DNA of 64,000 nucleotides from contig JAFZRV010000010.1 of NCBI GenBank assembly GCA_017619655.1, positions 1 through 64,000 of the forward strand, read 5' to 3'. Position numbers and translations under genes: made by a program. Position 1 is the stretch's first letter, and every line of letters starts with the position of its first letter. The notes beneath the pieces are model-generated. The model saw nothing but the letters and a program-made list of their open reading frames with translations. It had not been told where the DNA came from and made no database searches. This DNA comes from Bacteroidales bacterium (GTDB lineage: Bacteria > Bacteroidota > Bacteroidia > Bacteroidales > UBA932). Of the stretch, positions 1 through 64,000 are shown piece after piece.

Positions 1-121
1 GCGCGAAGCCGTCTCCAAGATGAGTTTTCCATTGAGGGACGTGGGAGACTACCACGTTGATAGGCCGAAGATGTAAAGGCAGCAATGTCAAAGTCGATCG
101 GTACTAATATCCCGAATACTT
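1..121 (+). rRNA. 23S ribosomal RNA, 3' end (partial)
   Basis: The first bases carry the conserved last helices of a bacterial 23S rRNA, including the block ending in cggtactaatatcccg just before the molecule ends. Only the 3' end lies in the window. The exact mature end is estimated, because the partner strand of helix 1 at the 5' end is not visible. The 5S gene follows after about 75 bases, the normal order of an rrn operon. Confidence 0.85.
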
Positions 122-195
122 CGCTTGAGAGAAGAAGCATAGGTTGTGAGTAGGGAGTAATTATTAAGTTTTCTTTCTCCTAGAGATATAATGAA

Positions 196-291
<96 letters not shown>

Positions 292-304
<13 letters not shown>

Positions 305-378
305 CTTTGAGCCCCGGGCTAAAAAAAGCCTGGGGCTTTTTTTATGCCCGGAATTGGGCTCAAAGGTGCCGGCAACCT
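292..378. repeat. Inverted copy of the 5S 3' end flanking the terminator
   Basis: Positions 292-314 (the 3' end of 5S plus ten bases) reappear as a reverse complement at 356-378 with a single mismatch over 23 positions. The 41-nt spacer contains the terminator hairpin. If transcription read through the terminator, the 5S 3' strand could pair with this downstream copy instead of with its own 5' end. Confidence 0.85.
310..343 (+). terminator. Rho-independent terminator of the rrn operon
   Basis: An 11-bp stem, agccccgggct at 310-320 with agcctggggct at 327-337, has one G-T pair, a six-A loop and a run of T residues to 343. It lies six bases after the 5S gene and would end rrn transcription. 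Confidence 0.92.
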
Positions 379-724
379 GCCGGTTGCCGATTGGGTTTAC
401 CGAGGGGGCGTACCCCCTCGGCTCCCCTGAGTCGTACCTCCGAAATACCCGGCGCCATCAGGCGCTAGCGGAGGCCGTTGTGATGGCATTGAGCGATAGC
501 AGGCCGAAGCGGCAGGTCTGGGCGGAGCCCAGTAGACACCAATGGCGTACCCCCTCGGCTCCCCTGTGCTTCGCTCGTTTATCTTTTTTTGCTGCAATGT
601 ACACGGTTGATAGTCAGCCGTTTGTGAAATACCCTCCCCTCTTGCACGAGGGGAGATGTTTTTATATGTAGTTGATGGACAAGTGTGTAGATTGCAGGGA
701 TGATATGCAACGTTTGGGGCATTA
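344..724. other. Gene-free, repeat-rich region after the rrn operon
   Basis: No convincing gene is present. The stretch holds a short hairpin (cggcaacc 370-377 with ggttgccg 382-389), a near-perfect palindrome around 401-421, a small ggcgc-type hairpin at 452-465, a 23-bp direct repeat at 407-429 and 544-566, and a hairpin near 627-656 with arms cccctc and gagggg. Open frames across it overlap these repeats, have no recognisable start context and resemble no family I know. Confidence 0.6.
407..566 (+). repeat. 23-bp direct repeat pair (407-429 and 544-566)
   Basis: The same 23 bases, beginning ggcgtaccccctcgg and ending ctcccctg, occur at 407-429 and 544-566 without mismatch, 137 bp apart. 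The first copy is also half of a palindrome. This may be the remnant of a local duplication. Confidence 0.8.
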
Positions 725-756
725 TTTGCATCTTAGGGAGAGAATAGCTATTTTTA
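725..756 (+). promoter_or_regulatory. Promoter of the serpin gene
   Basis: TTTG at 725-728, a 20-nt spacer, then TATTTTTA at 749-756. This matches the Bacteroidetes pattern TTTG-N19-21-TAnnTTTG except for the final base of the -7 box. The serpin ATG follows 16 nt later. Confidence 0.55.
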
Positions 757-772
757 TGAAAACATTGGTGTC

Positions 773-2005
773 ATGAGGATCCGTTATATTGTTTCGTTTG
801 TTGTTGGTCTGCTGTTATTGGTCGGCTGTAATCCGATAGAGCAGCAGGAGGGGAATATTGAATTTCAACCGATTGTGCTGACGAAAAGCCAGCAGGCGGT
901 GGTGGCGCAGGGCGACGCCTTCGCGCTGGATTTCCTGCGTGTCACATCGCAGCAAATTCCCGATTCGAACCTCTTCCTTTCGCCGATGAGCGCCTCCATG
1001 CTCTGCTGTATGCTGGCCAATGGGGCGGAAGGAGAAACCTATGCCGAGATTGTCAAAGCCATCGGCATGGACGGTTTCACCATCGACCAGGTCAACGATT
1101 GTTACGGAAGCTTGGTCGGCTCCTTGTTGCAGGCCGACCGGAGCGTCTCGCTCTCGCTGGCCAATTCCATCTGGGCGGCAAACGGGTTGGATGTGCTGTC
1201 ATCGTTCAAGAGACAAATGTCGTGGATTTACCTGGCCGATACCTATGTCGTTGATTTCGGACAGTCCGCCACCCTGAAACGCATCAACGACTGGTGCAGT
1301 GAAAAGACGAAAGGCCTGATTCCGAAGATGTTCGACGAATTGGACGCCCAGGTGCAGATGATCCTGATCAACGCCTTGTATTTCAAAGCGAAGTGGAAAA
1401 TCCAGTTCTCCAAGGACCAGACGGTCGCCGGCCCCTTCACCACTGTTGAAGGAAAACAGACGCAGGCTGATTTCATGGTCGCTTCCAGCGATGCCTTTAC
1501 CGGATATCAGGATGAAGCGGTGAGCGTTCTCCGCATGCCCTACGGCAACGGCGCCTTCGAGATGGAGGCCATCATGCCCAACGGCAAAGACTTCAGCGGC
1601 TTCCTGAAAGCCCTGACGCCTGAACGCCTGGCTGCCTGGGATGGCAACAACACGACGAAGATCATCGATGTCCGTTTCCCGAAATTCAAGGCGGAGTTCG
1701 ATACGGAGGAGCAACTGGTCCCGATCATGCAGAAGCTGGGGATGGTGAAAGCGTTTTCTTCAACAGCCGCCCAGTTTGGTAAGATGTCTTCTACCTTCCT
1801 GTATATCAGCAATATGCGGCAGAAAACCTATGTCAGTGTCGACGAGGAGGGAACGGAGGCCGCGGCCGTGACCATCGCTGAAATGCGGAAAAACGGCGTG
1901 TCGGTGTCCAGCAACACGCAGATGGTCTTCAACCGTCCGTTCGTTTACCTGATCCGGGAAAAGAGTACCGGCGCTATCCTGTTCGCCGGCCTTAAGCTGA
2001 AGTAG
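773..2005 (+). CDS. Serpin family serine/cysteine protease inhibitor, lipoprotein
   Basis: The 410-residue protein begins with a signal peptide ending in the lipobox LVGC (Cys19), so it should be lipid-anchored and outward facing. The serpin fold is clear: the C-terminal signature from about residue 386 (FNRPFVYLIRE) and a hinge EEGTEAAAVT at 358-367. Small residues in the hinge mark an inhibitory serpin, which traps its target protease by loop insertion. Counting from the hinge puts the scissile bond near Asn374-Gly375, with Arg372 and Lys373 just before it, so a trypsin-like target is possible but unproven. It stands alone after the rrn operon, and its last 14 bases overlap the 3' end of the convergent antiporter gene. 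Family assignment is firm; the target protease is unknown. Confidence 0.93.
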   Translation: MRIRYIVSFVVGLLLLVGCNPIEQQEGNIEFQPIVLTKSQQAVVAQGDAFALDFLRVTSQQIPDSNLFLSPMSASMLCCMLANGAEGETYAEIVKAIGMDGFTIDQVNDCYGSLVGSLLQADRSVSLSLANSIWAANGLDVLSSFKRQMSWIYLADTYVVDFGQSATLKRINDWCSEKTKGLIPKMFDELDAQVQMILINALYFKAKWKIQFSKDQTVAGPFTTVEGKQTQADFMVASSDAFTGYQDEAVSVLRMPYGNGAFEMEAIMPNGKDFSGFLKALTPERLAAWDGNNTTKIIDVRFPKFKAEFDTEEQLVPIMQKLGMVKAFSSTAAQFGKMSSTFLYISNMRQKTYVSVDEEGTEAAAVTIAEMRKNGVSVSSNTQMVFNRPFVYLIREKSTGAILFAGLKLK

Positions 2006-3404
2006 ATTTCTTCTCCTTTCTGGTTTCCAGCAGGATCAGCAGGGAGCCGAGCAGGCCTGCGCACAGCGAGCCCATCAGCACGGCGACCTTGCCCATGTCC
2101 TGCAGCATGTCCATCACCTCCGGTGTCTGGTCGGTGAAGGACAGCGTATCCACGAAAATCGACATGGTGAAGCCGATACCGCCCAGGCAGGCGACGGCGA
2201 TAAGCCGTTTCCAGGTCGCATGGGCCGGCATCTGGCCGACTTTGGCCTTGACGGCGATGAAGCTGGCCAGGGAAATGCCGATCGGTTTGCCGATCAGCAG
2301 CCCGAGGAAGATACCCATGCCCACGCTGCCCAGCACGTGGGAATACTGGAAGACATTGAAGAAGGAAGGGTCGGTGATCCGGACACCGGCATTGGCCAGG
2401 GCGAAGATCGGCATGATGACGTAGCTTACCCAGGGTGCGAGTGCATGCTCCAGCCGGTAGCTGAGGCCGATGCAGTTTTTGGAAGTGCTGCTCAGGCGCC
2501 AGAGCGCCACGCGCTGCGTGAAGTTGGGGAAATCTTCGCCGTTCGGCATCATGTCGCCCTCTTTCAGCCGGGCGATGTAGAGTTTATGTTTCCGGAAGAA
2601 GTATTCCTTGGAGTAGCGCGGCTGCATCGGGATGAGCAGGGCCATCACCACGCCCGACATCGTGGCGTGGATGCCGGAATAATAAAACAGGATCCACAGG
2701 GCGATGGCGGGAATGAAATAATACCAGGGACGGGTCTCGCCCGTGATGTTCATCCAGGCGATGAAGGCGACCAGGATGGCGGAAAGGCCCAGGTACAGGA
2801 AATTGATGTCCCCGCCATAGAAAAGGGCGACGACAAGGATGGCGATCAGGTCGTCGGCAATGGCCAGCGCCGTCAGGAAAACTTTCAGGGAGACGGGCAC
2901 CCGTTTGCCCAGGATGGCCAGGATGCCCACGGCGAAGGCGATGTCCGTAGCCGTGGGGATGCCCCAGCCGGAAGCCGCGGCCGTCCCATGATTGACCAGG
3001 AAATAGATGAAGGCAGGCACCATCACGCCGCCGAAAGCGGCGATAACCGGCATGACGGCCTTTTTCGGGGAACTGAGTTCCCCGCAGACCACTTCCCGCT
3101 TGATCTCGAGTCCCACCGTGAAGAAGAACACGACCATCAGAATGTCGTTGATGAACTTCTCGACGGTCATTCCGTCGGGGAAAGAGAAACCATGTCCGCT
3201 CGGTGAAAGAACGGAGATGCGCAGACTGGTTTCCAGAATATGGAAATAGTGCTCGCGTGTGGCCGGCAGGTTGGCCAGCAGCATGGCGATGACCACGCAA
3301 ATCAGCAGGATGACGCCCTGGATCCATGCCAGGTTCAGCAGTTTCCGGCGGCGTGTATACAGGTTGACCTGCGCTTTTTTCCAAAGATAGATGGGACGTA
3401 TCAT
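1992..3404 (-). CDS. nhaA: Na+/H+ antiporter NhaA
   Basis: This 470-residue inner-membrane protein has the hallmarks of NhaA: ATDIAFA with Asp154 and ADDLIAI with Asp184-Asp185, corresponding to the Asp133 and Asp163/Asp164 transport residues of the E. coli protein. It exchanges internal Na+ for external H+. It is longer than the roughly 390 residues of E. coli NhaA, with an extra N-terminal basic stretch and a longer hydrophilic loop near the middle. It starts 16 nt after the C69 peptidase stop on the same strand, so it is probably the distal gene of the V-ATPase transcript. Its stop overlaps the 3' end of the serpin gene. Confidence 0.95.
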   Translation of the reverse strand: MIRPIYLWKKAQVNLYTRRRKLLNLAWIQGVILLICVVIAMLLANLPATREHYFHILETSLRISVLSPSGHGFSFPDGMTVEKFINDILMVVFFFTVGLEIKREVVCGELSSPKKAVMPVIAAFGGVMVPAFIYFLVNHGTAAASGWGIPTATDIAFAVGILAILGKRVPVSLKVFLTALAIADDLIAILVVALFYGGDINFLYLGLSAILVAFIAWMNITGETRPWYYFIPAIALWILFYYSGIHATMSGVVMALLIPMQPRYSKEYFFRKHKLYIARLKEGDMMPNGEDFPNFTQRVALWRLSSTSKNCIGLSYRLEHALAPWVSYVIMPIFALANAGVRITDPSFFNVFQYSHVLGSVGMGIFLGLLIGKPIGISLASFIAVKAKVGQMPAHATWKRLIAVACLGGIGFTMSIFVDTLSFTDQTPEVMDMLQDMGKVAVLMGSLCAGLLGSLLILLETRKEKKSTSA

Positions 3405-3420
3405 GCTAGTTTGTCAATCT

Positions 3421-5079
3421 TTATCGGACTTTGAGAAGGGCGCCGTTGTCATTGACGATGGCACGTTTGAATTTTTCGCTGTACCCGGGCCAGTCGGGCG
3501 ACACCGGGATGTAGTCGACGCTGCCGTTGGTCTTGAAGGAGCCGTCTTCGTTCTGGCGCTTGACCGTGCCGTCCATGTATTTCAGCAGCAGGTACTGGTC
3601 GAGCAGCTGCCATTTCTCAAACAGCGCATCCGCTTCCCGGACCGAGAAGTCCGTCAGGTATTTCAGCTGTTTTTTCTCCGACTTGATGGCCAGGGCCTGC
3701 CGGTCGCAGGCCGCCACTTTCTGCAGCATCTCCTGCTCATGCGCAGCAATCTTCTCCTGGACCTCCAGACCCACGGGGTTGTAGCGCAGGTAGGCGAACT
3801 GGGCGATGCGGTTGTTGAGCCAGAACATCGAAGTGGGGGAGTATTCCACCATGGAGCCGTTGCCCAGCGCGTAGTGCCAGGAAACGGCGCGGGATGCCGA
3901 ATATACGGGCGTCAGGGCCGAGGTGCCGGCGTCGTCGACGGCAAACCAGAACAGGCCGCCGACTGCGTCGGGCAGCCAGCCGCGGCACTGGGCCACGAAC
4001 CAGAAACCGGTCTGCTGCGTGCAGATGGGGCGGGCGTTGGAGTATTTCACGCCGTCCACCGTCCAGTCGTTCTGTTTCCAGCGATAGGGGGTCTCGTTGC
4101 TACCGGCGCCAATGTCCTTGGTCATGTCGAAAGGCGTGCCTTCGTAGTGGTCGCGCATCATCGTGGCCAGGTCGAGCACGGATAGCCTGGCTTTGGGCTT
4201 CACGTAGAGCGGCATCCGGTTCTTCGGGTTGTCGGCCATGGCGAAATCGAGATACTGGTTCATGTCGAGATCGCCCCAACGGTTGAAGAAGCTCCAGACG
4301 CGGGCCTCGCAGTTGCGCATCAGCGAGAAGGAGAGCGGGCAGTAGGTGTCGGCGAAGCTGAAATCTTCGTCGGAACCCTCGTAAATGCCGATTTCCCGGG
4401 CGTGGGAGATCACGTCGGGCGCGTAGAGGCAGTTGTCCGGATCGTTTTTCGGGAAGGTGGTGATGCGGGCGCAGTTGGCATGGGCGGAGATGTAGCCGTC
4501 CGGGATGCGGACCGCCACCCACACGATGCCCTTGTTGCGGTTCACGCCGTCCACCACGTCGGGCTTCTTGGCGATGACCTCCAGGATCCAGGCCTCTTCG
4601 GTATCGGCGAAACTCAGCGACTCGCCGGAAGAGGCGTAGCCGAATTCATTGGCCAGTGCGACGAATAGTTCGATGGCCTCGCGGGCCTTCCTGCAGCGCT
4701 GCAGGCAGATGTATTCCAGCGAGCCGTAGTCCACGATGCCCTGCGGGTCGCGCAGTTCCGGACGGCCGCCCCAGGTGGTCTCGCCGATGACGAGCTGGTG
4801 CTCGTTCATGTTGCCGATCACGTTGTAGGTGTACGGCGCCTCGGGGATTTCGCCCAGGTAGTGGTCCTGGCCCCATTGCAGGATGCGGCGCATTTCCCCG
4901 GCCTTGTGTTTCCCGGCCGGGTAGTGGACCAGCGTGCCGTAGCGGGTATAGGAATCCGCTGCATAGGTCACCATCACGGAACCGTCGACCGACGCTCCCT
5001 TGGTGACGATCAGGTTGGTACAGGCATATCCGGCTGTCACCGACAGCGTCAGGATCAAGGTCAGGAAAAGTCGTCGCAT
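3421..5079 (-). CDS. C69 family dipeptidase
   Basis: The 552-residue protein has a signal peptide ending YA before CTNLIVTKGAS. Cys20 would become the N-terminal nucleophile after cleavage, the expected arrangement for C69 (PepD-type) Ntn hydrolases. Such enzymes hydrolyse dipeptides, and export implies action in the periplasm. Later segments typical of the family include ADTEEAWILEV (about residue 160) and the N-rich YAPDVISHAREIGIY region. The start lies eight bases after the stop of V-ATPase subunit K, so co-transcription is likely. The functional link to the ATPase is unclear. Confidence 0.9.
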   Translation of the reverse strand: MRRLFLTLILTLSVTAGYACTNLIVTKGASVDGSVMVTYAADSYTRYGTLVHYPAGKHKAGEMRRILQWGQDHYLGEIPEAPYTYNVIGNMNEHQLVIGETTWGGRPELRDPQGIVDYGSLEYICLQRCRKAREAIELFVALANEFGYASSGESLSFADTEEAWILEVIAKKPDVVDGVNRNKGIVWVAVRIPDGYISAHANCARITTFPKNDPDNCLYAPDVISHAREIGIYEGSDEDFSFADTYCPLSFSLMRNCEARVWSFFNRWGDLDMNQYLDFAMADNPKNRMPLYVKPKARLSVLDLATMMRDHYEGTPFDMTKDIGAGSNETPYRWKQNDWTVDGVKYSNARPICTQQTGFWFVAQCRGWLPDAVGGLFWFAVDDAGTSALTPVYSASRAVSWHYALGNGSMVEYSPTSMFWLNNRIAQFAYLRYNPVGLEVQEKIAAHEQEMLQKVAACDRQALAIKSEKKQLKYLTDFSVREADALFEKWQLLDQYLLLKYMDGTVKRQNEDGSFKTNGSVDYIPVSPDWPGYSEKFKRAIVNDNGALLKVR

Positions 5080-5087
5080 AGGAAGGA

Positions 5088-5537
<450 letters not shown>

Positions 5538-5545
5538 TTATTTGT

Positions 5546-7333
5546 TTACTCTTTGATTTCGTTGGTGAGGGGATCATATTGCGTGCCCTTTCCTTCGTAA
5601 CCGCTGTTCTTGAAGTATTCCACAAAGGTCAGACGCAACGGGTGGACGAAGGCGCCCAGGCAGCTCATGGCGAAGTTCAACCCGTGGCCGAGCAGGACGA
5701 TCAGCAGGAAGAAAGGCCACTGCCAGGTCGGGTTGTCGCCGAGCACCATCTTGCCCAGGTCGTTGAAGGCCGCGCCCAGCATGCCGCCGGCCAGGCCGAG
5801 GGCATAGAGTCGGATGTAGCTCAGCACGTCGCCCAGGATGCCGGTAGCCATCTGGTAGCTGTCCCAGAGGCCTGCACCCACGTTGAGCAGGGGATTGCGT
5901 CCCGGCTTGTTGAAGATGAAGATGCCCAGGAAGGACAGCACGCCGACCGCGATGACCGCGATCTTCGTGGCGGTTTCGTCGAGCACGCTCGTCAGTGCGA
6001 GGCCGGCGACGATGATGCCGCCGACGACCAGGATGACCCAGCCCCAGGTGGAGATGGCCTCCTTGAAGCCGGCCCGCTTCGTGATGCCGACAGCCTTGAT
6101 GACCATGGCCAGGCAGATGTGGAAGACACCGATGGCGATGGCGGCGACCATGGCCAGGTCGTAGGAAGCCCCGCCGAGTTCGATCTTGCCCACCAGCATG
6201 ATATTCCGCAGGCCTTCCGGGATCCAGGACACTTCTTTCAGGTTGATGCCGAAGAAGGTGCCCAGCAGGATGCCGACGAAGAAGGTGCCGACGCCCAGCG
6301 TGGTGACGAGGCGCCAGTGTTTCTTCAGCCCCAGCAGGTCGAAGTCCTCCTTCTTCCACAGCAGCAGGCCCAGCGCGATGAGCAGCAGGCCGTAGCCCGC
6401 GTCGCCCATGCAGAACGACCAGAACAGCAGGAAGAACGGCGCCAGGACCGGCGTCGGGTCGAATTCGTCGTAGACGGGCATGCCGTACATGCCGGTCAGG
6501 GTCTCGAAGTTGCGCGCGAACCAGTTGTTCTTCAGCAGGATGGGCGGGTTGTCCTCCGCCTTGGCCGGTTCGGCCACATAATAGATGGACTGCTGGTCGA
6601 GCGCCGCCTGCAGCCGCGCGTCCTCTTCCGTCGGGGCGAAGCCGGTCAGCACGGAGATATAATCGTCCGCAACCAGCGTGGAGCTGCTCTGCGCCAGGTA
6701 GCGCTGCAGTTCCTGCGCCTTGGCGGCATAGACCTGCCGGATGAGGGGAAGTTCTTCTTCCTTACGGACGACCATGGCTTCCTCCCGGCGCTTGACGGAC
6801 TCTTTCAACGCGGAAATCTGCGTGGCCAGTTCGCCGAGCGACTCGACGGCCACGTGTGTGCGAGGAACCTGGAAGTTGTTGGAACCTTCCGAAGCCCGGT
6901 CCACGCGGATGAAGCGCACGTCCTTCTCGTCGCGGTCGATCTCCACGATGGCGTATTGCTGGTCCCAGGCGGGATTGAATTTCTTGACGGGGACGGTATG
7001 GTAGTTGAGCCGGCAGCCCGCGTCGCGCAGGGCCTTCACCTTGTCGGGATCCACGTCGCCCCAGTGCTGCTTCTCAGCATAGGCCTCTTCGGCCGCCGCG
7101 AGTTTCGCGCAGAGGTTGTGGTGCTGCTCGTCGCGGGAGAAGTCGCAACGCTCGATGACGTCGATCTCCTTGCGCAGGGTTTCGGCTTCGCGGTAGAGCT
7201 TGCCGGAAGCGGCGTCGACCGGCTTGCGGGAGCGGGTGATGTCGAGCACGCCCAGATCCTGGATGTCGCGGAGGAAGGCTTCCGTGTCGCTGCTCAGGAG
7301 CAGGAACGTGTACTTGGTCATTTTCGTGATCAT
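5546..7333 (-). CDS. ntpI: V-type ATP synthase subunit I (stator/ion channel)
   Basis: The 595-residue protein has a soluble, coiled-coil-rich N-terminal half and a C-terminal half with about seven membrane helices, the layout of the a/I subunit. The first hydrophobic segment, FFLLFWSFCMGDAGYG, is typical of the family, as is the SYIRLYALGLAGG helix that holds the channel Arg facing the rotor. It anchors the peripheral stalk and forms the ion half-channels. Its ATG overlaps the subunit D stop (ATGA at 7330-7333), indicating translational coupling. Confidence 0.95.
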   Translation of the reverse strand: MITKMTKYTFLLLSSDTEAFLRDIQDLGVLDITRSRKPVDAASGKLYREAETLRKEIDVIERCDFSRDEQHHNLCAKLAAAEEAYAEKQHWGDVDPDKVKALRDAGCRLNYHTVPVKKFNPAWDQQYAIVEIDRDEKDVRFIRVDRASEGSNNFQVPRTHVAVESLGELATQISALKESVKRREEAMVVRKEEELPLIRQVYAAKAQELQRYLAQSSSTLVADDYISVLTGFAPTEEDARLQAALDQQSIYYVAEPAKAEDNPPILLKNNWFARNFETLTGMYGMPVYDEFDPTPVLAPFFLLFWSFCMGDAGYGLLLIALGLLLWKKEDFDLLGLKKHWRLVTTLGVGTFFVGILLGTFFGINLKEVSWIPEGLRNIMLVGKIELGGASYDLAMVAAIAIGVFHICLAMVIKAVGITKRAGFKEAISTWGWVILVVGGIIVAGLALTSVLDETATKIAVIAVGVLSFLGIFIFNKPGRNPLLNVGAGLWDSYQMATGILGDVLSYIRLYALGLAGGMLGAAFNDLGKMVLGDNPTWQWPFFLLIVLLGHGLNFAMSCLGAFVHPLRLTFVEYFKNSGYEGKGTQYDPLTNEIKE

Positions 7334-7938
7334 GCCTCTTCCTCCTCTTCTTCCTGCTGGTGACGGTTCTTGACGATCTTTTGGGACGCCTTGGAGAGGT
7401 TTTCCTCGTCTTCCATGAAGCGCTTGATCTTGCGGATGGCTTCCTGGTAGCCCGGAATCTGGACCTTCTCGTAGAGATTCACCTTCTGGGTGGTCTTCTT
7501 GCGCTGGAATTCCAGGATCCGACTCTTCTCGGCAAAGACTTCGCTCTCGATGCCGAGCTGGGCCAGTTTCTTGAGGATCGCCACGCCTTCACTGTACCAC
7601 ATCGGCTTGGCGAAGGCATCGAACGGCTTGACGTCGTAGATGACCTGCCTGAGTTCCGGCGTGCGGACGCCGGCCACCTTGACGATCGCCAGCTCCACGT
7701 CCTTCACGGAAATCAGCCCGGGTTCGAACTCGTTCCAGAGCCCGGCCATGTAGTCGTAGGCCTGGAGGGCCTGTTCGAGTTCGCGCTGGAGCCGTTCCGA
7801 TTCGGCCTTGGCTGCGATCACGCTCACGCGCAGGGCCGACTCCTTGTTCTTCAGGGTCGGAAGCGCCCGCTCGCGAACCTTCAGCTGCTTGCCGAGGTTG
7901 GTCAGGGAAGTCTTGTTATATTGAAACTTGATAGCCAT
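7330..7938 (-). CDS. ntpD: V-type ATP synthase subunit D (central stalk)
   Basis: This 202-residue, mostly helical protein begins AIKFQYNKTSLTNLGKQLKVRERALPTLKNKESAL; the leading and trailing antiparallel helices form the rotating shaft inside the A3B3 head. The C-terminus ends in a poly-Glu tract. It sits between B and I with a three-base gap to B and an ATGA overlap with I. The subunit assignment follows from this order and the helical pattern. Confidence 0.9.
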   Translation of the reverse strand: MAIKFQYNKTSLTNLGKQLKVRERALPTLKNKESALRVSVIAAKAESERLQRELEQALQAYDYMAGLWNEFEPGLISVKDVELAIVKVAGVRTPELRQVIYDVKPFDAFAKPMWYSEGVAILKKLAQLGIESEVFAEKSRILEFQRKKTTQKVNLYEKVQIPGYQEAIRKIKRFMEDEENLSKASQKIVKNRHQQEEEEEEA

Positions 7939-7941
7939 ACG

Positions 7942-9264
7942 TTATTGGGCAGGCCAGTATTTGTCGATCATCGCCTGCTTGATGCCGGTCTCGGCCGGGC
8001 TGAAATACCGGGCGAAGAGCTTCCAGCAGGTGTCGAGCATCTCGGTCAGGCCGATGTTCACGTCGATCGAGAGGATCTCCACGGCGTAGTCCTTGGCGTA
8101 ATCGAGGCAGCGGCGGTCGTAGTCGGAAAGGTCGAAACCGTTCTCCAGCTTGGTCTTGGCGTTCTGTGCGTCGGCGTAGAGGCGCACGGAGGCGTTCATC
8201 ACCTGCGAGTGGTCCTCGCGGGTCTGCTTGCCCTGCACGAGCTGCTTCAGGCGGGAGAGGGAGCGGAACGGGTCGATGATGACCTTGCCCGTGTCGGTGT
8301 CGGCACGCAGGTAGAGCTGGCCTTCCGTGATGTAGCCGGTGTTGTCGGGGATGGCGTGGGTGATGTCGCCGTCGTTCAGCGTAGTGACGGCGATGATGGT
8401 GATGGAACCGCCGCTGGGCAGCTGAACGGCCTTCTCGTAGATCTTGGCCAGGTCGGAATAGAGCGAGCCCGGCATCGAGTCCTTCGACGGAATCTGGTCC
8501 ATGCGGTTGCTCACGATGCTCAGCGCGTCGGCGTAGAGGGTCATGTCGGTGAGCAGCACCAGCACTTTCTCGTTCTTGTCCACGGCGAAATATTCGGCCG
8601 CCGTCAGCGCCATGTCGGGGATCAGCAGGCGTTCCACCGGCGGCTGCTCGGTGGTGTTGACGAAGCTGATGATCTTGTTGAGGGCGCCCGCGCTCTCGAA
8701 TTCGTGGCGGAAGTAGAGATAGTCGTCGTTCGAGAGGCCCATGCCGCCGAGGATGATCTTGTCCACGTCGGCGCGGAGGGCCACCTGGGCCATCACGGCG
8801 TTATAGGGCTGGTCCGGGTCGGCGAAGAAAGGAATCTTCTGGCCGGAGACCAGGGTATTGTTCAGGTCGATGCCGGCAATGCCGGTCGGAATGAGCTGCG
8901 AGGGCTGCTTGCGCTTGTACGGGTTGACGGAAGGACCGCCGATCTGGCGTTTTTCGCCCTCCACTTTCGGACCGCCGTCGATGGGGTCTCCGTAGGCGTT
9001 GAAGAAACGGCCCGAGAGCGCTTCGCTCACCTGGATCGTCGGCGGTTCGCCGCGGAACAGCACTTCGGCGTTGGTGGGGATACCCTCCGTGCCCGCGAAT
9101 ACCTGCAGGGTGATCAGGTCACCCTTGATCTTGACGACCTGCGCCAGACGGCCGTCGACCGTGGCCAGCTCGTCGTTGCTCACGCCCTGCGCGCGCAGGG
9201 TCACCGTAGCCTTGGTGATGGCTTCGAGCCGGGTATAGGTTCTCTGGAATGCTTTACTGCTCAT
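7942..9264 (-). CDS. ntpB: V-type ATP synthase subunit B (non-catalytic)
   Basis: The predicted 440-residue protein begins MSSKAFQRTYTRLEAITKA. An upstream in-frame start nine codons earlier lies deeper inside subunit A and is less likely. It is a RecA-fold nucleotide-binding subunit that lacks the P-loop of subunit A, as B subunits do, and alternates with A in the head. Typical stretches are RFFNAYGDPIDGGP, IPTGIAGIDLNNTLVSGQKIP and SLYSDLAKIYEKAV. Its start overlaps the end of subunit A by 11 bases. Confidence 0.95.
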   Translation of the reverse strand: MSSKAFQRTYTRLEAITKATVTLRAQGVSNDELATVDGRLAQVVKIKGDLITLQVFAGTEGIPTNAEVLFRGEPPTIQVSEALSGRFFNAYGDPIDGGPKVEGEKRQIGGPSVNPYKRKQPSQLIPTGIAGIDLNNTLVSGQKIPFFADPDQPYNAVMAQVALRADVDKIILGGMGLSNDDYLYFRHEFESAGALNKIISFVNTTEQPPVERLLIPDMALTAAEYFAVDKNEKVLVLLTDMTLYADALSIVSNRMDQIPSKDSMPGSLYSDLAKIYEKAVQLPSGGSITIIAVTTLNDGDITHAIPDNTGYITEGQLYLRADTDTGKVIIDPFRSLSRLKQLVQGKQTREDHSQVMNASVRLYADAQNAKTKLENGFDLSDYDRRCLDYAKDYAVEILSIDVNIGLTEMLDTCWKLFARYFSPAETGIKQAMIDKYWPAQ

Positions 9265-11005
9265 GGGACAAAAGGGTATTAAGCTGTTCAAGATACTGGT
9301 TGAACTGGTCGCTCTTGAACTCGGAATAGTTCATCTGACGGAGAACGTTGATGATCTCCTTGTATTGCGCGGCGCACTGCTCGTAGTCATCGAACTGGAA
9401 CGGTACGTCGCAGATCTTCAGGACGAGCGAGAGCATATATTCCTGGCGCTCCATCGGGCAGAGGGAGTCGATGGGATCGAAGGCGTCCTGCTGCAGGATC
9501 ACGAAGTCGATGAGCTCGCTCTTCCAGAACTGCTCGTGGTAGCTGATGGGCACGCCGTCGTCGCCGAGGATGTTGATCTGTTCGGCGATCTCCTTGCCGC
9601 GGCGGACCAGGTTCTTGGCCCGGTTCACCTTCTCGACCCAGTCTTTGCCCACGCGCTCCTTGAGGTATTCCACCACTTCGGGATACTCGAGGTACTTGGA
9701 GTAGGAGTCGATGGGGTCGACGGCCGGGTAGCGCTTCTTGTCGGCGCGGGCCTGCGCCAGGGAGTAGAAGCAGCGCGCGGCCTTCTTGGTCGACTCGGTC
9801 ACGGGTTCCTTGAGGTTACCGCCGGCGGGGGAGACGGTGCCGATGAAGGTCACGGCGCCGGTCTGCCCGTTGCGCAGCTTCACGATGCCGGCACGGGAGT
9901 AGAAGTTCGAGATGATGGCGCTCAGGTCCACCGGGAACGCGTCGGCGCCCGGCAGTTCCTCCATGCGGTTGGACATCTCGCGCAGGGCCTGTGCCCAGCG
10001 GGAGGTGGAGTCGGCCAGCAGCAGGGCTTTCATGCCCATGGCGCGGTAGTATTCGCAGATGGTCATCGCGGTGTAGACGGAGGCTTCACGCGCGGCGACC
10101 GGCATGTTCGAAGTGTTGCAGATGATGGTGGTGCGTTCCATCAGGTGACGGCCCGTGTGCGGGTCGATCAGCTCCGGGAACTCGGCGAAGATTTCCACCA
10201 CCTCGTTGGCGCGCTCGCCGCAGGCCGCCATCACGATGATCTCGGCGTCGCCCTGCTTGGCGATGGCGTGCTGCAGCACGGTCTTGCCGCAGCCGAACGG
10301 GCCCGGGATGAAGCCGGTACCGCCTTCGGCGATGGGGTTGAGCGTGTCGATGCAGCGGACGCCCGTTTCCATGATGCGGAAAGGACGGGGTTTCTCGACA
10401 TAGCCGCCCACGGCCACCTTGACGGGCCATTTCTGGACCATCGTCACCTTGCGTTCCTCGCCCTGCGCGTCGGTCAGCACGGCCATCGTGTCGTCGATCC
10501 TGTAGTCGCCTTCCGGCGCGACGGACTTGACGGTGTAGGATCCCTGGAAAGAGAAGGGAACCATGATCTTGTGGGGCAGCCAGCCTTCCTTCACTTCGCC
10601 CAGCCAGTCGGCGGCGTAGACCGTGTCGCCCGGCTTGGCGAGGGGCGTGAAGTGCCAGAGCTTGTCGTGGTCCAGCGGGGCGGTGTATTCACCGCGTTTG
10701 AGAAATACGTCCTCCATCGTGGCGAGGTTGTTCTGCAGGCCGTCGTAGCTGCTGGAGAGCAGGCCCGGGCCGAGCTGGACCTCGAGCATGTGACCCTCGA
10801 ACTCCACTTTGTCGCCCTGGCGCAGGCCGCGCGTGCTCTCGTATACCTGCACGAACGCGTTCTTGCCCGTCACCTTGATGACCTCGGCCATCATTTTGGT
10901 GCCGCCCAGGTCGATGTAGCAGAGTTCGTTCTGCGCCACGTCGCCTTCGAAACGCACCGTCACCAGGTTGGAGATGATACCGGTAACTATACCTGTTGCT
11001 TTCAT
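9254..11005 (-). CDS. ntpA: V-type ATP synthase subunit A (catalytic)
   Basis: The catalytic ATPase subunit is 583 residues, normal for the family. The P-loop GPFGCGKT contains Lys241, and the Walker B region is MKALLLADSTSRWAQALREMS. The non-homologous insertion typical of A subunits is present before the P-loop (about residues 110-200). The alternative start choices are poor, and the ATG at 11005 gives a standard N-terminus (KATGIVTGIISNLVTVRFEG). It lies ten bases after the DUF2764-like gene and overlaps B. Confidence 0.96.
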   Translation of the reverse strand: MKATGIVTGIISNLVTVRFEGDVAQNELCYIDLGGTKMMAEVIKVTGKNAFVQVYESTRGLRQGDKVEFEGHMLEVQLGPGLLSSSYDGLQNNLATMEDVFLKRGEYTAPLDHDKLWHFTPLAKPGDTVYAADWLGEVKEGWLPHKIMVPFSFQGSYTVKSVAPEGDYRIDDTMAVLTDAQGEERKVTMVQKWPVKVAVGGYVEKPRPFRIMETGVRCIDTLNPIAEGGTGFIPGPFGCGKTVLQHAIAKQGDAEIIVMAACGERANEVVEIFAEFPELIDPHTGRHLMERTTIICNTSNMPVAAREASVYTAMTICEYYRAMGMKALLLADSTSRWAQALREMSNRMEELPGADAFPVDLSAIISNFYSRAGIVKLRNGQTGAVTFIGTVSPAGGNLKEPVTESTKKAARCFYSLAQARADKKRYPAVDPIDSYSKYLEYPEVVEYLKERVGKDWVEKVNRAKNLVRRGKEIAEQINILGDDGVPISYHEQFWKSELIDFVILQQDAFDPIDSLCPMERQEYMLSLVLKICDVPFQFDDYEQCAAQYKEIINVLRQMNYSEFKSDQFNQYLEQLNTLLSHEQ

Positions 11006-11015
11006 TATATCTACT

Positions 11016-11579
11016 TTATATTTGTTCAGCGTTGATTCCTTGGAATGTTCCCCTCACTTCTTCGACGAAGCGCTGGAAGAGGGCCGCACCGGTCTTCGGA
11101 TCGAGCCTGTTCCAGCGGGCGGCGATGTGGAGCCGCACCAGCAGCGACAGGATCGTGTCGATGGTGAAGACGTCGAACTGCACGAGCTCGGCGGCGGTGT
11201 CCCAGTACAGCCGGTCGAGCAGCTTTTCCCGCTGGGCCAGGTTGTCCACCTTGAAGATGATTTCGGCTTTCTCTTCCTCGGGAAAATCTTCCGGGAAGGG
11301 CTGGTTCTCCAGATAGGCCACCTTGCCCAGCCGCATGCGGCGGTCGAAGTCGAACCAGTCGATGAGGAAGCGGCAGCCGGTCTGCCGGATGTTCCGGTAG
11401 AAATGCGGCTTGAGGTGCGAGCCTTCCAGCCCGAATTCCAGCCAGTCTACCAGCTTGCCGTCCTTTTCGGAGAGCAGGCCCTTCAATTCGGCGATGACAG
11501 CCTGCTCGTCGACAGGGTGCTGGTCGTAGTCGAGCACCATGTCGGGGAAGCTGGCGATGATATAGGGATAGTTCGCCAT
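11016..11579 (-). CDS. DUF2764-like protein of the V-ATPase operon
   Basis: The 187-residue soluble protein has no signal peptide and starts ANYPYIIASFPDMVLDYD. From memory it matches the DUF2764 family, which recurs between subunits E and A in Bacteroidetes V-ATPase operons. It is helical and charged. Its ATG overlaps the stop of subunit E and the A gene follows after ten bases, so it is made together with the ATPase. No recognisable C or F subunit is present in the operon, so this protein is a candidate stalk or assembly component. That role is inference. Confidence 0.8.
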   Translation of the reverse strand: MANYPYIIASFPDMVLDYDQHPVDEQAVIAELKGLLSEKDGKLVDWLEFGLEGSHLKPHFYRNIRQTGCRFLIDWFDFDRRMRLGKVAYLENQPFPEDFPEEEKAEIIFKVDNLAQREKLLDRLYWDTAAELVQFDVFTIDTILSLLVRLHIAARWNRLDPKTGAALFQRFVEEVRGTFQGINAEQI

Positions 11580-12193
11580 TATTTACCGAAGAGGATCTTC
11601 TTGGAAGCCGGACGGAGGTATTCGCCGAACAGGGCGCTGAAGTCGCCGGCCGTGAAGCTGATCTGGTAGCCGCCGTCCTTGGGGCCGATCTTGAAGCCGT
11701 TGGCCAGGCCTTTCACGTTCTTCACCTCGATGCCTTTCGACAGGTCCTTGACGACTTCGTTCTGGAAAGCCTGCTCCAGTTCGTTCTGCGCCTGGGCGGG
11801 AAGGATGACCTCGAGGCCCTGTCCGTCGGGATTGGCGGCGTCGAAAGCCTTGACAACCGTGGCAATCAGCTCCTTGACGAACTTCTCGTCGGAGAGCGCG
11901 GCGCCGACCGGTTTGGCGACGGCCTGGGCAAGGATCATGTTTTCAACCTCCTGCTGCACGGCGGAGATGGTCTGCGTGGTGGCCATCTTGAGGTCGCCCT
12001 CGACGGTGGTGCGGGTATCGGCGGCTTTCTTTTCCGCCTCGGCCACGATGGCCTTCGCTTCGGCGTTCGCCTTGTCGACAATCTCCCTGGCTTCTGCCTT
12101 GGCCTTGGCGATCAGCGCATCCGCTTCCTGACGGCCTTTCGACAAACCTTCGTTGTACAAACGGTCCGTCAATTCTTGCAATTTATCCTGCAT
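11579..12193 (-). CDS. ntpE: V-type ATP synthase subunit E (peripheral stalk)
   Basis: The 204-residue protein has an N-terminal Ala/Glu/Lys-rich coiled coil (about residues 1-85, with repeats such as AKAEAREIVDKANAEAKAIVAEAEKK kept short here as AEAREIVDKANAEAKA) and a globular C-terminal domain, the form of the E stalk subunit. It is the first gene of the operon, with the promoter at 12228-12258. The start gives MQDKLQELTDRLYNEG. No separate G/H stalk partner is visible next to it. Confidence 0.9.
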   Translation of the reverse strand: MQDKLQELTDRLYNEGLSKGRQEADALIAKAKAEAREIVDKANAEAKAIVAEAEKKAADTRTTVEGDLKMATTQTISAVQQEVENMILAQAVAKPVGAALSDEKFVKELIATVVKAFDAANPDGQGLEVILPAQAQNELEQAFQNEVVKDLSKGIEVKNVKGLANGFKIGPKDGGYQISFTAGDFSALFGEYLRPASKKILFGK

Positions 12194-12227
12194 GTTTCGT
12201 ACTTTGTAAAGGATTCACTATATCCCA

Positions 12228-12258
12228 CAAAAATACGAAATTCTAGGCAGACCTCCAA
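12228..12258 (-). promoter_or_regulatory. Promoter of the V-ATPase operon
   Basis: On the minus strand, TTG (12258-12256), a 20-nt spacer and TATTTTTG (12235-12228) match the Bacteroidetes promoter. The subunit E ATG follows 34 nt later. A small palindrome ccaattattattgg at 12255-12268 overlaps the -33 element and could be an operator, though this is speculative. Confidence 0.75.
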
Positions 12259-12268
12259 TTATTATTGG

Positions 12269-13645
12269 TTATCGCGCGATGGGTTGCCGGTCCATCGTCT
12301 TCAGCGTGTGGAGGACGACGGGAACGGCAAAGAGGAAGGAGCAGATATCGGCCAGTGCCTGGGAAATCTCAATACCCGTAAAGCCCCAGAGGGAGTGCCC
12401 GATAAGCAGGGCGGGCAGGAAGAAGATACCCTGCCGGGCCGAGGCCATGATGATGGCCGGAATCGTTCTTCTGATGTTCTGCAAATACATGTTGGCCAGC
12501 ACGATGAAGCCTGTCAGCGGGAAGCTGTAGCACTGATAGCGGAGCACCTCGCTGCCGATGCGGATCACTTCCGGGTCGTCGGACCGGAACAGGGCGACCA
12601 GCGGCCCGGCAAAGAGCCAGCCCAGAAGCGCCAATACCGTGCAGTAAACCGTTGATACACTGCAGCTGTGCCAGTATGCTTTGCGGACACGGTCGAACAG
12701 GGCGGCTCCATAATTGAATCCGCACACAGGCTGGAAACCCTGCCCGTAGCCAATCATCGCGGCGCAGGCCAGCATCATGATGCGGTTGACGATGGAAAAG
12801 GCTGCGATGGCTTCGTCGCCATAGTTCGATGCCATCTGGTTCAGGCAGATGGCCGAGATACTCATTAAAGCCTGACGGGCCAGAGAAGGAAGACCGCCTG
12901 CTGCAATGTCGCGATAGCGTCGCAGCGTGGGTTTGAAATGGTGTGGCCGGATCGGCAGAGAACCGCGCTTGCCGATCATGCTCATGATGACGACGAAGCC
13001 AATAACTTGCGAGATGGCGGTCGCGATGCCCGCGCCACGGATGCCCAGTCCGAATCCGAAAATGAGAATGGGGTCGAGTATGATGTTGAGCACGGCGCCT
13101 GACACGATGCCGATCATCGAGAGCGTCGCGTTGCCCTGGTGCCGCATCTGGTTGTTGAGCGTGAAGGTGCCCATGATGAAGGGCGTTCCAATCAGAATGA
13201 ATTGGAAATAGTCGACAGCATAGGGCAGAATGGTCTCCGTCGAGCCCAGCAGGGAGAGGAGGGGCCGCATCACCAGGAAACTGGCACCGGCCAGGACAAT
13301 GCCGGTCAGGATGGAGGAGCCGAGTCCGACGGCGGCCATTTCTTCGGCGTCGACGGTCTCGCGCCGGCCCAGTGCCCGGGAAATGTAGTTGCCCGAACCC
13401 TGCCCGAAAAAGATGGCCAGCGACTGGATCAACACCATGTAGGCGTAAACGATGCCCATGGCGGCCACTGAAGGCGTGTTGATTTGACCGATGAAGAAGG
13501 TGTCGGCCAGGTTGTAGATGCCGGAGACGAGCATGCTCACGATGGACGGTATGGCCATCGCAGTGACGAGCCGGCCGACCGGCTGCGTCGTCATCCGGAC
13601 GAATTTGGCGTCCTGCTTCCGGGTTTGTTCTTCGGTCTTCGGCAT
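12269..13645 (-). CDS. MATE family multidrug/sodium efflux transporter
   Basis: This 458-residue membrane protein has about 12 hydrophobic helices in two related halves, as in NorM/DinF-type exporters. Early segments MAIPSIVSMLVSGIYNLADTFFIGQ and the GQGSGNYISRALGR loop (given as separate short motifs) are typical of the family. Members expel cationic drugs or metabolites in exchange for Na+ or H+; the substrate here cannot be told. It starts nine bases after the VanX-like gene stop and is probably co-transcribed with it. Confidence 0.9.
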   Translation of the reverse strand: MPKTEEQTRKQDAKFVRMTTQPVGRLVTAMAIPSIVSMLVSGIYNLADTFFIGQINTPSVAAMGIVYAYMVLIQSLAIFFGQGSGNYISRALGRRETVDAEEMAAVGLGSSILTGIVLAGASFLVMRPLLSLLGSTETILPYAVDYFQFILIGTPFIMGTFTLNNQMRHQGNATLSMIGIVSGAVLNIILDPILIFGFGLGIRGAGIATAISQVIGFVVIMSMIGKRGSLPIRPHHFKPTLRRYRDIAAGGLPSLARQALMSISAICLNQMASNYGDEAIAAFSIVNRIMMLACAAMIGYGQGFQPVCGFNYGAALFDRVRKAYWHSCSVSTVYCTVLALLGWLFAGPLVALFRSDDPEVIRIGSEVLRYQCYSFPLTGFIVLANMYLQNIRRTIPAIIMASARQGIFFLPALLIGHSLWGFTGIEISQALADICSFLFAVPVVLHTLKTMDRQPIAR

Positions 13646-13654
13646 CGGAGACGG

Positions 13655-14392
13655 CTATTTCTTCAACAGAGCGGTGCGGATGGGGAAGGTGAAATAAGTG
13701 TCAGGGTAGGGTTCGTCCTTGAGGATGAAATGCCACCACTCTTCCTCGATGGGCTTGAATCCGTGCTTGCACATCAACTCCCGCAGCAGCATACGGTTGG
13801 CGTATTGCTCTTCGGTAATGGTTTCCCGGTGGTCCGGATGCGACTCCTCGCCGAACCAGTCGAAGCCGTAGCCCATGTCGATGTCACGGCCGGTCTTCAT
13901 GTCGACGAGCGTTAGGTCGACGACGGAGCCGCGCGAGTGTCCGCTGCGGCGGGCGATGTAGCCCCGCTCGAAGACCACGTCCTTGTCGAGGTAGGGATAG
14001 AAATGGCTTTTGGTCAGTGTGTCGCTGACATTTTCGCCCCAGCGGCAGAAGTGGTCGACCGCCATCTGCGGGCGGTAGGTGTCCCAGATCTTGAGCCGAT
14101 ATCCCAGAGACATGGCTTCGTCGCTGACGGCCTTGAGGGCCTGAGCCGCCTCGCGCGTGCTCAGTGCGACGGGCTCTTCATAGCCGTCCACGCGCGTCCC
14201 CACGAAGTTGAACGTGCTGAAGTAGCGGATTTCCAGGATGACGTCGGGCACGACGTCCGTGAGTACGACGAAACCGGAAGGATCGTCCGGCCCGGTAGAA
14301 CGCTGCTCGCTGCCGGCCAATCTCTGCTGCGTGCCGCAGGAGACCAGCGCGAAAAGGCTGAAGCACAGAAGGGATAGTTGGAGTCGTTTCAT
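13655..14392 (-). CDS. D-alanyl-D-alanine dipeptidase (VanX-like, M15D), lipoprotein
   Basis: The predicted 245-residue protein begins MKRLQLSLLCFSLF and has a lipobox LVSC; an upstream in-frame start adds five residues and is less likely. The zinc-binding motif SGHSRGSVVDLTLVD and the catalytic EEWWHF are those of M15D peptidases such as VanX and DdpX, which split D-Ala-D-Ala. With no VanH/VanA ligase nearby, a cell-wall recycling role fits better than glycopeptide resistance. The -7 box TATATTTG at 14396-14403 ends only 3 nt before the ATG. Confidence 0.92.
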   Translation of the reverse strand: MKRLQLSLLCFSLFALVSCGTQQRLAGSEQRSTGPDDPSGFVVLTDVVPDVILEIRYFSTFNFVGTRVDGYEEPVALSTREAAQALKAVSDEAMSLGYRLKIWDTYRPQMAVDHFCRWGENVSDTLTKSHFYPYLDKDVVFERGYIARRSGHSRGSVVDLTLVDMKTGRDIDMGYGFDWFGEESHPDHRETITEEQYANRMLLRELMCKHGFKPIEEEWWHFILKDEPYPDTYFTFPIRTALLKK

Positions 14393-14395
14393 ATG

Positions 14396-14403
14396 CAAAT
14401 ATA
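14396..14403 (-). promoter_or_regulatory. -7 box directly before the VanX-like gene
   Basis: TATATTTG on the minus strand matches TAnnTTTG exactly and ends three bases before the ATG at 14392. No TTG is found at the expected -33 distance. If used, transcription would start at about the ATG and give a leaderless mRNA. Confidence 0.5.
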
Positions 14404-14406
14404 CCA

Positions 14407-14438
14407 AAAAAGGAACCGACTGATGCCGGTTCCTTTTT
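14407..14438 (-). terminator. Terminator after the decarboxylase operon
   Basis: A perfect 12-bp stem (aaaaaggaaccg 14407-14418 with cggttccttttt 14427-14438) with an 8-nt loop and T-rich tail on the minus strand. It lies 16 bases after the beta-subunit stop and just upstream of the VanX-like promoter, insulating the two units. Confidence 0.9.
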
Positions 14439-14454
14439 GATAAATACGGTTGGA

Positions 14455-15597
14455 TTAGCCCAGGAATCCCAAAAGCATACCTGCGGCGACGGCGGAGCCG
14501 ATCACACCGGCCACGTTCGGACCCATGGCATGCATGAGGAGGTAGTTCTTCGGGTCGTATTCCAGACCGACGTTGTTCGACACGCGGGCGGCGTCAGGCA
14601 CGGCCGACACACCGGAGTTGCCGATGAGCGGGTTGATCTTGTTGCCTTCCTTGAGGAACAGGTTGAAGAACTTCACGAAGAGCACGCCGGCGAAGGTGGC
14701 GATCACGAACGAAAGGGCGCCGATGATGAAGATCTTCACGGACTCCCAGCGGAGGAACTGGCTGGCCTGCGTAGAGGCACCGACAGTCACGCCGATGAGG
14801 ATGGTGACGATGTCCACCAGCGGACCGCTGGCCGTATTGGCCAGACGCTTGGTTACGCCGCTTTCTTTCAGCAGGTTGCCGAAGAACAGCATACCGAGCA
14901 GCGGAATACCGGACGGCACGATGAAGGCCGTGAGCAGGAAGCCGATGATCGGGAAGAGCTTCTTCTCGGTCGGGGACACCGGACGCGGCGGTTTCATGCG
15001 GATGAGGCGCTCCTTCTTGGTGGTGAGCAGCCGCATGATCGGCGGCTGGATCACCGGCACGAGGGCCATGTAGGAGTAAGCCGACACGGCGATGGCGCCC
15101 ATCAGGGTCGGAGCCAGGCGGGATGACAGGAAGATGGCCGTCGGGCCGTCCGCACCGCCGATGATACCGATGGCACCGGCCTGTGCGGCGTCAAAGCCCA
15201 GGGCCAGCGAAATGGCGTAGGCACCGAAGATGCCGAACTGGGCGGCGGCGCCGATCAGCAGCAGTTTCGGGTTGGCGATCAGCGACGAGAAGTCTGTCAT
15301 CGCGCCGATGCCCAGGAAGATCAGGGGCGGATAGAAGCCCCGCTGCACGCCCTGGTAGAGGATGTTCAGCACGGAGCCCTCCTCGTACACGCCGACATTC
15401 AATCCGGCAAAGAGGGGGATGTTGCCGATCAGGATACCGAATCCGATCGGGACCAGCAGCATCGGCTCCCACTCATACTTGATGGCCATGAAGATGAATG
15501 CGCATCCGATGACGATCATGATGAGATAGCCCCACTCGAAGTTGGCGAAGCCGGTAAACTGCCAGAATGCTTTCAGGTTTTCAAGAATGTGTCCCAT
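14455..15597 (-). CDS. mmdB: Sodium-pumping decarboxylase, beta subunit
   Basis: The 380-residue, highly hydrophobic protein is the membrane carboxybiotin decarboxylase that couples CO2 release to Na+ export. Family motifs include GADGPTAIFLSSRLAP and the GNSGVSAVPDAARVSNNVG region (shortened), plus GPNVAGVIGSAVAAG at the end. The operon has the matching carboxyltransferase, gamma and biotin subunits, and the epimerase at its head points to methylmalonyl-CoA rather than oxaloacetate as substrate. Confidence 0.94.
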   Translation of the reverse strand: MGHILENLKAFWQFTGFANFEWGYLIMIVIGCAFIFMAIKYEWEPMLLVPIGFGILIGNIPLFAGLNVGVYEEGSVLNILYQGVQRGFYPPLIFLGIGAMTDFSSLIANPKLLLIGAAAQFGIFGAYAISLALGFDAAQAGAIGIIGGADGPTAIFLSSRLAPTLMGAIAVSAYSYMALVPVIQPPIMRLLTTKKERLIRMKPPRPVSPTEKKLFPIIGFLLTAFIVPSGIPLLGMLFFGNLLKESGVTKRLANTASGPLVDIVTILIGVTVGASTQASQFLRWESVKIFIIGALSFVIATFAGVLFVKFFNLFLKEGNKINPLIGNSGVSAVPDAARVSNNVGLEYDPKNYLLMHAMGPNVAGVIGSAVAAGMLLGFLG

Positions 15598-15609
15598 AAG
15601 GCGTCGGGG

Positions 15610-16047
15610 TTATGCGATTACTGCCAGCGGAGCGCCTTCGAGGACGGAGTCGCCCTTCTGGGCCTTGATCGTGACGGTACCGTCGCAAGGAGCCTCGATG
15701 GCATTCTCCATCTTCATGGCTTCGAGCACCATGATCACCTGGCCCTTGGTCACTTTATCGCCGTCCTTCACCTTGACCTCGAGCACGACGCCCGGGAGCG
15801 GGGAGTTGACGGTGGCGCCACCGGCGGCGGCCGGAGCGGCCGCGGGCTTGTTGGCGGGAGCCGGACCGGCGGCCGGAGCGGCCGCGGGCTTGTTGACCAC
15901 GCTGATGGTCTTGGGCTTCGACAGCGGTTTCTCGAATTCGACGTTGTACGGCGTGCCGTTCACTTCAACCTTGGCGGCGTTGCCCTCAACCTCGTCGATG
16001 GTAACGTTGTAGTTGTTACCGTTGATCTTGATTTTATACTCTTTCAT
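15610..16047 (-). CDS. mmdC: Biotin carboxyl carrier protein of the Na+-pumping decarboxylase
   Basis: The 145-residue protein has an N-terminal domain (about 1-50), an Ala/Pro-rich flexible linker with two near-identical segments around ANKPAAAPAA (about 55-80), and a C-terminal biotinyl domain with the attachment motif EAMKMEN, biotinylated at Lys112. It carries the carboxyl group from the carboxyltransferase to the membrane beta subunit. It lies 12 bases before mmdB. Confidence 0.95.
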   Translation of the reverse strand: MKEYKIKINGNNYNVTIDEVEGNAAKVEVNGTPYNVEFEKPLSKPKTISVVNKPAAAPAAGPAPANKPAAAPAAAGGATVNSPLPGVVLEVKVKDGDKVTKGQVIMVLEAMKMENAIEAPCDGTVTIKAQKGDSVLEGAPLAVIA

Positions 16048-16068
16048 TGTCTTTTCTGGGTTAGGGGG

Positions 16069-16986
16069 TTATCTTCTTTTGTTGACCGCCGGGGTCTGGC
16101 GGAGCGTGTAGATCTTCGAGCTCCACGGCGAGTAGGTACGGTCGGTGTGATGGAGGGTCACGACGAAGCTCTCTTCATCGTGTCCTTCATCGTCTTCCTG
16201 GTACAGGTGCATGGCCGTCGCGATGGCGGCATAAACCTCGCCGGGAACTTCACCGTAGGCGGATTGTTCCACTTCGGTACCCACGGAGGCGGCGGAACGC
16301 TTCTTTCCGGCGCGGATGTTGGCGTTGCCGATGGCCTTGAAGATGAAATAGAGGAGGATGAGCGCGAGGAACACCACAGACATGGCCGTCAGGGCAAGAA
16401 TCCAGCCGTAAGGATCGATTGCCTTCATGCGGTCGGGTTTCGCAGCCTTGTCGATCAGGGAGTTGTTGGTGCTCGGAGAGGTGCGGTCCATGACAGCCCA
16501 TCCCTCTTCACTGCCGTCGACGGAACCAATGCCGTCTTCCACGCGGCCGAAAGCGATGTTCTCGCCCAGGTCGTGCCGTACGGGGATACGGTCGATGATG
16601 GTCTTGCCGTCACCTTTGGTGAAGATGATTTCCTTGGCGTTGGCCAGGTCGAAAGAGACGTGGAACGTGCCGCGGTAGGGCTGGTTGTCCGCCCAGAAAA
16701 GGACGTGCTGGCGGGGTTTGACCTTGGTCTGCAAGTCACCGCCCGGGATAGCGTATTTCTTGAGGTTGTCGGGATCGTCGGACAGGAAACATCCGGCGAT
16801 GTCCACTGTGCCGTACGAGGAGTTGAAGAGCTCGATCCAGGCATTCTGCTGCCCGAAATCGTCCTGGAAGTCGTCTGTATTGACCACCAGGTACTCGTTC
16901 AGGCGCATCGCATCCTGACTCTGGGCTCCTGCCGTGAAGCACAAGGTCAAACCGACAACTGCCAAAAACAGTTTAATGTGTTTCAT
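16069..16986 (-). CDS. OadG-type gamma subunit with N-terminal lamin-tail-like domain
   Basis: The 305-residue protein has a signal peptide (ending TAGAQSQ), an exported beta-rich region (about 25-165, with LNEYLVVNTDDFQDDFG and WIELFNSSYGTVDIAGCFL-like elements typical of lamin-tail domains), then one membrane helix (about 193-218, ending LYFIFKAIG), and a cytosolic tail. The helix and tail resemble the small OadG/gamma subunit that holds the complex together. The position between mmdA and mmdC supports this role. E. coli-type gamma subunits lack the large periplasmic domain. I have met this architecture in Bacteroidales before, but the function of the extra domain is unknown. Confidence 0.8.
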   Translation of the reverse strand: MKHIKLFLAVVGLTLCFTAGAQSQDAMRLNEYLVVNTDDFQDDFGQQNAWIELFNSSYGTVDIAGCFLSDDPDNLKKYAIPGGDLQTKVKPRQHVLFWADNQPYRGTFHVSFDLANAKEIIFTKGDGKTIIDRIPVRHDLGENIAFGRVEDGIGSVDGSEEGWAVMDRTSPSTNNSLIDKAAKPDRMKAIDPYGWILALTAMSVVFLALILLYFIFKAIGNANIRAGKKRSAASVGTEVEQSAYGEVPGEVYAAIATAMHLYQEDDEGHDEESFVVTLHHTDRTYSPWSSKIYTLRQTPAVNKRR

Positions 16987-17001
16987 ACGTTGCAGGTTTG
17001 A

Positions 17002-18564
<1,563 letters not shown>

Positions 18565-18598
18565 TATCGTGTGTGCTTAAGTTTGTATTCGGTTTCCG

Positions 18599-19012
18599 TT
18601 ACTCCTGCGGCTTTTTCATGCAGAATTCAGTGAGCACACCCTTGGTGGACTTCGGGTGGACGAAAGCAATCATCATCTGCTCGGCGCCGGCGCGCGGAGC
18701 CTTGTCGATCAGGCGGACGCCTTTCTCTTCGGCTTCAGCCAGGCAGGCGGCCACGTCGTCGGTGGCGAAAGCCAGGTGGTGGATGCCCTCACCGCGTTTC
18801 TCGATGAAAGCGGCGATGGTGCTCTCCGGGCTGGTGGGCTCGAGGAGTTCGAGTTTGGTCTGGCCGATCTTGAAGAAAGCGGTCTTGACTTTCTGGTCAG
18901 CGACTTCTTCGATGGCGTAGCATTTCAGACCGAGAACGTTTTCATAATAGGGGATAGCCTCTTCCAGCGAGTTGACCGCGATTCCGAGGTGTTCGATGTG
19001 TGTGAGATTCAT
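18599..19012 (-). CDS. mce: Methylmalonyl-CoA epimerase
   Basis: The 137-residue vicinal-oxygen-chelate protein starts MNLTHIEHLGIAVNSLEEAI. The metal ligands fit His near the N-terminus, GIHHLAFATDD in the middle and LTEFCMKK at the end. It interconverts (R)- and (S)-methylmalonyl-CoA so that the decarboxylase can use the product of methylmalonyl-CoA mutase. It heads the decarboxylase operon; the mutase itself is not in the window. Confidence 0.95.
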   Translation of the reverse strand: MNLTHIEHLGIAVNSLEEAIPYYENVLGLKCYAIEEVADQKVKTAFFKIGQTKLELLEPTSPESTIAAFIEKRGEGIHHLAFATDDVAACLAEAEEKGVRLIDKAPRAGAEQMMIAFVHPKSTKGVLTEFCMKKPQE

Positions 19013-19033
19013 GATATAGGGTATTGATGAAAA

Positions 19034-19780
19034 TTATTCTTCTGCCAGGTTGTGGAAGACGTTCTGCACGTCGTCGTCCTCCTCGAGTTTCTCGAGCAGT
19101 TTGTCAAGCTCCACGCGCTCCTCGGCGGTGAGGTGTTTCATCTCGCCGTTGGGGAAGCGGTCGAAACCGGCCGAGACCAGTTCGTAGCCCTTGTCCTCGA
19201 TGTACTTCTGGATGTTGTTGAAAGCGGTGTATTCACCGTAGATGGTGATGACTTCTTCCGTGTCGCCGTCCTTGTTTTCGAATTCATCCACGAAGACCTC
19301 GTCGGCGCCGAAGTCGATGAGCTCGAGCTCGAGTTCCTCGATGTCGATGTCGGGGCTGTTCTTGATCTTGAACACGCACTTGTGGTCGAACATGAAGGCC
19401 ACGCTGCCCGAAGTGCCGAGGTTGCCGCCGAACTTGTTGAAGTAGCTGCGGACGTTGGCCACGGTGCGGTTGGTGTTGTCGGTAGCGGTCTCCACGAGGA
19501 TGGCCACGCCGTGCGGGCCGTAGCCCTCGTACACCACTTCCTTGTAGTCGGCCTGGTCCTTGTCGGTGGCCTTCTTGATGGCGCGTTCGATGTTTTCCTT
19601 CGGCATGTTCTCGCTGCGTGCGGTCTGCAGCAGGGCGCGGAGGCGCGGGTTGCCGGTCACGTCGGGTCCGCCGTTCTTGACGGCGATGGTGATTTCCTTG
19701 CCGATCTTGGTGAACGTCTTGGCCATGTGGCCCCAACGTTTGAACTTTCTCTCCTTGCGGAATTCAAATGCTCTTCCCAT
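19034..19780 (-). CDS. YebC/PmpR family regulatory protein
   Basis: The 248-residue protein begins MGRAFEFRKERKFKRWGHMAK and has the family blocks TKIGKEITIAVKNGG, MPKENIERAIKKAT and YEGYGPHGVAILVE. YebC proteins were described as transcription regulators, and more recently as translation factors helping ribosomes over difficult sequences. It follows the TPR gene by eight bases and shares its promoter. Confidence 0.96.
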   Translation of the reverse strand: MGRAFEFRKERKFKRWGHMAKTFTKIGKEITIAVKNGGPDVTGNPRLRALLQTARSENMPKENIERAIKKATDKDQADYKEVVYEGYGPHGVAILVETATDNTNRTVANVRSYFNKFGGNLGTSGSVAFMFDHKCVFKIKNSPDIDIEELELELIDFGADEVFVDEFENKDGDTEEVITIYGEYTAFNNIQKYIEDKGYELVSAGFDRFPNGEMKHLTAEERVELDKLLEKLEEDDDVQNVFHNLAEE

Positions 19781-19788
19781 GGTGCCGA

Positions 19789-20463
19789 TTATTGCTGGTT
19801 TTCAATGCGGGAAATGTATTTCTGGATGTCGTAGCCTTCCAGGGTCTGGGGATACTTGTCCTCGATCTCCTTGTAGAGCTTCAGGGCGCCGGCCTTGTCG
19901 CCGAGTTCCTCGGAGACGAGGGCTGCCTTGAAGAGGTAGGAGGCCGTGTAGGCGTTCTCTTCCAGCGCGGCGGCTTTCTTGTACCAGTTCAGGGCGCTGG
20001 TGTAGTCCTGCATGTTGGAATAGGCGTCGCCCATCGCGCACCAGGCGCGGCCCTGCATGATCTTGTCCTTGGTCGAATACTTCTTCAGATAGGAGACGGC
20101 TTCTTCGTTGTTGCCGAGCTGAAGGTTGCAGAGACCCGCGTAGAGATAGACGCTCTTGCCGGCGCGTTTGCCGTAGCTGTCGATGATGTCCTTGAATCCG
20201 AGCACGTTGCCGTCACCGTTGAGGGCGGTCTCGAAATCGTTGTTGCGGAAGCTTTGCTCTGCCTGATACATCTGCTCCTGGGCTTCCTGGCGGGCCGGGG
20301 TCACGACCCAGCGGTTATAGGCGAAAATGCCGAAGATAATCACCACCAGGGCGATAAGTGCCCATTCAATCCATTTCTGATTTTTCTTGAAAAATTCCTC
20401 AACACCGGAGACGGTCGTCGCGACCTGCTCCTGCTGAGCTTCCTGTTGCTTGTTCTGTGCCAT
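19789..20463 (-). CDS. Membrane-anchored tetratricopeptide repeat protein
   Basis: The 224-residue protein has a Gln-rich cytosolic start, one membrane helix (about 37-58, LIALVVIIFGIFAY) and a C-terminal series of TPR-like helices, for example WCAMGDAYSNMQDYTSALNWY and SYLFKAALVSEELGDKAGAL (each kept short). It resembles YfgM-type proteins, which act at the periplasmic face with chaperones or the Sec machinery. The exact function is unknown. It is the first gene of a unit with yebC. Confidence 0.8.
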   Translation of the reverse strand: MAQNKQQEAQQEQVATTVSGVEEFFKKNQKWIEWALIALVVIIFGIFAYNRWVVTPARQEAQEQMYQAEQSFRNNDFETALNGDGNVLGFKDIIDSYGKRAGKSVYLYAGLCNLQLGNNEEAVSYLKKYSTKDKIMQGRAWCAMGDAYSNMQDYTSALNWYKKAAALEENAYTASYLFKAALVSEELGDKAGALKLYKEIEDKYPQTLEGYDIQKYISRIENQQ

Positions 20464-20503
20464 TTTAGTTTGTATTGTTTTGTATTTTGTTTCCGTTAAA
20501 ACC

Positions 20504-20525
20504 CTCTCAAAAAGCTTTCTGAGAG
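20504..20525. other. Hairpin in the leader of the TPR-yebC transcript
   Basis: ctctca at 20504-20509 pairs with tgagag at 20520-20525 around an aaagcttt core. It lies in the 5' leader of the TPR gene. A T-run follows on the plus strand only, where no gene ends, so a terminator role is doubtful. Confidence 0.35.
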
Positions 20526-20552
20526 CGTTTTTGCGATATTACACGCAATCCG

Positions 20553-20582
20553 CAAATTTACAACAAAAATGGGAAACACCAA
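20553..20582 (-). promoter_or_regulatory. Promoter of the TPR-yebC unit
   Basis: On the minus strand, TTG (20582-20580), a 19-nt spacer and TAAATTTG (20560-20553) match the Bacteroidetes consensus. The leader to the TPR ATG is about 85 nt. The divergent recF promoter lies just to the right. Confidence 0.72.
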
Positions 20583-20592
20583 TATTAATTTG

Positions 20593-20600
20593 TATATTTG
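20593..20600 (+). promoter_or_regulatory. -7 box of the recF promoter
   Basis: TATATTTG matches TAnnTTTG and ends 16 nt before the recF ATG. A clear TTG at -33 is not seen, so only the -7 box is annotated. Confidence 0.5.
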
Positions 20601-20616
20601 TGCATAAGATTTACAC

Positions 20617-21711
20617 ATGTTTTTAAACAGAATCATCCTGCACGATTTCAAGAATATCGCCGAGGCGGATGTCAGCTTCTCGCCCAAGGTCAATTATATC
20701 TACGGCAGCAACGGCGCTGGGAAGACCAATCTGCTTGACGCGGTGTACTATCTGTCGATGACCAAGAGTTATTTTTCGTCGTCCGACCAGTACGTCTACG
20801 CTTACGGCGCGGAGGAAGCCACGCTCTGCGGCTTCTACCAGATGGAAGCGGGCACGGAAGAAAAGATCGCGGCGTCGGTCCGGCGGGGCGGGGAAAAACA
20901 GTTCCGGCGCGGCGCCAAGAACTACGCCCGCTTCTCGGAACACATCGGGCTGCTGCCCATCGTCATGGTCTCTCCCTTCGACAGCGCGCTGATCAACGAT
21001 GCGGGGGAGGAGCGCCGCAAATACCTCAATTTCATCCTTTCGCAGATCGACCGGCCCTACCTGCAGCATATCCAGGCTTACAACCAGCTGCTGATGCAGC
21101 GCAACAAGCTGCTCAAGGCCGAACTGGCCGCCCCGGCGCTGCTCGACACGATTTCCGAGCGCATGGCTCCGCATGCGGACTATGTGCACGCGGCCCGGCG
21201 GAACCTTTGCGAGCGCCTGCGCCCGCTCATCCAGGGCTTCTACGCCCAGCTGGCCGAGGGGCGCGAGACGGTGGATGTGGCCTATCGCTCTGATTTGGAC
21301 GAGGATACGCTGGAAGGCCTCTTCGCCCGCGAAGCGGAGAAAGACCGGGTGCTGCGCTACACCACTACCGGCATCCAGCGCGACGACCTGCTCTTCCGGC
21401 TCGACGGGCACCCGCTGCGGCGCTGCGGCTCGCAGGGGCAGCAGAAAAGCTTCCTGCTGGCCATGAAGATGGCCCAGTTCCGTTTCGTGCAGGAGAGCTG
21501 CGGGCAGACGCCCATCCTGCTGCTCGACGACGTGTTCGACAAGCTTGACATGCAGCGCGTGGAGAACCTGCTGAAGCTGGTCTCCGCCCTGGATTTCGGC
21601 CAGATCTTCCTGACCGACAGCAACAAGGTGCGGCTCGAGAGCGTGTCGCGCGGCATCGATGCCGATGTGCGCAGCTATCATGTGGAAGCGGGGAGGATCA
21701 CGGCCGAATGA
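20617..21711 (+). CDS. recF: DNA replication and repair protein RecF
   Basis: The 364-residue protein has the RecF/SMC-like ATPase layout: Walker A GSNGAGKT at about 30-37, the family stretch LLDAVYYLSMTKSYF right after it, a signature SQGQQKSFLLAMKMAQ (reads CGSQGQQK in this protein) and Walker B LLLDDVFDKLD. RecF loads RecA on gapped DNA in the RecFOR pathway. The gene overlaps the DUF721 gene by ATGA, and pdxB follows. Confidence 0.97.
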   Translation: MFLNRIILHDFKNIAEADVSFSPKVNYIYGSNGAGKTNLLDAVYYLSMTKSYFSSSDQYVYAYGAEEATLCGFYQMEAGTEEKIAASVRRGGEKQFRRGAKNYARFSEHIGLLPIVMVSPFDSALINDAGEERRKYLNFILSQIDRPYLQHIQAYNQLLMQRNKLLKAELAAPALLDTISERMAPHADYVHAARRNLCERLRPLIQGFYAQLAEGRETVDVAYRSDLDEDTLEGLFAREAEKDRVLRYTTTGIQRDDLLFRLDGHPLRRCGSQGQQKSFLLAMKMAQFRFVQESCGQTPILLLDDVFDKLDMQRVENLLKLVSALDFGQIFLTDSNKVRLESVSRGIDADVRSYHVEAGRITAE

Positions 21712-22004
21712 AACGCGAGAAAACCAAGAGCATCGGCGAGGCGATCGCCGCGTACGTGCAGGAGGGACATCTGGAGGATGGGCTTCTGCAGGCGCGGCTG
21801 TTTGCCGCCTGGGATGCGATGGTCATCGGGCGGGTGGCATTGCGTGAATGCACGACCCGCCGCTCGTTCCGCGACGGCCTCCTCAGCTGCAAGCTGAATT
21901 CCTCCGTCGTCCGCGCGCACCTGCAGTTCCAGCTGGAAGCCATCCGCACGGAACTGAACGCCCGCCTGGGCGAAGAAATCGTCAAACAGATCAAACTGAC
22001 CTGA
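21708..22004 (+). CDS. DUF721 domain-containing protein
   Basis: The 98-residue protein (MKREKTKSIGEAIAAYVQEG) has the DUF721 pattern, with WDAMVIGRVALRE and the later SSVVRAHLQFQLEAIRTELN. Such proteins commonly sit next to recF or dnaA in bacteria and may bind nucleic acid, but no activity is established. It is translationally coupled to recF through ATGA and ends one base before pdxB. Confidence 0.88.
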   Translation: MKREKTKSIGEAIAAYVQEGHLEDGLLQARLFAAWDAMVIGRVALRECTTRRSFRDGLLSCKLNSSVVRAHLQFQLEAIRTELNARLGEEIVKQIKLT

Positions 22005-22005
22005 T

Positions 22006-22968
22006 ATGCGTCCCGTCGTTGTCGTCGACCGAGACATACCCTTCCTGGAAGGCGTCCTGGAACCCTGGTTCGAGGTCCGCAGCTTAGCGGGCCGTGCCAT
22101 CGGACCGGCCGCCGTGCGCGATGCGGCCGCGCTGCTGGTCCGCACCCGCACGCGCTGCGACGCCGCGCTGCTCGACGGCTCCGCCGTCCGCTTCATCGCG
22201 ACGGCGACCATCGGCACCGACCATATCGACCTGAAATATTGTGACTCCCACGGGATCTGTGTGGCTTCCGCGCCCGGCTGCAACGCCGCCGCCGTGGCGC
22301 AATACGTCCGCGTGGCGCTCCGGACACTTTCACTCGACCGCCCCGACGCGACGCTGGGCGTCGTCGGGGTAGGGCATGTGGGATCGCTGGTGGCCGAAGT
22401 CGGCCGCCGCGCCGGCATGCGCGTCCTGCTGAACGACCCGCCGCGCGAAGCCGCCGAAGGCCCCGCCGGCTTCACCCCGCTGCCGGAACTCCTGGCTCAA
22501 TCCGACGTGGTGACGCTCCACATTCCCCTCTGGCCCGAAAACCGCGACTTCGCCGACGCTGCTTTCTTCGCTTCTATGAAGCCCGGCGCCTCCTTCATCA
22601 ACGCCTCCCGCGGCGAAGTGGTCGACGAGGATGCTTTGCTGGCCGCCCGTCCGAACTTGGACAAGCTGGTGATCGACGTCTGGAAAAACGAACCTGAAAT
22701 CAATAGGGAACTGTTGGCCGCCGCCGACATCGCCACGCCCCACATCGCCGGCTACTCCCTTCAGGGCAAAATCAACGGCACCCAGGCTGTCGTCCGCGCC
22801 CTCGGCAATCATTTCGGCATCGACGCCCTCCGCGACTTTACCGTCTCCGGCGTCGAGCTTCCGCAGGATTCCTACGACATCTGGCGTGACGATACAGCAC
22901 TGCGCAGCAACCCTTCATCCTTCGAGTCACTGCGCAGCCACTATCCGTACCGAAACGATCGATTGTAA
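22006..22968 (+). CDS. pdxB: 4-phosphoerythronate dehydrogenase
   Basis: The 320-residue D-2-hydroxyacid dehydrogenase has the PdxB-specific stretch SAPGCNAAAVAQYV, the NAD-binding GVVGVGHVGSLVAEVGRRAG, and catalytic residues in NASRGEVVD (Arg), WKNEPEIN (Glu) and ATPHIAGYS (His). PdxB makes 2-oxo-3-hydroxy-4-phosphobutanoate in the DXP-independent pyridoxal phosphate pathway. The C-terminal dimerisation part is shorter than in the 378-residue E. coli enzyme but still has the DIWRDDTALR motif. It is the last gene of the recF unit and is followed by a large palindrome. Confidence 0.93.
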   Translation: MRPVVVVDRDIPFLEGVLEPWFEVRSLAGRAIGPAAVRDAAALLVRTRTRCDAALLDGSAVRFIATATIGTDHIDLKYCDSHGICVASAPGCNAAAVAQYVRVALRTLSLDRPDATLGVVGVGHVGSLVAEVGRRAGMRVLLNDPPREAAEGPAGFTPLPELLAQSDVVTLHIPLWPENRDFADAAFFASMKPGASFINASRGEVVDEDALLAARPNLDKLVIDVWKNEPEINRELLAAADIATPHIAGYSLQGKINGTQAVVRALGNHFGIDALRDFTVSGVELPQDSYDIWRDDTALRSNPSSFESLRSHYPYRNDRL

Positions 22969-22984
22969 ACCGGCGCTGTCGCGG

Positions 22985-23072
22985 GTTTTCCGGGGAAGCC
23001 CCTTCACATCCGCTACGGCAATCCGCACCTGCCTCCCCGCAAAAACTCCGTGAAGGGGCTTCCCCGGAAAAC
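22985..23072. repeat. Dispersed palindromic element, copy 1
   Basis: Perfect 23-bp inverted arms (22985-23007 and 23050-23072) enclose a 42-nt loop. The loop matches the loop of copy 2 (49041-49136) at 38 of 42 positions by eye. The inner arms share aagcccc/ggggctt. It fills the gap between the ends of pdxB (+) and ffh (-), reaching within three bases of the ffh stop. It has no T-run and no transposase. Confidence 0.9.
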
Positions 23073-23074
23073 TG

Positions 23075-24406
23075 CTAGCGGCGTTTCTTTTTCTTCATGA
23101 GACGGGCGGCCATCGGATTGGTGGTCGTCATCTTTTTCATGACATTGCGGGTGCTTTCGAACTGCTTGAGCAGACGGTTGACGTCGGCGATCGTCGTGCC
23201 GCTTCCGGCCGCGACGCGCTTGCGGCGGCTGCCGTTGATGTAGGTCGGATTCTCCCTTTCAAAGGGCGTCATCGACAGGATGATGGCTTCGGTCTGCTTG
23301 AAAGAGTCGTTGTCGATGTCCACGTCGCGGAGCGCCTTGCCCACGCCCGGGATCATCGAAGCCAGATCCTTGATGTTGCCCATCTTCTTGATCTGCTGGA
23401 TCTGGTCGTAGAAGTCCTGCAGCGTGAACTGGTCGCGGGCGATCTTCTTGTGCAGCTTGCGCGCCTCCTCCTCGTCGAACTGCTCCTGCGCCTTTTCCAC
23501 GAGCGTGACCACGTCGCCCATGCCCAGGATACGGTCGGCGATGCGCTTCGGATAGAACACGTCGAGCGCCTCCATCTTCTCGCCCGAAGAGACGAACTTG
23601 ATGGGCTTGCCGACCACGGCCTTGATCGAGAGCGCAGCACCGCCGCGGGTGTCGCCGTCCATCTTCGTCAGGACCACGCCGTCGAAGTCGAGGTACTCGT
23701 TGAAAGTCTTCGCCGTCTCCACGGCGTCCTGACCGGTCATGGCGTCGACCACAAAGAGCGTCTCCGTCGGGTTGACGGCCTTGTGCAGGGCGGAAATCTC
23801 GTCCATGAGCTCCTGGTCGACGGCCAGACGGCCCGCGGTATCGATCACGACCACGTTGTAGCCCTCGGCCTTGGCCTTCTTGATGGCGTTCTGCGCGATC
23901 TGGATCGGATCTTTCACACCGTCCTCGGAGTAGCAGTCCACCTGGATCTGGCCGCAGAGCGTCTTCAACTGCTCGATGGCGGCGGGGCGGAAGGTGTCGC
24001 ACGCGGCGACCAGCACCTTCATGCCGCGCTTGCTCTTGAGGTTGAGCGCCAGCTTGCCGCAGAACGTGGTCTTACCGGAACCGTTCAGACCGGCCACCAG
24101 CACGATGCCCGGATTGCCCTTGACATTGATGTCGGAAGCCTCGCTGCCCATGAGCTCGACCAGCTCGTCGTGGACGATCTTGACCATCATCTGCTCGGGG
24201 CGGACGGCCTTCAGCACGTCCTGGCCGATGGCCTTCTGCTTGACTTCGTCGCAGAAATTCTTGGCGATCTTGTAGCTGACATCGGCGTCGAGGAGCGCCT
24301 TTCGCACGTCCTTCATGGTCTCGGAGATGTTGACCTCCGTGATGCGGCCTTGTCCTTTGATGAGGCGGAACGATTTTTCCAGCCTGTCGGTCAGATTTTC
24401 AAACAT
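23075..24406 (-). CDS. ffh: Signal recognition particle protein Ffh
   Basis: The 443-residue GTPase has an N domain, the G domain with P-loop GLNGSGKTTFCGKLA and DTAGRLAVDQELMDE, the TKMDGDTRGGAALS motif, and a Met-rich M domain after about residue 300 with GSGTTIADVNRLLKQF. It binds the 4.5S RNA and signal sequences of nascent membrane proteins and docks with FtsY. It starts 18 bases after lysA on the same strand. Confidence 0.97.
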   Translation of the reverse strand: MFENLTDRLEKSFRLIKGQGRITEVNISETMKDVRKALLDADVSYKIAKNFCDEVKQKAIGQDVLKAVRPEQMMVKIVHDELVELMGSEASDINVKGNPGIVLVAGLNGSGKTTFCGKLALNLKSKRGMKVLVAACDTFRPAAIEQLKTLCGQIQVDCYSEDGVKDPIQIAQNAIKKAKAEGYNVVVIDTAGRLAVDQELMDEISALHKAVNPTETLFVVDAMTGQDAVETAKTFNEYLDFDGVVLTKMDGDTRGGAALSIKAVVGKPIKFVSSGEKMEALDVFYPKRIADRILGMGDVVTLVEKAQEQFDEEEARKLHKKIARDQFTLQDFYDQIQQIKKMGNIKDLASMIPGVGKALRDVDIDNDSFKQTEAIILSMTPFERENPTYINGSRRKRVAAGSGTTIADVNRLLKQFESTRNVMKKMTTTNPMAARLMKKKKRR

Positions 24407-24424
24407 ATCGTAGTTGCTCTTTTT

Positions 24425-25582
24425 CTATTTCAAATCGTCGGAATAGACGGCTTTCGCCAGATCCCGCTGGTTGTATTTCATGGCCATCACCTGGCCGTAG
24501 GCGCCTGCCGAATGGATGGCGAACAGGTCGCCGCGCCGGCACTGGCTGATCAGGCGCTTCTGGCCCCAGCAGTCGCTCGACTCGCACACGGGACCCACCA
24601 CGTCGTAGCGCAGCTTCCGGCCTGTGGAAGAGAGATTTTCGATGTCGTGCCAGGCCTGGTAGAGGGCGGGGCGGATGAGGTCGTTCATGCCCGCGTCGAG
24701 GATGGCGAACTTCTTCTCTTTGCCCACCTTTACGTAAAGCACGCGGCTGATGAGGTGGCCGCACTGGCCCACGATGGCGCGGCCCGGCTCGAAGTGGACC
24801 TTCTGCCCGGGACGGACCACCAGGTTCTTGTGGATGATATCGAAATACTCCGCGAAATGCGCGACCGGGTCGCCGTTCGGATCCTGGTAGTCGATGCCCA
24901 GGCCACCGCCGAGGTTGAGGTTGCGGATGGGAATCCCGTGCTCGATGAACCAGCGCTGCAGCTCTTCGACGCGGCGGCACAGGAGCGCGAACACGGGCAG
25001 TTCGGTGATCTGCGAACCCACGTGGAAGTGCAGGCCGAGGAACTCGATGTGCGCGCATTGGGCGAGGAGCTCGGCGACGTCCTGGAAACCCCAGGGGCTG
25101 ATGCCGAACTTGTTCTCTTTCAGGCCGGTGCTGATGTATTTGTGCGTGTGGGCGTCGATGTCCGGGTTGACCCGGATCGAGATGCGGGCCTTCTTGCCCA
25201 TGCCGGTGGCCAGGTCGTTGATGATCTGGATTTCGGGCACGCTTTCACAGTTGAAGCTGAAGATGCCGGCGCGCAGGGCGGCGCGGATTTCCTTGTCGGA
25301 TTTGCCGACGCCGGCGTACACGATCTTCTGCGGGTCGAAGCCCGAGCGGACGGCCAGCTTCACTTCGTTGCCGCTCACGCAGTCGGCACCCAGGCCGTAG
25401 TTGCGGATGGTTTCGATGATGCGGTCGTTGGCATTGGCTTTCAGCGCATAATGGGCGTTGTATCCATACTTGTCGATTTGCGCCTTGTAGACGTCGAGCG
25501 TCTGGCGCAGGAGATCCATGTCGTAAAAATAGAAGGGAGTCTCGATCGATCCGAAGGCTTCAACCTGCTTTTTTGTAATCAT
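24425..25582 (-). CDS. lysA: Diaminopimelate decarboxylase
   Basis: The 385-residue fold-III PLP enzyme has YALKANAN with the PLP-binding Lys48, HFHVGSQI, the glycine-rich LNLGGGLGIDY, and the active-site PVCESSDC (Cys). It makes L-lysine from meso-diaminopimelate. Its own promoter lies at 25612-25641, inside the end of the upstream radical SAM gene; ffh follows and may share the transcript. Confidence 0.96.
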   Translation of the reverse strand: MITKKQVEAFGSIETPFYFYDMDLLRQTLDVYKAQIDKYGYNAHYALKANANDRIIETIRNYGLGADCVSGNEVKLAVRSGFDPQKIVYAGVGKSDKEIRAALRAGIFSFNCESVPEIQIINDLATGMGKKARISIRVNPDIDAHTHKYISTGLKENKFGISPWGFQDVAELLAQCAHIEFLGLHFHVGSQITELPVFALLCRRVEELQRWFIEHGIPIRNLNLGGGLGIDYQDPNGDPVAHFAEYFDIIHKNLVVRPGQKVHFEPGRAIVGQCGHLISRVLYVKVGKEKKFAILDAGMNDLIRPALYQAWHDIENLSSTGRKLRYDVVGPVCESSDCWGQKRLISQCRRGDLFAIHSAGAYGQVMAMKYNQRDLAKAVYSDDLK

Positions 25583-25611
25583 GCCGTGAAATTCATTTTC
25601 GATATATCCGG

Positions 25612-25641
25612 CAAAGATACAAAAAATAGCTATCTGGTCAA
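25612..25641 (-). promoter_or_regulatory. Promoter of lysA-ffh
   Basis: On the minus strand, TTG (25641-25639), a 19-nt spacer and TATCTTTG (25619-25612) match the consensus. The lysA ATG follows 29 nt later. The -33 part overlaps the last codons of the radical SAM gene. Confidence 0.75.
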
Positions 25642-26706
25642 GCGGTTGTAATGACAGACCAGGAGTTTGCCTTCTTCGTCATGGAGGTGCATGCCGTTGC
25701 CGCGGCAATAGCGGAACATCTTGCAGTCGGCACAGATGCCCTGCCGGGCCCAGCTGCGGTCGCGGTACATCGCGAAACGCTCGTTCCAGACCGTCCAGAA
25801 ATCGTCCCGGTAGATGTTGCCCTGGTAGAATTTGGAGCGGATGCTCGGGCAGGCGGAGATGGAGCCGTCGGCCAGGACCGAGGCGACCGAAACGCCGGCC
25901 TCGCAGTGGTAGAACGAGTCGCGCACTTCGTTCTCGAAGCCGCCCAGGAAGCCCTCGCAGGCGAAATTCAGCCCGATGCGGCCTTCCCTGCGCGTGGCGG
26001 CGATGAAATCCATGACTTCCGTGAACTGCTCGTTGCTCAACTGGAGCTCGGGGTACAGCTTCGCGCGGCCCACCGGGAAGATGGTGAAGATGCGCCAGTC
26101 GCGGACGCCCAGCGAGATGAGATAGTCCTTGAATTCAGCGAGGCGGGGGAGGCTGCGCTGGTTGACGCAGGTCACCACGTCGAAGATGAAATCCGGTTCC
26201 TGCGCCATCATGCGGATGGCGTTGGACGCGTTTTCAAAGGCCTTGGGATGGCCCCGCATCCAGGTGTGCTCTTCCTGGAAGCCGTCGAGGCTTACCGTGG
26301 CGGTGTGGATGCCGCTGGCCAGCAGGCCGTCGAAACGCCGGCGGTCGAGCAGGATGCCGTTGGTCACCATGCCCCAGGGATACTCGCGCCGGTAGAGTTC
26401 CTTGCCCACGTGCTCAAGGTCGCGCCGCATCAGCGGCTCGCCGCCCGTCAGGATGATGAAGGTGTTGTGTGGGTCTACGTGCGGGGTGAGGGAATCGATG
26501 ACGCGCAGGAAATCCGAAGCGGGCATGTCCTTGACCTCGGAATTGACGCGGCAGTCGCTGCCGCAGTGGATGCAGGCGGCGTTGCAGCGCAGGGTGCACT
26601 CCCAGAAGAGCTGCCGGAGGCGGTGCTCTTCAATCCGTTTATCCTGAAGCTTGGCAAAGAGTTCGAGTTTCAGCCGCTTGCCCGGGCCGACGTGTTTCCC
26701 GGTCAT
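25630..26706 (-). CDS. Radical SAM/SPASM enzyme of an rSAM/lipoprotein system
   Basis: The 358-residue enzyme has the radical SAM cluster motif CNAACIHC (Cys41, Cys45, Cys48), the ILTGGEPLMRRDL loop that binds SAM, and a C-terminal SPASM domain with CEAG, CPSIRS, CADCKMFRYC and a final Cys for auxiliary clusters. SPASM enzymes usually modify peptides or proteins. From memory it matches a Bacteroidetes family (TIGR04133) always found beside a particular lipoprotein (TIGR04134), here the gene overlapping it by ATGA at 26703-26706. No peptide substrate is established. It is the last gene of a five-gene operon behind a tRNA-Ser. Confidence 0.9.
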   Translation of the reverse strand: MTGKHVGPGKRLKLELFAKLQDKRIEEHRLRQLFWECTLRCNAACIHCGSDCRVNSEVKDMPASDFLRVIDSLTPHVDPHNTFIILTGGEPLMRRDLEHVGKELYRREYPWGMVTNGILLDRRRFDGLLASGIHTATVSLDGFQEEHTWMRGHPKAFENASNAIRMMAQEPDFIFDVVTCVNQRSLPRLAEFKDYLISLGVRDWRIFTIFPVGRAKLYPELQLSNEQFTEVMDFIAATRREGRIGLNFACEGFLGGFENEVRDSFYHCEAGVSVASVLADGSISACPSIRSKFYQGNIYRDDFWTVWNERFAMYRDRSWARQGICADCKMFRYCRGNGMHLHDEEGKLLVCHYNRLTR

Positions 26707-27194
26707 TTCTTTTTCAGTTTGACGGTGGGAACATCCACTTTGGCACTTCCGGAGTACCAGGGATTCTTGTCCTGCTTGCTCTTTTCGAACTTGATGTCTA
26801 CGAGGGTCGTGTTGCTTTCAAAATCGCCGCCGTTCGCAGGACCGTCTGAATCGTCGAACTGGATCTTGACCTGCGGATAGGGGAAATGCTGTCTGTCAAA
26901 GAAATAGGTTCCCTTTTCGTCGGTCTTGAGCAAGACGCCGAAAGGATCGGAGCCGTATGGGGTGCCGGGGCTTCCTTGATAAATGCCGTAGAGGCTGATG
27001 TCGATGTTGGGAATCGGATTGCCTTTTTCGTCAACAACCTTGCCCTTGACGGAATAGTGGGCCGTCGGGGTGCCATACATCAACATCCCCTTGAAAGGAT
27101 CGTCTTCGTTGTTGACTTCACTGCAACTGCCGATGCCCAGCAGGGTCAGCAGCAAGGTGAAAAAGCCGAGGCGGCGGGGTTTGCGGATTTTCAT
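26703..27194 (-). CDS. Radical SAM-associated putative lipoprotein
   Basis: The start MKIRKPRRLGFFTLLL gives a 163-residue protein with lipobox GIGSC (Cys24); longer frames upstream lack a signal peptide. The body (about 45-75) reads SVKGKVVDEKGNPIPNIDI, a transthyretin/CarboxypepD_reg-like beta domain, followed by an Asp-rich stretch and a basic C-terminus. No Cys follows Cys24. It fits the family TIGR04134, paired with the enzyme encoded next. It is coupled to both neighbours by ATGA overlaps (27191-27194 and 26703-26706). Whether it is the enzyme's substrate is unknown. Confidence 0.85.
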   Translation of the reverse strand: MKIRKPRRLGFFTLLLTLLGIGSCSEVNNEDDPFKGMLMYGTPTAHYSVKGKVVDEKGNPIPNIDISLYGIYQGSPGTPYGSDPFGVLLKTDEKGTYFFDRQHFPYPQVKIQFDDSDGPANGGDFESNTTLVDIKFEKSKQDKNPWYSGSAKVDVPTVKLKKK

Positions 27195-27346
27195 GGCATC
27201 AATTCGGGTTGGGTGGGGATGAGCTCTTCCTGCGCCGGCTTCTCCGGATCGCCTTTTGTGACGCGTTCCGGCAATACGATATCCCCGCAGCCCGCTGCCA
27301 GAAGCAGCGTCAGCAGAAGGAGGATACAAGCCATTTTCGTTTTCAT
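27191..27346 (-). CDS. Small lipoprotein, 51 residues
   Basis: This short gene is embedded in a longer open frame and easily missed. From the ATG at 27346 it encodes a signal peptide, a lipobox LAAGC (Cys20) and only 31 further residues, rich in Pro and Glu (ending PTQPELMP). Its stop overlaps the next lipoprotein start by ATGA. The signal peptide and coupling make it likely real. The tail after lipidation is almost featureless; no function is known. Confidence 0.75.
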   Translation of the reverse strand: MKTKMACILLLLTLLLAAGCGDIVLPERVTKGDPEKPAQEELIPTQPELMP

Positions 27347-27387
27347 ACGAAGGATAGATGCAGAAAAGAGGTGAAATGTTGCGTCGG

Positions 27388-28275
27388 TCAGTGCAGATTT
27401 CTGTAGTTGTAGGCTTCCCGGACGGCGCCGTCCTGCATCACGAGCAGGACAGGGAAGGAGCCGTTGGTGATGCGAAGGAAGTCGGCGGGCTCGATGAAGT
27501 GGACCTCGTCGGGCACCAAGCCGGTTTCTCCGAAAAAGGCGGTGGTGTCGGTGTCGGCGCCGCGCCCGAAGATCACGATGACCGGTGCGTCGGAAAACTC
27601 CCCGCGTGCCCGCAGGACCGCCAGCTTCTGGGCCGACATCTTGCAGAAGGGGCACTTGAGGCTGTAGAAGCAGACCACGCGCCCGCCGTCCGCGACGGAT
27701 GCGGGCAGGAGTTCCGTGTCGAGGGCTTCCTGCAACGCCTGCTCGTTGTACAGCGCGTGCCGGGCATACGCATCGTAGCGCCAGTTGTCGGGCGGCGAAA
27801 CGATGAGCACCGTGGCCAGCGGCACGAGGACGGCCAGGGCCAGCCACAGGCCTTTGCGCTTCAAGCGGAAGGGCTGCATGCGCGCGCCGAACAGCAGCAG
27901 GGCCAGCATGCCCGCATTCTTGAGCAGGGATTGCGCGGGGTTGAGGTCAACCCATTCGCCGAAGCAGTGGCAGTTGTCCTGCCGTCCCGCGAGCAGCAGT
28001 CCCGCCAGGAAGAGCGAGAAGCCGCCCAGCATCGCCAAACTGCCCCAGAAGGCCAGCCGGGGATAAAAGTTCCCGATCAGCAGCAGGCCCAGGGCATACT
28101 CCGCCGCGATCACGAGGCGGGCCAGCAGGTAGCTGGCGCCGAGGCTGAACCAGCCGAAGCTGAAGAGGTACATCTCGAACGAATCGATGTCGACCAGCTT
28201 GGCTGTGGCGGAGCATAAAAAAAGTATTCCGAGCAGAGCCCGGAATACATACTTGGCGATTTGTGTTGTTTTCAA
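27388..28275 (-). CDS. DoxX/MauE-like membrane protein fused to a thioredoxin-like domain
   Basis: The 295-residue protein has four helices in its first half, opening with YVFRALLGILFLCSATAKL (a DoxX/MauE signature), with an NCHCFGE pair (Cys102, Cys104) after the third. A further helix (about 143-159) leads to a thioredoxin-like domain with CPFC (Cys208, Cys211) in an FYSLKCPFCKMSAQK context. The layout resembles redox relays that carry electrons across the membrane to exported proteins. The likely start is TTG, one base after the stop of the upstream lipoprotein gene; no better start is near. Confidence 0.82.
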   Translation of the reverse strand: MKTTQIAKYVFRALLGILFLCSATAKLVDIDSFEMYLFSFGWFSLGASYLLARLVIAAEYALGLLLIGNFYPRLAFWGSLAMLGGFSLFLAGLLLAGRQDNCHCFGEWVDLNPAQSLLKNAGMLALLLFGARMQPFRLKRKGLWLALAVLVPLATVLIVSPPDNWRYDAYARHALYNEQALQEALDTELLPASVADGGRVVCFYSLKCPFCKMSAQKLAVLRARGEFSDAPVIVIFGRGADTDTTAFFGETGLVPDEVHFIEPADFLRITNGSFPVLLVMQDGAVREAYNYRNLH

Positions 28276-28276
28276 A

Positions 28277-28498
28277 TTAGAAAATAACCGGCGTGCACTT
28301 GGTCTCCACGGTCACGTTGATGACAGGAACGGAAACCTTCTTGTTGAAGTCGGAGCACTTGTCACCGTCTTCAATCTGGATCGACTCCTCGTAGACGACT
28401 TCGCCATTGTAGCTGGCGGAGCATTCGCAGTTCTTCGAGCAGCTGGCGAGGGTGAAGATGCCGGCAGCGATCAGCAGGGTAAACAAAACTTTCTTCAT
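28277..28498 (-). CDS. Small cysteine-rich lipoprotein, 73 residues
   Basis: The 73-residue protein has a signal peptide and lipobox LASC (Cys20). Mature Cys residues follow in NCEC (Cys24, Cys26), DKC and TKC, so two disulfides or a metal site are possible. It is the first protein gene after tRNA-Ser, and its stop is one base before the TTG of the redox membrane protein gene. I recognise no family. The cysteines make it a plausible client of that neighbour. Confidence 0.8.
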   Translation of the reverse strand: MKKVLFTLLIAAGIFTLASCSKNCECSASYNGEVVYEESIQIEDGDKCSDFNKKVSVPVINVTVETKCTPVIF

Positions 28499-28518
28499 AA
28501 CTACTGTTTTTTAATAGT

Positions 28519-28609
28519 TGGCGGAGAGATCGGGATTCGAACCCGAGATACCCTTTTGGGGTATACACGCTTTCCAGGCGTGCCTCTTAAGCCACTCGAG
28601 CATCTCTCC
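28519..28609 (-). tRNA. tRNA-Ser (anticodon GGA)
   Basis: The minus strand folds as a long-variable-arm tRNA: acceptor ggagaga/tctctcc, anticodon stem-loop cgcctggaaagcg with anticodon GGA, variable arm taccccaaaagggta, T loop ggttcgaatcc, discriminator G and an encoded CCA at 28519-28521. It reads UCC and UCU. The small lipoprotein gene begins 20 nt downstream on the same strand without an evident terminator. Confidence 0.96.
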
Positions 28610-28628
28610 AGGGTCCCTTTCGGGACCG

Positions 28629-28658
28629 CAAAGGTAACAAAATTTTTTAAGCCGACAA
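28629..28658 (-). promoter_or_regulatory. Promoter of tRNA-Ser and probably of the rSAM/lipoprotein operon
   Basis: On the minus strand, TTG (28658-28656), a 19-nt spacer and TACCTTTG (28636-28629) match the consensus. The -33 part overlaps the purC 3' end. A small hairpin (ggtccc/gggacc, 28611-28626) lies between promoter and tRNA. Confidence 0.72.
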
Positions 28659-29588
28659 GAAATTGTTGATGTTCTTCTCGATACGGCCTTCAATGTCTTC
28701 GTCTTCGTGTTTTTGGAACTTTTCGCCGGTGATGTGCTCGTAGAGCTCGATGTAGCGGTCGGTGATGCCGGCCACGACCTCGTCGGTCATCGGGGGGACC
28801 TGCTGGCCTTCCTTTCCCTGGAAGTTGTTGGCCATCAGCCACTCGCGGACAAATTCCTTCGAAAGCTGCTTCTGGCGCTCGCCGCGGGCGAGGCGCTCTT
28901 CGTAGCCTTCCTTATAGATATAGCGCGAAGAGTCGGGCGTGTGGATCTCGTCCATCAGGTAGATCTTTCCGTCACGCTTGCCGAACTCGTACTTGGTGTC
29001 CATCAGGATCAGGCCGCGTTCCGCAGCGAGCTCCTGGCCGCGCTGGAAGAGCGCGAGCGTGTATTTTTCCAGCTGGGCGTAGTCCTCCGCGGAAACCAGG
29101 CCCTGCGCGATGATCTCGGCGCGGCTGATGTCCTCGTCGTGCCCTTCGGCGGCCTTGGTGGTCGGGGTGATGATGGGGTGGGGCAGCTTTTCGTTCTCCC
29201 GCATGCCCTCGGGCAGCGCCTCGCCGCAGAGGGTGCGCTTGCCTTCCTTGTATTCGCGCCAGGCGTGTCCGGCGAGGTAGCCGCGCACCACCATCTCCAC
29301 CTTGAAAGGCTCGCAGAGGATGCCGACGGTAGCCATCGGGTCGACCTCGGCGATCTTCCAGTTCGGGACGATGTCGGCGGTCTTGTCGAGGAAGCTGGAT
29401 GCAATCTGGTTGAGAACCTGACCCTTGCAGGGAATACCCTTGGGCAGGACCACGTCGAAGGCGGAAATGCGGTCGCTGGCGACCAGCACGATGTATTTTC
29501 CACCGATGAAGTAGACGTCCCGGACCTTGCCGACATACTTGCCGGTCTGTCCCGGGAAATGGAAATCAGTGCGGGTAATGGCTTTCAT
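28647..29588 (-). CDS. purC: Phosphoribosylaminoimidazole-succinocarboxamide synthase
   Basis: The 313-residue SAICAR synthetase adds Asp to CAIR in purine synthesis. Motifs include [20 protein letters not shown] (N-terminal ATP-binding lobe), the PLE-like region replaced by [17 protein letters not shown], and [11 protein letters not shown] with the C-terminal [12 protein letters not shown]-type stretch ([13 protein letters not shown]). The ATG at 29588 overlaps the purF stop as TGATG; a GTG one codon earlier is possible. Confidence 0.96.
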
Positions 29589-31372
29589 CACTTTTTCAGA
29601 TATTCGTTCTCGTAATAATCAATATAGGCGCGGTTCAGCAGCTTGTAGCCGCCCGGGGTGGGGTAGTCGCCGCTGAAGTACCAGTCGCCCGGGTGGTTCG
29701 GGCAGGCCTTGTGCAGGCCCTCCAAAGACTGGTAGACGATCTCGACCTCGGCTTTCACGTCGTCGGTCTTGAGCAGCTCCACGATCTTGGCGCTGATCTC
29801 CTCGTCGGTGAAGGGGTCGTAGATGCGCCGGACGTAGTTGCGGTATTCGCCGGCAGGCAGTTTTTCCTGGGCCTTGCACTGGCGGTAGATCTCTTCGAGG
29901 ATCCATTCCTGGCCCCGTTCCTGCAGCAGCGCCACGGCGGCGATGAAGGCGATGAACTCGTCGAGGCGGGCCATGTCGATGCCGTACCAGTCGGGATAGC
30001 GCACCTGCGGGCTGGAACTCACGATCACGATCTTCTTCGGATGGAGCCGGTCGAGGATGCGGATGATGCTCTCGCGCAGGGTGGTGCCGCGGACGATGCT
30101 GTCGTCGATCACCACCAGGTTGTCGCGGCCCGGTTCGAGGGTGCCGTACGTGATGTCGTAGACGTGTCCGGCCAGGTCGTTGCGGGCGCTGCCTTCAGTG
30201 ATGAAGGTGCGGAGCTTGATGTCTTTCGAAACCACCTTGTCGGCCCGCACGCCCGGGTAGAGGCTGCGTATGCCTTCGACCATGCCGTAGTAGGCCACTT
30301 CGGCGGTGTTCGGAATATAGGAGATGACGGTGTGCTCGATGTCGTTGTCGACGGCCTTGAGGATGCGATCGCGCAGCTGGAAGCCCAGTTTTTTGCGTTC
30401 CAGGTGGATGTCGCGGTCGTTGCCCCGGCTGAAGTAGATGCGCTCGAAGCTGCAGGCGGCCAGCTTGCCGGCCGGAATGATCTGCTGCAGGGTGCGTTCG
30501 GCGCGGCCGTTGACGATCAGGGCCTGTCCGGGCAGGAGCTCGTTGACCTGGTCGATCTCGGCGGCGAAGGTGGTCTGGAGCACGGGACGCTCGCTGGCGA
30601 CGGCCAGCAGCTCGTCGTCCGCATACCAGAAGGCGGGGCGGATGCCGTTGGGGTCGCGCATGGCGAAGAGTTCGCCGCTGCCGGTCAGGCCGCAGACCAC
30701 GTAGCCGCCGTCGAAGTGGGGCATGGTGGTCTGGAGCACGTTGGCGATCTTCACGTGCTGGTCGATATAGCGGGTGATATCCTTTCCTTCCAGGTTGAGC
30801 TTCTTGGCGTCCACGTAGTTGCGCTCGACTTCCCGGTCGAGGCGGTGGCCCATCAGCTCCAGCAGGATGTAGGCGTCGGCGTTGATGCGGGGGTACTGCC
30901 CCTGGTCGGCCAGCATCGAAAAGACGTCCTCGATGTTGGTCATGTTGAAGTTGCCGCAGATGCAGAGGTTCTTGGCCTTCCAGTTGTTGCGGCGCAGGAA
31001 GGGATGCACGTATTTGATGCCGCTGCGGCCGGTGGTCGAATAGCGGAGGTGACCCATGTAGAGTTCTCCGATGAAAGGGGGCTGCTCGCCGGCGGGCGCG
31101 TCTTCGATCTGCCGGTGCACGTCGGCGAAGACGTTGGTGATGGCGTCCTTGCCGAGGGCTTTTTCACGGAACATGAATTCATGCCCCGGCTCGGTGACGA
31201 GCTTGACGCTGGCGATGCCGGCGCCTTCCTGCCCGCGGTTGTGCTGCTTCTCCATCATCAGATAGAGCTTGTTCAGCGCATAGAGTTCCGTACCGTATTT
31301 TTCCTTGTAATACTGAAGCGGCTTGAGCAGCCGGATCATGGCGATGCCGCATTCGTGCTTGATCTGTTCCAT
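29588..31372 (-). CDS. purF: Amidophosphoribosyltransferase (PurF family)
   Basis: The predicted 594-residue protein begins [16 protein letters not shown]; an in-frame start five codons earlier is less likely. The Ntn glutaminase nucleophile Cys8 stands in HECGIA, a Bacteroidetes variant in which several residues precede the Cys. The phosphoribosyltransferase part has the PRPP loop [18 protein letters not shown]. It is longer than the roughly 500 residues of E. coli PurF, as is usual in this phylum. It catalyses the first committed step of purine synthesis and is coupled to purC. Confidence 0.93.
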
Positions 31373-31391
31373 CGGATGAGATTGCAAGGCG

Positions 31392-31399
31392 CAAAGATA
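31392..31399 (-). promoter_or_regulatory. -7 box of the purF-purC promoter
   Basis: TATCTTTG on the minus strand matches TAnnTTTG and lies 19 nt before the purF ATG. A -33 TTG at the right distance is not clear. It faces the -7 box at 31433-31440, so the two promoters are divergent. Confidence 0.5.
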
Positions 31400-31432
31400 A
31401 TCAAAAGATGGAGATTTTGCATAAGTTTATGC

Positions 31433-31440
31433 TATCTTTG
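31433..31440 (+). promoter_or_regulatory. -7 box of the DUF486 gene promoter
   Basis: TATCTTTG matches the consensus and ends 21 nt before the ATG at 31462. The nearest TTTTG upstream is only 13 nt away, too close for a standard -33 element. Confidence 0.48.
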
Positions 31441-31461
31441 CGCCCCGAAAAACATAATCCT

Positions 31462-31830
31462 ATGCAAGCCATCTGGACCATCCTGATGCTGGTCTGTTCC
31501 AACATCTTCATGACATTCGCCTGGTACGGGCACCTCAAGCTCCAGGAGATGAAAATCTCCACGGGCTGGCCGCTCATCGGGATCATCCTCTTTTCTTGGG
31601 GCATCGCCTTCTTCGAGTACTGCCTCACCGTTCCCGCCAACCGCATCGGCTTCTCGGGCAACGGCGGCCCCTTCAACCTGATGCAGCTCAAGGTCATCCA
31701 GGAAGTCATCTCCCTGACGGTCTTCTCCATCATCGTGATGTTCGTCTTCAAGGGCCAGCCGCTTCAGTGGAACCACCTGGCCGCCTTCGCCTGCCTGGTC
31801 CTGGCGGTGTTCTTCGTCTTTTTGAAATAA
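31462..31830 (+). CDS. DMT-type small membrane protein (DUF486)
   Basis: From the ATG at 31462 the protein has 122 residues and four helices, starting MQAIWTILMLVCSNIFMTFA, with WGIAFFEYCLTVPANRIG and FNLMQLKVIQEVISLTVF (short motifs), the pattern of DUF486, a relative of small multidrug resistance transporters. Longer starts upstream overlap the promoter. Transport substrate unknown. The S41 peptidase gene begins 11 bases later. Confidence 0.9.
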   Translation: MQAIWTILMLVCSNIFMTFAWYGHLKLQEMKISTGWPLIGIILFSWGIAFFEYCLTVPANRIGFSGNGGPFNLMQLKVIQEVISLTVFSIIVMFVFKGQPLQWNHLAAFACLVLAVFFVFLK

Positions 31831-31841
31831 ACGCGATTCAT

Positions 31842-32723
31842 ATGAAACAGATGATTCTTTGGGCATCGCTTGCGATGCTGGTCGTGGCCGGATGCGCACA
31901 GTCGGCCGAAAAGCAATATGTGCGCAAGGCGGTCCGGATGATGGACAAAGACGGCCTGTTTGCAGAAGGAATGGAATGGGAAACGGCGCGCAGCGCGGCG
32001 CTGGCGACCGAACCGGCCTCGATGGACGAGGCCTATGACGTGGTCCGCGAAGCGCTGAAGGTGGCCGGCGGCAAGCATTCCTTCCTGTGGACGAAAGACC
32101 AGATGGAAGAGCGGGCTGCCGAAGATGAAGCCACGGCGCCCTCCGTCGTGCTGCTGGAAGGCGACATCGCCGTCATTACGCTGCCCAGATTCAGCGGCCA
32201 GACGCAGGACGAGAACCGGCGTTACGCCCGGACCGTGCTGGATGCCCTGCCGGCATCCCTGTCCGGCGTGGTCATCGACCTGCGCGGCAATACCGGCGGC
32301 AACATGTATCCGATGATCGCGGCCGTGCACCGTTTCCTGCCGGACGACAAGATCCTTCGTTTCAAGAGCCGCAAGTTCAACATGCCGGTGACGAAAGACT
32401 ATGTTCTGCGGACGGTCGACATCGAAGCGCAAGCGCAGATCGACTGTCCTGTCGCCATCCTGACCGACGAAAATACGGCCAGTTCCGGGGAGGCCACCCT
32501 GCTCTGCTTCAGGGGATTGGATTATGCCCGTTCGTTCGGTGCGCCCACGGCCGGCTACGCTTCCGCCAATCAGCCGAAAACCTTGCCCGACGGTTCCCGG
32601 CTCGTGCTGACCACGAGCTGCGACGTCGCCCGTACCGGCGAAATCTTCTGCGACGACCCGATCGCGCCGGACGTCGAGACCGGCCAGCCGCTCGAAGACG
32701 CACTGGCCTGGCTCAGACAGTAG
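31842..32723 (+). CDS. S41 family peptidase, lipoprotein
   Basis: The 293-residue protein starts MKQMILWASLAML with lipobox VAGC. The second half is an S41 (C-terminal processing/tricorn-like) peptidase domain: VVIDLRGNTGGNMYPM and the nucleophile motif NTASSGE (Ser214), followed by FGAPTAGYASANQ. No PDZ domain is visible, so it is a short member. It should act in the periplasm or at the surface, with an unknown substrate. Confidence 0.88.
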   Translation: MKQMILWASLAMLVVAGCAQSAEKQYVRKAVRMMDKDGLFAEGMEWETARSAALATEPASMDEAYDVVREALKVAGGKHSFLWTKDQMEERAAEDEATAPSVVLLEGDIAVITLPRFSGQTQDENRRYARTVLDALPASLSGVVIDLRGNTGGNMYPMIAAVHRFLPDDKILRFKSRKFNMPVTKDYVLRTVDIEAQAQIDCPVAILTDENTASSGEATLLCFRGLDYARSFGAPTAGYASANQPKTLPDGSRLVLTTSCDVARTGEIFCDDPIAPDVETGQPLEDALAWLRQ

Positions 32724-32733
32724 CGCCGAATCC

Positions 32734-33897
32734 TCAACCGACGAAGATCTTCCCCAGTTTGGGGATCTTTTGAAGGAATACGCAGGCGACCGCGACCAGC
32801 ACGTAGCTGATCAGGGCGGTGGCCAGGATCTGTACGGGTGTCGTCCAACTGCCGAGCAGGCCCTCATTTCCCAGTCCGAGCGTGTCGCGCAGCCAGGCGG
32901 ATACGAAACTGAGCACCAGCAGGTGACTCAGGTACATGCCGTAGCTGGCCCGGGAAACGGGCAGCACGATCCCGCGGTAGAAGCGGCTGTCGGCCTGGCA
33001 TTTCCGCAGGACCAGGATCCAGCCGATGGCCATCATCGCCACGCCGATGCTGTCGTTGAGCCATGGGGTCTCCCAAAGCGCCGCCAGCCCGACGGGGCCT
33101 TCCACCGGAAAGACGCCCTGCGCATCGGCGCCGACGCGGCGAAGGAAGCCGAAGACGCCGATGGCGAATCCGCCCAGAAAGACCGGCAGGGCGATCGCCA
33201 GCGTCTTTTTCCAGGACAGTTCATCCACGAATTTTCGGAAATACAGGCCCAGCAGCAGGTAGCCGAGCATACCGCTGATATAATAGAACAGGCCGTACGT
33301 GTTCCAGCTCGCCTCGCCCCAGAGCGGATACTTGGCCGGATTGGGAATGCCGGACGGCCCGTAGATGACCGGCGCGGCGCCGCCCAGCCATTCCCGGATC
33401 AGGGGAATCAGCGTCGTGAACAGCCAGATGCCCAGATAGACCTGCAGTTCCCGCTTGCCCACTTTCTCCGCCCAGGGAGAGAGCAGCGGCATGATCAGGT
33501 ACAGGCCGACGAGCATATAGACGAACCAGAGGTGTCCCGCGGCATAATTGAAATTCCAGAGCAGGTCCTTGAAGTTCTGGACGGGCTCTCCCCAGACGAG
33601 CGCATAGACGACCGTCCAGAGCAGGAACGGAGCGAGGATACGCGCCGCCCGCCGGCGGAAGAATTCCCCGGCAGGATAGCGGAGCGGCAGCTGCAGGTAG
33701 CTGGACGCAATGACGAACAGCACGACCGCCGCCCGGGACAGCACGTCCAGGACAGCGACCCAGACGGCATCGGATTGCGTCAGGATCAGGGAGCCTTCGC
33801 CGCCCAGATAGAAGGGTTCCGTGCTGTGGGTCAGCATCACCAGAAAACAGGCTGTCAGGCGCAGCCAGTCAAGCCAAATCTCGCGTTTTTGTTCCAT
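32734..33897 (-). CDS. Acyltransferase 3 family membrane protein
   Basis: The 387-residue protein has about ten helices and opens with EIWLDWLRLTACFLVMLTHS, including the His of the family active site. Members move acetyl or succinyl groups to polysaccharides, peptidoglycan or lipids. Substrate unknown. It is convergent with the S41 gene and divergent from the beta-barrel gene. Confidence 0.9.
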   Translation of the reverse strand: MEQKREIWLDWLRLTACFLVMLTHSTEPFYLGGEGSLILTQSDAVWVAVLDVLSRAAVVLFVIASSYLQLPLRYPAGEFFRRRAARILAPFLLWTVVYALVWGEPVQNFKDLLWNFNYAAGHLWFVYMLVGLYLIMPLLSPWAEKVGKRELQVYLGIWLFTTLIPLIREWLGGAAPVIYGPSGIPNPAKYPLWGEASWNTYGLFYYISGMLGYLLLGLYFRKFVDELSWKKTLAIALPVFLGGFAIGVFGFLRRVGADAQGVFPVEGPVGLAALWETPWLNDSIGVAMMAIGWILVLRKCQADSRFYRGIVLPVSRASYGMYLSHLLVLSFVSAWLRDTLGLGNEGLLGSWTTPVQILATALISYVLVAVACVFLQKIPKLGKIFVG

Positions 33898-33989
33898 AGG
33901 AAAGGATTTCGATCAGGCGAATATACGCATTTTCGTCGAAGAATCCGGCCGATTCGTCGAAAAAGCGGAGAGCCGGTGCGCCAGGCGGG

Positions 33990-33997
33990 TACTTTTG
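33990..33997 (+). promoter_or_regulatory. -7 box upstream of the TonB-type receptor gene
   Basis: TACTTTTG fits TAnnTTTG and lies 22 nt before the ATG at 34020. No -33 TTG is seen in the GC-rich sequence upstream. Confidence 0.42.
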
Positions 33998-34019
33998 TGG
34001 CCAAGAAAAACACAAAGCC

Positions 34020-36491
34020 ATGAAAACCCGCGTAATGATCCTGTTGTCGGCCTTGCTGCTGAGCCTGCCGACCTTTGCCCAGACAACCATCGTGACCGGC
34101 GTCGTCCGGGACTCCCTGACCCGCGAAGGCGAGCCGGCCGCCGTGCTGCAGTTCTTCCAGGCGGAGAATCCGGAGAAGCCCGTCGCCTATACGACGACCG
34201 ACGAGGAAGGCCGTTTCGCCCAGCGGCTCGACGGCTCCGGCCTGTACGAACTCTTGTTCAGCGGCATCGGGCGCATGACGGTAAGGCGCGCCTTTACGAT
34301 TCCGGGGCAGCAGGATACCCTCGACCTGGGCGAAATCCTGATCCGGGACGATGTGGAAACGCTCTCGGCCGGCGTCGTGACGGCCCAGCGGACCCTGGTG
34401 AAGATGGAGGTCGACAAGATGACCTACGATGTGTCCGGCGACGTGGACGCCAAGACCTCCACGGTGCTCGACATGCTCCGGAAGGTGCCGATGGTGTCGG
34501 TCGACGGCCAGGACAACATCACCGTCAACGGCAGCAGCAGCTTCCAAGTGTATGTGGACGGCAAGCCCAACCAGATGCTGTCGCAGAACGCTTCCACCAT
34601 CTTCAAGGTCATGCCGGCCAGTACGGTCAAGAACATCGAGGTCATTACCAATCCGGGCGTGAAATACGATGCGGAAGGCGTGGGCGGCGTGCTCAACATC
34701 ACCACCAACCGCGAGGCGACGGGCGGCGGCTCCATGGGCGACGGCTTCTACGGAACGGTGATGGCGAATGCCTCGAACCGGGGCGGCGGCGCCGGCCTGA
34801 CGGCCGCCCTCCAGAAGGGGAAATTCGCGATGAGCCTGACCGCCACCGGCGCGTACAACGCGATGAAGCATACCGAAACCGACATGGCCAGCACGCAGGA
34901 CAACGGCTTCAGCAATACGAGCCATACCACCACGGACATGAAGATTCCCGTGGCCATGGTCAACGGCAGCGCCAGCTATGAGATCGACAGCCTGAACCTC
35001 GTGTCCGCCACCTTGGGCTACATGCACTACGGCATGGTGAATGAAAGCAGCTTTACCAATACCATCCTGTACGCTCCGGGCACCGAGCCCTTCAGCTACG
35101 CCGGCGCGATGTCGACGCGCAACACCCGCAACAGCATTTCCGTCAGCGCGGACTACCAGCACCTCTGGGCCGATGCGCCGGGCCGCAGCCTGGTGCTCAG
35201 CTACCAGTACAACGGCGCTCCCGCCGTCAACAACAGCCTGACCCTGATGGATGCGGCGTCCTTCGCCGGATTCGATTTCACGGACCGCAAGAGCGAAGGC
35301 CGCACCGGTTCCGACGACCACACCGTGCAGCTCGACTTCACCACGCCGCTCGGCAGCCGGCACAGCCTCTCCACGGGCGCCAAGTTCCTCCATCGCCACA
35401 ACGCTTCCGACCAGACGGATTACCTGTGGAACGGCGCTTCCTTCGTGGAAAACCCGCTGGGCAGCCTCGAATACGACTTCTATAACCGCATCGGCGCCGC
35501 TTACACGGAACTCAGCGGCAACTACGGCGCGTTCAGCCTGAAAGCGGGCCTCCGCTACGAATATACCTGGCAGAGCTACCAGTCTTCGAAGGAAAGCGGT
35601 GCGTTCGGCGTGAACTATGGCAACCTCGTGCCCAGCGCCAGCCTGCAGTGGAGCCTCAGCCCCATGCAGAACATCGGCCTGAGCTACAACATGCGCATCA
35701 GCCGCCCCGGCATCTCCTACCTGAACCCGTACGTCGACACCTCCGACCCCACGGCCCGCACTTATGGCAATCCGGATCTCGAGACGGAACGCGGCCACAA
35801 CATCTCGCTGGTATACAACTACTATTCGCCGAAGGTCATGGTCAACACCACCGTGCGCCACAGCATCACCGGAAACGCCATTTCGGCCTATAGCTTCTAT
35901 ACGCCCGACAACATCCTGAATACCACCTACGGGAATATCGTGCGGCGCAACAGCACCAGCCTGGACGCCTTCCTGATGCTGACTCCGACCGGCAAGACGC
36001 GCATCATGCTCAACGGCGGCTTCGGCTACACGGATCTCCGCAGCGCGGAACTGGGCCAGCAGAATGCCGGATGGAACTACAACGTGCTGCTGGGCGTGCA
36101 GCAGACCCTGCCCTGGGACCTTCGCCTGAGCGCCAACCTGATTTCCTCCGGGCGTGAGATCGAGCTGCAGGGATGGACCAGCGGCATGAGCCTCGGCATG
36201 CTGGGCCTCACGAAGACCTTCCTCGACGACAAGTTGAGCCTCTCCCTCAGCGGCATGGTTCCCTTTGCCAAGGAAGGCAAGCTGAGCATGACCTCCCATA
36301 CGCGCGGAAGCGGCTTCACCACGGACCTTTCGACGCGGATTCCGCTGGCTACCGTCAGCTTCCAGCTCAGCTGGAGCTTCGGCAAGCAAGGCAACTACGC
36401 CGCCAAGAAGGCCCGCCGCACCATCGAGAACGAGTCGCAGCTCAACAGTACCACGACCGCCCAGAGTGTCGGCTCCGTCATCGGTCTGTAA
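34020..36491 (+). CDS. TonB-dependent receptor-like outer-membrane beta-barrel protein
   Basis: The 823-residue protein has a signal peptide (ending PTFAQ), a CarboxypepD_reg-like domain (about 25-105), a plug domain (about 115-240, with YDVSGDVDAKTSTVLDMLRK and IEVITNPGVKYDAEGVGGVL, shown short) and a long beta-barrel. This is the branch of TonB-type receptors without a SusD partner. A sensor kinase and LytTR regulator follow after 24 bases, so the protein may import, or report on, a small ligand. Ligand unknown. Confidence 0.88.
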   Translation: MKTRVMILLSALLLSLPTFAQTTIVTGVVRDSLTREGEPAAVLQFFQAENPEKPVAYTTTDEEGRFAQRLDGSGLYELLFSGIGRMTVRRAFTIPGQQDTLDLGEILIRDDVETLSAGVVTAQRTLVKMEVDKMTYDVSGDVDAKTSTVLDMLRKVPMVSVDGQDNITVNGSSSFQVYVDGKPNQMLSQNASTIFKVMPASTVKNIEVITNPGVKYDAEGVGGVLNITTNREATGGGSMGDGFYGTVMANASNRGGGAGLTAALQKGKFAMSLTATGAYNAMKHTETDMASTQDNGFSNTSHTTTDMKIPVAMVNGSASYEIDSLNLVSATLGYMHYGMVNESSFTNTILYAPGTEPFSYAGAMSTRNTRNSISVSADYQHLWADAPGRSLVLSYQYNGAPAVNNSLTLMDAASFAGFDFTDRKSEGRTGSDDHTVQLDFTTPLGSRHSLSTGAKFLHRHNASDQTDYLWNGASFVENPLGSLEYDFYNRIGAAYTELSGNYGAFSLKAGLRYEYTWQSYQSSKESGAFGVNYGNLVPSASLQWSLSPMQNIGLSYNMRISRPGISYLNPYVDTSDPTARTYGNPDLETERGHNISLVYNYYSPKVMVNTTVRHSITGNAISAYSFYTPDNILNTTYGNIVRRNSTSLDAFLMLTPTGKTRIMLNGGFGYTDLRSAELGQQNAGWNYNVLLGVQQTLPWDLRLSANLISSGREIELQGWTSGMSLGMLGLTKTFLDDKLSLSLSGMVPFAKEGKLSMTSHTRGSGFTTDLSTRIPLATVSFQLSWSFGKQGNYAAKKARRTIENESQLNSTTTAQSVGSVIGL

Positions 36492-36503
36492 AAGAAAATT
36501 GAT

Positions 36504-36511
36504 TATCTTTG
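36504..36511 (+). promoter_or_regulatory. -7 box directly before the LytS-type kinase gene
   Basis: TATCTTTG matches the consensus exactly and ends four bases before the ATG at 36516. No TTG stands at -33. If active it would give a leaderless mRNA for the kinase and regulator, separate from the receptor gene. Confidence 0.5.
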
Positions 36512-36515
36512 CAGT

Positions 36516-37574
36516 ATGCAGACCCGGGACAGAAGGAAACTGATCGTGAACACCACCCAGATTATCGTCTGGGCGGGTGTTCTCATTGCACCGGCCCTGA
36601 TCACCTGGTCGACGGCAGGTTCCGTGGACGCGGCCTTGACCGTGTTCAAGGCCACGGCCGTCGTCGTGCTGCCGATGTGCCTCCTGTATTTTGTGAACTT
36701 CCTGTTCCTGGTGCCGAAGTTCCTCTTCGGGGGAAAGCCGGTATGGTTCTATCTGATCAATCTCCTCGTGCTCCTCACGTGGAATCTGTGGGAGTATTTT
36801 CCCCACAAGCCGATCGACTTCCCGCAGGAAGTGGTGGACCAGTTCGGCAGCGACAAGCTGTGGGCCATCTACGCCGTCAGTATCCTGATGATGTTCATCA
36901 TCGAGTGCCTGGTCATCCTGCTGGCGGTCGGCGCCCGCTACGTGATCCGGACCCATGAAGCGCTGGTTCGGGCGGAAGAGGAGCGGCGCAAAAGCACGGA
37001 AGCGGAGCTGACCTGGCTCAAGAACCAGCTCAACCCGCATTTCCTCTTCAACACGCTCAACAACATCTCATCGCTCACGCAGATAGATCCGGACCAGGCC
37101 CAGGAACGCATCGGCCAGCTCAGCGACGCGCTCCGCTACGCCCTCTACGACAGCGAGGCGGAAAAAGTGCCGTTGGCGGGCGAGGTGGCCTTCATGGAAA
37201 ACTACATCGACCTGATGGCGCTGCGCTGCAACGAGCATACCCGTGTCGAGCGCTCGCTGGTGCTTCCCGACCAGGAGCTGATGATCGCTCCGCTGCTCTT
37301 CATCTCGCTGATCGAGAATGCATTCAAGCACGGGGTGAGCGCGCGGAACGACTCGGCGGTGCGGATCGACCTGCACGCCGAGGGCCGTGACCTCTGCTTC
37401 GTGTGCGAGAACACGCTTTTCGAGAAAGGCACGGACGACCGCAGCGGTTCCGGCATCGGCCTGGTCAACCTGCGCCGCAGGCTCGAACTCATCTATCCCG
37501 GCCAGTACAGCTATGACCAGTCCGTCGTCGACGGCATGTACCGCGTGGAAATCCGGCTCAAGAACCAACTGTGA
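36516..37574 (+). CDS. LytS-type sensor histidine kinase
   Basis: The 352-residue protein has four membrane helices in about 1-145 and a His_kinase domain with NQLNPHFLFNTLNNI (phosphorylated His175), followed by an HATPase domain with SLIENAFKHGV and GSGIGLVNLRRRL. The signal is unknown. It is translated with the downstream regulator through a TGATG overlap. Confidence 0.93.
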   Translation: MQTRDRRKLIVNTTQIIVWAGVLIAPALITWSTAGSVDAALTVFKATAVVVLPMCLLYFVNFLFLVPKFLFGGKPVWFYLINLLVLLTWNLWEYFPHKPIDFPQEVVDQFGSDKLWAIYAVSILMMFIIECLVILLAVGARYVIRTHEALVRAEEERRKSTEAELTWLKNQLNPHFLFNTLNNISSLTQIDPDQAQERIGQLSDALRYALYDSEAEKVPLAGEVAFMENYIDLMALRCNEHTRVERSLVLPDQELMIAPLLFISLIENAFKHGVSARNDSAVRIDLHAEGRDLCFVCENTLFEKGTDDRSGSGIGLVNLRRRLELIYPGQYSYDQSVVDGMYRVEIRLKNQL

Positions 37575-38296
37575 TGGAAGCGCTTAAGTGTGTCATCGTG
37601 GACGACGAGCCGCTGGCCGTCAAGATGCTGGAGAATTATGTCGCGCGTACGCCCTTCCTGACGCTCTGCGGCGCGTTTACCGACTCGATGGAGGCACTCG
37701 CCCAACTGCCCGTCCTGCAGCCCCAGCTGGTTTTCCTCGATATCCAGATGCCCGACCTGAACGGCCTGGAACTGTCCCGGATGGTGCCGGCCGGCACGAA
37801 GATCATCTTCACGACCGCCTTCAAGCAATATGCTTTCGAGAGCTATGAGGTGTCGGCCCTCGACTACCTGCTCAAGCCCATCCGCTACCAGAAATTCCTG
37901 GAAGCCGCCACGAAGGCGCAGCTGTGGTTCGCCCGCGAAGAAGCCCGGCCCGCCTCCGCTGCGGCGGCCCCGGCTTCCTTCTTCCTGAAGACGGACGGCC
38001 GTCTGCGCAAGGTGGACCTGGCTGACATCCTGTACGTGGAGGGCATGAAAGACTATGTGCTGGTGCACCTGGCTTCGGAGAAGCAGCCGCTCGTCACGCA
38101 CAGCACCATGAAAAACATGGAAGAGCAACTGCCCGCCGACGCCTTCCTGCGCGTCCACCGCTCGTTCATCGTCGCGCTCGACCGCATCGACAGCGTCACC
38201 CGCGACGGCGACCTCCTCATCGGCGGCCGCCTCATCCCAGTCACCGACAGCTACCGCCCCGGCTTCGAGGCCTACCTGCAATCACACAGTTTGTAA
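37574..38296 (+). CDS. LytTR family response regulator
   Basis: The 240-residue protein has a receiver domain (VIVDDEPLA at the start, phosphorylated Asp56 in VFLDIQMP, Lys in LLKPI) and a C-terminal LytTR DNA-binding domain (about 130-238, LYVEGMKDYVLVHL and LRVHRSFIVALDRI). The ATG at 37574 overlaps the kinase stop. It probably controls the neighbouring receptor or hydrolase genes. Confidence 0.95.
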   Translation: MEALKCVIVDDEPLAVKMLENYVARTPFLTLCGAFTDSMEALAQLPVLQPQLVFLDIQMPDLNGLELSRMVPAGTKIIFTTAFKQYAFESYEVSALDYLLKPIRYQKFLEAATKAQLWFAREEARPASAAAAPASFFLKTDGRLRKVDLADILYVEGMKDYVLVHLASEKQPLVTHSTMKNMEEQLPADAFLRVHRSFIVALDRIDSVTRDGDLLIGGRLIPVTDSYRPGFEAYLQSHSL

Positions 38297-38308
38297 TACT
38301 TCCGCCCT

Positions 38309-39982
38309 ATGAAGAAAACGCTCCTTTTACTCACGATGCTCTGCTCGGTGAGCACGGCTTTCGCGCAAGGCTGGCCTTGGCCCCAGCCGACACAGGTCGC
38401 GCTCGTCCGCCGCGGCACCATTCCGGTCGTCTTCGGCGGCGAGACCCGCGCAGAGGGACGATCCTACAACAACGCGCCTACCTTCTTTATCTATCCCGAC
38501 GCCCGGCTCGGCGAGGATGAGGCAGAATCGCTGTTCGTTTCGCTGGCCATGCAGTCCGTCCTGGACGAGAATTTCGGGACGGCCTTCGTCGTCAATCCGA
38601 CCGGGGAGAGATGGGATGCCGACAAGGACTTTGACGCTTTCGTGGAGCTGTTTAACATCGCACGCAGCGGCAATCTCAAAGTAATCGGCTTCGGCGGCGG
38701 CGCCACCTTCATCAACCAGGTGCTCGCCCTCCGCGCCGCCGACCACATCGCCGGCATCGCCACGGTCGGCGGCCAGCCCGCCAAACTGCCCAAGGGATTC
38801 ACTTCCTACGGCGTGCCGGCCTTTGTATCCGGCAAGAACGCCGCCAAGGTCGCCCGGGAATACGAAGCCTTGAATGCGGCCCACGCCGCGGAAGAGCCGC
38901 TGCTGCAAGTCGTGGTTTCCAGCGCGACGCAGCCGGACGCGGTCTTCGCGGAGGCCTGGGACCAGGTCTTTTCGCGCAACTTCCGCTTCAACAACTACAA
39001 GCATACCCACTATGAAGGCGCCCGCTTCGGCCAGTACGGCCCCTATGAACTGGAACCCTACACCATGGCAGAGCGGCTGGGCCTCAAGCGTCTGATCGTT
39101 GAACTGCCTGCCGGATTCCGCCAGCGGACGCTCGACGGGCCCAAGTATCTCTGGTATGAGTACTGGCCGGAAGAACTCCTGGAAGACGCTCCGGCGCAGA
39201 GCGTTCCGATGGTCGTGCTGCTGCACGGCAATACCAACGATCCCCGCACCCAGGCAGAGACTTCGGGCTTCCTGCAAGTAGCCGGAGAGGACCGTTTCCT
39301 CGTAGTGGAGATGGAATGGCAGGGCACGCCGAACTATCAGGCCATGGGCCACGACGGCATCGAGAGCGTCATCGGCCTGCTGCTGCAAAAGTATCCGCAG
39401 ATTGACCCTTCCCGCATCTATGCGGAAGGCCTCTCGGCGGGATCGATGACGGCTTCGGCGCTGGGCATCAAAAAATCACACGTGTTCGCCGCGACGGGCG
39501 GCCATTCCGGCGGCCTCTTCAGCGGCCATTGGATCGGCCCTTTCCCCACCTTCGAGACCGTCTGGAACGAAGCCACGCAGAAGCGCGGTTTTGTCGAGAC
39601 CGCCTACTGTTCCGTCTTCGGCACCATGGACACGACGGTTCCCTATATGACGCCTGAAAACTGGAAAGGAAACGGCTATCTCAATGCCTGGAATGCTTAC
39701 GAGCAGATGAATGGAATGGAGGTCGTCGACCAGATGGACTTCAGTGTGGATCCTGTCTTCGGCCAGGCCGTCCGTGACCGCGAAACCATCCGCACGGCCA
39801 AGGGCGAAGGCATCACCATCGAGACGGGCCAGCTCTACAAGGGCGAAACGCCGCTGATCAAGCTCGTCGCCGTCATGGATTACGGCCACTGGAACTTCAT
39901 GCCCACCGCCCGCATCATGTGGGACTTCTTCCGTCACTACCGCCGCGACCCCGCCACAAAGCAGTTGATCTACGTGGAATAA
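38309..39982 (+). CDS. Secreted alpha/beta hydrolase with PHB-depolymerase-like domain
   Basis: The 557-residue protein has a signal peptide (ending TAFAQ) and an unassigned N-terminal half (about 25-290). The C-terminal half is an alpha/beta hydrolase: MVVLLHGNTND oxyanion region, nucleophile GLSAGSM (Ser376), and a late DYGHWNF His. It resembles polyhydroxybutyrate depolymerase/feruloyl esterase-like enzymes. It follows the LytTR gene by 12 bases and may belong to its regulon. Substrate unknown. Confidence 0.82.
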   Translation: MKKTLLLLTMLCSVSTAFAQGWPWPQPTQVALVRRGTIPVVFGGETRAEGRSYNNAPTFFIYPDARLGEDEAESLFVSLAMQSVLDENFGTAFVVNPTGERWDADKDFDAFVELFNIARSGNLKVIGFGGGATFINQVLALRAADHIAGIATVGGQPAKLPKGFTSYGVPAFVSGKNAAKVAREYEALNAAHAAEEPLLQVVVSSATQPDAVFAEAWDQVFSRNFRFNNYKHTHYEGARFGQYGPYELEPYTMAERLGLKRLIVELPAGFRQRTLDGPKYLWYEYWPEELLEDAPAQSVPMVVLLHGNTNDPRTQAETSGFLQVAGEDRFLVVEMEWQGTPNYQAMGHDGIESVIGLLLQKYPQIDPSRIYAEGLSAGSMTASALGIKKSHVFAATGGHSGGLFSGHWIGPFPTFETVWNEATQKRGFVETAYCSVFGTMDTTVPYMTPENWKGNGYLNAWNAYEQMNGMEVVDQMDFSVDPVFGQAVRDRETIRTAKGEGITIETGQLYKGETPLIKLVAVMDYGHWNFMPTARIMWDFFRHYRRDPATKQLIYVE

Positions 39983-40106
39983 CGATAGCGAAGCCAAGCG
40001 AACGATAGCACGTTTATACAGCTGTTTTAGCAAAATAGTTGACAATTCACGGTCGCCCGCTCTCCGAATGCTGGGTTGGCAGCAGAGAGTCAGTTAGTCT
40101 GTTGAA

Positions 40107-40478
40107 CTATGCCAGCGAACCCATGAACTTCTCGCGGCCCACGATGAAGCGGATGTGGGTGCCTTCGCCGATGAGTTTGTCGCCTTCGGAGGCGGAGAGA
40201 GCGAAGCTGAGCTTGCGGCCTTCGACTCGCGTCAGGACCGCGGTGGCGGAGACCGTTGCGCCGATGGCGGAAGGTTTCAGGTGAGAGACCGAGATCTGGC
40301 CGCCGACGGTGGTCTCGCCCGGCGCCAGGGCCGGCGCCACGGCCAGCATGGCCGCATTTTCCATCAGGGCGATCATGCGCGGCGTGGCCAGCACGGCCAG
40401 TTCGCCGGAGCCCTGCGAGAGGGCCGAATCGTTCTGCGTTACGAGAAGCTGGCTGGTATGCGACAAACCTTCTTTCAT
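40107..40478 (-). CDS. Hotdog thioesterase, FlK-like
   Basis: From the ATG at 40478 the protein has 123 residues and starts MKEGLSHTSQLLV; a TTG start four codons earlier is possible. It is a hotdog-fold thioesterase resembling fluoroacetyl-CoA thioesterase (FlK), with Glu in ALMENAAM and His in GEGTHIRF. A general short-chain acyl-CoA thioesterase role is more likely than fluoroacetate detoxification. It lies just downstream of metF in the same direction. Confidence 0.82.
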   Translation of the reverse strand: MKEGLSHTSQLLVTQNDSALSQGSGELAVLATPRMIALMENAAMLAVAPALAPGETTVGGQISVSHLKPSAIGATVSATAVLTRVEGRKLSFALSASEGDKLIGEGTHIRFIVGREKFMGSLA

Positions 40479-40493
40479 GGCAGGATACAAGAA

Positions 40494-41420
40494 TTAGAAG
40501 CAGGCTTTCAGGATTTCGACGATGTTGCGGGACTTGCCCATCGTGTAGAAGTGGACGGCCGGGGCGCCGTGGGCCAGCAGGTCGCGGCACTGCGCGATGC
40601 ACCAGTCTGTGCCGATGCGATAGACGGCTTCCTTGTCGTCGCCCGCCCGGCGGATGGCCTCGGTGAGTTCCACGGGGATGTCGATGGAAAAGGCCTCGGG
40701 CAGCAGCGCGATCTGGCGGGCCGTGGAGAGGGGCTTCAGGCCGGGCAGGATGGGCACGGTGATGCCGGCGGCGCGACAGCGGTCCACGAAGCGGTAGAAC
40801 ACGCTGTTGTCGAAGAACATCTGGGTGATGACTACGTCGGCGCCCGCGTCGACCTTGCGCTTGAGATGCGCGATGTCCGTCTCCAGGTTGGCCGCTTCGA
40901 AGTGCTTCTCCGGGTAGCCGCCGACGCCGATGCAGAAGTCGCCGCCGTTCTCCCGCTCGAAGGCGCGGATGGCCGCCACCAGCTCGTTGGCATGCGCATA
41001 GCCTTCCGGATCGGGGGTGAAGCGCTTCTCTCCGGTCAGCGAGTCCCCGCGCAGGGCCATGACGTTCTCGATGCCCATGAACTTGAAATCCTGCAGCAGG
41101 GCCTCCGTCTCGTGGGCGGGCGTGCCGCCGCAGATCAGGTGCGGCACCACCTCCACGTCGTAGCGGCTCTGGATGGCCGCGCAGACCGCCACGGCGCTCA
41201 CGCGGTTGCGGACGATGCGGCGACGGAAACTGCCGTCGGGCTGCGGGTCGAAGCGCACCTCGTCGCGGTGCGTGGTCACGTTGATATAACGCGGCGCGAA
41301 TGCCATGAGCGGCGCGATGCTGTCGAGGAGTTCTTCCTTGCTGATGCCGCTCAGCGGCGGAACGATTTCGAGGGACGGGAACGGCGCGGCGCCGCTGCGG
41401 AGCATGTCGGAGATTTTCAT
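40494..41420 (-). CDS. metF: Methylenetetrahydrofolate reductase
   Basis: From the ATG at 41420 this is a 308-residue FAD protein, starting [20 protein letters not shown], with PPLSGISKEELL, the folate-binding VPHLICGGTPAHE and RGDSLTGEKRF. It reduces methylene-THF to methyl-THF, the methyl donor for MetH. Its ATG overlaps the metH stop (ATGA at 41417-41420). A longer in-frame reading upstream lies inside metH and is rejected. Confidence 0.96.
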   Translation of the reverse strand: MKISDMLRSGAAPFPSLEIVPPLSGISKEELLDSIAPLMAFAPRYINVTTHRDEVRFDPQPDGSFRRRIVRNRVSAVAVCAAIQSRYDVEVVPHLICGGTPAHETEALLQDFKFMGIENVMALRGDSLTGEKRFTPDPEGYAHANELVAAIRAFERENGGDFCIGVGGYPEKHFEAANLETDIAHLKRKVDAGADVVITQMFFDNSVFYRFVDRCRAAGITVPILPGLKPLSTARQIALLPEAFSIDIPVELTEAIRRAGDDKEAVYRIGTDWCIAQCRDLLAHGAPAVHFYTMGKSRNIVEILKACF

Positions 41421-44400
41421 AGCAGATGGGACAGGAAAAGCCGTGCCTCTTCGGGGGAGAACCCGCGGGCGGCGGCGTAACGGTCGTATTGGGGCTGGCT
41501 GATGTGGCGGATATCGGGATAGCCCGCCTCCGGATGCACGAGCACCAGGCCGCAGATGGAGGCGGCGGGCTTCATGGCGCAGGAGTCGGTCAGCGTGATG
41601 CCGAGTGCATCCGCCTCGGGCAGCAGGCCGAGGATGTCGCGCTTGAGGCTGTGGTCGGGGCAGCTGGCGTAGCCGGCAGCCGGTTTGGCCACCTTCACGC
41701 CGGGCCGGTGGATGCGGGCCGCGAGCTGGCTGCTGAGCCACTGGGAGCAGGCTTCCGCCAGTGTCACCTTCACGGCGCGGCGCAGCATCTGCTCGTATTC
41801 GTTGTGGCAGGCCTCGCAGCTGCAGCCTTCGGGGTGCCGGTCGGCATTGTGCACGCTGAGCGCGAAAAGACCCAGCGGCCCGCTGCCGTCGGCCGGTACG
41901 AAGTCGGCCAGCGAGCGTCCGGCGCCCTCTTCCTGCCGCAGCATGGGCAGTCGCGTGTCGGCGTCGAGGCGGATGGCATCACCCTCGCGCGAGGCTTCAA
42001 AAAACTTCAGGGACAGGCGGATACGGAATTCCGGATGCTGCAGCGCACGTTCGAGGAGGGCATGGGCTTCCGCCACGAGTTCGGGCGCTTCGTCGCCCTT
42101 GAGACCCCAGGTCATGCGGAACACGCGGTCGTCGAAGTGCGGCAGCACGGCGGACAGCGGCACTTCGCAAGGGCCCAGCCCGCTGAAATCGTATTCTCCG
42201 GGACGGAGATAACTATCCGGCGCAAAACCGGGCTGCGGCTGCGGCGTGGCGGGAGCCTCCCGGGTCTGCCGCTGGCGCAGGTAAAGCGTACGCAGGTGCG
42301 CCTGGGCAGCATGCTGCTGCTGCTCGAAGGCGGCGCGGTCGGCCAGGCAGCGCTTGGCCAGGACGGCGTTCGCCGAAGCGTCGGGGGAATAGAACACATG
42401 CGCGTAAAGCGGTGCGAGCTTCACGGCGGTATGCAGGGCCGAGGTGGTGGCGCCGCCGATGAACAGCGGCGTGTCGAGGCCGCGGGCGGCCATTTCCCGG
42501 CAGAGTTCTTCCATCTGGAACAACGACGGCGTGATCAGGCCGCTCACACCGATAAACGCGGCGTGGTGCTCCTCGGCAGCCGCCAGGATGGTTTCCTTTT
42601 CGACCATCACGCCGAGGTCGACGACCTCGAAGCCGTTGCAGCGCAGCACGATGCCCGTAATGTTCTTGCCGATGTCATGGACGTCGCCCTTGACGGTGGC
42701 GTGGATCACCACGGGCCGGACCGACGCTTCCTCGGCGTCAGCCGCCATATACGGTTCGAGGATGGCCACGGCGTCTTTCATCACCTTGGCCGACTTGACC
42801 ACCTGCGGCAGAAACATCTTGCCGGCGCCGAATTGGACGCCCACCTGCTCCATGCCGGCCATCAGCGGGCCTTCGATGACTTTCACGGCGCTGCCGAGCG
42901 TTTCGAGGCAGCGCAGCACATCACCCTGCAGGTCAGCGGCTTTACCCGCCACCAAGTCGGCGCTCAGCTGCGCTTCGGGCGAGCGTTCGACCATGGTTTC
43001 TTTCGGCGCGGCGCCCTGCTCCTTCAGGGCCAGATAGCTGGCGGCCAGGGCGGTCAGTCGCTCCGTGGCCTCCGTGTCGCGGGCCAGGACCACGTCTTCC
43101 GCGGCTTGCCGAAGCGCCGGTTCGATGCTGTCGTAGGGCTTGAGCTGCGCCGGATTGACGATGGCCATGTCGAGTCCCGCGTGGATGGCGTGATAGAGGA
43201 ATACGGTATGCATGGCGGCACGGACGGGCTCGTTGCCGCGGAATGCGAACGAAAGGTTCGAGATGCCGCCGGAGGTGTACGCGCCGGGCAGGTTCTGCTT
43301 GATCCAGCGCACGGCCTCGATGAAATCGATGCCGTAGCGGTCGTGTTCGGCGATGCCGGTGCCCACCGAGAGCACGTTGACGTCGAAGATGAGTTCCTGC
43401 GGCGGGATGCCGGCCGCGGTGAGCAGCCGGTAGGCGCGCCCGCACACGGCGATCTTGCGTGCATAGGTCGTGGCCTGCCCTTCCTCGTCGAAGGCCATCA
43501 CCACCATCGCGGCGCCGAGGCGGCGGATCTCGCGCGCCTTGGCCAGGAAGGCTTCCTCGCCTTCCTTCAGGCTGATGGAGTTGACGATGCACTTGCCCTG
43601 GGCGTTCTTGAGCCCGGCCAGGATGCAGTTCCAGTCGGAAGAGTCGATCATGAGGGCGGCCCGGGCCACGGCGGGGTCGTTCTGTATCTGGCGGACGAAG
43701 CGTTCCATGGCGGCGGGGCCGTCGAGCATGGCGTCGTCCATGTTGATGTCGATGATGTCGGCGCCGCCGGCGATCTGGTCGGCAGCCACTTGCAGGGCGG
43801 TGTCGTAGTCGCCCGCGGCGATGAGCCGGGCGAACTTGCGGGAGCCCGCCACGTTGGTCCGCTCGCCGATAAGGGCGAAATTTTTGTGCGCCACGTCGAG
43901 CGTGACGGTCTGCAGGCCGCTGACACGCAGGAGCTTATCCGCTTCGCGGAAGGCACGTGGTGCGAGGCCCGAGACGGCAGCCTTTTCGGCGGCGATGTGT
44001 TCGGGCGTGGTGCCGCAGCAGCCGCCCAGGATGTTGACGAAGCCGGCTTCGGCCATCTTCCGCACGGAGGCGGCCATTTTTTCGGGCGTCTCGTCGTAGA
44101 GGCCCATTTCGTTGGGCAGGCCGGCGTTGGGGTAGCAGATGACGGGCACGTCGCAGAAGCCGGACAGCTGCTCGATGAGGGGCAGGAGCTGCTCGGCGCC
44201 GAGCGAGCAGTTGAGGCCGAAGGCCGTCAGGGGGTAGTGCCGGACCGCGGTGTAGAAGGCCTCGAGGGTCTGGCCGGTGAGGGTGCGGCCGGCGCGGTCG
44301 CCGGGCGACACCGACACGATGACGGGAAAGCCTTCCGCCACGCGGCTGACCGCATAGAGGGCGGCCTTGGCGTTGAGGGCGTCGAAGCAGGTCTCGATGA

Positions 44401-44866
44401 GCAGCAGGTCGACGCCGCCTTCGACGAGGGCTTCGACCTGTTCCTGGTAGATGGCGGCCAGGTCGTCGAACGACAGGCTGCGGGCGCTTCCGTCGGCCAG
44501 GTCGGTGGCCAGGGTCAGGGATTTGGACGTGGGGCCGATGCTGCCGGCGACCCAGACCGGGCGGCCGGCGCGGTCGGCCTCGGCGCGCGCGATGCGCGCA
44601 CCGGCGCCGGCGAGCCGGGCGACGTCGGCCTCAAGGCCGTACTCTTTCTGGGACAGGCGGTTGCTGCTGAAGGTGTTGGTCTCGATAATATCGGCGCCGG
44701 CCTTAATGTAGGCGCGGTGGACAGCGGCGACGCTGTCGGGGGCGGTGAGGTTGAGCTGGTCGAAGTTGCCGCTGAGACCCTGGCGCTGGAGCTGCGTGCC
44801 CATGGCGCCGTCCAGCAGCAGGATCCGTTCCTGCATCGCCTTACTGATATCGTCGTTCGTTTTCAC
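41417..44866 (-). CDS. metH: Cobalamin-dependent methionine synthase
   Basis: The 1149-residue enzyme has all four modules: homocysteine domain ([12 protein letters not shown], zinc Cys pair in [12 protein letters not shown]), pterin domain (about 340-600, [14 protein letters not shown]), B12 domain with cap (about 630-860, cobalt-binding His730 in DVHDIGKN), and the AdoMet reactivation domain ([15 protein letters not shown]). It transfers the methyl group of methyl-THF to homocysteine. The start is GTG at 44866. A composite palindrome lies upstream; no riboswitch was recognised. Confidence 0.96.
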
Positions 44867-44899
44867 GTCGCAAAAATAGTTATAAAATGCCTTTTTAGC

Positions 44900-45030
44900 T
44901 TATGTATATATGGTTTTGTCCACCTTCGCAGGCTAAAGCCTGCTCGTCCCTCCCAATCGCGAGCGATTGGGCCCCTCCCGTTCATGGGCCACGGGCGGCC
45001 ACGTTCCCAAAACCATATATACAACGCTAA
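44900..45030. repeat. Composite palindromic element upstream of metH
   Basis: Outer arms tgtatatatggtttt (44903-44917) and aaaaccatatataca (45009-45023) are a perfect 15-bp inverted repeat, with further similarity outward (ttagc/gctaa). Inside are gcaggct/agcctgc (44928-44943) and cccaatcgc/gcgattggg (44952-44971), two perfect small hairpins. It lies in the metH leader or promoter region. It has no gene and is unrelated to the palindromes at 22985 and 49041. Confidence 0.85.
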
Positions 45031-45039
45031 ACGGCATTG

Positions 45040-46326
45040 TTATATTTTTTCGAGTGCCTGCGACAAATCGGCGAGGAGGTCGTCGATGTGCTCGGTGCCG
45101 ACGGAGAGGCGGATCGTACTGTCGAAGATGCCCTGGCGGGCTTTTTCTTCGGCGGTCAACTGCGAGTGCGTGGTGGTCGCGGGGTGGATGACCAGCGACT
45201 TGACGTCGGCGACATTCGCCAGCAGCGAGAAGATCTGCAGGCTGTTGAGGAAGCGGAAGGCGGCAGCTTTTCCGCCCTTGAGTTCGAAGGTGAAGATCGA
45301 ACCGCCGCCCTGCGGGAAATAGCGCACGTAGGTGGCGTGGTCCGGATGGCTGGGCAGCGAAGGATGGTTGACGCGCGCCACTTTCGGATGGTGCGCCAGG
45401 AAATCCACGATCTTCAGCGCATTGTCCACCTGCCGCTCCACGCGCAGCGAGAGCGTTTCGAGGCCCTGCAGGAGAATGAAGGCGGTGATGGGGCTGATGC
45501 TGGCGCCCGTGTCGCGCAGCAGCACGCAGCGGGCGCGGGTGACGAAGGCCGCGGGTCCGGCGAGGTCGGCGAAGATCACGCCGTAGTAGCCGCTCTCCGG
45601 CTCGGTGAACTGCGGGAACTTGCCGGAAGCGCGCCAGTCGAAACGGCCGCCGTCGACGATGACGCCGCCCAGCGCGGTGCCGTGGCCGCAGATGAACTTG
45701 GTGGCCGAGTGGACCACGATGTCGGCGCCGTGTTCGATGGGCCGGATCAGGAAAGGCGTTCCGAAAGTGTTGTCGACCACCAGCGGAATGCGGTGCCGGT
45801 GCGCGATGGCCGCCACCTCGTCGATGTCGATGAGGTTGCTGTTCGGATTGCCCAGCGTTTCGATATAGAGGGCTTTCGTATTCGGACGGATGGCCTTTTC
45901 AAAATTGTCCAGGTCGGCCGGGTCCACGAAACTGGTCGTGATGCCGTAAGGGACGAGCGTATGTTCCAGCAGGTCGAAGGTGCCGCCGTAGATGGTCTGG
46001 GCCGCGACGATGTGGTCGCCCGCACCCGCCAGATTCAGGATGGCGTAGGAGACGGCGGCGGCGCCCGTGGCGACGGCCAGCGCGCCTACACCGCCTTCCA
46101 ACGCGGCGATCCGCTGCTCGAATACGGTCTGCGTGGGATTGGTGATGCGGCTGTAGATATTGCCTTCCTGGCTCAGGTCGAAGCGCGCTTCGGCGTCTTC
46201 CGCACTGGGGAACAGATAGGCGGTCGTCAGATAGACCGGCACGGCGCGGGCGTCCGTCACGGGATCGGCCTGCTCCTGTCCGACATGGAGCTGGCGCGTT
46301 TCAAAGTGGAGTTGGCTGAAGTCCAT
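45040..46326 (-). CDS. metY: O-acetylhomoserine sulfhydrylase (Cys/Met PLP family)
   Basis: From the ATG at 46326 this is a 428-residue PLP enzyme (MDFSQLHFETRQLHVGQ); an upstream in-frame extension overlaps the promoter. The PLP Lys210 is in HSATKFICGHG and the YSRITNPTQTVFEQRI motif is typical of the family. O-acetylhomoserine plus sulfide gives homocysteine, the substrate of MetH encoded next. A cystathionine gamma-synthase role is less likely. Confidence 0.93.
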   Translation of the reverse strand: MDFSQLHFETRQLHVGQEQADPVTDARAVPVYLTTAYLFPSAEDAEARFDLSQEGNIYSRITNPTQTVFEQRIAALEGGVGALAVATGAAAVSYAILNLAGAGDHIVAAQTIYGGTFDLLEHTLVPYGITTSFVDPADLDNFEKAIRPNTKALYIETLGNPNSNLIDIDEVAAIAHRHRIPLVVDNTFGTPFLIRPIEHGADIVVHSATKFICGHGTALGGVIVDGGRFDWRASGKFPQFTEPESGYYGVIFADLAGPAAFVTRARCVLLRDTGASISPITAFILLQGLETLSLRVERQVDNALKIVDFLAHHPKVARVNHPSLPSHPDHATYVRYFPQGGGSIFTFELKGGKAAAFRFLNSLQIFSLLANVADVKSLVIHPATTTHSQLTAEEKARQGIFDSTIRLSVGTEHIDDLLADLSQALEKI

Positions 46327-46346
46327 TTTCGTAATGATTTTGGTTG

Positions 46347-46377
46347 CAAAATTAGGGAGATTGGATTTTTCGGACAA
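46347..46377 (-). promoter_or_regulatory. Promoter of metY
   Basis: On the minus strand, TTG (46377-46375), a 20-nt spacer and TAATTTTG (46354-46347) match the consensus. The ATG at 46326 follows 20 nt later. Confidence 0.72.
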
Positions 46378-46535
46378 GATTCTATGGAAAATAAGAATAT
46401 TTGTCTACGAATCGGTTGTTAGTTGGAATATCTGGTTGAATTCGGCCCGTCAGGGGCGGAACGGCAGAAAAAACGGCTGTGCTTTTTGCCGCATGTTCAA
46501 ATGTTATCGCTCCTTGTTCAAAATCGAAAGCGAGG

Positions 46536-46566
46536 TTTGGAATCTGTTTTTTTATCCGTAAGTTTG
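46536..46566 (+). promoter_or_regulatory. Promoter of the GH3 gene
   Basis: TTTG (46536-46539), a 19-nt spacer and TAAGTTTG (46559-46566) match the consensus exactly. The leader to the ATG at 46604 is about 30 nt. Confidence 0.78.
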
Positions 46567-46603
46567 TATAGTGGAAAACCGCAAATCCAACATTTATTCT
46601 CAT

Positions 46604-48958
46604 ATGAAAAAATTCTTTTTGTTACTGATGACTGTGCTTTGCACGCTCTCCCTGTCCGCCCAGCCGAAGCTGCGCGCCGACAACATTGAAGATGTCCTGA
46701 AAGCGATGACGCTGGAAGAGAAGGCCACGCTGCTCGTCGGCGGAGGCTGGGGTTCCATGACTGCCGGCTCCATGACGGCCTCCAGCGAGACCCTCGTCTC
46801 CGGTGCCGCCGGTACGACCCGCCCGGTCGAGCGCCTCGGCATTCCCGTGACCGTCCTGGCCGACGGCCCTGCCGGCCTCCGCATCAACCCGACCCGTCAG
46901 GGTACGGACAAGACTTTCTACTGCACCGGTTTCCCGGTGGGTACCGTGCTCGCCTCGACCTGGAACACCGCCCTGGTGGAGGAACTGACCACCGCCATGG
47001 GTAACGAAGTGAAGGAATACGGTGTCGACGTGCTCCTCGCTCCGGGCCAGAACCTGCACCGCAACCCGCTCTGCGGCCGTAACTTCGAGTATTTCTCCGA
47101 AGACCCGCTGCTCTCCGGCAAGATGTCCGCCGCCTATGTCCGTGGCGTCCAGAGCAACGGCGTGGGCGTGAGCGTCAAGCATTTCGCCGCCAACGACCAG
47201 GAAGTGAACCGCCAGCAGAACGACTCCCGCATCAATGTCCGCGCGCTCCGCGAGCTCTACCTGAAGGGCTTCGAAATCGCTGTCCGCGAGGCTGATCCCT
47301 GGACGGTGATGTCGTCGTACAACCGCCTGAACGGCACCTTTACCCAGCAGAGCCACGAACTGCTCACCACCGTCCTGCGCGACGAATGGGGCTTCAACGG
47401 CATCGTGATGACCGACTGGGGCAACAAGGAAGGCACCGTGGCCGCCGTCAACGCCGGCAACGACCTGATGGAACCCGGTATGCAGAACGAGATCGACCGC
47501 ATTGTCGCCGGCGTGAAAGACGGCAGCATTTCGCAGGAACAGCTCGACGCCAACGTGCGCCGCATGCTGCAGTACATCGTCCGCACCCCGCGCTTCAAGG
47601 GCTACAAATTCTCCAACAAGCCCGACCTGAAAGCGCACGCCAAACTCGTCCACAACGCCACGGCTGAAGGACTCGTGCTCCTCGAGAACAACGGCGTGCT
47701 GCCGATGAAAGGCGTGAAGAAGGTGGCCCTCTACGGCACCGGCTCCTATGACTTCATCGCCGGCGGCACCGGTTCCGGCAACGTGAACAAGGCCTATGTC
47801 CGCAATGTCGCCGAAGGTTTCAAGGCCAACGGCCTCGAGGTGGACGCCGACATCCAGACCTGGTACGAACAGTATATCACCTTTACGAAGACGCAGCTGC
47901 GCAACAATGCCGCCGACAACGGCCTGGGTATCCTGCTGGGCGACCCGGTGGTTCCTGAAATGGAAATCTCCCGCGGCTTCATCGAGAAGAAACTGCCGGT
48001 GACCGACATCGCCGTGCTGACCATCTCCCGCAACGCCGGTGAGGGCGACGACCGCAAGGCCGCCGACGGCGACTGGACCCTGACAGGCCAGGAGCGTGAA
48101 CTGATGCAGACGCTGGCCGACGTCTACCATGCTGCCGGCAAACAGCTGGTGGTCGTGCTGAACATCGGCGGCGTCATCGAGACGGCTTCCTGGAAGCATA
48201 TTCCCGACGCCGTGCTGCTGGCCTGGACCCCGGGTCAGGAAGGCGGCCTCGCCGTGGCCGACGTGCTCTGCGGTGCTGCCAACCCGTCCGGCAAGCTCCC
48301 GATGACCTTCCCGGTCAACTACTTCGACATTCCTTCGTCCTTCAACTTCCCGCACAACTACAAGGGTGGCAACTCCATCGACCTGGCAGCCCTGCTGGGT
48401 GGCGGCAACATGCGCCGCCGGATGGTCAAGGACATCGACTACACCGACTACGCCGAAGGTATCTGGGTGGGTTACCGCTACTTCCAGACCGCCGGCAAGG
48501 CCGTTTCCTATCCGTTCGGATACGGTTTGAGCTACACGACCTTCGCTTATAGCAAACCGGTCGTCAAGGTCGAGAAGGACGGCACCGTGAAGGCGACCGT
48601 CACCGTGACCAACACCGGCGCCGTGGCCGGCAAGGAAGTCGTCGAACTCTACGTGACGGCTCCCGACGGCGGCCTCGTCAAACCGGTCTACGAACTGAAA
48701 GGCTTCGCCAAGACGAAATCGCTGAAACCCGGCGCTTCCGAGACGGTGACCATCACCATCGACCCGTACACCCTGGCTTCGTTCAATGAGAACAGCTCCG
48801 CCTGGGAGACCGCAGCCGGCAACTACACCATCCTGTTCGGTGCCTCCGCCGCCGACATCCGCTGCACGGTCGCGTTCAAGTTGGCCAAGCCGCAGAGCTG
48901 GCCGGTCAACCGCGTCCTGCTCCCCGCCGAGCCGGTGAAGGAGATCGCCGTGAAATAA
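46604..48958 (+). CDS. Glycoside hydrolase family 3 (beta-glucosidase/beta-xylosidase type)
   Basis: From the ATG at 46604 the enzyme has 784 residues with a signal peptide (MKKFFLLLMTVL, ending LSAQ). A GH3 N-terminal barrel carries KHFAANDQEVNR and the nucleophile Asp271 in IVMTDWGN; the C-terminal alpha/beta domain and a fibronectin-III-like tail (GKEVVELYVTAPDG) follow. A GTG 11 codons upstream is rejected because it would hide the signal peptide. It removes terminal beta-linked sugars; glucose or xylose specificity cannot be fixed here. Confidence 0.94.
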   Translation: MKKFFLLLMTVLCTLSLSAQPKLRADNIEDVLKAMTLEEKATLLVGGGWGSMTAGSMTASSETLVSGAAGTTRPVERLGIPVTVLADGPAGLRINPTRQGTDKTFYCTGFPVGTVLASTWNTALVEELTTAMGNEVKEYGVDVLLAPGQNLHRNPLCGRNFEYFSEDPLLSGKMSAAYVRGVQSNGVGVSVKHFAANDQEVNRQQNDSRINVRALRELYLKGFEIAVREADPWTVMSSYNRLNGTFTQQSHELLTTVLRDEWGFNGIVMTDWGNKEGTVAAVNAGNDLMEPGMQNEIDRIVAGVKDGSISQEQLDANVRRMLQYIVRTPRFKGYKFSNKPDLKAHAKLVHNATAEGLVLLENNGVLPMKGVKKVALYGTGSYDFIAGGTGSGNVNKAYVRNVAEGFKANGLEVDADIQTWYEQYITFTKTQLRNNAADNGLGILLGDPVVPEMEISRGFIEKKLPVTDIAVLTISRNAGEGDDRKAADGDWTLTGQERELMQTLADVYHAAGKQLVVVLNIGGVIETASWKHIPDAVLLAWTPGQEGGLAVADVLCGAANPSGKLPMTFPVNYFDIPSSFNFPHNYKGGNSIDLAALLGGGNMRRRMVKDIDYTDYAEGIWVGYRYFQTAGKAVSYPFGYGLSYTTFAYSKPVVKVEKDGTVKATVTVTNTGAVAGKEVVELYVTAPDGGLVKPVYELKGFAKTKSLKPGASETVTITIDPYTLASFNENSSAWETAAGNYTILFGASAADIRCTVAFKLAKPQSWPVNRVLLPAEPVKEIAVK

Positions 48959-48978
48959 GGCTTTGTCTGAACAGCAAT

Positions 48979-49012
48979 AAAGAGGGTGGCACGCATGCTA
49001 CCCTCTTTTTTT
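48979..49012 (+). terminator. Terminator of the GH3 gene
   Basis: A 12-bp stem (48979-48990 with 48997-49008, one G-T pair) with a 6-nt loop and a T-run to 49012, starting 20 bases after the stop. Confidence 0.9.
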
Positions 49013-49040
49013 GTCATGCTGGACCGGAGCGGCATCTCGC

Positions 49041-49136
49041 AGCTTGTCGTTAGGGAAGCCCCATCACATCCGCTACGGCAACTCGCACATACCTCCCCGC
49101 AAAAACTCCGTGATGGGGCTTCCCTCACGACAAGCT
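49041..49136. repeat. Dispersed palindromic element, copy 2
   Basis: Inner arms 49052-49067 and 49110-49125 (16 bp, perfect) continue outward after one T-C mismatch into agcttgtcgt (49041-49050) and acgacaagct (49127-49136). The loop is 42 nt, as in copy 1 (22985-23072). The stem differs from copy 1 by a paired change (ttcac/gtgaa there, atcac/gtgat here). It sits between the ends of the GH3 gene (+) and the hybrid regulator gene (-). Confidence 0.9.
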
Positions 49137-49140
49137 TGCT

Positions 49141-52100
49141 TTATCCGACGTATTCAGACGGCGGAACGCCGAACTGCTTCTTGAAGGAGGTCGAGAAGTG
49201 GGAGAGGGTGTTGAAGCCCGTCATGTAGGCGATCTCCGACATGTTGTATTTGCCTTCCTTGAGGAGGTCGGCGGCGCGGTTGAGCTTGTAGCGCTTGAAG
49301 AAGACCGACGGGTTCTCGCCCGTGAGGCCCTTGACCTTGTAGTAGAACTTCGTGCGCGAGATATGCATCATTTCGGTGATGCGCGTGATGTCGAGGTCGG
49401 TGTTGTCCAACTCCTTCTCCATCAGGTCGTAGAGCTGCTTCATGAAGGCGGCGTCGCGCGGGGAGAGCACCTCGGGCTCGATGGCGTCGGTGGAGGTGGC
49501 CGTGCTCAGCTGCGAGCGCATCTTGTCGCGGTTGCTGAGCAGCGACTTGACGAGCGCCAGCAGGTAGGCGGGCTGGAAAGGCTTGGAAACGTAGGCGTCG
49601 GCGCCTTTGCCCAGGCCTTCCACCTGGTTCTCGACCGCCACCTTGGCCGTCACGAGGATGACGGGGATGTGGCTCAGCTGCAGGTCGCCCTTGACTTCCT
49701 CGCAGAGTTCATAGCCGCTCTTGCCGGGCATCACCACGTCGCTGATGATCAGGTCGGGCGTTTCCGCCGCCATGCCGGCCAGGGCAGAATCCGCGTCGAA
49801 ATAGACATTCACGCGGTAGTTCGGCTGCAACAGGACTTTGACGTAGTTGGCCACGTCGATGTCGTCGTCCACGACGGCGATGAGCCGCTGCTGGCCGTTC
49901 TCTTCCTCCGGCGCGGGAGCCGTATCGGGCACGGCGGGGAAGGAGACGATCTCCGGCTGCCGCTCGGTGCGCTCGTCTTCCGTGTAGGACGAGGCGCTTA
50001 CCGGCAGGATGAAGCGGAACACGGAGCCGCCTTCCGGCCTGTTCCAGGCTTTGAGGTAGCCGTGGTGCAGGGAAGTCAAAGCGCGGGCGTAGTAAAGGCC
50101 GATGCCGGTTCCCTGGGTCCGGGAATTCTCGGTGGAGCGGTAGAAACGTTCGAAGATCTTCTCGAGTTCGTCTTCCGGGATGCCGCTGCCCGAGTCGGAG
50201 ACGGCGATGCAGGCGTACTGGTGGTCCGTATCTTTTTCCGTCAGGGGGAAGAGGCTTGTCAGCTCCTCGCGCGGCAGGACGTCGAAGGAGAGGGTGACTT
50301 TTCCGCCGGACGGCGTGTATTTCATGGCATTGGAGAGCAGGTTCATCGTGATCTTCTGCACCTTGTCGACGTCGGCCCACATGACGAGCGGTTCCTCCAG
50401 GCCCTGGGCGGAAAGCTCGATGTTCTTCGAATGGGCGTTGAAGCGGAAGAGTTCCACGGTGTTCTGCAGCGGCGCCACGATGTCGGTCTTGGCCACTTTC
50501 AGCTGCAGCTTGTTGTTGCCGATGCGGTTGAAGTCGAGCAGCTGGCCCACCAGCGACAGCATCCAGTTGGCGTTGCGCTGGATGATGCCCACCAGTTTGC
50601 GGTCACGGCCGGTGACGGCTTCCGATTCGGCCAGCTCGGAAACAGGGCCTGCGATCATTGTGAGCGGTGTCCGGAATTCGTGGGCCACGTTGGCGAAGTA
50701 GTTCATCTGGATCTTGTTGAGGCGCTGCTCCTGCTCTTTTTCCTGCTGCGCCTTCTCGCGCTGCTCCCGCTCTTCGCGGATGTGCCGGGCGTGAATGGCC
50801 TGCTGCCGGCGGATGCGGCGGAAGAACAAGAAGAAGCAGAAGAGCACACCCAAGGTCAAGAGCCACAGCAGGATACGGCCCCACCAGGAGCGATACCAGG
50901 CGGGAAGGACTTGCAGCTGCAAGGATTCCTCGGTCTCGACGATGCTGCGGTTGTTGTTGGTGATGCGCACCTTGAAACTGTACTTGCCTGCCGGAAGGTT
51001 GGCGTAGTAGGCTTCGTGGTTGTTGCCCGCGTCGATCCAGTAGCGGTCGAAGCCTTCCATCTTGTAATAATAGTGGGAGCGCTCGTGCTCGCTGTAGTCC
51101 AGGGCGGCGAAGGAGATGCTGAAGCCGTTCTGGTCCTGGCGCAGGGTGATGTCGGGTTTCGAGCTGAGCTCCCGGCTGATGGGGGCGTCGGGACCGGGCG
51201 CGACCAGCTGGTTGTGGATCTTGAGGTCCTCGAACACCAGCGGCACGGTGCGGCGCTGCGACACGTCGATCGGGTTGAAGACGGTCAAGCCGTGGGTGCC
51301 GCCGAAGATGAGGGTGCCGTCGGCGAGCAGGCAGGCGGCGCGGTCGGAGAACTGGTTGCCGCCGATGCCGTCGGCTGCATAATAGTTGACGAATTCATTG
51401 ACGGTGCGGTCGTATTTGCCGAGGCCGTACATGGTTGAAACCCAGATATTTCCCTGTCGGTCTTCCTGGATGGCGCAGATGTCGCTGCAGGGAGCGCCGG
51501 GCACGGGTTCGGTGACATTGCGCTGGTAGTCGTGGCGCAGCAGCCCGTTGGCGATGGTGCCCACCCAGAGGTCCCCGCCGCTGTCCCGGAAGAGGACGTT
51601 GGGGATGAGGACGGAGCGCTGAATGCAGGCTTTCGCTTCCTCTTCGGATAGCGTCACGGGCGATACGAGGCCGGTTTTGGTATTGAGCTGCAGCACTTTC
51701 GTGCCGTTGGCCGCCACGAACATGCGGCCGGGCTCGGCGAGCATGAGGTCGGAGACGAAAGCCCAGTCGGACCGGTCGGTGTAGGGGACGTTCACCACGC
51801 TGCGCGTGGCCTTGTCATAGCGGGCCAGGTCCATGGAACTGCCGCCCACCCAGATGCGTCCCTGATCGTCCTGTGCAATGGCGGCAGGGTGCGTAAAGAA
51901 GAAGCTGTCGACCAGCTGGAGCCGTCCCTGCGCGTAGCGGCAGCGCACCACGCGGTATTTGTCGCTGAACAGCAGCCAGAGATCGCCTTCGGCGTCGCAG
52001 AAGATTTCGCCGCAGCGCAGATAACCGATGTGCGCGTCGGGGACCAGGTGCGAGACGTCCATGCGCCGGATCTGTTCCGTGCCGGGCTCGCGCATCCAGA

Positions 52101-53199
52101 GCCCGTCGCTCATCGTGGCGACCCAGAGCCGGTTGGCGTCGTCGCGGCAGAGCGACACGACGGTCTTGTGGTCGAAGGCGGCGGTCAGGTGCTTGTTGTT
52201 GTTGAAGCCGTCGCGGTAATGGTAGCTGGTGGTATAGCCCTGGTCCACGGTGCCGAACCAGAGGTTGCCGCGGCTGTCCTTGAAAATGGTTCGGATTTCG
52301 GCGTCGGGAATCTCGTAGGGGAATCCCGGATCGTTCTGGAGCAGGACACGGTCGATGTTGCGCTGCCAGCAGTACATGCCTCGGCCGATGACATTGAGCA
52401 GCAGGGTGTTGTCGTCGACGGAGAAGAGGATGTCGACGTCGCCGCTCGTGATGCCCTTTTCGCGGCGGATGGATTCGGGCAGCGCTTTCCAGCTGCCGGT
52501 ACGGGTGTCGAAGACATGCAGGTTGCCGACGCCCGACAGCCAGAGTTCGCCGTTGCCGGCGTGGCAGATATGGTAGGCGGTGAAGGGGAGGGGAATGCTT
52601 TCGACGATGGAGAAGTCGTGGCTGTTGTACGAGCGGAGCGTGTTTCTGCCGTACAGGGCGTACAGGCGGTCGCCCACCCAGGTTTCCGCCGGGAGGCCAT
52701 AGGCGTTGTAGTCGGCGACGACGGTCCGGAAGGACTCCGTTTCCGGGTCGAAGCGGAAGAGGGAAACCGCGTTGCTCATCAGGATGCTGCCGTCCGGGCT
52801 CTCGAGGATTCCCCGGAAATTGCCGAAGTCCCCTTCGTAGGGAATGCGCCGGAATTCGCCCGTTTCGGTGCGGAGGGCGGCTCCGTCGACCGTGGCCACC
52901 CACAGGCGGCCGTCGCGGCCGCAATATACGTCGTTGATCTGGTTGTCGGGAAGGCCCAGGGTGTCGTCCGTACAGAAATACTGGTGGTATTCGTGGATGT
53001 TGTATTTGTTGAGGCCGCGGGACGTGGCGATCCAGATATGGCCGTCGGTGTCTTCGGCGAAGGCGTTCACCTTCTGGTTGGAGATGGCGTCGGACAGCAC
53101 GAGCCCGTCGCCGGTATGGGGGAGCGGCTGGCCGTTCCGTCCGCCGTCGCAGGCAGGAAGGCAGGCCAGCAGCACCAGGATGGTCAAAATGCGTTTCAT
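49141..53199 (-). CDS. Hybrid two-component system regulator (HTCS)
   Basis: The 1352-residue protein has a lipobox-like LPAC (Cys17) at the end of its signal, an exported two-component-regulator propeller (about 25-700, with NKYNIHEYHQYF and similar repeats), a Y_Y_Y domain (about 700-770), a membrane helix (about 773-795), HisKA with His840 (VAHEFRTPL), HATPase (about 950-1065), a receiver with Asp1154 (IISDVVMPGKSGYE) and an AraC HTH at the end (about 1250-1350). Such HTCS bind released oligosaccharides and activate the adjacent SusC/D genes. The -7 box at 53204-53211 is four bases before the ATG. Confidence 0.96.
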   Translation of the reverse strand: MKRILTILVLLACLPACDGGRNGQPLPHTGDGLVLSDAISNQKVNAFAEDTDGHIWIATSRGLNKYNIHEYHQYFCTDDTLGLPDNQINDVYCGRDGRLWVATVDGAALRTETGEFRRIPYEGDFGNFRGILESPDGSILMSNAVSLFRFDPETESFRTVVADYNAYGLPAETWVGDRLYALYGRNTLRSYNSHDFSIVESIPLPFTAYHICHAGNGELWLSGVGNLHVFDTRTGSWKALPESIRREKGITSGDVDILFSVDDNTLLLNVIGRGMYCWQRNIDRVLLQNDPGFPYEIPDAEIRTIFKDSRGNLWFGTVDQGYTTSYHYRDGFNNNKHLTAAFDHKTVVSLCRDDANRLWVATMSDGLWMREPGTEQIRRMDVSHLVPDAHIGYLRCGEIFCDAEGDLWLLFSDKYRVVRCRYAQGRLQLVDSFFFTHPAAIAQDDQGRIWVGGSSMDLARYDKATRSVVNVPYTDRSDWAFVSDLMLAEPGRMFVAANGTKVLQLNTKTGLVSPVTLSEEEAKACIQRSVLIPNVLFRDSGGDLWVGTIANGLLRHDYQRNVTEPVPGAPCSDICAIQEDRQGNIWVSTMYGLGKYDRTVNEFVNYYAADGIGGNQFSDRAACLLADGTLIFGGTHGLTVFNPIDVSQRRTVPLVFEDLKIHNQLVAPGPDAPISRELSSKPDITLRQDQNGFSISFAALDYSEHERSHYYYKMEGFDRYWIDAGNNHEAYYANLPAGKYSFKVRITNNNRSIVETEESLQLQVLPAWYRSWWGRILLWLLTLGVLFCFFLFFRRIRRQQAIHARHIREEREQREKAQQEKEQEQRLNKIQMNYFANVAHEFRTPLTMIAGPVSELAESEAVTGRDRKLVGIIQRNANWMLSLVGQLLDFNRIGNNKLQLKVAKTDIVAPLQNTVELFRFNAHSKNIELSAQGLEEPLVMWADVDKVQKITMNLLSNAMKYTPSGGKVTLSFDVLPREELTSLFPLTEKDTDHQYACIAVSDSGSGIPEDELEKIFERFYRSTENSRTQGTGIGLYYARALTSLHHGYLKAWNRPEGGSVFRFILPVSASSYTEDERTERQPEIVSFPAVPDTAPAPEEENGQQRLIAVVDDDIDVANYVKVLLQPNYRVNVYFDADSALAGMAAETPDLIISDVVMPGKSGYELCEEVKGDLQLSHIPVILVTAKVAVENQVEGLGKGADAYVSKPFQPAYLLALVKSLLSNRDKMRSQLSTATSTDAIEPEVLSPRDAAFMKQLYDLMEKELDNTDLDITRITEMMHISRTKFYYKVKGLTGENPSVFFKRYKLNRAADLLKEGKYNMSEIAYMTGFNTLSHFSTSFKKQFGVPPSEYVG

Positions 53200-53203
53200 A
53201 TCT

Positions 53204-53211
53204 CAAATATA
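53204..53211 (-). promoter_or_regulatory. -7 box directly before the HTCS gene
   Basis: TATATTTG on the minus strand matches the consensus and ends four bases before the ATG at 53199. No -33 TTG at the standard distance. This is a candidate leaderless start. Confidence 0.5.
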
Positions 53212-53369
53212 AGTAGAAATCAGGAAAATGGGAAGTTTTTTTAACAAATAGGAAGATTTTTGAACAAAGATTTTTTGCAAAAGCGGACGTATAGATAAGA
53301 AGTTGTAACCCGGAGAAAGGCTTTGCGGATTGCATTGGCGAAATTTGCATAAAGATTTTTGGTTGTAAT

Positions 53370-54830
53370 ATGAAGATACTTCCTGTTGTTTCCCTCACGG
53401 CTGCGGTCCTGCTGACCGCCGCCTGCGCTTGTCCCTCCGGCAAGCAGTCCGAAGCGGCCTGTGCGGCTCCCCTGGAGACCTCGGCCAAGGCTTCGACCGT
53501 CCAGACGCTTTCCGGCCCCGTGGCCGGCTACATCGACGGCGGTGTGTACATCTACAAGGGCATCCCGTATGCCAAGGCGGCGCGCTTCATGCCGGCCGAG
53601 GATCCCGATCCCTGGACGGAAGTCCGTGCCAGCCGGGCTTACGGCCCGACCTGTCCGCAGGACAAACGCATGGGCTGGTACGACGACAACCAGGCGTTCG
53701 CCATGCACTGGGACGACGGTTTCCCGGACGAGGACTGCCTGCGCGTCAATGTCTGGACGGCGGGCATCAAGGACGGCGGCAAGCGTCCGGTGATGGTGTG
53801 GCTGCACGGCGGCGGCTTCCGCGCCGGCAGCGGCCAGGAGCAGATCGGCTATGACGGCACGAACCTGGCCCGCGACCACGGCGTCGTGGTCGTCTCGCTC
53901 AACCACCGCCTCAACGCCCTCGGCTTCCTCGATCTCTCGGCCTACGGTGCCAAGTACGCCCACAGCGGCAACCTCGGCATGATGGACCTGGTCAAGGCCC
54001 TGCAGTGGGTGCGCGACAACATCGCCCAGTTCGGCGGCGATCCGGCCAACGTGACCATCTTCGGCCAGTCAGGCGGCGGCGGCAAGGTCTCCACCCTCAT
54101 GGCCATGCCTTCCGCGAAGGGCCTCTTCAACAAGGCCATCGTGCAGAGCGGTTCCATCACGCAGCTCATGGATCCCAAGTATTCCCGCCGCATCGGCGCC
54201 AAGACCGTCGAGGCCCTGCACCTCAATCCTTCCCGCATCAGCGAGATCGAGACGGTGCCTTACGAGCAGCTGCTGGCTGCCTATAACGCCGCCATCGCCG
54301 CGGTCCGCGAGGAAGCCCAGCAGGCCGGCGAGTTCCCGGAGAACATCCTCAACGCCATCCTCTTCGGACAGGTTCCGGTCGTGGACGGCGAAATCATCCC
54401 CGCCCAGCCCGCTTCCAACGATGCGCTGGCGCTCTCGAAGGACATCCCGGTGATCATCGGCACCACCTATCATGAATTCACGCGCGACCGCGAGGATCTG
54501 ATCTTCCTGCCGCTGGCCCAGCAGCAGGCCGCCGACCGCTCCGCCGCAGGCTGTGCACCCGTATACCTCTATCAATTTACCTGGGAGTCTCCTGTGCTGG
54601 ACGGCGCGCTCGGCAGCACGCACTGCATGGAGATTCCGTTCGTGTTCGACAATGTCGTCCTGCACCGCACCCTGACCGGCGGCGGCGCCGAGGCGGCCGA
54701 ACTGGGCCACCGCATCAGCCGCGCCTGGACCAACTTCGCCAAGACGGGCGTTCCGTCGGCCGACGGACTGCCGGAGTGGGAGCCGTATCCCGCCCGGATG
54801 ATCCTCAACACCGAATCATCAATCAAATAA
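53370..54830 (+). CDS. Type B carboxylesterase, lipoprotein
   Basis: The 486-residue esterase has a lipobox LTAAC (Cys19) and a type-B carboxylesterase domain: DEDCLRVNVW near residue 125, the oxyanion LHGGGFRAGSG, nucleophile FGQSGGGGK (Ser234), and a late THCMEIPFVFDN His. It should release acyl groups from esterified glycans outside the cell. It starts the SusC operon (17 bases before susC). Confidence 0.92.
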   Translation: MKILPVVSLTAAVLLTAACACPSGKQSEAACAAPLETSAKASTVQTLSGPVAGYIDGGVYIYKGIPYAKAARFMPAEDPDPWTEVRASRAYGPTCPQDKRMGWYDDNQAFAMHWDDGFPDEDCLRVNVWTAGIKDGGKRPVMVWLHGGGFRAGSGQEQIGYDGTNLARDHGVVVVSLNHRLNALGFLDLSAYGAKYAHSGNLGMMDLVKALQWVRDNIAQFGGDPANVTIFGQSGGGGKVSTLMAMPSAKGLFNKAIVQSGSITQLMDPKYSRRIGAKTVEALHLNPSRISEIETVPYEQLLAAYNAAIAAVREEAQQAGEFPENILNAILFGQVPVVDGEIIPAQPASNDALALSKDIPVIIGTTYHEFTRDREDLIFLPLAQQQAADRSAAGCAPVYLYQFTWESPVLDGALGSTHCMEIPFVFDNVVLHRTLTGGGAEAAELGHRISRAWTNFAKTGVPSADGLPEWEPYPARMILNTESSIK

Positions 54831-54847
54831 CCTAAATATTCATCTTT

Positions 54848-57800
54848 ATGAGAAAATCGCTTTTCAAAAGGCTTGCGCTTGCCTCAGTGACCCTCCTTCT
54901 CGGCTGGTCGCTCTCCGCGCAGTCCCTGGTGACGCTCTCCGGAACGGTGGTCGATGACTACGACGAACCGCTCATGGGCGTGGGTGTCATCCAGCAGGGA
55001 ACCACGAACGGCGTTGCCACCGACCTGGACGGTAACTATTCGATTACCGTTCCCGCCGGAACCGTCGTCGAGTTCTCCTACATCGGCTTCAAGGCACAGA
55101 CCTTCGTGGCTGAAAAGACCATGACCCTCAACGTCAAGCTGCTCCCCGACACCGAGATGCTCGAGGAGACCATCGTCGTGGGTTACGGTGTCCAGAAGAA
55201 ATCCGACGTCACCGGCGCTATCTCCCAGGTTAAATCGGAAGATATCGCCAACCGTACGATCACCTCGCCGGAGGCCGCCCTGCAGGGCAAGACCGCCGGT
55301 GTCCAGGCCTTCGCTTCTTCCGCCCGGCCGGGTGCCACGCCGGCTATCCGTGTCCGCGGTATTTCCTCCAACAACGACGCCAACCCGCTGTATGTGGTGG
55401 ACGGTCGACTCACCACTTCCATCGCCGGCATCGACCCGAACGACATCGAGTCGATGGAGGTCCTGAAGGACGGTGCTTCCGCCGCCATCTACGGTGCTGA
55501 AGCCGGTAACGGCGTGGTGATGATCACCACCCGCAAAGGCAAGGGCGACGGCAAGATCAGCTATTCCTACCAGCTGTCTTCCCAGAGCCTCGGCAAGACC
55601 CCGAAGGTGATGAACTCCGAGCAGTTCCTGCAGTACTACCTCGAGAAAGGCACCATCAGCCTCAACGACGTGTACGGCAAATGGGACCAGCATACCAACA
55701 CCGACTGGCTCGGCGCTTCCTATGAGAATTCCTTCATGCACCACCACAACCTGACCTTCCAGGCCGGCAACGACCAGGGAAGCCTCTACATCTCGGGTTC
55801 CTACCTGAACAACAACGGTATGTTCGTGGGTGACGCCGATGTGTACGACCGCGTGACGGGCATGGTGAACGCCTCCTGGAAATTCAAACCCTGGCTGGAT
55901 GTCCAGACCAACAACCAGGTGGAATACTACAAGTCCCGCAGCATCTCCGAGGGTTCCGACTACGGCTCCGCCGTCCTGGCAGCCCTCCAGCTCGACCCGA
56001 TGACCCCGGTCGTGTATGAGAAGGGCCAGGAACCCGACTTCATCCTCGACTATCTCGAGCAGGGCAAGGTGCTCCTGACCGACGAACAGGGCCGCATCTA
56101 CGGTATCTCCCAGTTCAACCTCTCCGAGAACGTGAACCCGCTCGTGCAGCGTGACCGCGCCTACTCTGTCGGCAAGGGCTTCAACATCAACGGTTCGACC
56201 GCGTTGAACCTCCGTCCGATCAAAGAGCTGACCATCACCTCCCGCCTGGGCTACCGCTTCTCCTCGAGCGACAGCTACGGCTACTCCCACGACTATTTCG
56301 TGAATGAAGGCTATGCCAAGCAGTATTATATGTCCATCAGCGCCAGCGCCAGCAACTCGATGTACTACCAGTGGGAAAACTTCATCAACTGGAGTCACCA
56401 GTTCGGCAAGCACACCGTGTCGGCCATGGCCGGTACCTCGTACAGCCAGACCCGCAGCTACAGCGCCAGCGCCGGCATCAGCGGTTCCGATACGGGCGGC
56501 GTGATCGACTTCGGTATCAAGCGCGACGACCCGCTGTTCTACTATATCAGCCAGGCTACTCCGACCGCGACCAAGAGCGTCGGTGGCGGTGTCGAGAATT
56601 TCAGCCGCAAGAATTCCTACTTCGGCCGCGTGGGCTGGAACTTCCTGAACAAGTACAACGTGCAGGCTACCTTCCGTGCTGACGCCGCTGACCTTTCGGT
56701 CTTGCCGAAGCCGATGCGCTGGGGCTTCTTCCCCTCCGTGTCCGGAGGCTGGACGATTTCCGAAGAGAACTTTTTCGCTCCGATCAAGCACGCGGTTTCG
56801 TTCGCCAAGCTGCGCGTGAGCTGGGGCCAGAACGGTTCCATCGCCGGTCTGGGCGGCTATGCCTATGCCAACGACATCACTTCGACGGGCCAGTATCCGA
56901 CCGGCCTGCAGAATATCGACGGTTCCTACCAGTACATCATCGGCTATGCGCCGTCGATGTCCGGTAACCAGGAGCTGAAATGGGAGACTTCCGAGCAGTT
57001 CAACGTCGGTCTCGACATGCGCTTCCTGCGCGACCGCCTGACCGTGAGCTTCGACTGGTTCGACAAGAAGACCAAGGACCTCATCGTGACCGGCATCACC
57101 ACCTCCACCATCGTGGGCGTGAGCGCCTCTCCGATGAACGCCGGTAACGTGGACAACAAGGGTATCGAGCTGGAACTCCGCTGGCGCGACCAGTTCGGTG
57201 AATTCAACTACAGCATCGCCGGCAACTTCTCGACCCTGCGCAACCGCGTGACCTACCTGCACCCGACCCTGAAAGACGGTCTTTCCGGTGTCGGTGTCCG
57301 CAACTACGGTACCGTCACCCGCTTCGAGATCGGCTATCCGGCCTGGCACCTCTACGGCTATGAATTCGCCGGTATCGAACCTACTACGGGTGAAGCTCTC
57401 TTCAACCACTATAACGAAGACGGCACCCTGGCCGGCACCACTACCGATCCCGCCGACGCGGACAAGCGTCACCTGGGTTCCGGTATCCCGACCTACAACT
57501 ACGGTATCACCCTGAACGCTTCCTGGAAAGGCATTGACTTCCTGGTGTTCGGCGCCGGTGCAGGTGGAAACCAGATCCTGAACGCCCTGAACAACATCGA
57601 CTACACGTCGAACCGCCTCACCTGCCTGACGGAAGACCGCTGGACCCCGACCCACACCAACGGCACCATGCCCGCGGCCGGTGCAGCCAACTATGCCAAG
57701 TTCCTCACCTCCAGTGGCGTCGTGATGGATGCCGCTTACTTCAAGATCAAGCAGATCCAGCTGGGTTACAACTTCCCCAAGAATCTGCTCAAGAAAGCGC

Positions 57801-57967
57801 TGATCGACAATCTCCGCATCTATGCTTCCATGGATGACTGGTTCACCTTCACCAAGTATCCGGGCTTCGATCCCGAGATCGTGGGCGTGGGTGCCTCGAT
57901 GGGCGTCGACAAAGGTAACTATCCGACCTCCAAGAAGGTGGTCTTCGGTGTCAACATCACTTTCTAA
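54848..57967 (+). CDS. SusC/RagA-type TonB-linked outer-membrane receptor
   Basis: The 1039-residue protein has a signal peptide (ending SLSAQ), a CarboxypepD_reg-like domain (about 28-110, SGTVVDDYDEPLMGVGV), then the SusC-type plug (ETIVVGYGVQKKSDVTGAI, TPAIRVRGISSN, GAEAGNGVVMITTRKG; short motifs) and a beta-barrel to the end. It imports the glycan captured by the SusD partner encoded 12 bases downstream. Confidence 0.97.
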   Translation: MRKSLFKRLALASVTLLLGWSLSAQSLVTLSGTVVDDYDEPLMGVGVIQQGTTNGVATDLDGNYSITVPAGTVVEFSYIGFKAQTFVAEKTMTLNVKLLPDTEMLEETIVVGYGVQKKSDVTGAISQVKSEDIANRTITSPEAALQGKTAGVQAFASSARPGATPAIRVRGISSNNDANPLYVVDGRLTTSIAGIDPNDIESMEVLKDGASAAIYGAEAGNGVVMITTRKGKGDGKISYSYQLSSQSLGKTPKVMNSEQFLQYYLEKGTISLNDVYGKWDQHTNTDWLGASYENSFMHHHNLTFQAGNDQGSLYISGSYLNNNGMFVGDADVYDRVTGMVNASWKFKPWLDVQTNNQVEYYKSRSISEGSDYGSAVLAALQLDPMTPVVYEKGQEPDFILDYLEQGKVLLTDEQGRIYGISQFNLSENVNPLVQRDRAYSVGKGFNINGSTALNLRPIKELTITSRLGYRFSSSDSYGYSHDYFVNEGYAKQYYMSISASASNSMYYQWENFINWSHQFGKHTVSAMAGTSYSQTRSYSASAGISGSDTGGVIDFGIKRDDPLFYYISQATPTATKSVGGGVENFSRKNSYFGRVGWNFLNKYNVQATFRADAADLSVLPKPMRWGFFPSVSGGWTISEENFFAPIKHAVSFAKLRVSWGQNGSIAGLGGYAYANDITSTGQYPTGLQNIDGSYQYIIGYAPSMSGNQELKWETSEQFNVGLDMRFLRDRLTVSFDWFDKKTKDLIVTGITTSTIVGVSASPMNAGNVDNKGIELELRWRDQFGEFNYSIAGNFSTLRNRVTYLHPTLKDGLSGVGVRNYGTVTRFEIGYPAWHLYGYEFAGIEPTTGEALFNHYNEDGTLAGTTTDPADADKRHLGSGIPTYNYGITLNASWKGIDFLVFGAGAGGNQILNALNNIDYTSNRLTCLTEDRWTPTHTNGTMPAAGAANYAKFLTSSGVVMDAAYFKIKQIQLGYNFPKNLLKKALIDNLRIYASMDDWFTFTKYPGFDPEIVGVGASMGVDKGNYPTSKKVVFGVNITF

Positions 57968-57979
57968 TCCGACTGCCTT

Positions 57980-59548
57980 ATGAAAACGAAATATATCCTT
58001 CTTACTTTTCTGACGGCCGTCATGGCCCTGTCTTCCTGCGACAGTCTGCTCGATATCCCCCGCAAGGGCGCCATCGACTACAATACCTACTACAAGACGG
58101 ACGATGAGATCGAGTCCGGCGCCATCACCATGTACAGCGACGTCCGTGGCTGGTACTACAACGTGATGCTCGTCAAGAACATCATCTCCGACGACTATTA
58201 TGCCGGCGGCGCCGCCCACGGCGACAACGTGGACATGGACGCCCTCGGCGAGTTCGGCTTCAATTCCGAGACCGGCCAGATCGAAAGTTCGTTCTCCGGC
58301 TACTACGGCCTGATCTATCACGCCAACGTAATCCTCGGCCACATCGATCCGACACAGAGCGAAGCAGCGGCACGCGCCGTGGCTGAGGCACACCTGTTCC
58401 GCGGCTGGGCTTACTTCGAGCTCACCACCCTCTGGGGCAACCCGCCGATCGTGGACCATGAGCTGGCTCCGTCCGAGTATGCACAGCCCAATGCCAGCAC
58501 CGAAGACCTCTGGGCCCTCATCGAGAGCGACCTGAGCTATGCCGTCAACTCCGGCAAGCTGGCGCAGAAGTCTTCCCTCAACGACAACACCACCTGGCGT
58601 GCTACCAAACAGTTCGGCCAGGCCCTTCTGGGCAAGGCCTATCTGTGGATGGCCAAGGAACTCGGCGACAATTCCTACTATAAGAAATCCGCCGACATGT
58701 GCGCCGCCGTCATCAATTCGGGCCTCTACGATCTCTTCACCGCAGCTCCTTACGGTGACCAGCGCAACCAGGCCTACAAGATGAACTGCGAAGACCTCTT
58801 CGAGAGCATCCGCGTCAACGACCTGGACAACCAGTTCGACAACTTCGATTTCTATGGTGCCATGGTGAGCTGGCGCAGCTCCGGTTCCGAGATGACCATT
58901 CCTTCCGATGTCGCCTGCACCGGTGGCTGGGGCTTCATGGTGCCGACCGAGGACCTGCTCAAAACCTTCGAGTCTTACGAGGGCAAGAACAGCTACCGTC
59001 GTACGGAAACCCTGAAGACCTATCAGGAACTCCGTGAAATGGGCGTTGTCTGGAATATGACCACGCTTTCGACCGGTATCTTCAACTGGAAGGGCCGCTT
59101 CATGAGCGACGAAATCTCCTACTATGCCATGGTCAACACCAAGAACCCGCTCTGGATGCGTCTGGCGGAGGTGCTGCTGATCGGCGCCGAGGCCAGCTAT
59201 ATGTCCGGCGACGTGGCTACCGCTACGAACTATATTAATCGGATCCGCACCCGTGCCCAGTTGCCCGCCGTCAACGGTGTGGACCTGGAGACCATCAAGA
59301 CCGAGAAACGCCTGGAACTCTGCGGTGAGGGCCAGCGCTTCCAGGACCTGCTTCGTTGGGGCGATGCCGCCGAACGGTTGAAAGACATGGGTAAAGACTA
59401 TCCGAAGATGGAACCCAACGGTGCAGTGACGTATGTGCCGAGCGGCCGTTCCGTCTATGGTTTCAAGCCGGGCAAGCATGAACGTCTGCCTTATCCTTAC
59501 ACGGAAGTTATGCTCAATGAGAACATTGATCAGAACCCGGGTTATTGA
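57980..59548 (+). CDS. SusD/RagB-type glycan-binding lipoprotein
   Basis: The 522-residue lipoprotein has a lipobox LSSC followed by DSLLDIPRKG, the usual start of mature SusD proteins, helical TPR-like repeats (EAHLFRGWAYFELTTLWGN) and the C-terminal SusD region (NRIRTRAQLPAVNGVDLETIKTEKRLEL, kept short as IKTEKRLELCGEGQRF). It forms the lid of the SusC channel and binds the glycan at the cell surface. Confidence 0.96.
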   Translation: MKTKYILLTFLTAVMALSSCDSLLDIPRKGAIDYNTYYKTDDEIESGAITMYSDVRGWYYNVMLVKNIISDDYYAGGAAHGDNVDMDALGEFGFNSETGQIESSFSGYYGLIYHANVILGHIDPTQSEAAARAVAEAHLFRGWAYFELTTLWGNPPIVDHELAPSEYAQPNASTEDLWALIESDLSYAVNSGKLAQKSSLNDNTTWRATKQFGQALLGKAYLWMAKELGDNSYYKKSADMCAAVINSGLYDLFTAAPYGDQRNQAYKMNCEDLFESIRVNDLDNQFDNFDFYGAMVSWRSSGSEMTIPSDVACTGGWGFMVPTEDLLKTFESYEGKNSYRRTETLKTYQELREMGVVWNMTTLSTGIFNWKGRFMSDEISYYAMVNTKNPLWMRLAEVLLIGAEASYMSGDVATATNYINRIRTRAQLPAVNGVDLETIKTEKRLELCGEGQRFQDLLRWGDAAERLKDMGKDYPKMEPNGAVTYVPSGRSVYGFKPGKHERLPYPYTEVMLNENIDQNPGY

Positions 59549-59568
59549 TACATTAAAGAATGAATACC

Positions 59569-61275
59569 ATGAAAAGAACATTCATTATAAGTTTGATGGC
59601 GGCCGCTTTGGCCTTCGTTTCCTGCACCAGCACCGCGCTGGATCCGCTGACCGGCGTGTTCCCGGATGCACAGGAGCCCGTCCTGACCACCCTCAACTCG
59701 TCTTCCTTTGAGAAGACCGCGACCAACCGCATCTTCACGCTGTCCTTCAGCGGTAACGGCGGCGCCTCCGTCGAGGTGAGCCTCGTGGGTGCGCGTGCCC
59801 AGTACTATCTCGAATCCAACGTGTATGGCCCGGGCGAGGGCACCGGTTGCTTCCTGGTCGGTCCGACGACCATCAACGGCAAGACGGTCAAGTCCGGTAA
59901 CATCACCGTCCAGAAAAAAGCCGGTGACCTCTATAAACTGATCTTTGTCCTCTTCGACACCGACGGCACGCCGTACCGCACCAAATGGGAAGGCGACATC
60001 GTCTACGAACCCGATCCGGAGCCGGTCACGCTGACGAAACTCCTGATTGCGCAGGCCAACGCCGGTACGGTAACGTTCAAGCTGGGTACCAGTGACATGA
60101 CGATCGACGGCATGGGTACGCCCACTGGCGACGGCTATGCCCTGACGGCTGATGTCTACAGCACCGACGGCGTCCTGCACGAAGGCGTCTATACGGCAGC
60201 CCCCGACCACGACAATGTCGGCCCCGGCCAGTATGCACCCGGCTACGAGTATGACCTCAGCGAGTGGGGCCTGGGCATCATGCACTGGGGCACCTGCTGG
60301 TGGGCCGGCGAAGCCTGCACGCACATCAACCAGGAACCCATCACGGTCGAAAAGAAGGGCTCCAAGTTTGTCATCACCTGGGGCTCCGAGGAGACCTATC
60401 CGCACTGGGCTACCTTCACCGGTGAGATTCCGGAACTGAGCCCGTCCGCTCCGGCAGAGCCTGATTACAGCTACACGGATGAACTGAGCGATCCTGTCGA
60501 TGAGACCTTCGCACCGGTTGCCGGCGTCAAAACCCACAACCTGACCCTCAAGAACAAGGCGGGTGAAGAAGTGGCCTGGTTCCAGTTGGTGCTCAAGGAA
60601 GGCGACAGCAACTATGCCGGCGACTATGTCTGCAAGGAATATGCGCACGAGGACCACACCTTCGGCAACGGCTATGACCTGAGACCTTATGGCATGGATA
60701 TGGTGGGCGGTTCCCGCTACATGAAGAACGGCGAACTCGTCATGATCAATCCGGGTGAGACCCTCAGCATCTCCAAGCTGGGTGACGACATCTGGGAAGT
60801 CAGCGGCAACGGCTTCGACTTCGTATTCGGAACGAGCGGCGGCAGTGGCTTCGACGGCACTTCGCTCACTCAGTTCCTCGGATCGGCCGACTACACGGGC
60901 TACGGCATCAACCTGGCCGGTGTGGATCTGGGTACCGACGGGATTACCGTGACGGCCGGCGCCTGGGGCAATACCTACGGCGGCGACGGCAACTACCTGA
61001 AGCTGGAATTCTACTCGACGGACGGCAAACTGGCGCCGGGCAATTATACGGCCTGCGCAGTTGGCGGCACTGTCGGCGAGGGTGAGTTCGGCATCGGCTA
61101 CGACGGCGCATGGGGTGCTTCCGGCACGACCTGGTACACCATGGCCGCCGGCACCGCGACCGGTCAGTATGTGACGGACGGAACGCTGTCCGTGACGCTC
61201 GAGGGCAATGTCTACACCATTACCTTGACCTCGTCGACCATCAACGCACAGTATGTCGGAACACTCTACGAGTAG
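59569..61275 (+). CDS. SusE/F-position surface lipoprotein with repeated beta-modules
   Basis: From the ATG at 59569 (MKRTFIISLMAAAL) the protein has about 568 residues with a lipobox VSC; a start three codons earlier is possible. After about residue 30 it is made of four modules of roughly 100-150 residues. Modules two and four share VYSTDG...G.YTA and a Gly/Trp-rich stretch; one and three share shorter blocks. I recognise no family. Its place after susD and its surface signal suggest glycan binding. Confidence 0.78.
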   Translation: MKRTFIISLMAAALAFVSCTSTALDPLTGVFPDAQEPVLTTLNSSSFEKTATNRIFTLSFSGNGGASVEVSLVGARAQYYLESNVYGPGEGTGCFLVGPTTINGKTVKSGNITVQKKAGDLYKLIFVLFDTDGTPYRTKWEGDIVYEPDPEPVTLTKLLIAQANAGTVTFKLGTSDMTIDGMGTPTGDGYALTADVYSTDGVLHEGVYTAAPDHDNVGPGQYAPGYEYDLSEWGLGIMHWGTCWWAGEACTHINQEPITVEKKGSKFVITWGSEETYPHWATFTGEIPELSPSAPAEPDYSYTDELSDPVDETFAPVAGVKTHNLTLKNKAGEEVAWFQLVLKEGDSNYAGDYVCKEYAHEDHTFGNGYDLRPYGMDMVGGSRYMKNGELVMINPGETLSISKLGDDIWEVSGNGFDFVFGTSGGSGFDGTSLTQFLGSADYTGYGINLAGVDLGTDGITVTAGAWGNTYGGDGNYLKLEFYSTDGKLAPGNYTACAVGGTVGEGEFGIGYDGAWGASGTTWYTMAAGTATGQYVTDGTLSVTLEGNVYTITLTSSTINAQYVGTLYE

Positions 61276-61278
61276 CCG

Positions 61279-63295
<2,017 letters not shown>

Positions 63296-63311
63296 TCAGT
63301 CGAACACGTAT

Positions 63312-63345
63312 AAAAAAAGTCCGGTGTTTGCACCGGACTTTTTTT
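63312..63345. terminator. Bidirectional terminator between convergent esterase genes
   Basis: A perfect 15-bp stem (63312-63326 with 63331-63345), with a tttg loop and A/T-runs on both sides, serves both convergent genes. Confidence 0.93.
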
Positions 63346-63360
63346 TGTCAATATATTCTG

Positions 63361-64000
63361 TTATTTGAACAGCTTCTGCGCGAAGGTATTGAGGTACAGA
63401 CGCCAGTTCGACCAGACGTGGCCGCCGTCAGAGACGAAGTACTCGTGGTCGAGGCCCTGCTCAGTGAGCTTGGCGTGCATTTCCTCGGCACCCTGGAACA
63501 GGAAGTCCGTGTTGCCGCAGGCGAGGAAGTAGAGCTTCACACCGGCTTTCTTGAGGGCAGCGATCTGCTCGGGCGTGGCGCTGCCGGCTGCGGAGAGCGG
63601 GCAGATGTAGTCGAACATCTCCGGATAGAGGATGGAGGCGCTGATGGTGTGGCCGCCGCCCATGGAGAGACCGGCGATCGCACGCGAAGCCGGCTTCGCG
63701 ATGGCGCGGAAATTCTTCTCGATGAACGGGACGATCTCCGTGCAGAGACTCTTCACGTACAGGTCACGGTTCTCGGGAGCACGCCAGTCGATCGGCTTCT
63801 CCGGGATGTTGAGCGTGCGGGCAGCTGCCTGGCCCGGGTTGCCGTTCGGCATGACCACGATCATCGGCTCGGCCAGGCCCTTCTCGATCAGGTTGTCCAG
63901 GATCTGGGCGGTGCGGCCCATCGAGATCCAGGCTTCTTCGTCGCCACCTGCGCCATGGAGCAGATAGAGCACCGGATATTTCTTCTTGGGGTTGTTCTCG
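63361..64000 (-). CDS. CE1-like esterase (partial, 5' end beyond the window)
   Basis: The visible 213 codons encode the catalytic part of a CE1-like esterase: ENNPKKKYPVLYLLHGAGGDEEAW, nucleophile GLSMGGGH and DGGHVWSNW with the His. The start lies beyond 64000, and an upstream E-set domain or signal peptide may exist there. It is convergent with, and close in sequence to, the 62081-63295 gene, which suggests duplication within the locus. Confidence 0.9.
   Translation of the reverse strand, partial: ENNPKKKYPVLYLLHGAGGDEEAWISMGRTAQILDNLIEKGLAEPMIVVMPNGNPGQAAARTLNIPEKPIDWRAPENRDLYVKSLCTEIVPFIEKNFRAIAKPASRAIAGLSMGGGHTISASILYPEMFDYICPLSAAGSATPEQIAALKKAGVKLYFLACGNTDFLFQGAEEMHAKLTEQGLDHEYFVSDGGHVWSNWRLYLNTFAQKLFK

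Follow-up and report, generated by a model that had tools for sequence, protein, structure and literature searches.

The locus raises two questions: what does its radical SAM enzyme act on, and which of the four genes lying head to tail with that enzyme belong to the same system? The initial annotation had read five genes as one maturation pathway. All five open reading frames (ORFs) were present on the minus strand of the window (the whole 64,000-nt stretch of DNA analysed here), and their coordinates bore out the described head-to-tail order, with a one-base gap, a 41-base gap, and two ATGA overlaps. The block is flanked by a tRNA-Ser gene on one side and lysA on the other, each with a promoter-like site ahead of it. 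These sites match a TTG-N19 consensus that we take to be of the Bacteroidales type and that occurs 10 times in the window versus 0–3 times in ten block-shuffled copies. The features, from upstream to downstream, are as follows.

28629..28658, minus strand: promoter-like TTG-N19-TACCTTTG upstream of tRNA-Ser, a consensus match only; a possible transcript start
28519..28609, minus strand: tRNA-Ser(GGA), directly upstream of the block; a boundary, outside the system
28277..28498, minus strand: 73-aa lipoprotein, partner of the MauE-Trx gene
27388..28275, minus strand: 295-aa protein with a MauE/DoxX membrane domain and a thioredoxin-like domain (MauE-Trx), TTG start; an independent module
27191..27346, minus strand: 51-aa lipoprotein-like ORF, compared by alignment with the lipoproteins that occupy its position in loci L032, L034, L036, and L185
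26703..27194, minus strand: TIGR04134 lipoprotein, 163 aa, ATG at 27194; proposed substrate
27066..27080, minus strand: MYGTP codons, residues 39–43 of the 163-aa lipoprotein; proposed modification site, from motif statistics and a genome pattern match at 27067..27080 (predicted tryptic peptide: GMLMYGTPTAHYSVK)
25630..26706, minus strand: TIGR04133 radical SAM/SPASM enzyme, 358 aa; proposed modifying enzyme
25612..25641, minus strand: promoter-like TTG-N19-TATCTTTG ahead of lysA, at the downstream end of the block; a consensus match only

The TIGR04133/TIGR04134 pairing that the initial annotation had named proved exact. The enzyme scored 594.6 bits against TIGR04133 (cut-off 425) and the 163-aa protein 100.2 bits against TIGR04134 (cut-off 39.8), and the two genes are neighbours with an ATGA overlap. 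Both families are typed as hypothetical equivalogs in NCBIfam, whose listing gives neither function nor site. Pfam Radical_SAM and SPASM also scored over cut-off in the enzyme (SPASM, 33.3 versus 21.5 bits), which carries a CxxxCxxC motif. Its best other family was AhbD (111 bits), and the 16 distinct sequences of solved structures matched by profile A1 were all distant radical SAM enzymes, the top one being cytosylglucuronate decarboxylase (62 bits), which is uninformative on substrate. The lipobox of the 163-aa protein, IGSC with Cys24, was assigned by eye and not with signal-peptide software. Alignment A4 shows no variation at Cys24; its 48 rows had been picked for having both the motif described below and a Cys in a lipobox-like setting. 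Across the order, TIGR04133 was found in 44 of the 198 genomes sampled, and TIGR04134 exceeded its cut-off in 24, all of them among those 44 (p about 4e-19). The enzyme also occurs in named Bacteroides, Parabacteroides, Phocaeicola, and Alistipes, and the type strains of the commensals Bacteroides clarus (L084) and Phocaeicola massiliensis (L082) hold the enzyme-lipoprotein pair.

The partners of the enzyme have a motif in common, usually [M/E/C]-Y-G-x-P, at a median of 10 residues past the lipidated Cys. YG.P was counted if it lay no more than 120 residues past the Cys: it was present in 127 of 395 lipoprotein-like ORFs adjoining the enzyme on the same strand, versus nine of 869 elsewhere (p about 2e-59). 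The controls gave 6/243 beside the enzyme on the opposite strand and 2/292 and 1/334 at greater distance; some of those six may be real divergent partners, since the partner lies on the opposite strand in L048, L050, and L059. An earlier, stricter lipoprotein detector (87/156 near, 1/57 far, 0/37 reverse; 67/113 loci) was replaced as too strict; its replacement, used for the 127/395 count, also overlooks some cases. With it, a motif ORF was found at 91 of 113 loci. Besides the three opposite-strand cases, the 22 misses comprised contig edges (L062, L085, L087, L114, L122, and L142), departures from the motif, among them MYGVRPP, MYGPVP, and CYGPAP (L094, L106, L112, L121, L133, L134, and L136), same-strand partners skipped by the filter (L044, L057, and L126), and a partner 4.3 kb upstream (L129). 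Only L051 and L074, where no motif partner was seen, are unexplained.

When partners were found by profile with no motif required, 124 of 149 had YG.P and 16 more had YG (a 150th match, a 556-residue frame running through the enzyme in L081, was dropped). The nine without YG include one that is plainly a peptidase (L061) and two that lack an N-terminus (L087 and L116). The invariance of Y40, G41, and P43 in A4 is circular, since the motif was the criterion for choosing its rows, and carries no weight here. Twenty-three of the 127 motif partners are short (48–91 aa), with little beyond a signal peptide and the motif and without the usual domain; two or three motif copies occur in 23/127. Glu precedes Tyr in 30% of motifs.

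The coupling of motif and enzyme extends beyond the locus. Two TIGR04134 lipoproteins, with CMYGTP and CMYGVP, are encoded on other contigs of the same genome. A MYGxP codon pattern matched seven times in the whole genome, three of these being TIGR04134 lipoproteins; the other four fell outside lipoprotein-like frames, and chance occurrence was set aside as an explanation. Enzyme-free genomes were defined by having no TIGR04133 match at E <= 1e-80, a definition that can overlook an enzyme gene truncated at the end of a contig, as in L204 (G356). Such genomes of the order held nine weak TIGR04134 matches in small frames, of which seven, from six genomes, were inspected (G487:C475 and G504:C15 were left out); none of these seven look-alikes carries YG.P. 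Counting against the coupling, the motif is missing from some orphan relatives (L195, L196, and L198) whose genomes have the enzyme. Loci of a second type have CYGTP, with the lipobox Cys immediately before Tyr, and at L177 a MYGTP lipoprotein is kept although the genome holds only the second-type enzyme.

The enzyme is kin to splicease-like enzymes. TIGR04133 and six Bacteroidota enzymes resembling TIGR04103, which we take to be the PlpX-type splicease family, grouped in one clade (support 99/98), apart from 22 other radical SAM proteins, in a tree whose outgroups are few and often long-branched, whose comparison enzymes were picked by the TIGR04103 profile, and which does not include PlpX itself. 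The window enzyme scored 103.4 bits against TIGR04103, far below the cut-off of 725, and the six comparison enzymes also fall below it. XYG precursors adjoin three of these six, one carrying KYGYPC five times and KYGYPG last, and another ending LLYGTPPVPLYQAPSK; at the other three loci, no YG precursor was seen. The canonical SPASM pattern is CX2CX5CX3C. Its last Cys is Gly338 in 43/43 TIGR04133 enzymes examined, a change that the six TIGR04103-like enzymes lack and that, with the low TIGR04103 score, sets the family apart from the PlpX type. Cys250, invariant in the same 43 enzymes, could stand in for the missing ligand.

The motif invites the same comparison. In the portions of PMC10533398 and PMC11002830 drawn on here, PlpXY likewise combines a SPASM radical SAM enzyme with an X-Tyr-Gly substrate motif and recognises a short local tag with a dispensable leader, to which we liken the YGxP system. 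Natural sites of the splicease are MYG and LYG; its PlpA2-type tag, IRP[L/G]YGLPI, is itself a YGxP tag, with Pro at the same place, whereas the other tag, AVAAGYGVVFP, indicates that Pro after YGx is not general (PMC10533398). In the FtsZ table of that paper, two LYGLP entries were not accepted and two GYGLP entries were. Unlike the PlpXY substrates in those portions, the candidate substrates here are lipoproteins, and Glu or Cys may stand before Tyr, Glu not being among the natural sites described there. PlpX also requires the RRE protein PlpY, whereas no RRE partner was found for the TIGR04133 system: none of the five genes matched an RRE-like family in Pfam or NCBIfam.

We prefer the reading, with a probability of roughly 0.55, that the TIGR04133 enzyme modifies the adjacent prolipoprotein in the cytosol at [M/E/C]-Tyr-Gly-x-Pro, shortly after the Cys that is to be lipidated. 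At least two prolipoproteins whose genes lie elsewhere in the genome, on other contigs, would be further substrates of the same enzyme. The proteins would afterwards be exported, lipidated, and anchored; that export follows modification is our inference. A cytosolic enzyme acting on a prolipoprotein, as the initial annotation had proposed, is still the best reading of the sequences, to which YGxP adds a candidate site. The motif is probably that site. The most likely reaction would be splicease-type tyramine excision, to which we give slightly less than even odds; it would remove C8H9NO (about 135.07 Da) and leave an alpha-keto-beta-amino acid.

Another radical reaction at YGxP is a serious contender, if a rather doubtful one. 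SPASM enzymes are known to form cross-links, cyclophanes, and thioethers and to epimerise residues, so that a cross-link centred on Tyr (C–C or ether), a cyclophane spanning three residues (from Tyr to residue +2), a thioether to Cys, or an epimerisation would all lie within their repertoire. The +7 position, Tyr or Phe in 75% of 151 motif copies, offers a possible aromatic partner, and the ligand set of the SPASM clusters is not that of the TIGR04103-like enzymes. A fixed side-chain bond fits poorly, however, because the residue two past Tyr varies and may be Gly (3%) or Pro (L105, L091, and L137, for example), and the XYG in common together with the joint clade favours splicing.

It is improbable that YGxP is a structural or sorting element, such as a turn into a beta-sandwich, with the target of the enzyme elsewhere. 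The motif does run straight into a conserved strand-like stretch, YGTPxAxYxVKG, in long forms, but it is kept in short partners without that domain, tracks the enzyme across genomes, and is missing from the seven look-alikes of enzyme-free genomes.

The remaining genes are a different matter. Profile searches (NCBIfam and Pfam) assigned the enzyme and the 163-aa and 295-aa proteins, while the 73-aa and 51-aa proteins reached no family cut-off. The 51-aa ORF exists, but the pathway role given to it did not hold up: it lacks a YG motif, resembles the longer lipoproteins at the same place only partially, and is probably a shortened relative of a CGNIVL-type (non-YG) lipoprotein. The 73-aa lipoprotein has four further Cys (24, 26, 48, and 68), invariant in an alignment of eight that contains no YG motif. 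Of the proposed DoxX/MauE-thioredoxin fusion, the membrane domain was recovered by Pfam (MauE, 74.9 bits; DoxX, 26.1 bits), while the thioredoxin-like part was recognised by its CxxC and inspection, with no family over cut-off; a kinship of this region with TrbB was set aside (E 0.13). CxC (102/104) and CxxC (208/211) are invariant in eight orthologues. The membrane domain is like that of MauE/DoxX proteins and the BT_3928 family (51.4 bits versus a cut-off of 250), to which the 295-aa protein adds the C-terminal thioredoxin-like region and the pairing with a four-Cys lipoprotein.

The 73-aa lipoprotein adjoins MauE-Trx in 25/25 genus loci, and the two are a separate redox pair, next door to the enzyme in one lineage. 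TIGR04133 lies beside the pair at only 14 of these 25 loci and at none of 27 order-level pair loci (about 1.5 kb flanks); among 80 named TIGR04133 loci, the pair occurs only in L063. Eleven other genomes of the order hold both, with the reported positions falling on separate contigs or, in G414, more than 200 kb from each other. It is thus very unlikely that the five genes together make up a single pathway in which the redox protein handles disulfides after the enzyme has modified the lipoprotein(s): the head-to-tail order here and in relatives (same-order orthologues for four of the five genes) and a somewhat more frequent than chance occurrence of TIGR04133 in MauE-Trx genomes (12/28 versus 44/198 overall, p about 0.007) speak for it, but scattering in relatives, named beforehand by the initial annotation as refuting, was found and already largely refutes it, the lipidated Cys is the sole Cys of the window TIGR04134 protein, and a YG motif is absent from the 73-aa protein. 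The five ORFs are not one system.

New here around TIGR04133/TIGR04134 are the YGxP motif, the orphan candidate substrates, and the motif-only short partners. Our literature search returned no mention of TIGR04133, TIGR04134, or "radical SAM-associated putative lipoprotein", and no title on the pair among the matches listed. It found nothing pairing splicease with Bacteroid*, the Scott 2022 system set lying outside its reach; 939 predicted splicease systems are credited to Scott 2022 (Chem) in PMC10533398. The main text of a survey of Bacteroidales RiPP clusters, as far as available, contains neither 'lipoprotein' nor 'TIGR04' (PMC10352776). A parallel is offered by the DAG-RiPPs, likewise modified ribosomal products that bear the signal peptide of a lipoprotein; there, MNIO iron enzymes act at C-terminal or Cys motifs, and the portions covered name no radical SAM case (PMC12636315); the modification proposed here is predicted only.

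The enzyme is common in gut Bacteroidales, and its pair with TIGR04134 has no function in NCBIfam; with a specific site and reaction proposed, the function of TIGR04133 is reduced to a one-experiment question. As the YGxP tag resembles one that a splicease cuts, bacteria may edit the backbone of anchored proteins. In its boldest form, which we consider speculative and on balance unlikely, the Bacteroidales TIGR04133 enzymes would be spliceases that rewrite the lipoprotein backbone near the lipid anchor to give lipid-anchored proteins with alpha-ketoamides, which could plausibly trap proteases covalently, and at the second-type CYGTP loci, the lipidated Cys itself would become a beta-amino acid. 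Spliceotide ketoamides have been reported as protease inhibitors (PMC11117315, in part). If true, gut bacteria would hold backbone-edited, lipid-anchored proteins with ketoamides, and radical SAM enzymes, besides MNIOs, would make RiPP-lipoprotein hybrids.

Five ORFs lie head to tail on the minus strand between 25630 and 28498, with the gaps (one base and 41 bases) and two ATGA overlaps described in the initial annotation:

28277–28498, minus strand, Cys-rich lipoprotein (73 aa)
27388–28275, minus strand, MauE/DoxX membrane domain followed by a C-terminal thioredoxin-like CxxC region (MauE-Trx, 295 aa)
27191–27346, minus strand, small ORF (51 aa)
26703–27194, minus strand, TIGR04134 lipoprotein (163 aa)
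25630–26706, minus strand, TIGR04133 enzyme (358 aa)

The block is flanked by tRNA-Ser on one side and lysA on the other. The enzyme scored 594.6 bits against TIGR04133 (cut-off 425) and the 163-aa protein 100.2 bits against TIGR04134 (cut-off 39.8), which bears out the identification in the initial annotation; as a gene pair, the two are ordinary and already catalogued, both models being of NCBIfam type 'hypoth_equivalog'. No NCBIfam or Pfam profile matched the 51-aa and 73-aa proteins over cut-off. Within 28499–28658, the 73-aa gene follows tRNA-Ser by 20 bases and the nearest promoter-like site lies ahead of the tRNA, so transcription may run on from the tRNA gene into the operon.

The YGxP motif of the lipoprotein (MYGTP in the window) is strongly supported as a specific candidate substrate motif of the TIGR04133 enzyme. 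ORFs beside the enzyme were collected from 113 loci: the window, 32 further stretches and 80 listed loci from named genomes. An iterated profile that started from the window lipoprotein retrieved 150 ORFs, spread over 96 loci; after one false frame was dropped, YG.P was present in 124 of 149, YG only in 16, and neither in nine. A profile-independent test considered lipoprotein-like ORFs (a hydrophobic stretch plus Cys) with YG.P at most 120 residues after the Cys. Within 1.8 kb of the enzyme, 127/395 such ORFs on its strand carried YG.P, compared with 6/243 on the opposite strand and 2/292 and 1/334 farther off (near same-strand vs rest, Fisher p ~2e-59), all four groups being diluted because many counted ORFs are spurious. 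By this filter, 91 of the 113 loci had a YG.P ORF, and only L051 and L074 were left unexplained among the 22 misses. At three loci of the second type of TIGR04133 enzyme (L048, L050, L059), the CYG[T/M]P lipoprotein gene is oriented divergently from that of the enzyme, on the other strand.

The anatomy of the motif was assessed in 127 distinct proteins with 151 copies, Pro being fixed by definition. Tyr was preceded by M (50%), E (30%) or C (7%), Gly was followed by T (34%), V (30%) or S (11%), and position +7 was Y or F in 75% of copies. The first Tyr lay a median of 10 residues after the Cys (at most 30 in 119/127). One copy was present in 104 proteins, two in 22 and three in one; in L041 and L044 a second copy stood at the extreme C-terminus (PEYGVPASTFKEMKEEE in L044). 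Short partners (48–91 aa, n = 23, e.g., MKRVLSYILLALLGFAASSCNPEEQELMYGTPNGEFQEQ...) kept the signal peptide, motif and tail. In long forms the motif runs into a carboxypeptidase-regulatory-like domain, which Pfam matched weakly at 19.1 bits, short of its cut-off. In second-type loci L049, L052, L054–L058, L060 and L061, YGTP comes straight after the lipobox Cys, and conservation is far higher in the signal peptide, MKWLHNLLKG(L/M)SLTA, than in the mature protein.

TIGR04133 was detected in 35/40 genus genomes (E ≤ 1e-80) and 44/198 genomes of the order sample; by its named relatives, the order is Bacteroidales. At least 80 loci occurred in named genomes, nearly all Bacteroidales or Bacteroidetes by title; those listed included Bacteroides, Parabacteroides, Phocaeicola, Alistipes, Butyricimonas and many uncultured lineages, with one exception titled Bacillales (L141). 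The genome of the window also encodes another TIGR04133 enzyme (468 bits), whose gene neighbours that of a 123-aa lipoprotein starting MKWLHNLLKG...FQACYGTP. TIGR04134 exceeded its cut-off in 24/198 genomes, all within the 44 with TIGR04133 (hypergeometric p ~4e-19, which overstates independence because the genomes are related). Two more TIGR04134 lipoproteins of the window's genome, on contigs other than those of both enzymes, carry CMYGTPSAEW and CMYGVPTVSY. Other orphan lipoproteins in enzyme-bearing genomes were mixed: several had YG.P, L196, L198 and one ORF of L197 had YG only, and L195 had neither. YG.P was found in none of seven weak look-alikes (of nine small-frame hits) from six genomes in which no enzyme was reported (L205–L210). 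Among genus loci without an adjacent enzyme, the lipoproteins of L175, L176 and L185 lacked YGxP and that of L177 had it; all four genomes contain a second-type enzyme.

In the place of the 51-aa ORF, loci L032, L034, L036 and L185 have 143–152-aa lipoproteins starting ...GCG[NE][ILV]V..., and L038 is similar; these have a TIGR04134-like domain without YGxP. The window ORF shares its N-terminus with four of them (31–49% identity over the aligned part) and then ends, so it is best read from sequence as a shortened relative.

The initial annotation placed all five genes in one system, which proved to be a mis-grouping. MauE-Trx matched in 29/40 genus genomes, at full length in 25, and the Cys-rich lipoprotein lay just upstream in 25/25 of these loci (8 + 17). 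TIGR04133 adjoins this pair at 14 (the window, L031–L036, L038, L178, L179, L180, L186, L187 and, on the other side of the pair, L188) and is not adjacent at 11 (L175, L176, L177, L181–L185, L189–L191). The order sample has the fusion in 28/198 genomes, 27 of them outside the genus. In these 27 loci, viewed with flanks of about 1.5 kb and several ending at contig ends, the gene had a Cys-rich lipoprotein as its same-strand neighbour in 14 (13 recognised by profile and L270 by eye) and as an opposite-strand neighbour in L249, and none was seen in 12; TIGR04133 was found in none of the 27. Eleven of the 27 genomes hold both MauE-Trx and TIGR04133, on different contigs or >200 kb apart (G414). 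L063 was the only one of the 80 listed named loci with the pair, and is probably the same record as L180, with the same lipoprotein. Because the enzyme is adjacent in only part of the genus loci and none of the 27 order loci, the pair makes up a two-gene unit of its own, which stands beside the enzyme in one lineage. This unit of 4-Cys lipoprotein and MauE/DoxX-thioredoxin fusion (27388–28498 in the window) recurs across the order, with two or three lipoprotein copies in L259, L261 and L265 (of L249–L275 surveyed). The initial annotation assigned the redox protein to the enzyme's pathway, which the scattered loci do not support. A redox client/partner relation with the 73-aa lipoprotein is likely, given the four invariant Cys of the latter (24, 26, 48 and 68 in the alignment) and the CxC and CxxC of MauE-Trx.

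For the reaction, the comparison is with PlpXY spliceases. According to PMC10533398, these remove a tyramine equivalent at X-Tyr-Gly (natural sites MYG and LYG), and a ten-residue tag can serve as substrate with no leader attached. Of the two types of tag listed in that paper, IRP[L/G]YGLPI conforms to YGxP and AVAAGYGVVFP does not; among the FtsZ insertions, two entries with GYGLP were accepted and neither of the two with LYGLP. PlpX, a radical SAM/SPASM enzyme assigned to IPR026482, works with the RRE protein PlpY (PMC11002830). Unlike in that system, no RRE gene was recognised among the window's five genes, and unlike in canonical SPASM (CX2CX5CX3C), the last Cys is Gly in 43/43 aligned TIGR04133 enzymes (Gly338 in the window). 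For these two reasons, we did not file TIGR04133 as a PlpX-family splicease. Cys37, Cys52, Cys180 and Cys250 are also invariant (43/43) besides the cluster motifs, and Cys250 might replace the missing SPASM Cys.

Enzymes resembling TIGR04103, which we take to be IPR026482, occurred in 6/296 sampled Bacteroidota genomes (E at most 1e-60, none over cut-off). XYG ORFs stood beside three: L149 (ORFs of 57 and 58 aa bearing VLYGVGIREA and MPYGVAVREA; the enzyme's top family is TIGR03913), L151 (an ORF ending LLYGTPPVPLYQAPSK) and L153 (a putative precursor at 5415–6056 in which an N-terminal domain, possibly a chagasin-like protease inhibitor, is followed by five copies of KYGYPC and a last one reading KYGYPG). 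None was seen beside the enzymes of L150, L152 and L154. In a family scan of five of the six, TIGR04133 ranked third in four, behind TIGR04103 and TIGR03913, and fourth in one. The best other family was TIGR04103 (136.9 bits) for the second TIGR04133 enzyme of the window's genome and AhbD (111) for the window enzyme, with TIGR04103 fourth (103.4). In a maximum-likelihood tree of 50 proteins, PlpX itself not among them, 22 TIGR04133 and six TIGR04103-like enzymes grouped together (support 99/98), apart from the remaining 22 radical SAM proteins; these outgroups, AhbD/MftC-like proteins among them, had in many cases very long branches. The proposal is that TIGR04133 works like a PlpX-family splicease, a plausible predicted reaction.

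A literature search, with the most relevant paper (Scott 2022) lying outside it, found no print record of the YGxP motif of TIGR04133 partners. A catalogued gene pair thereby gains a specific, testable candidate substrate motif and a plausible reaction.
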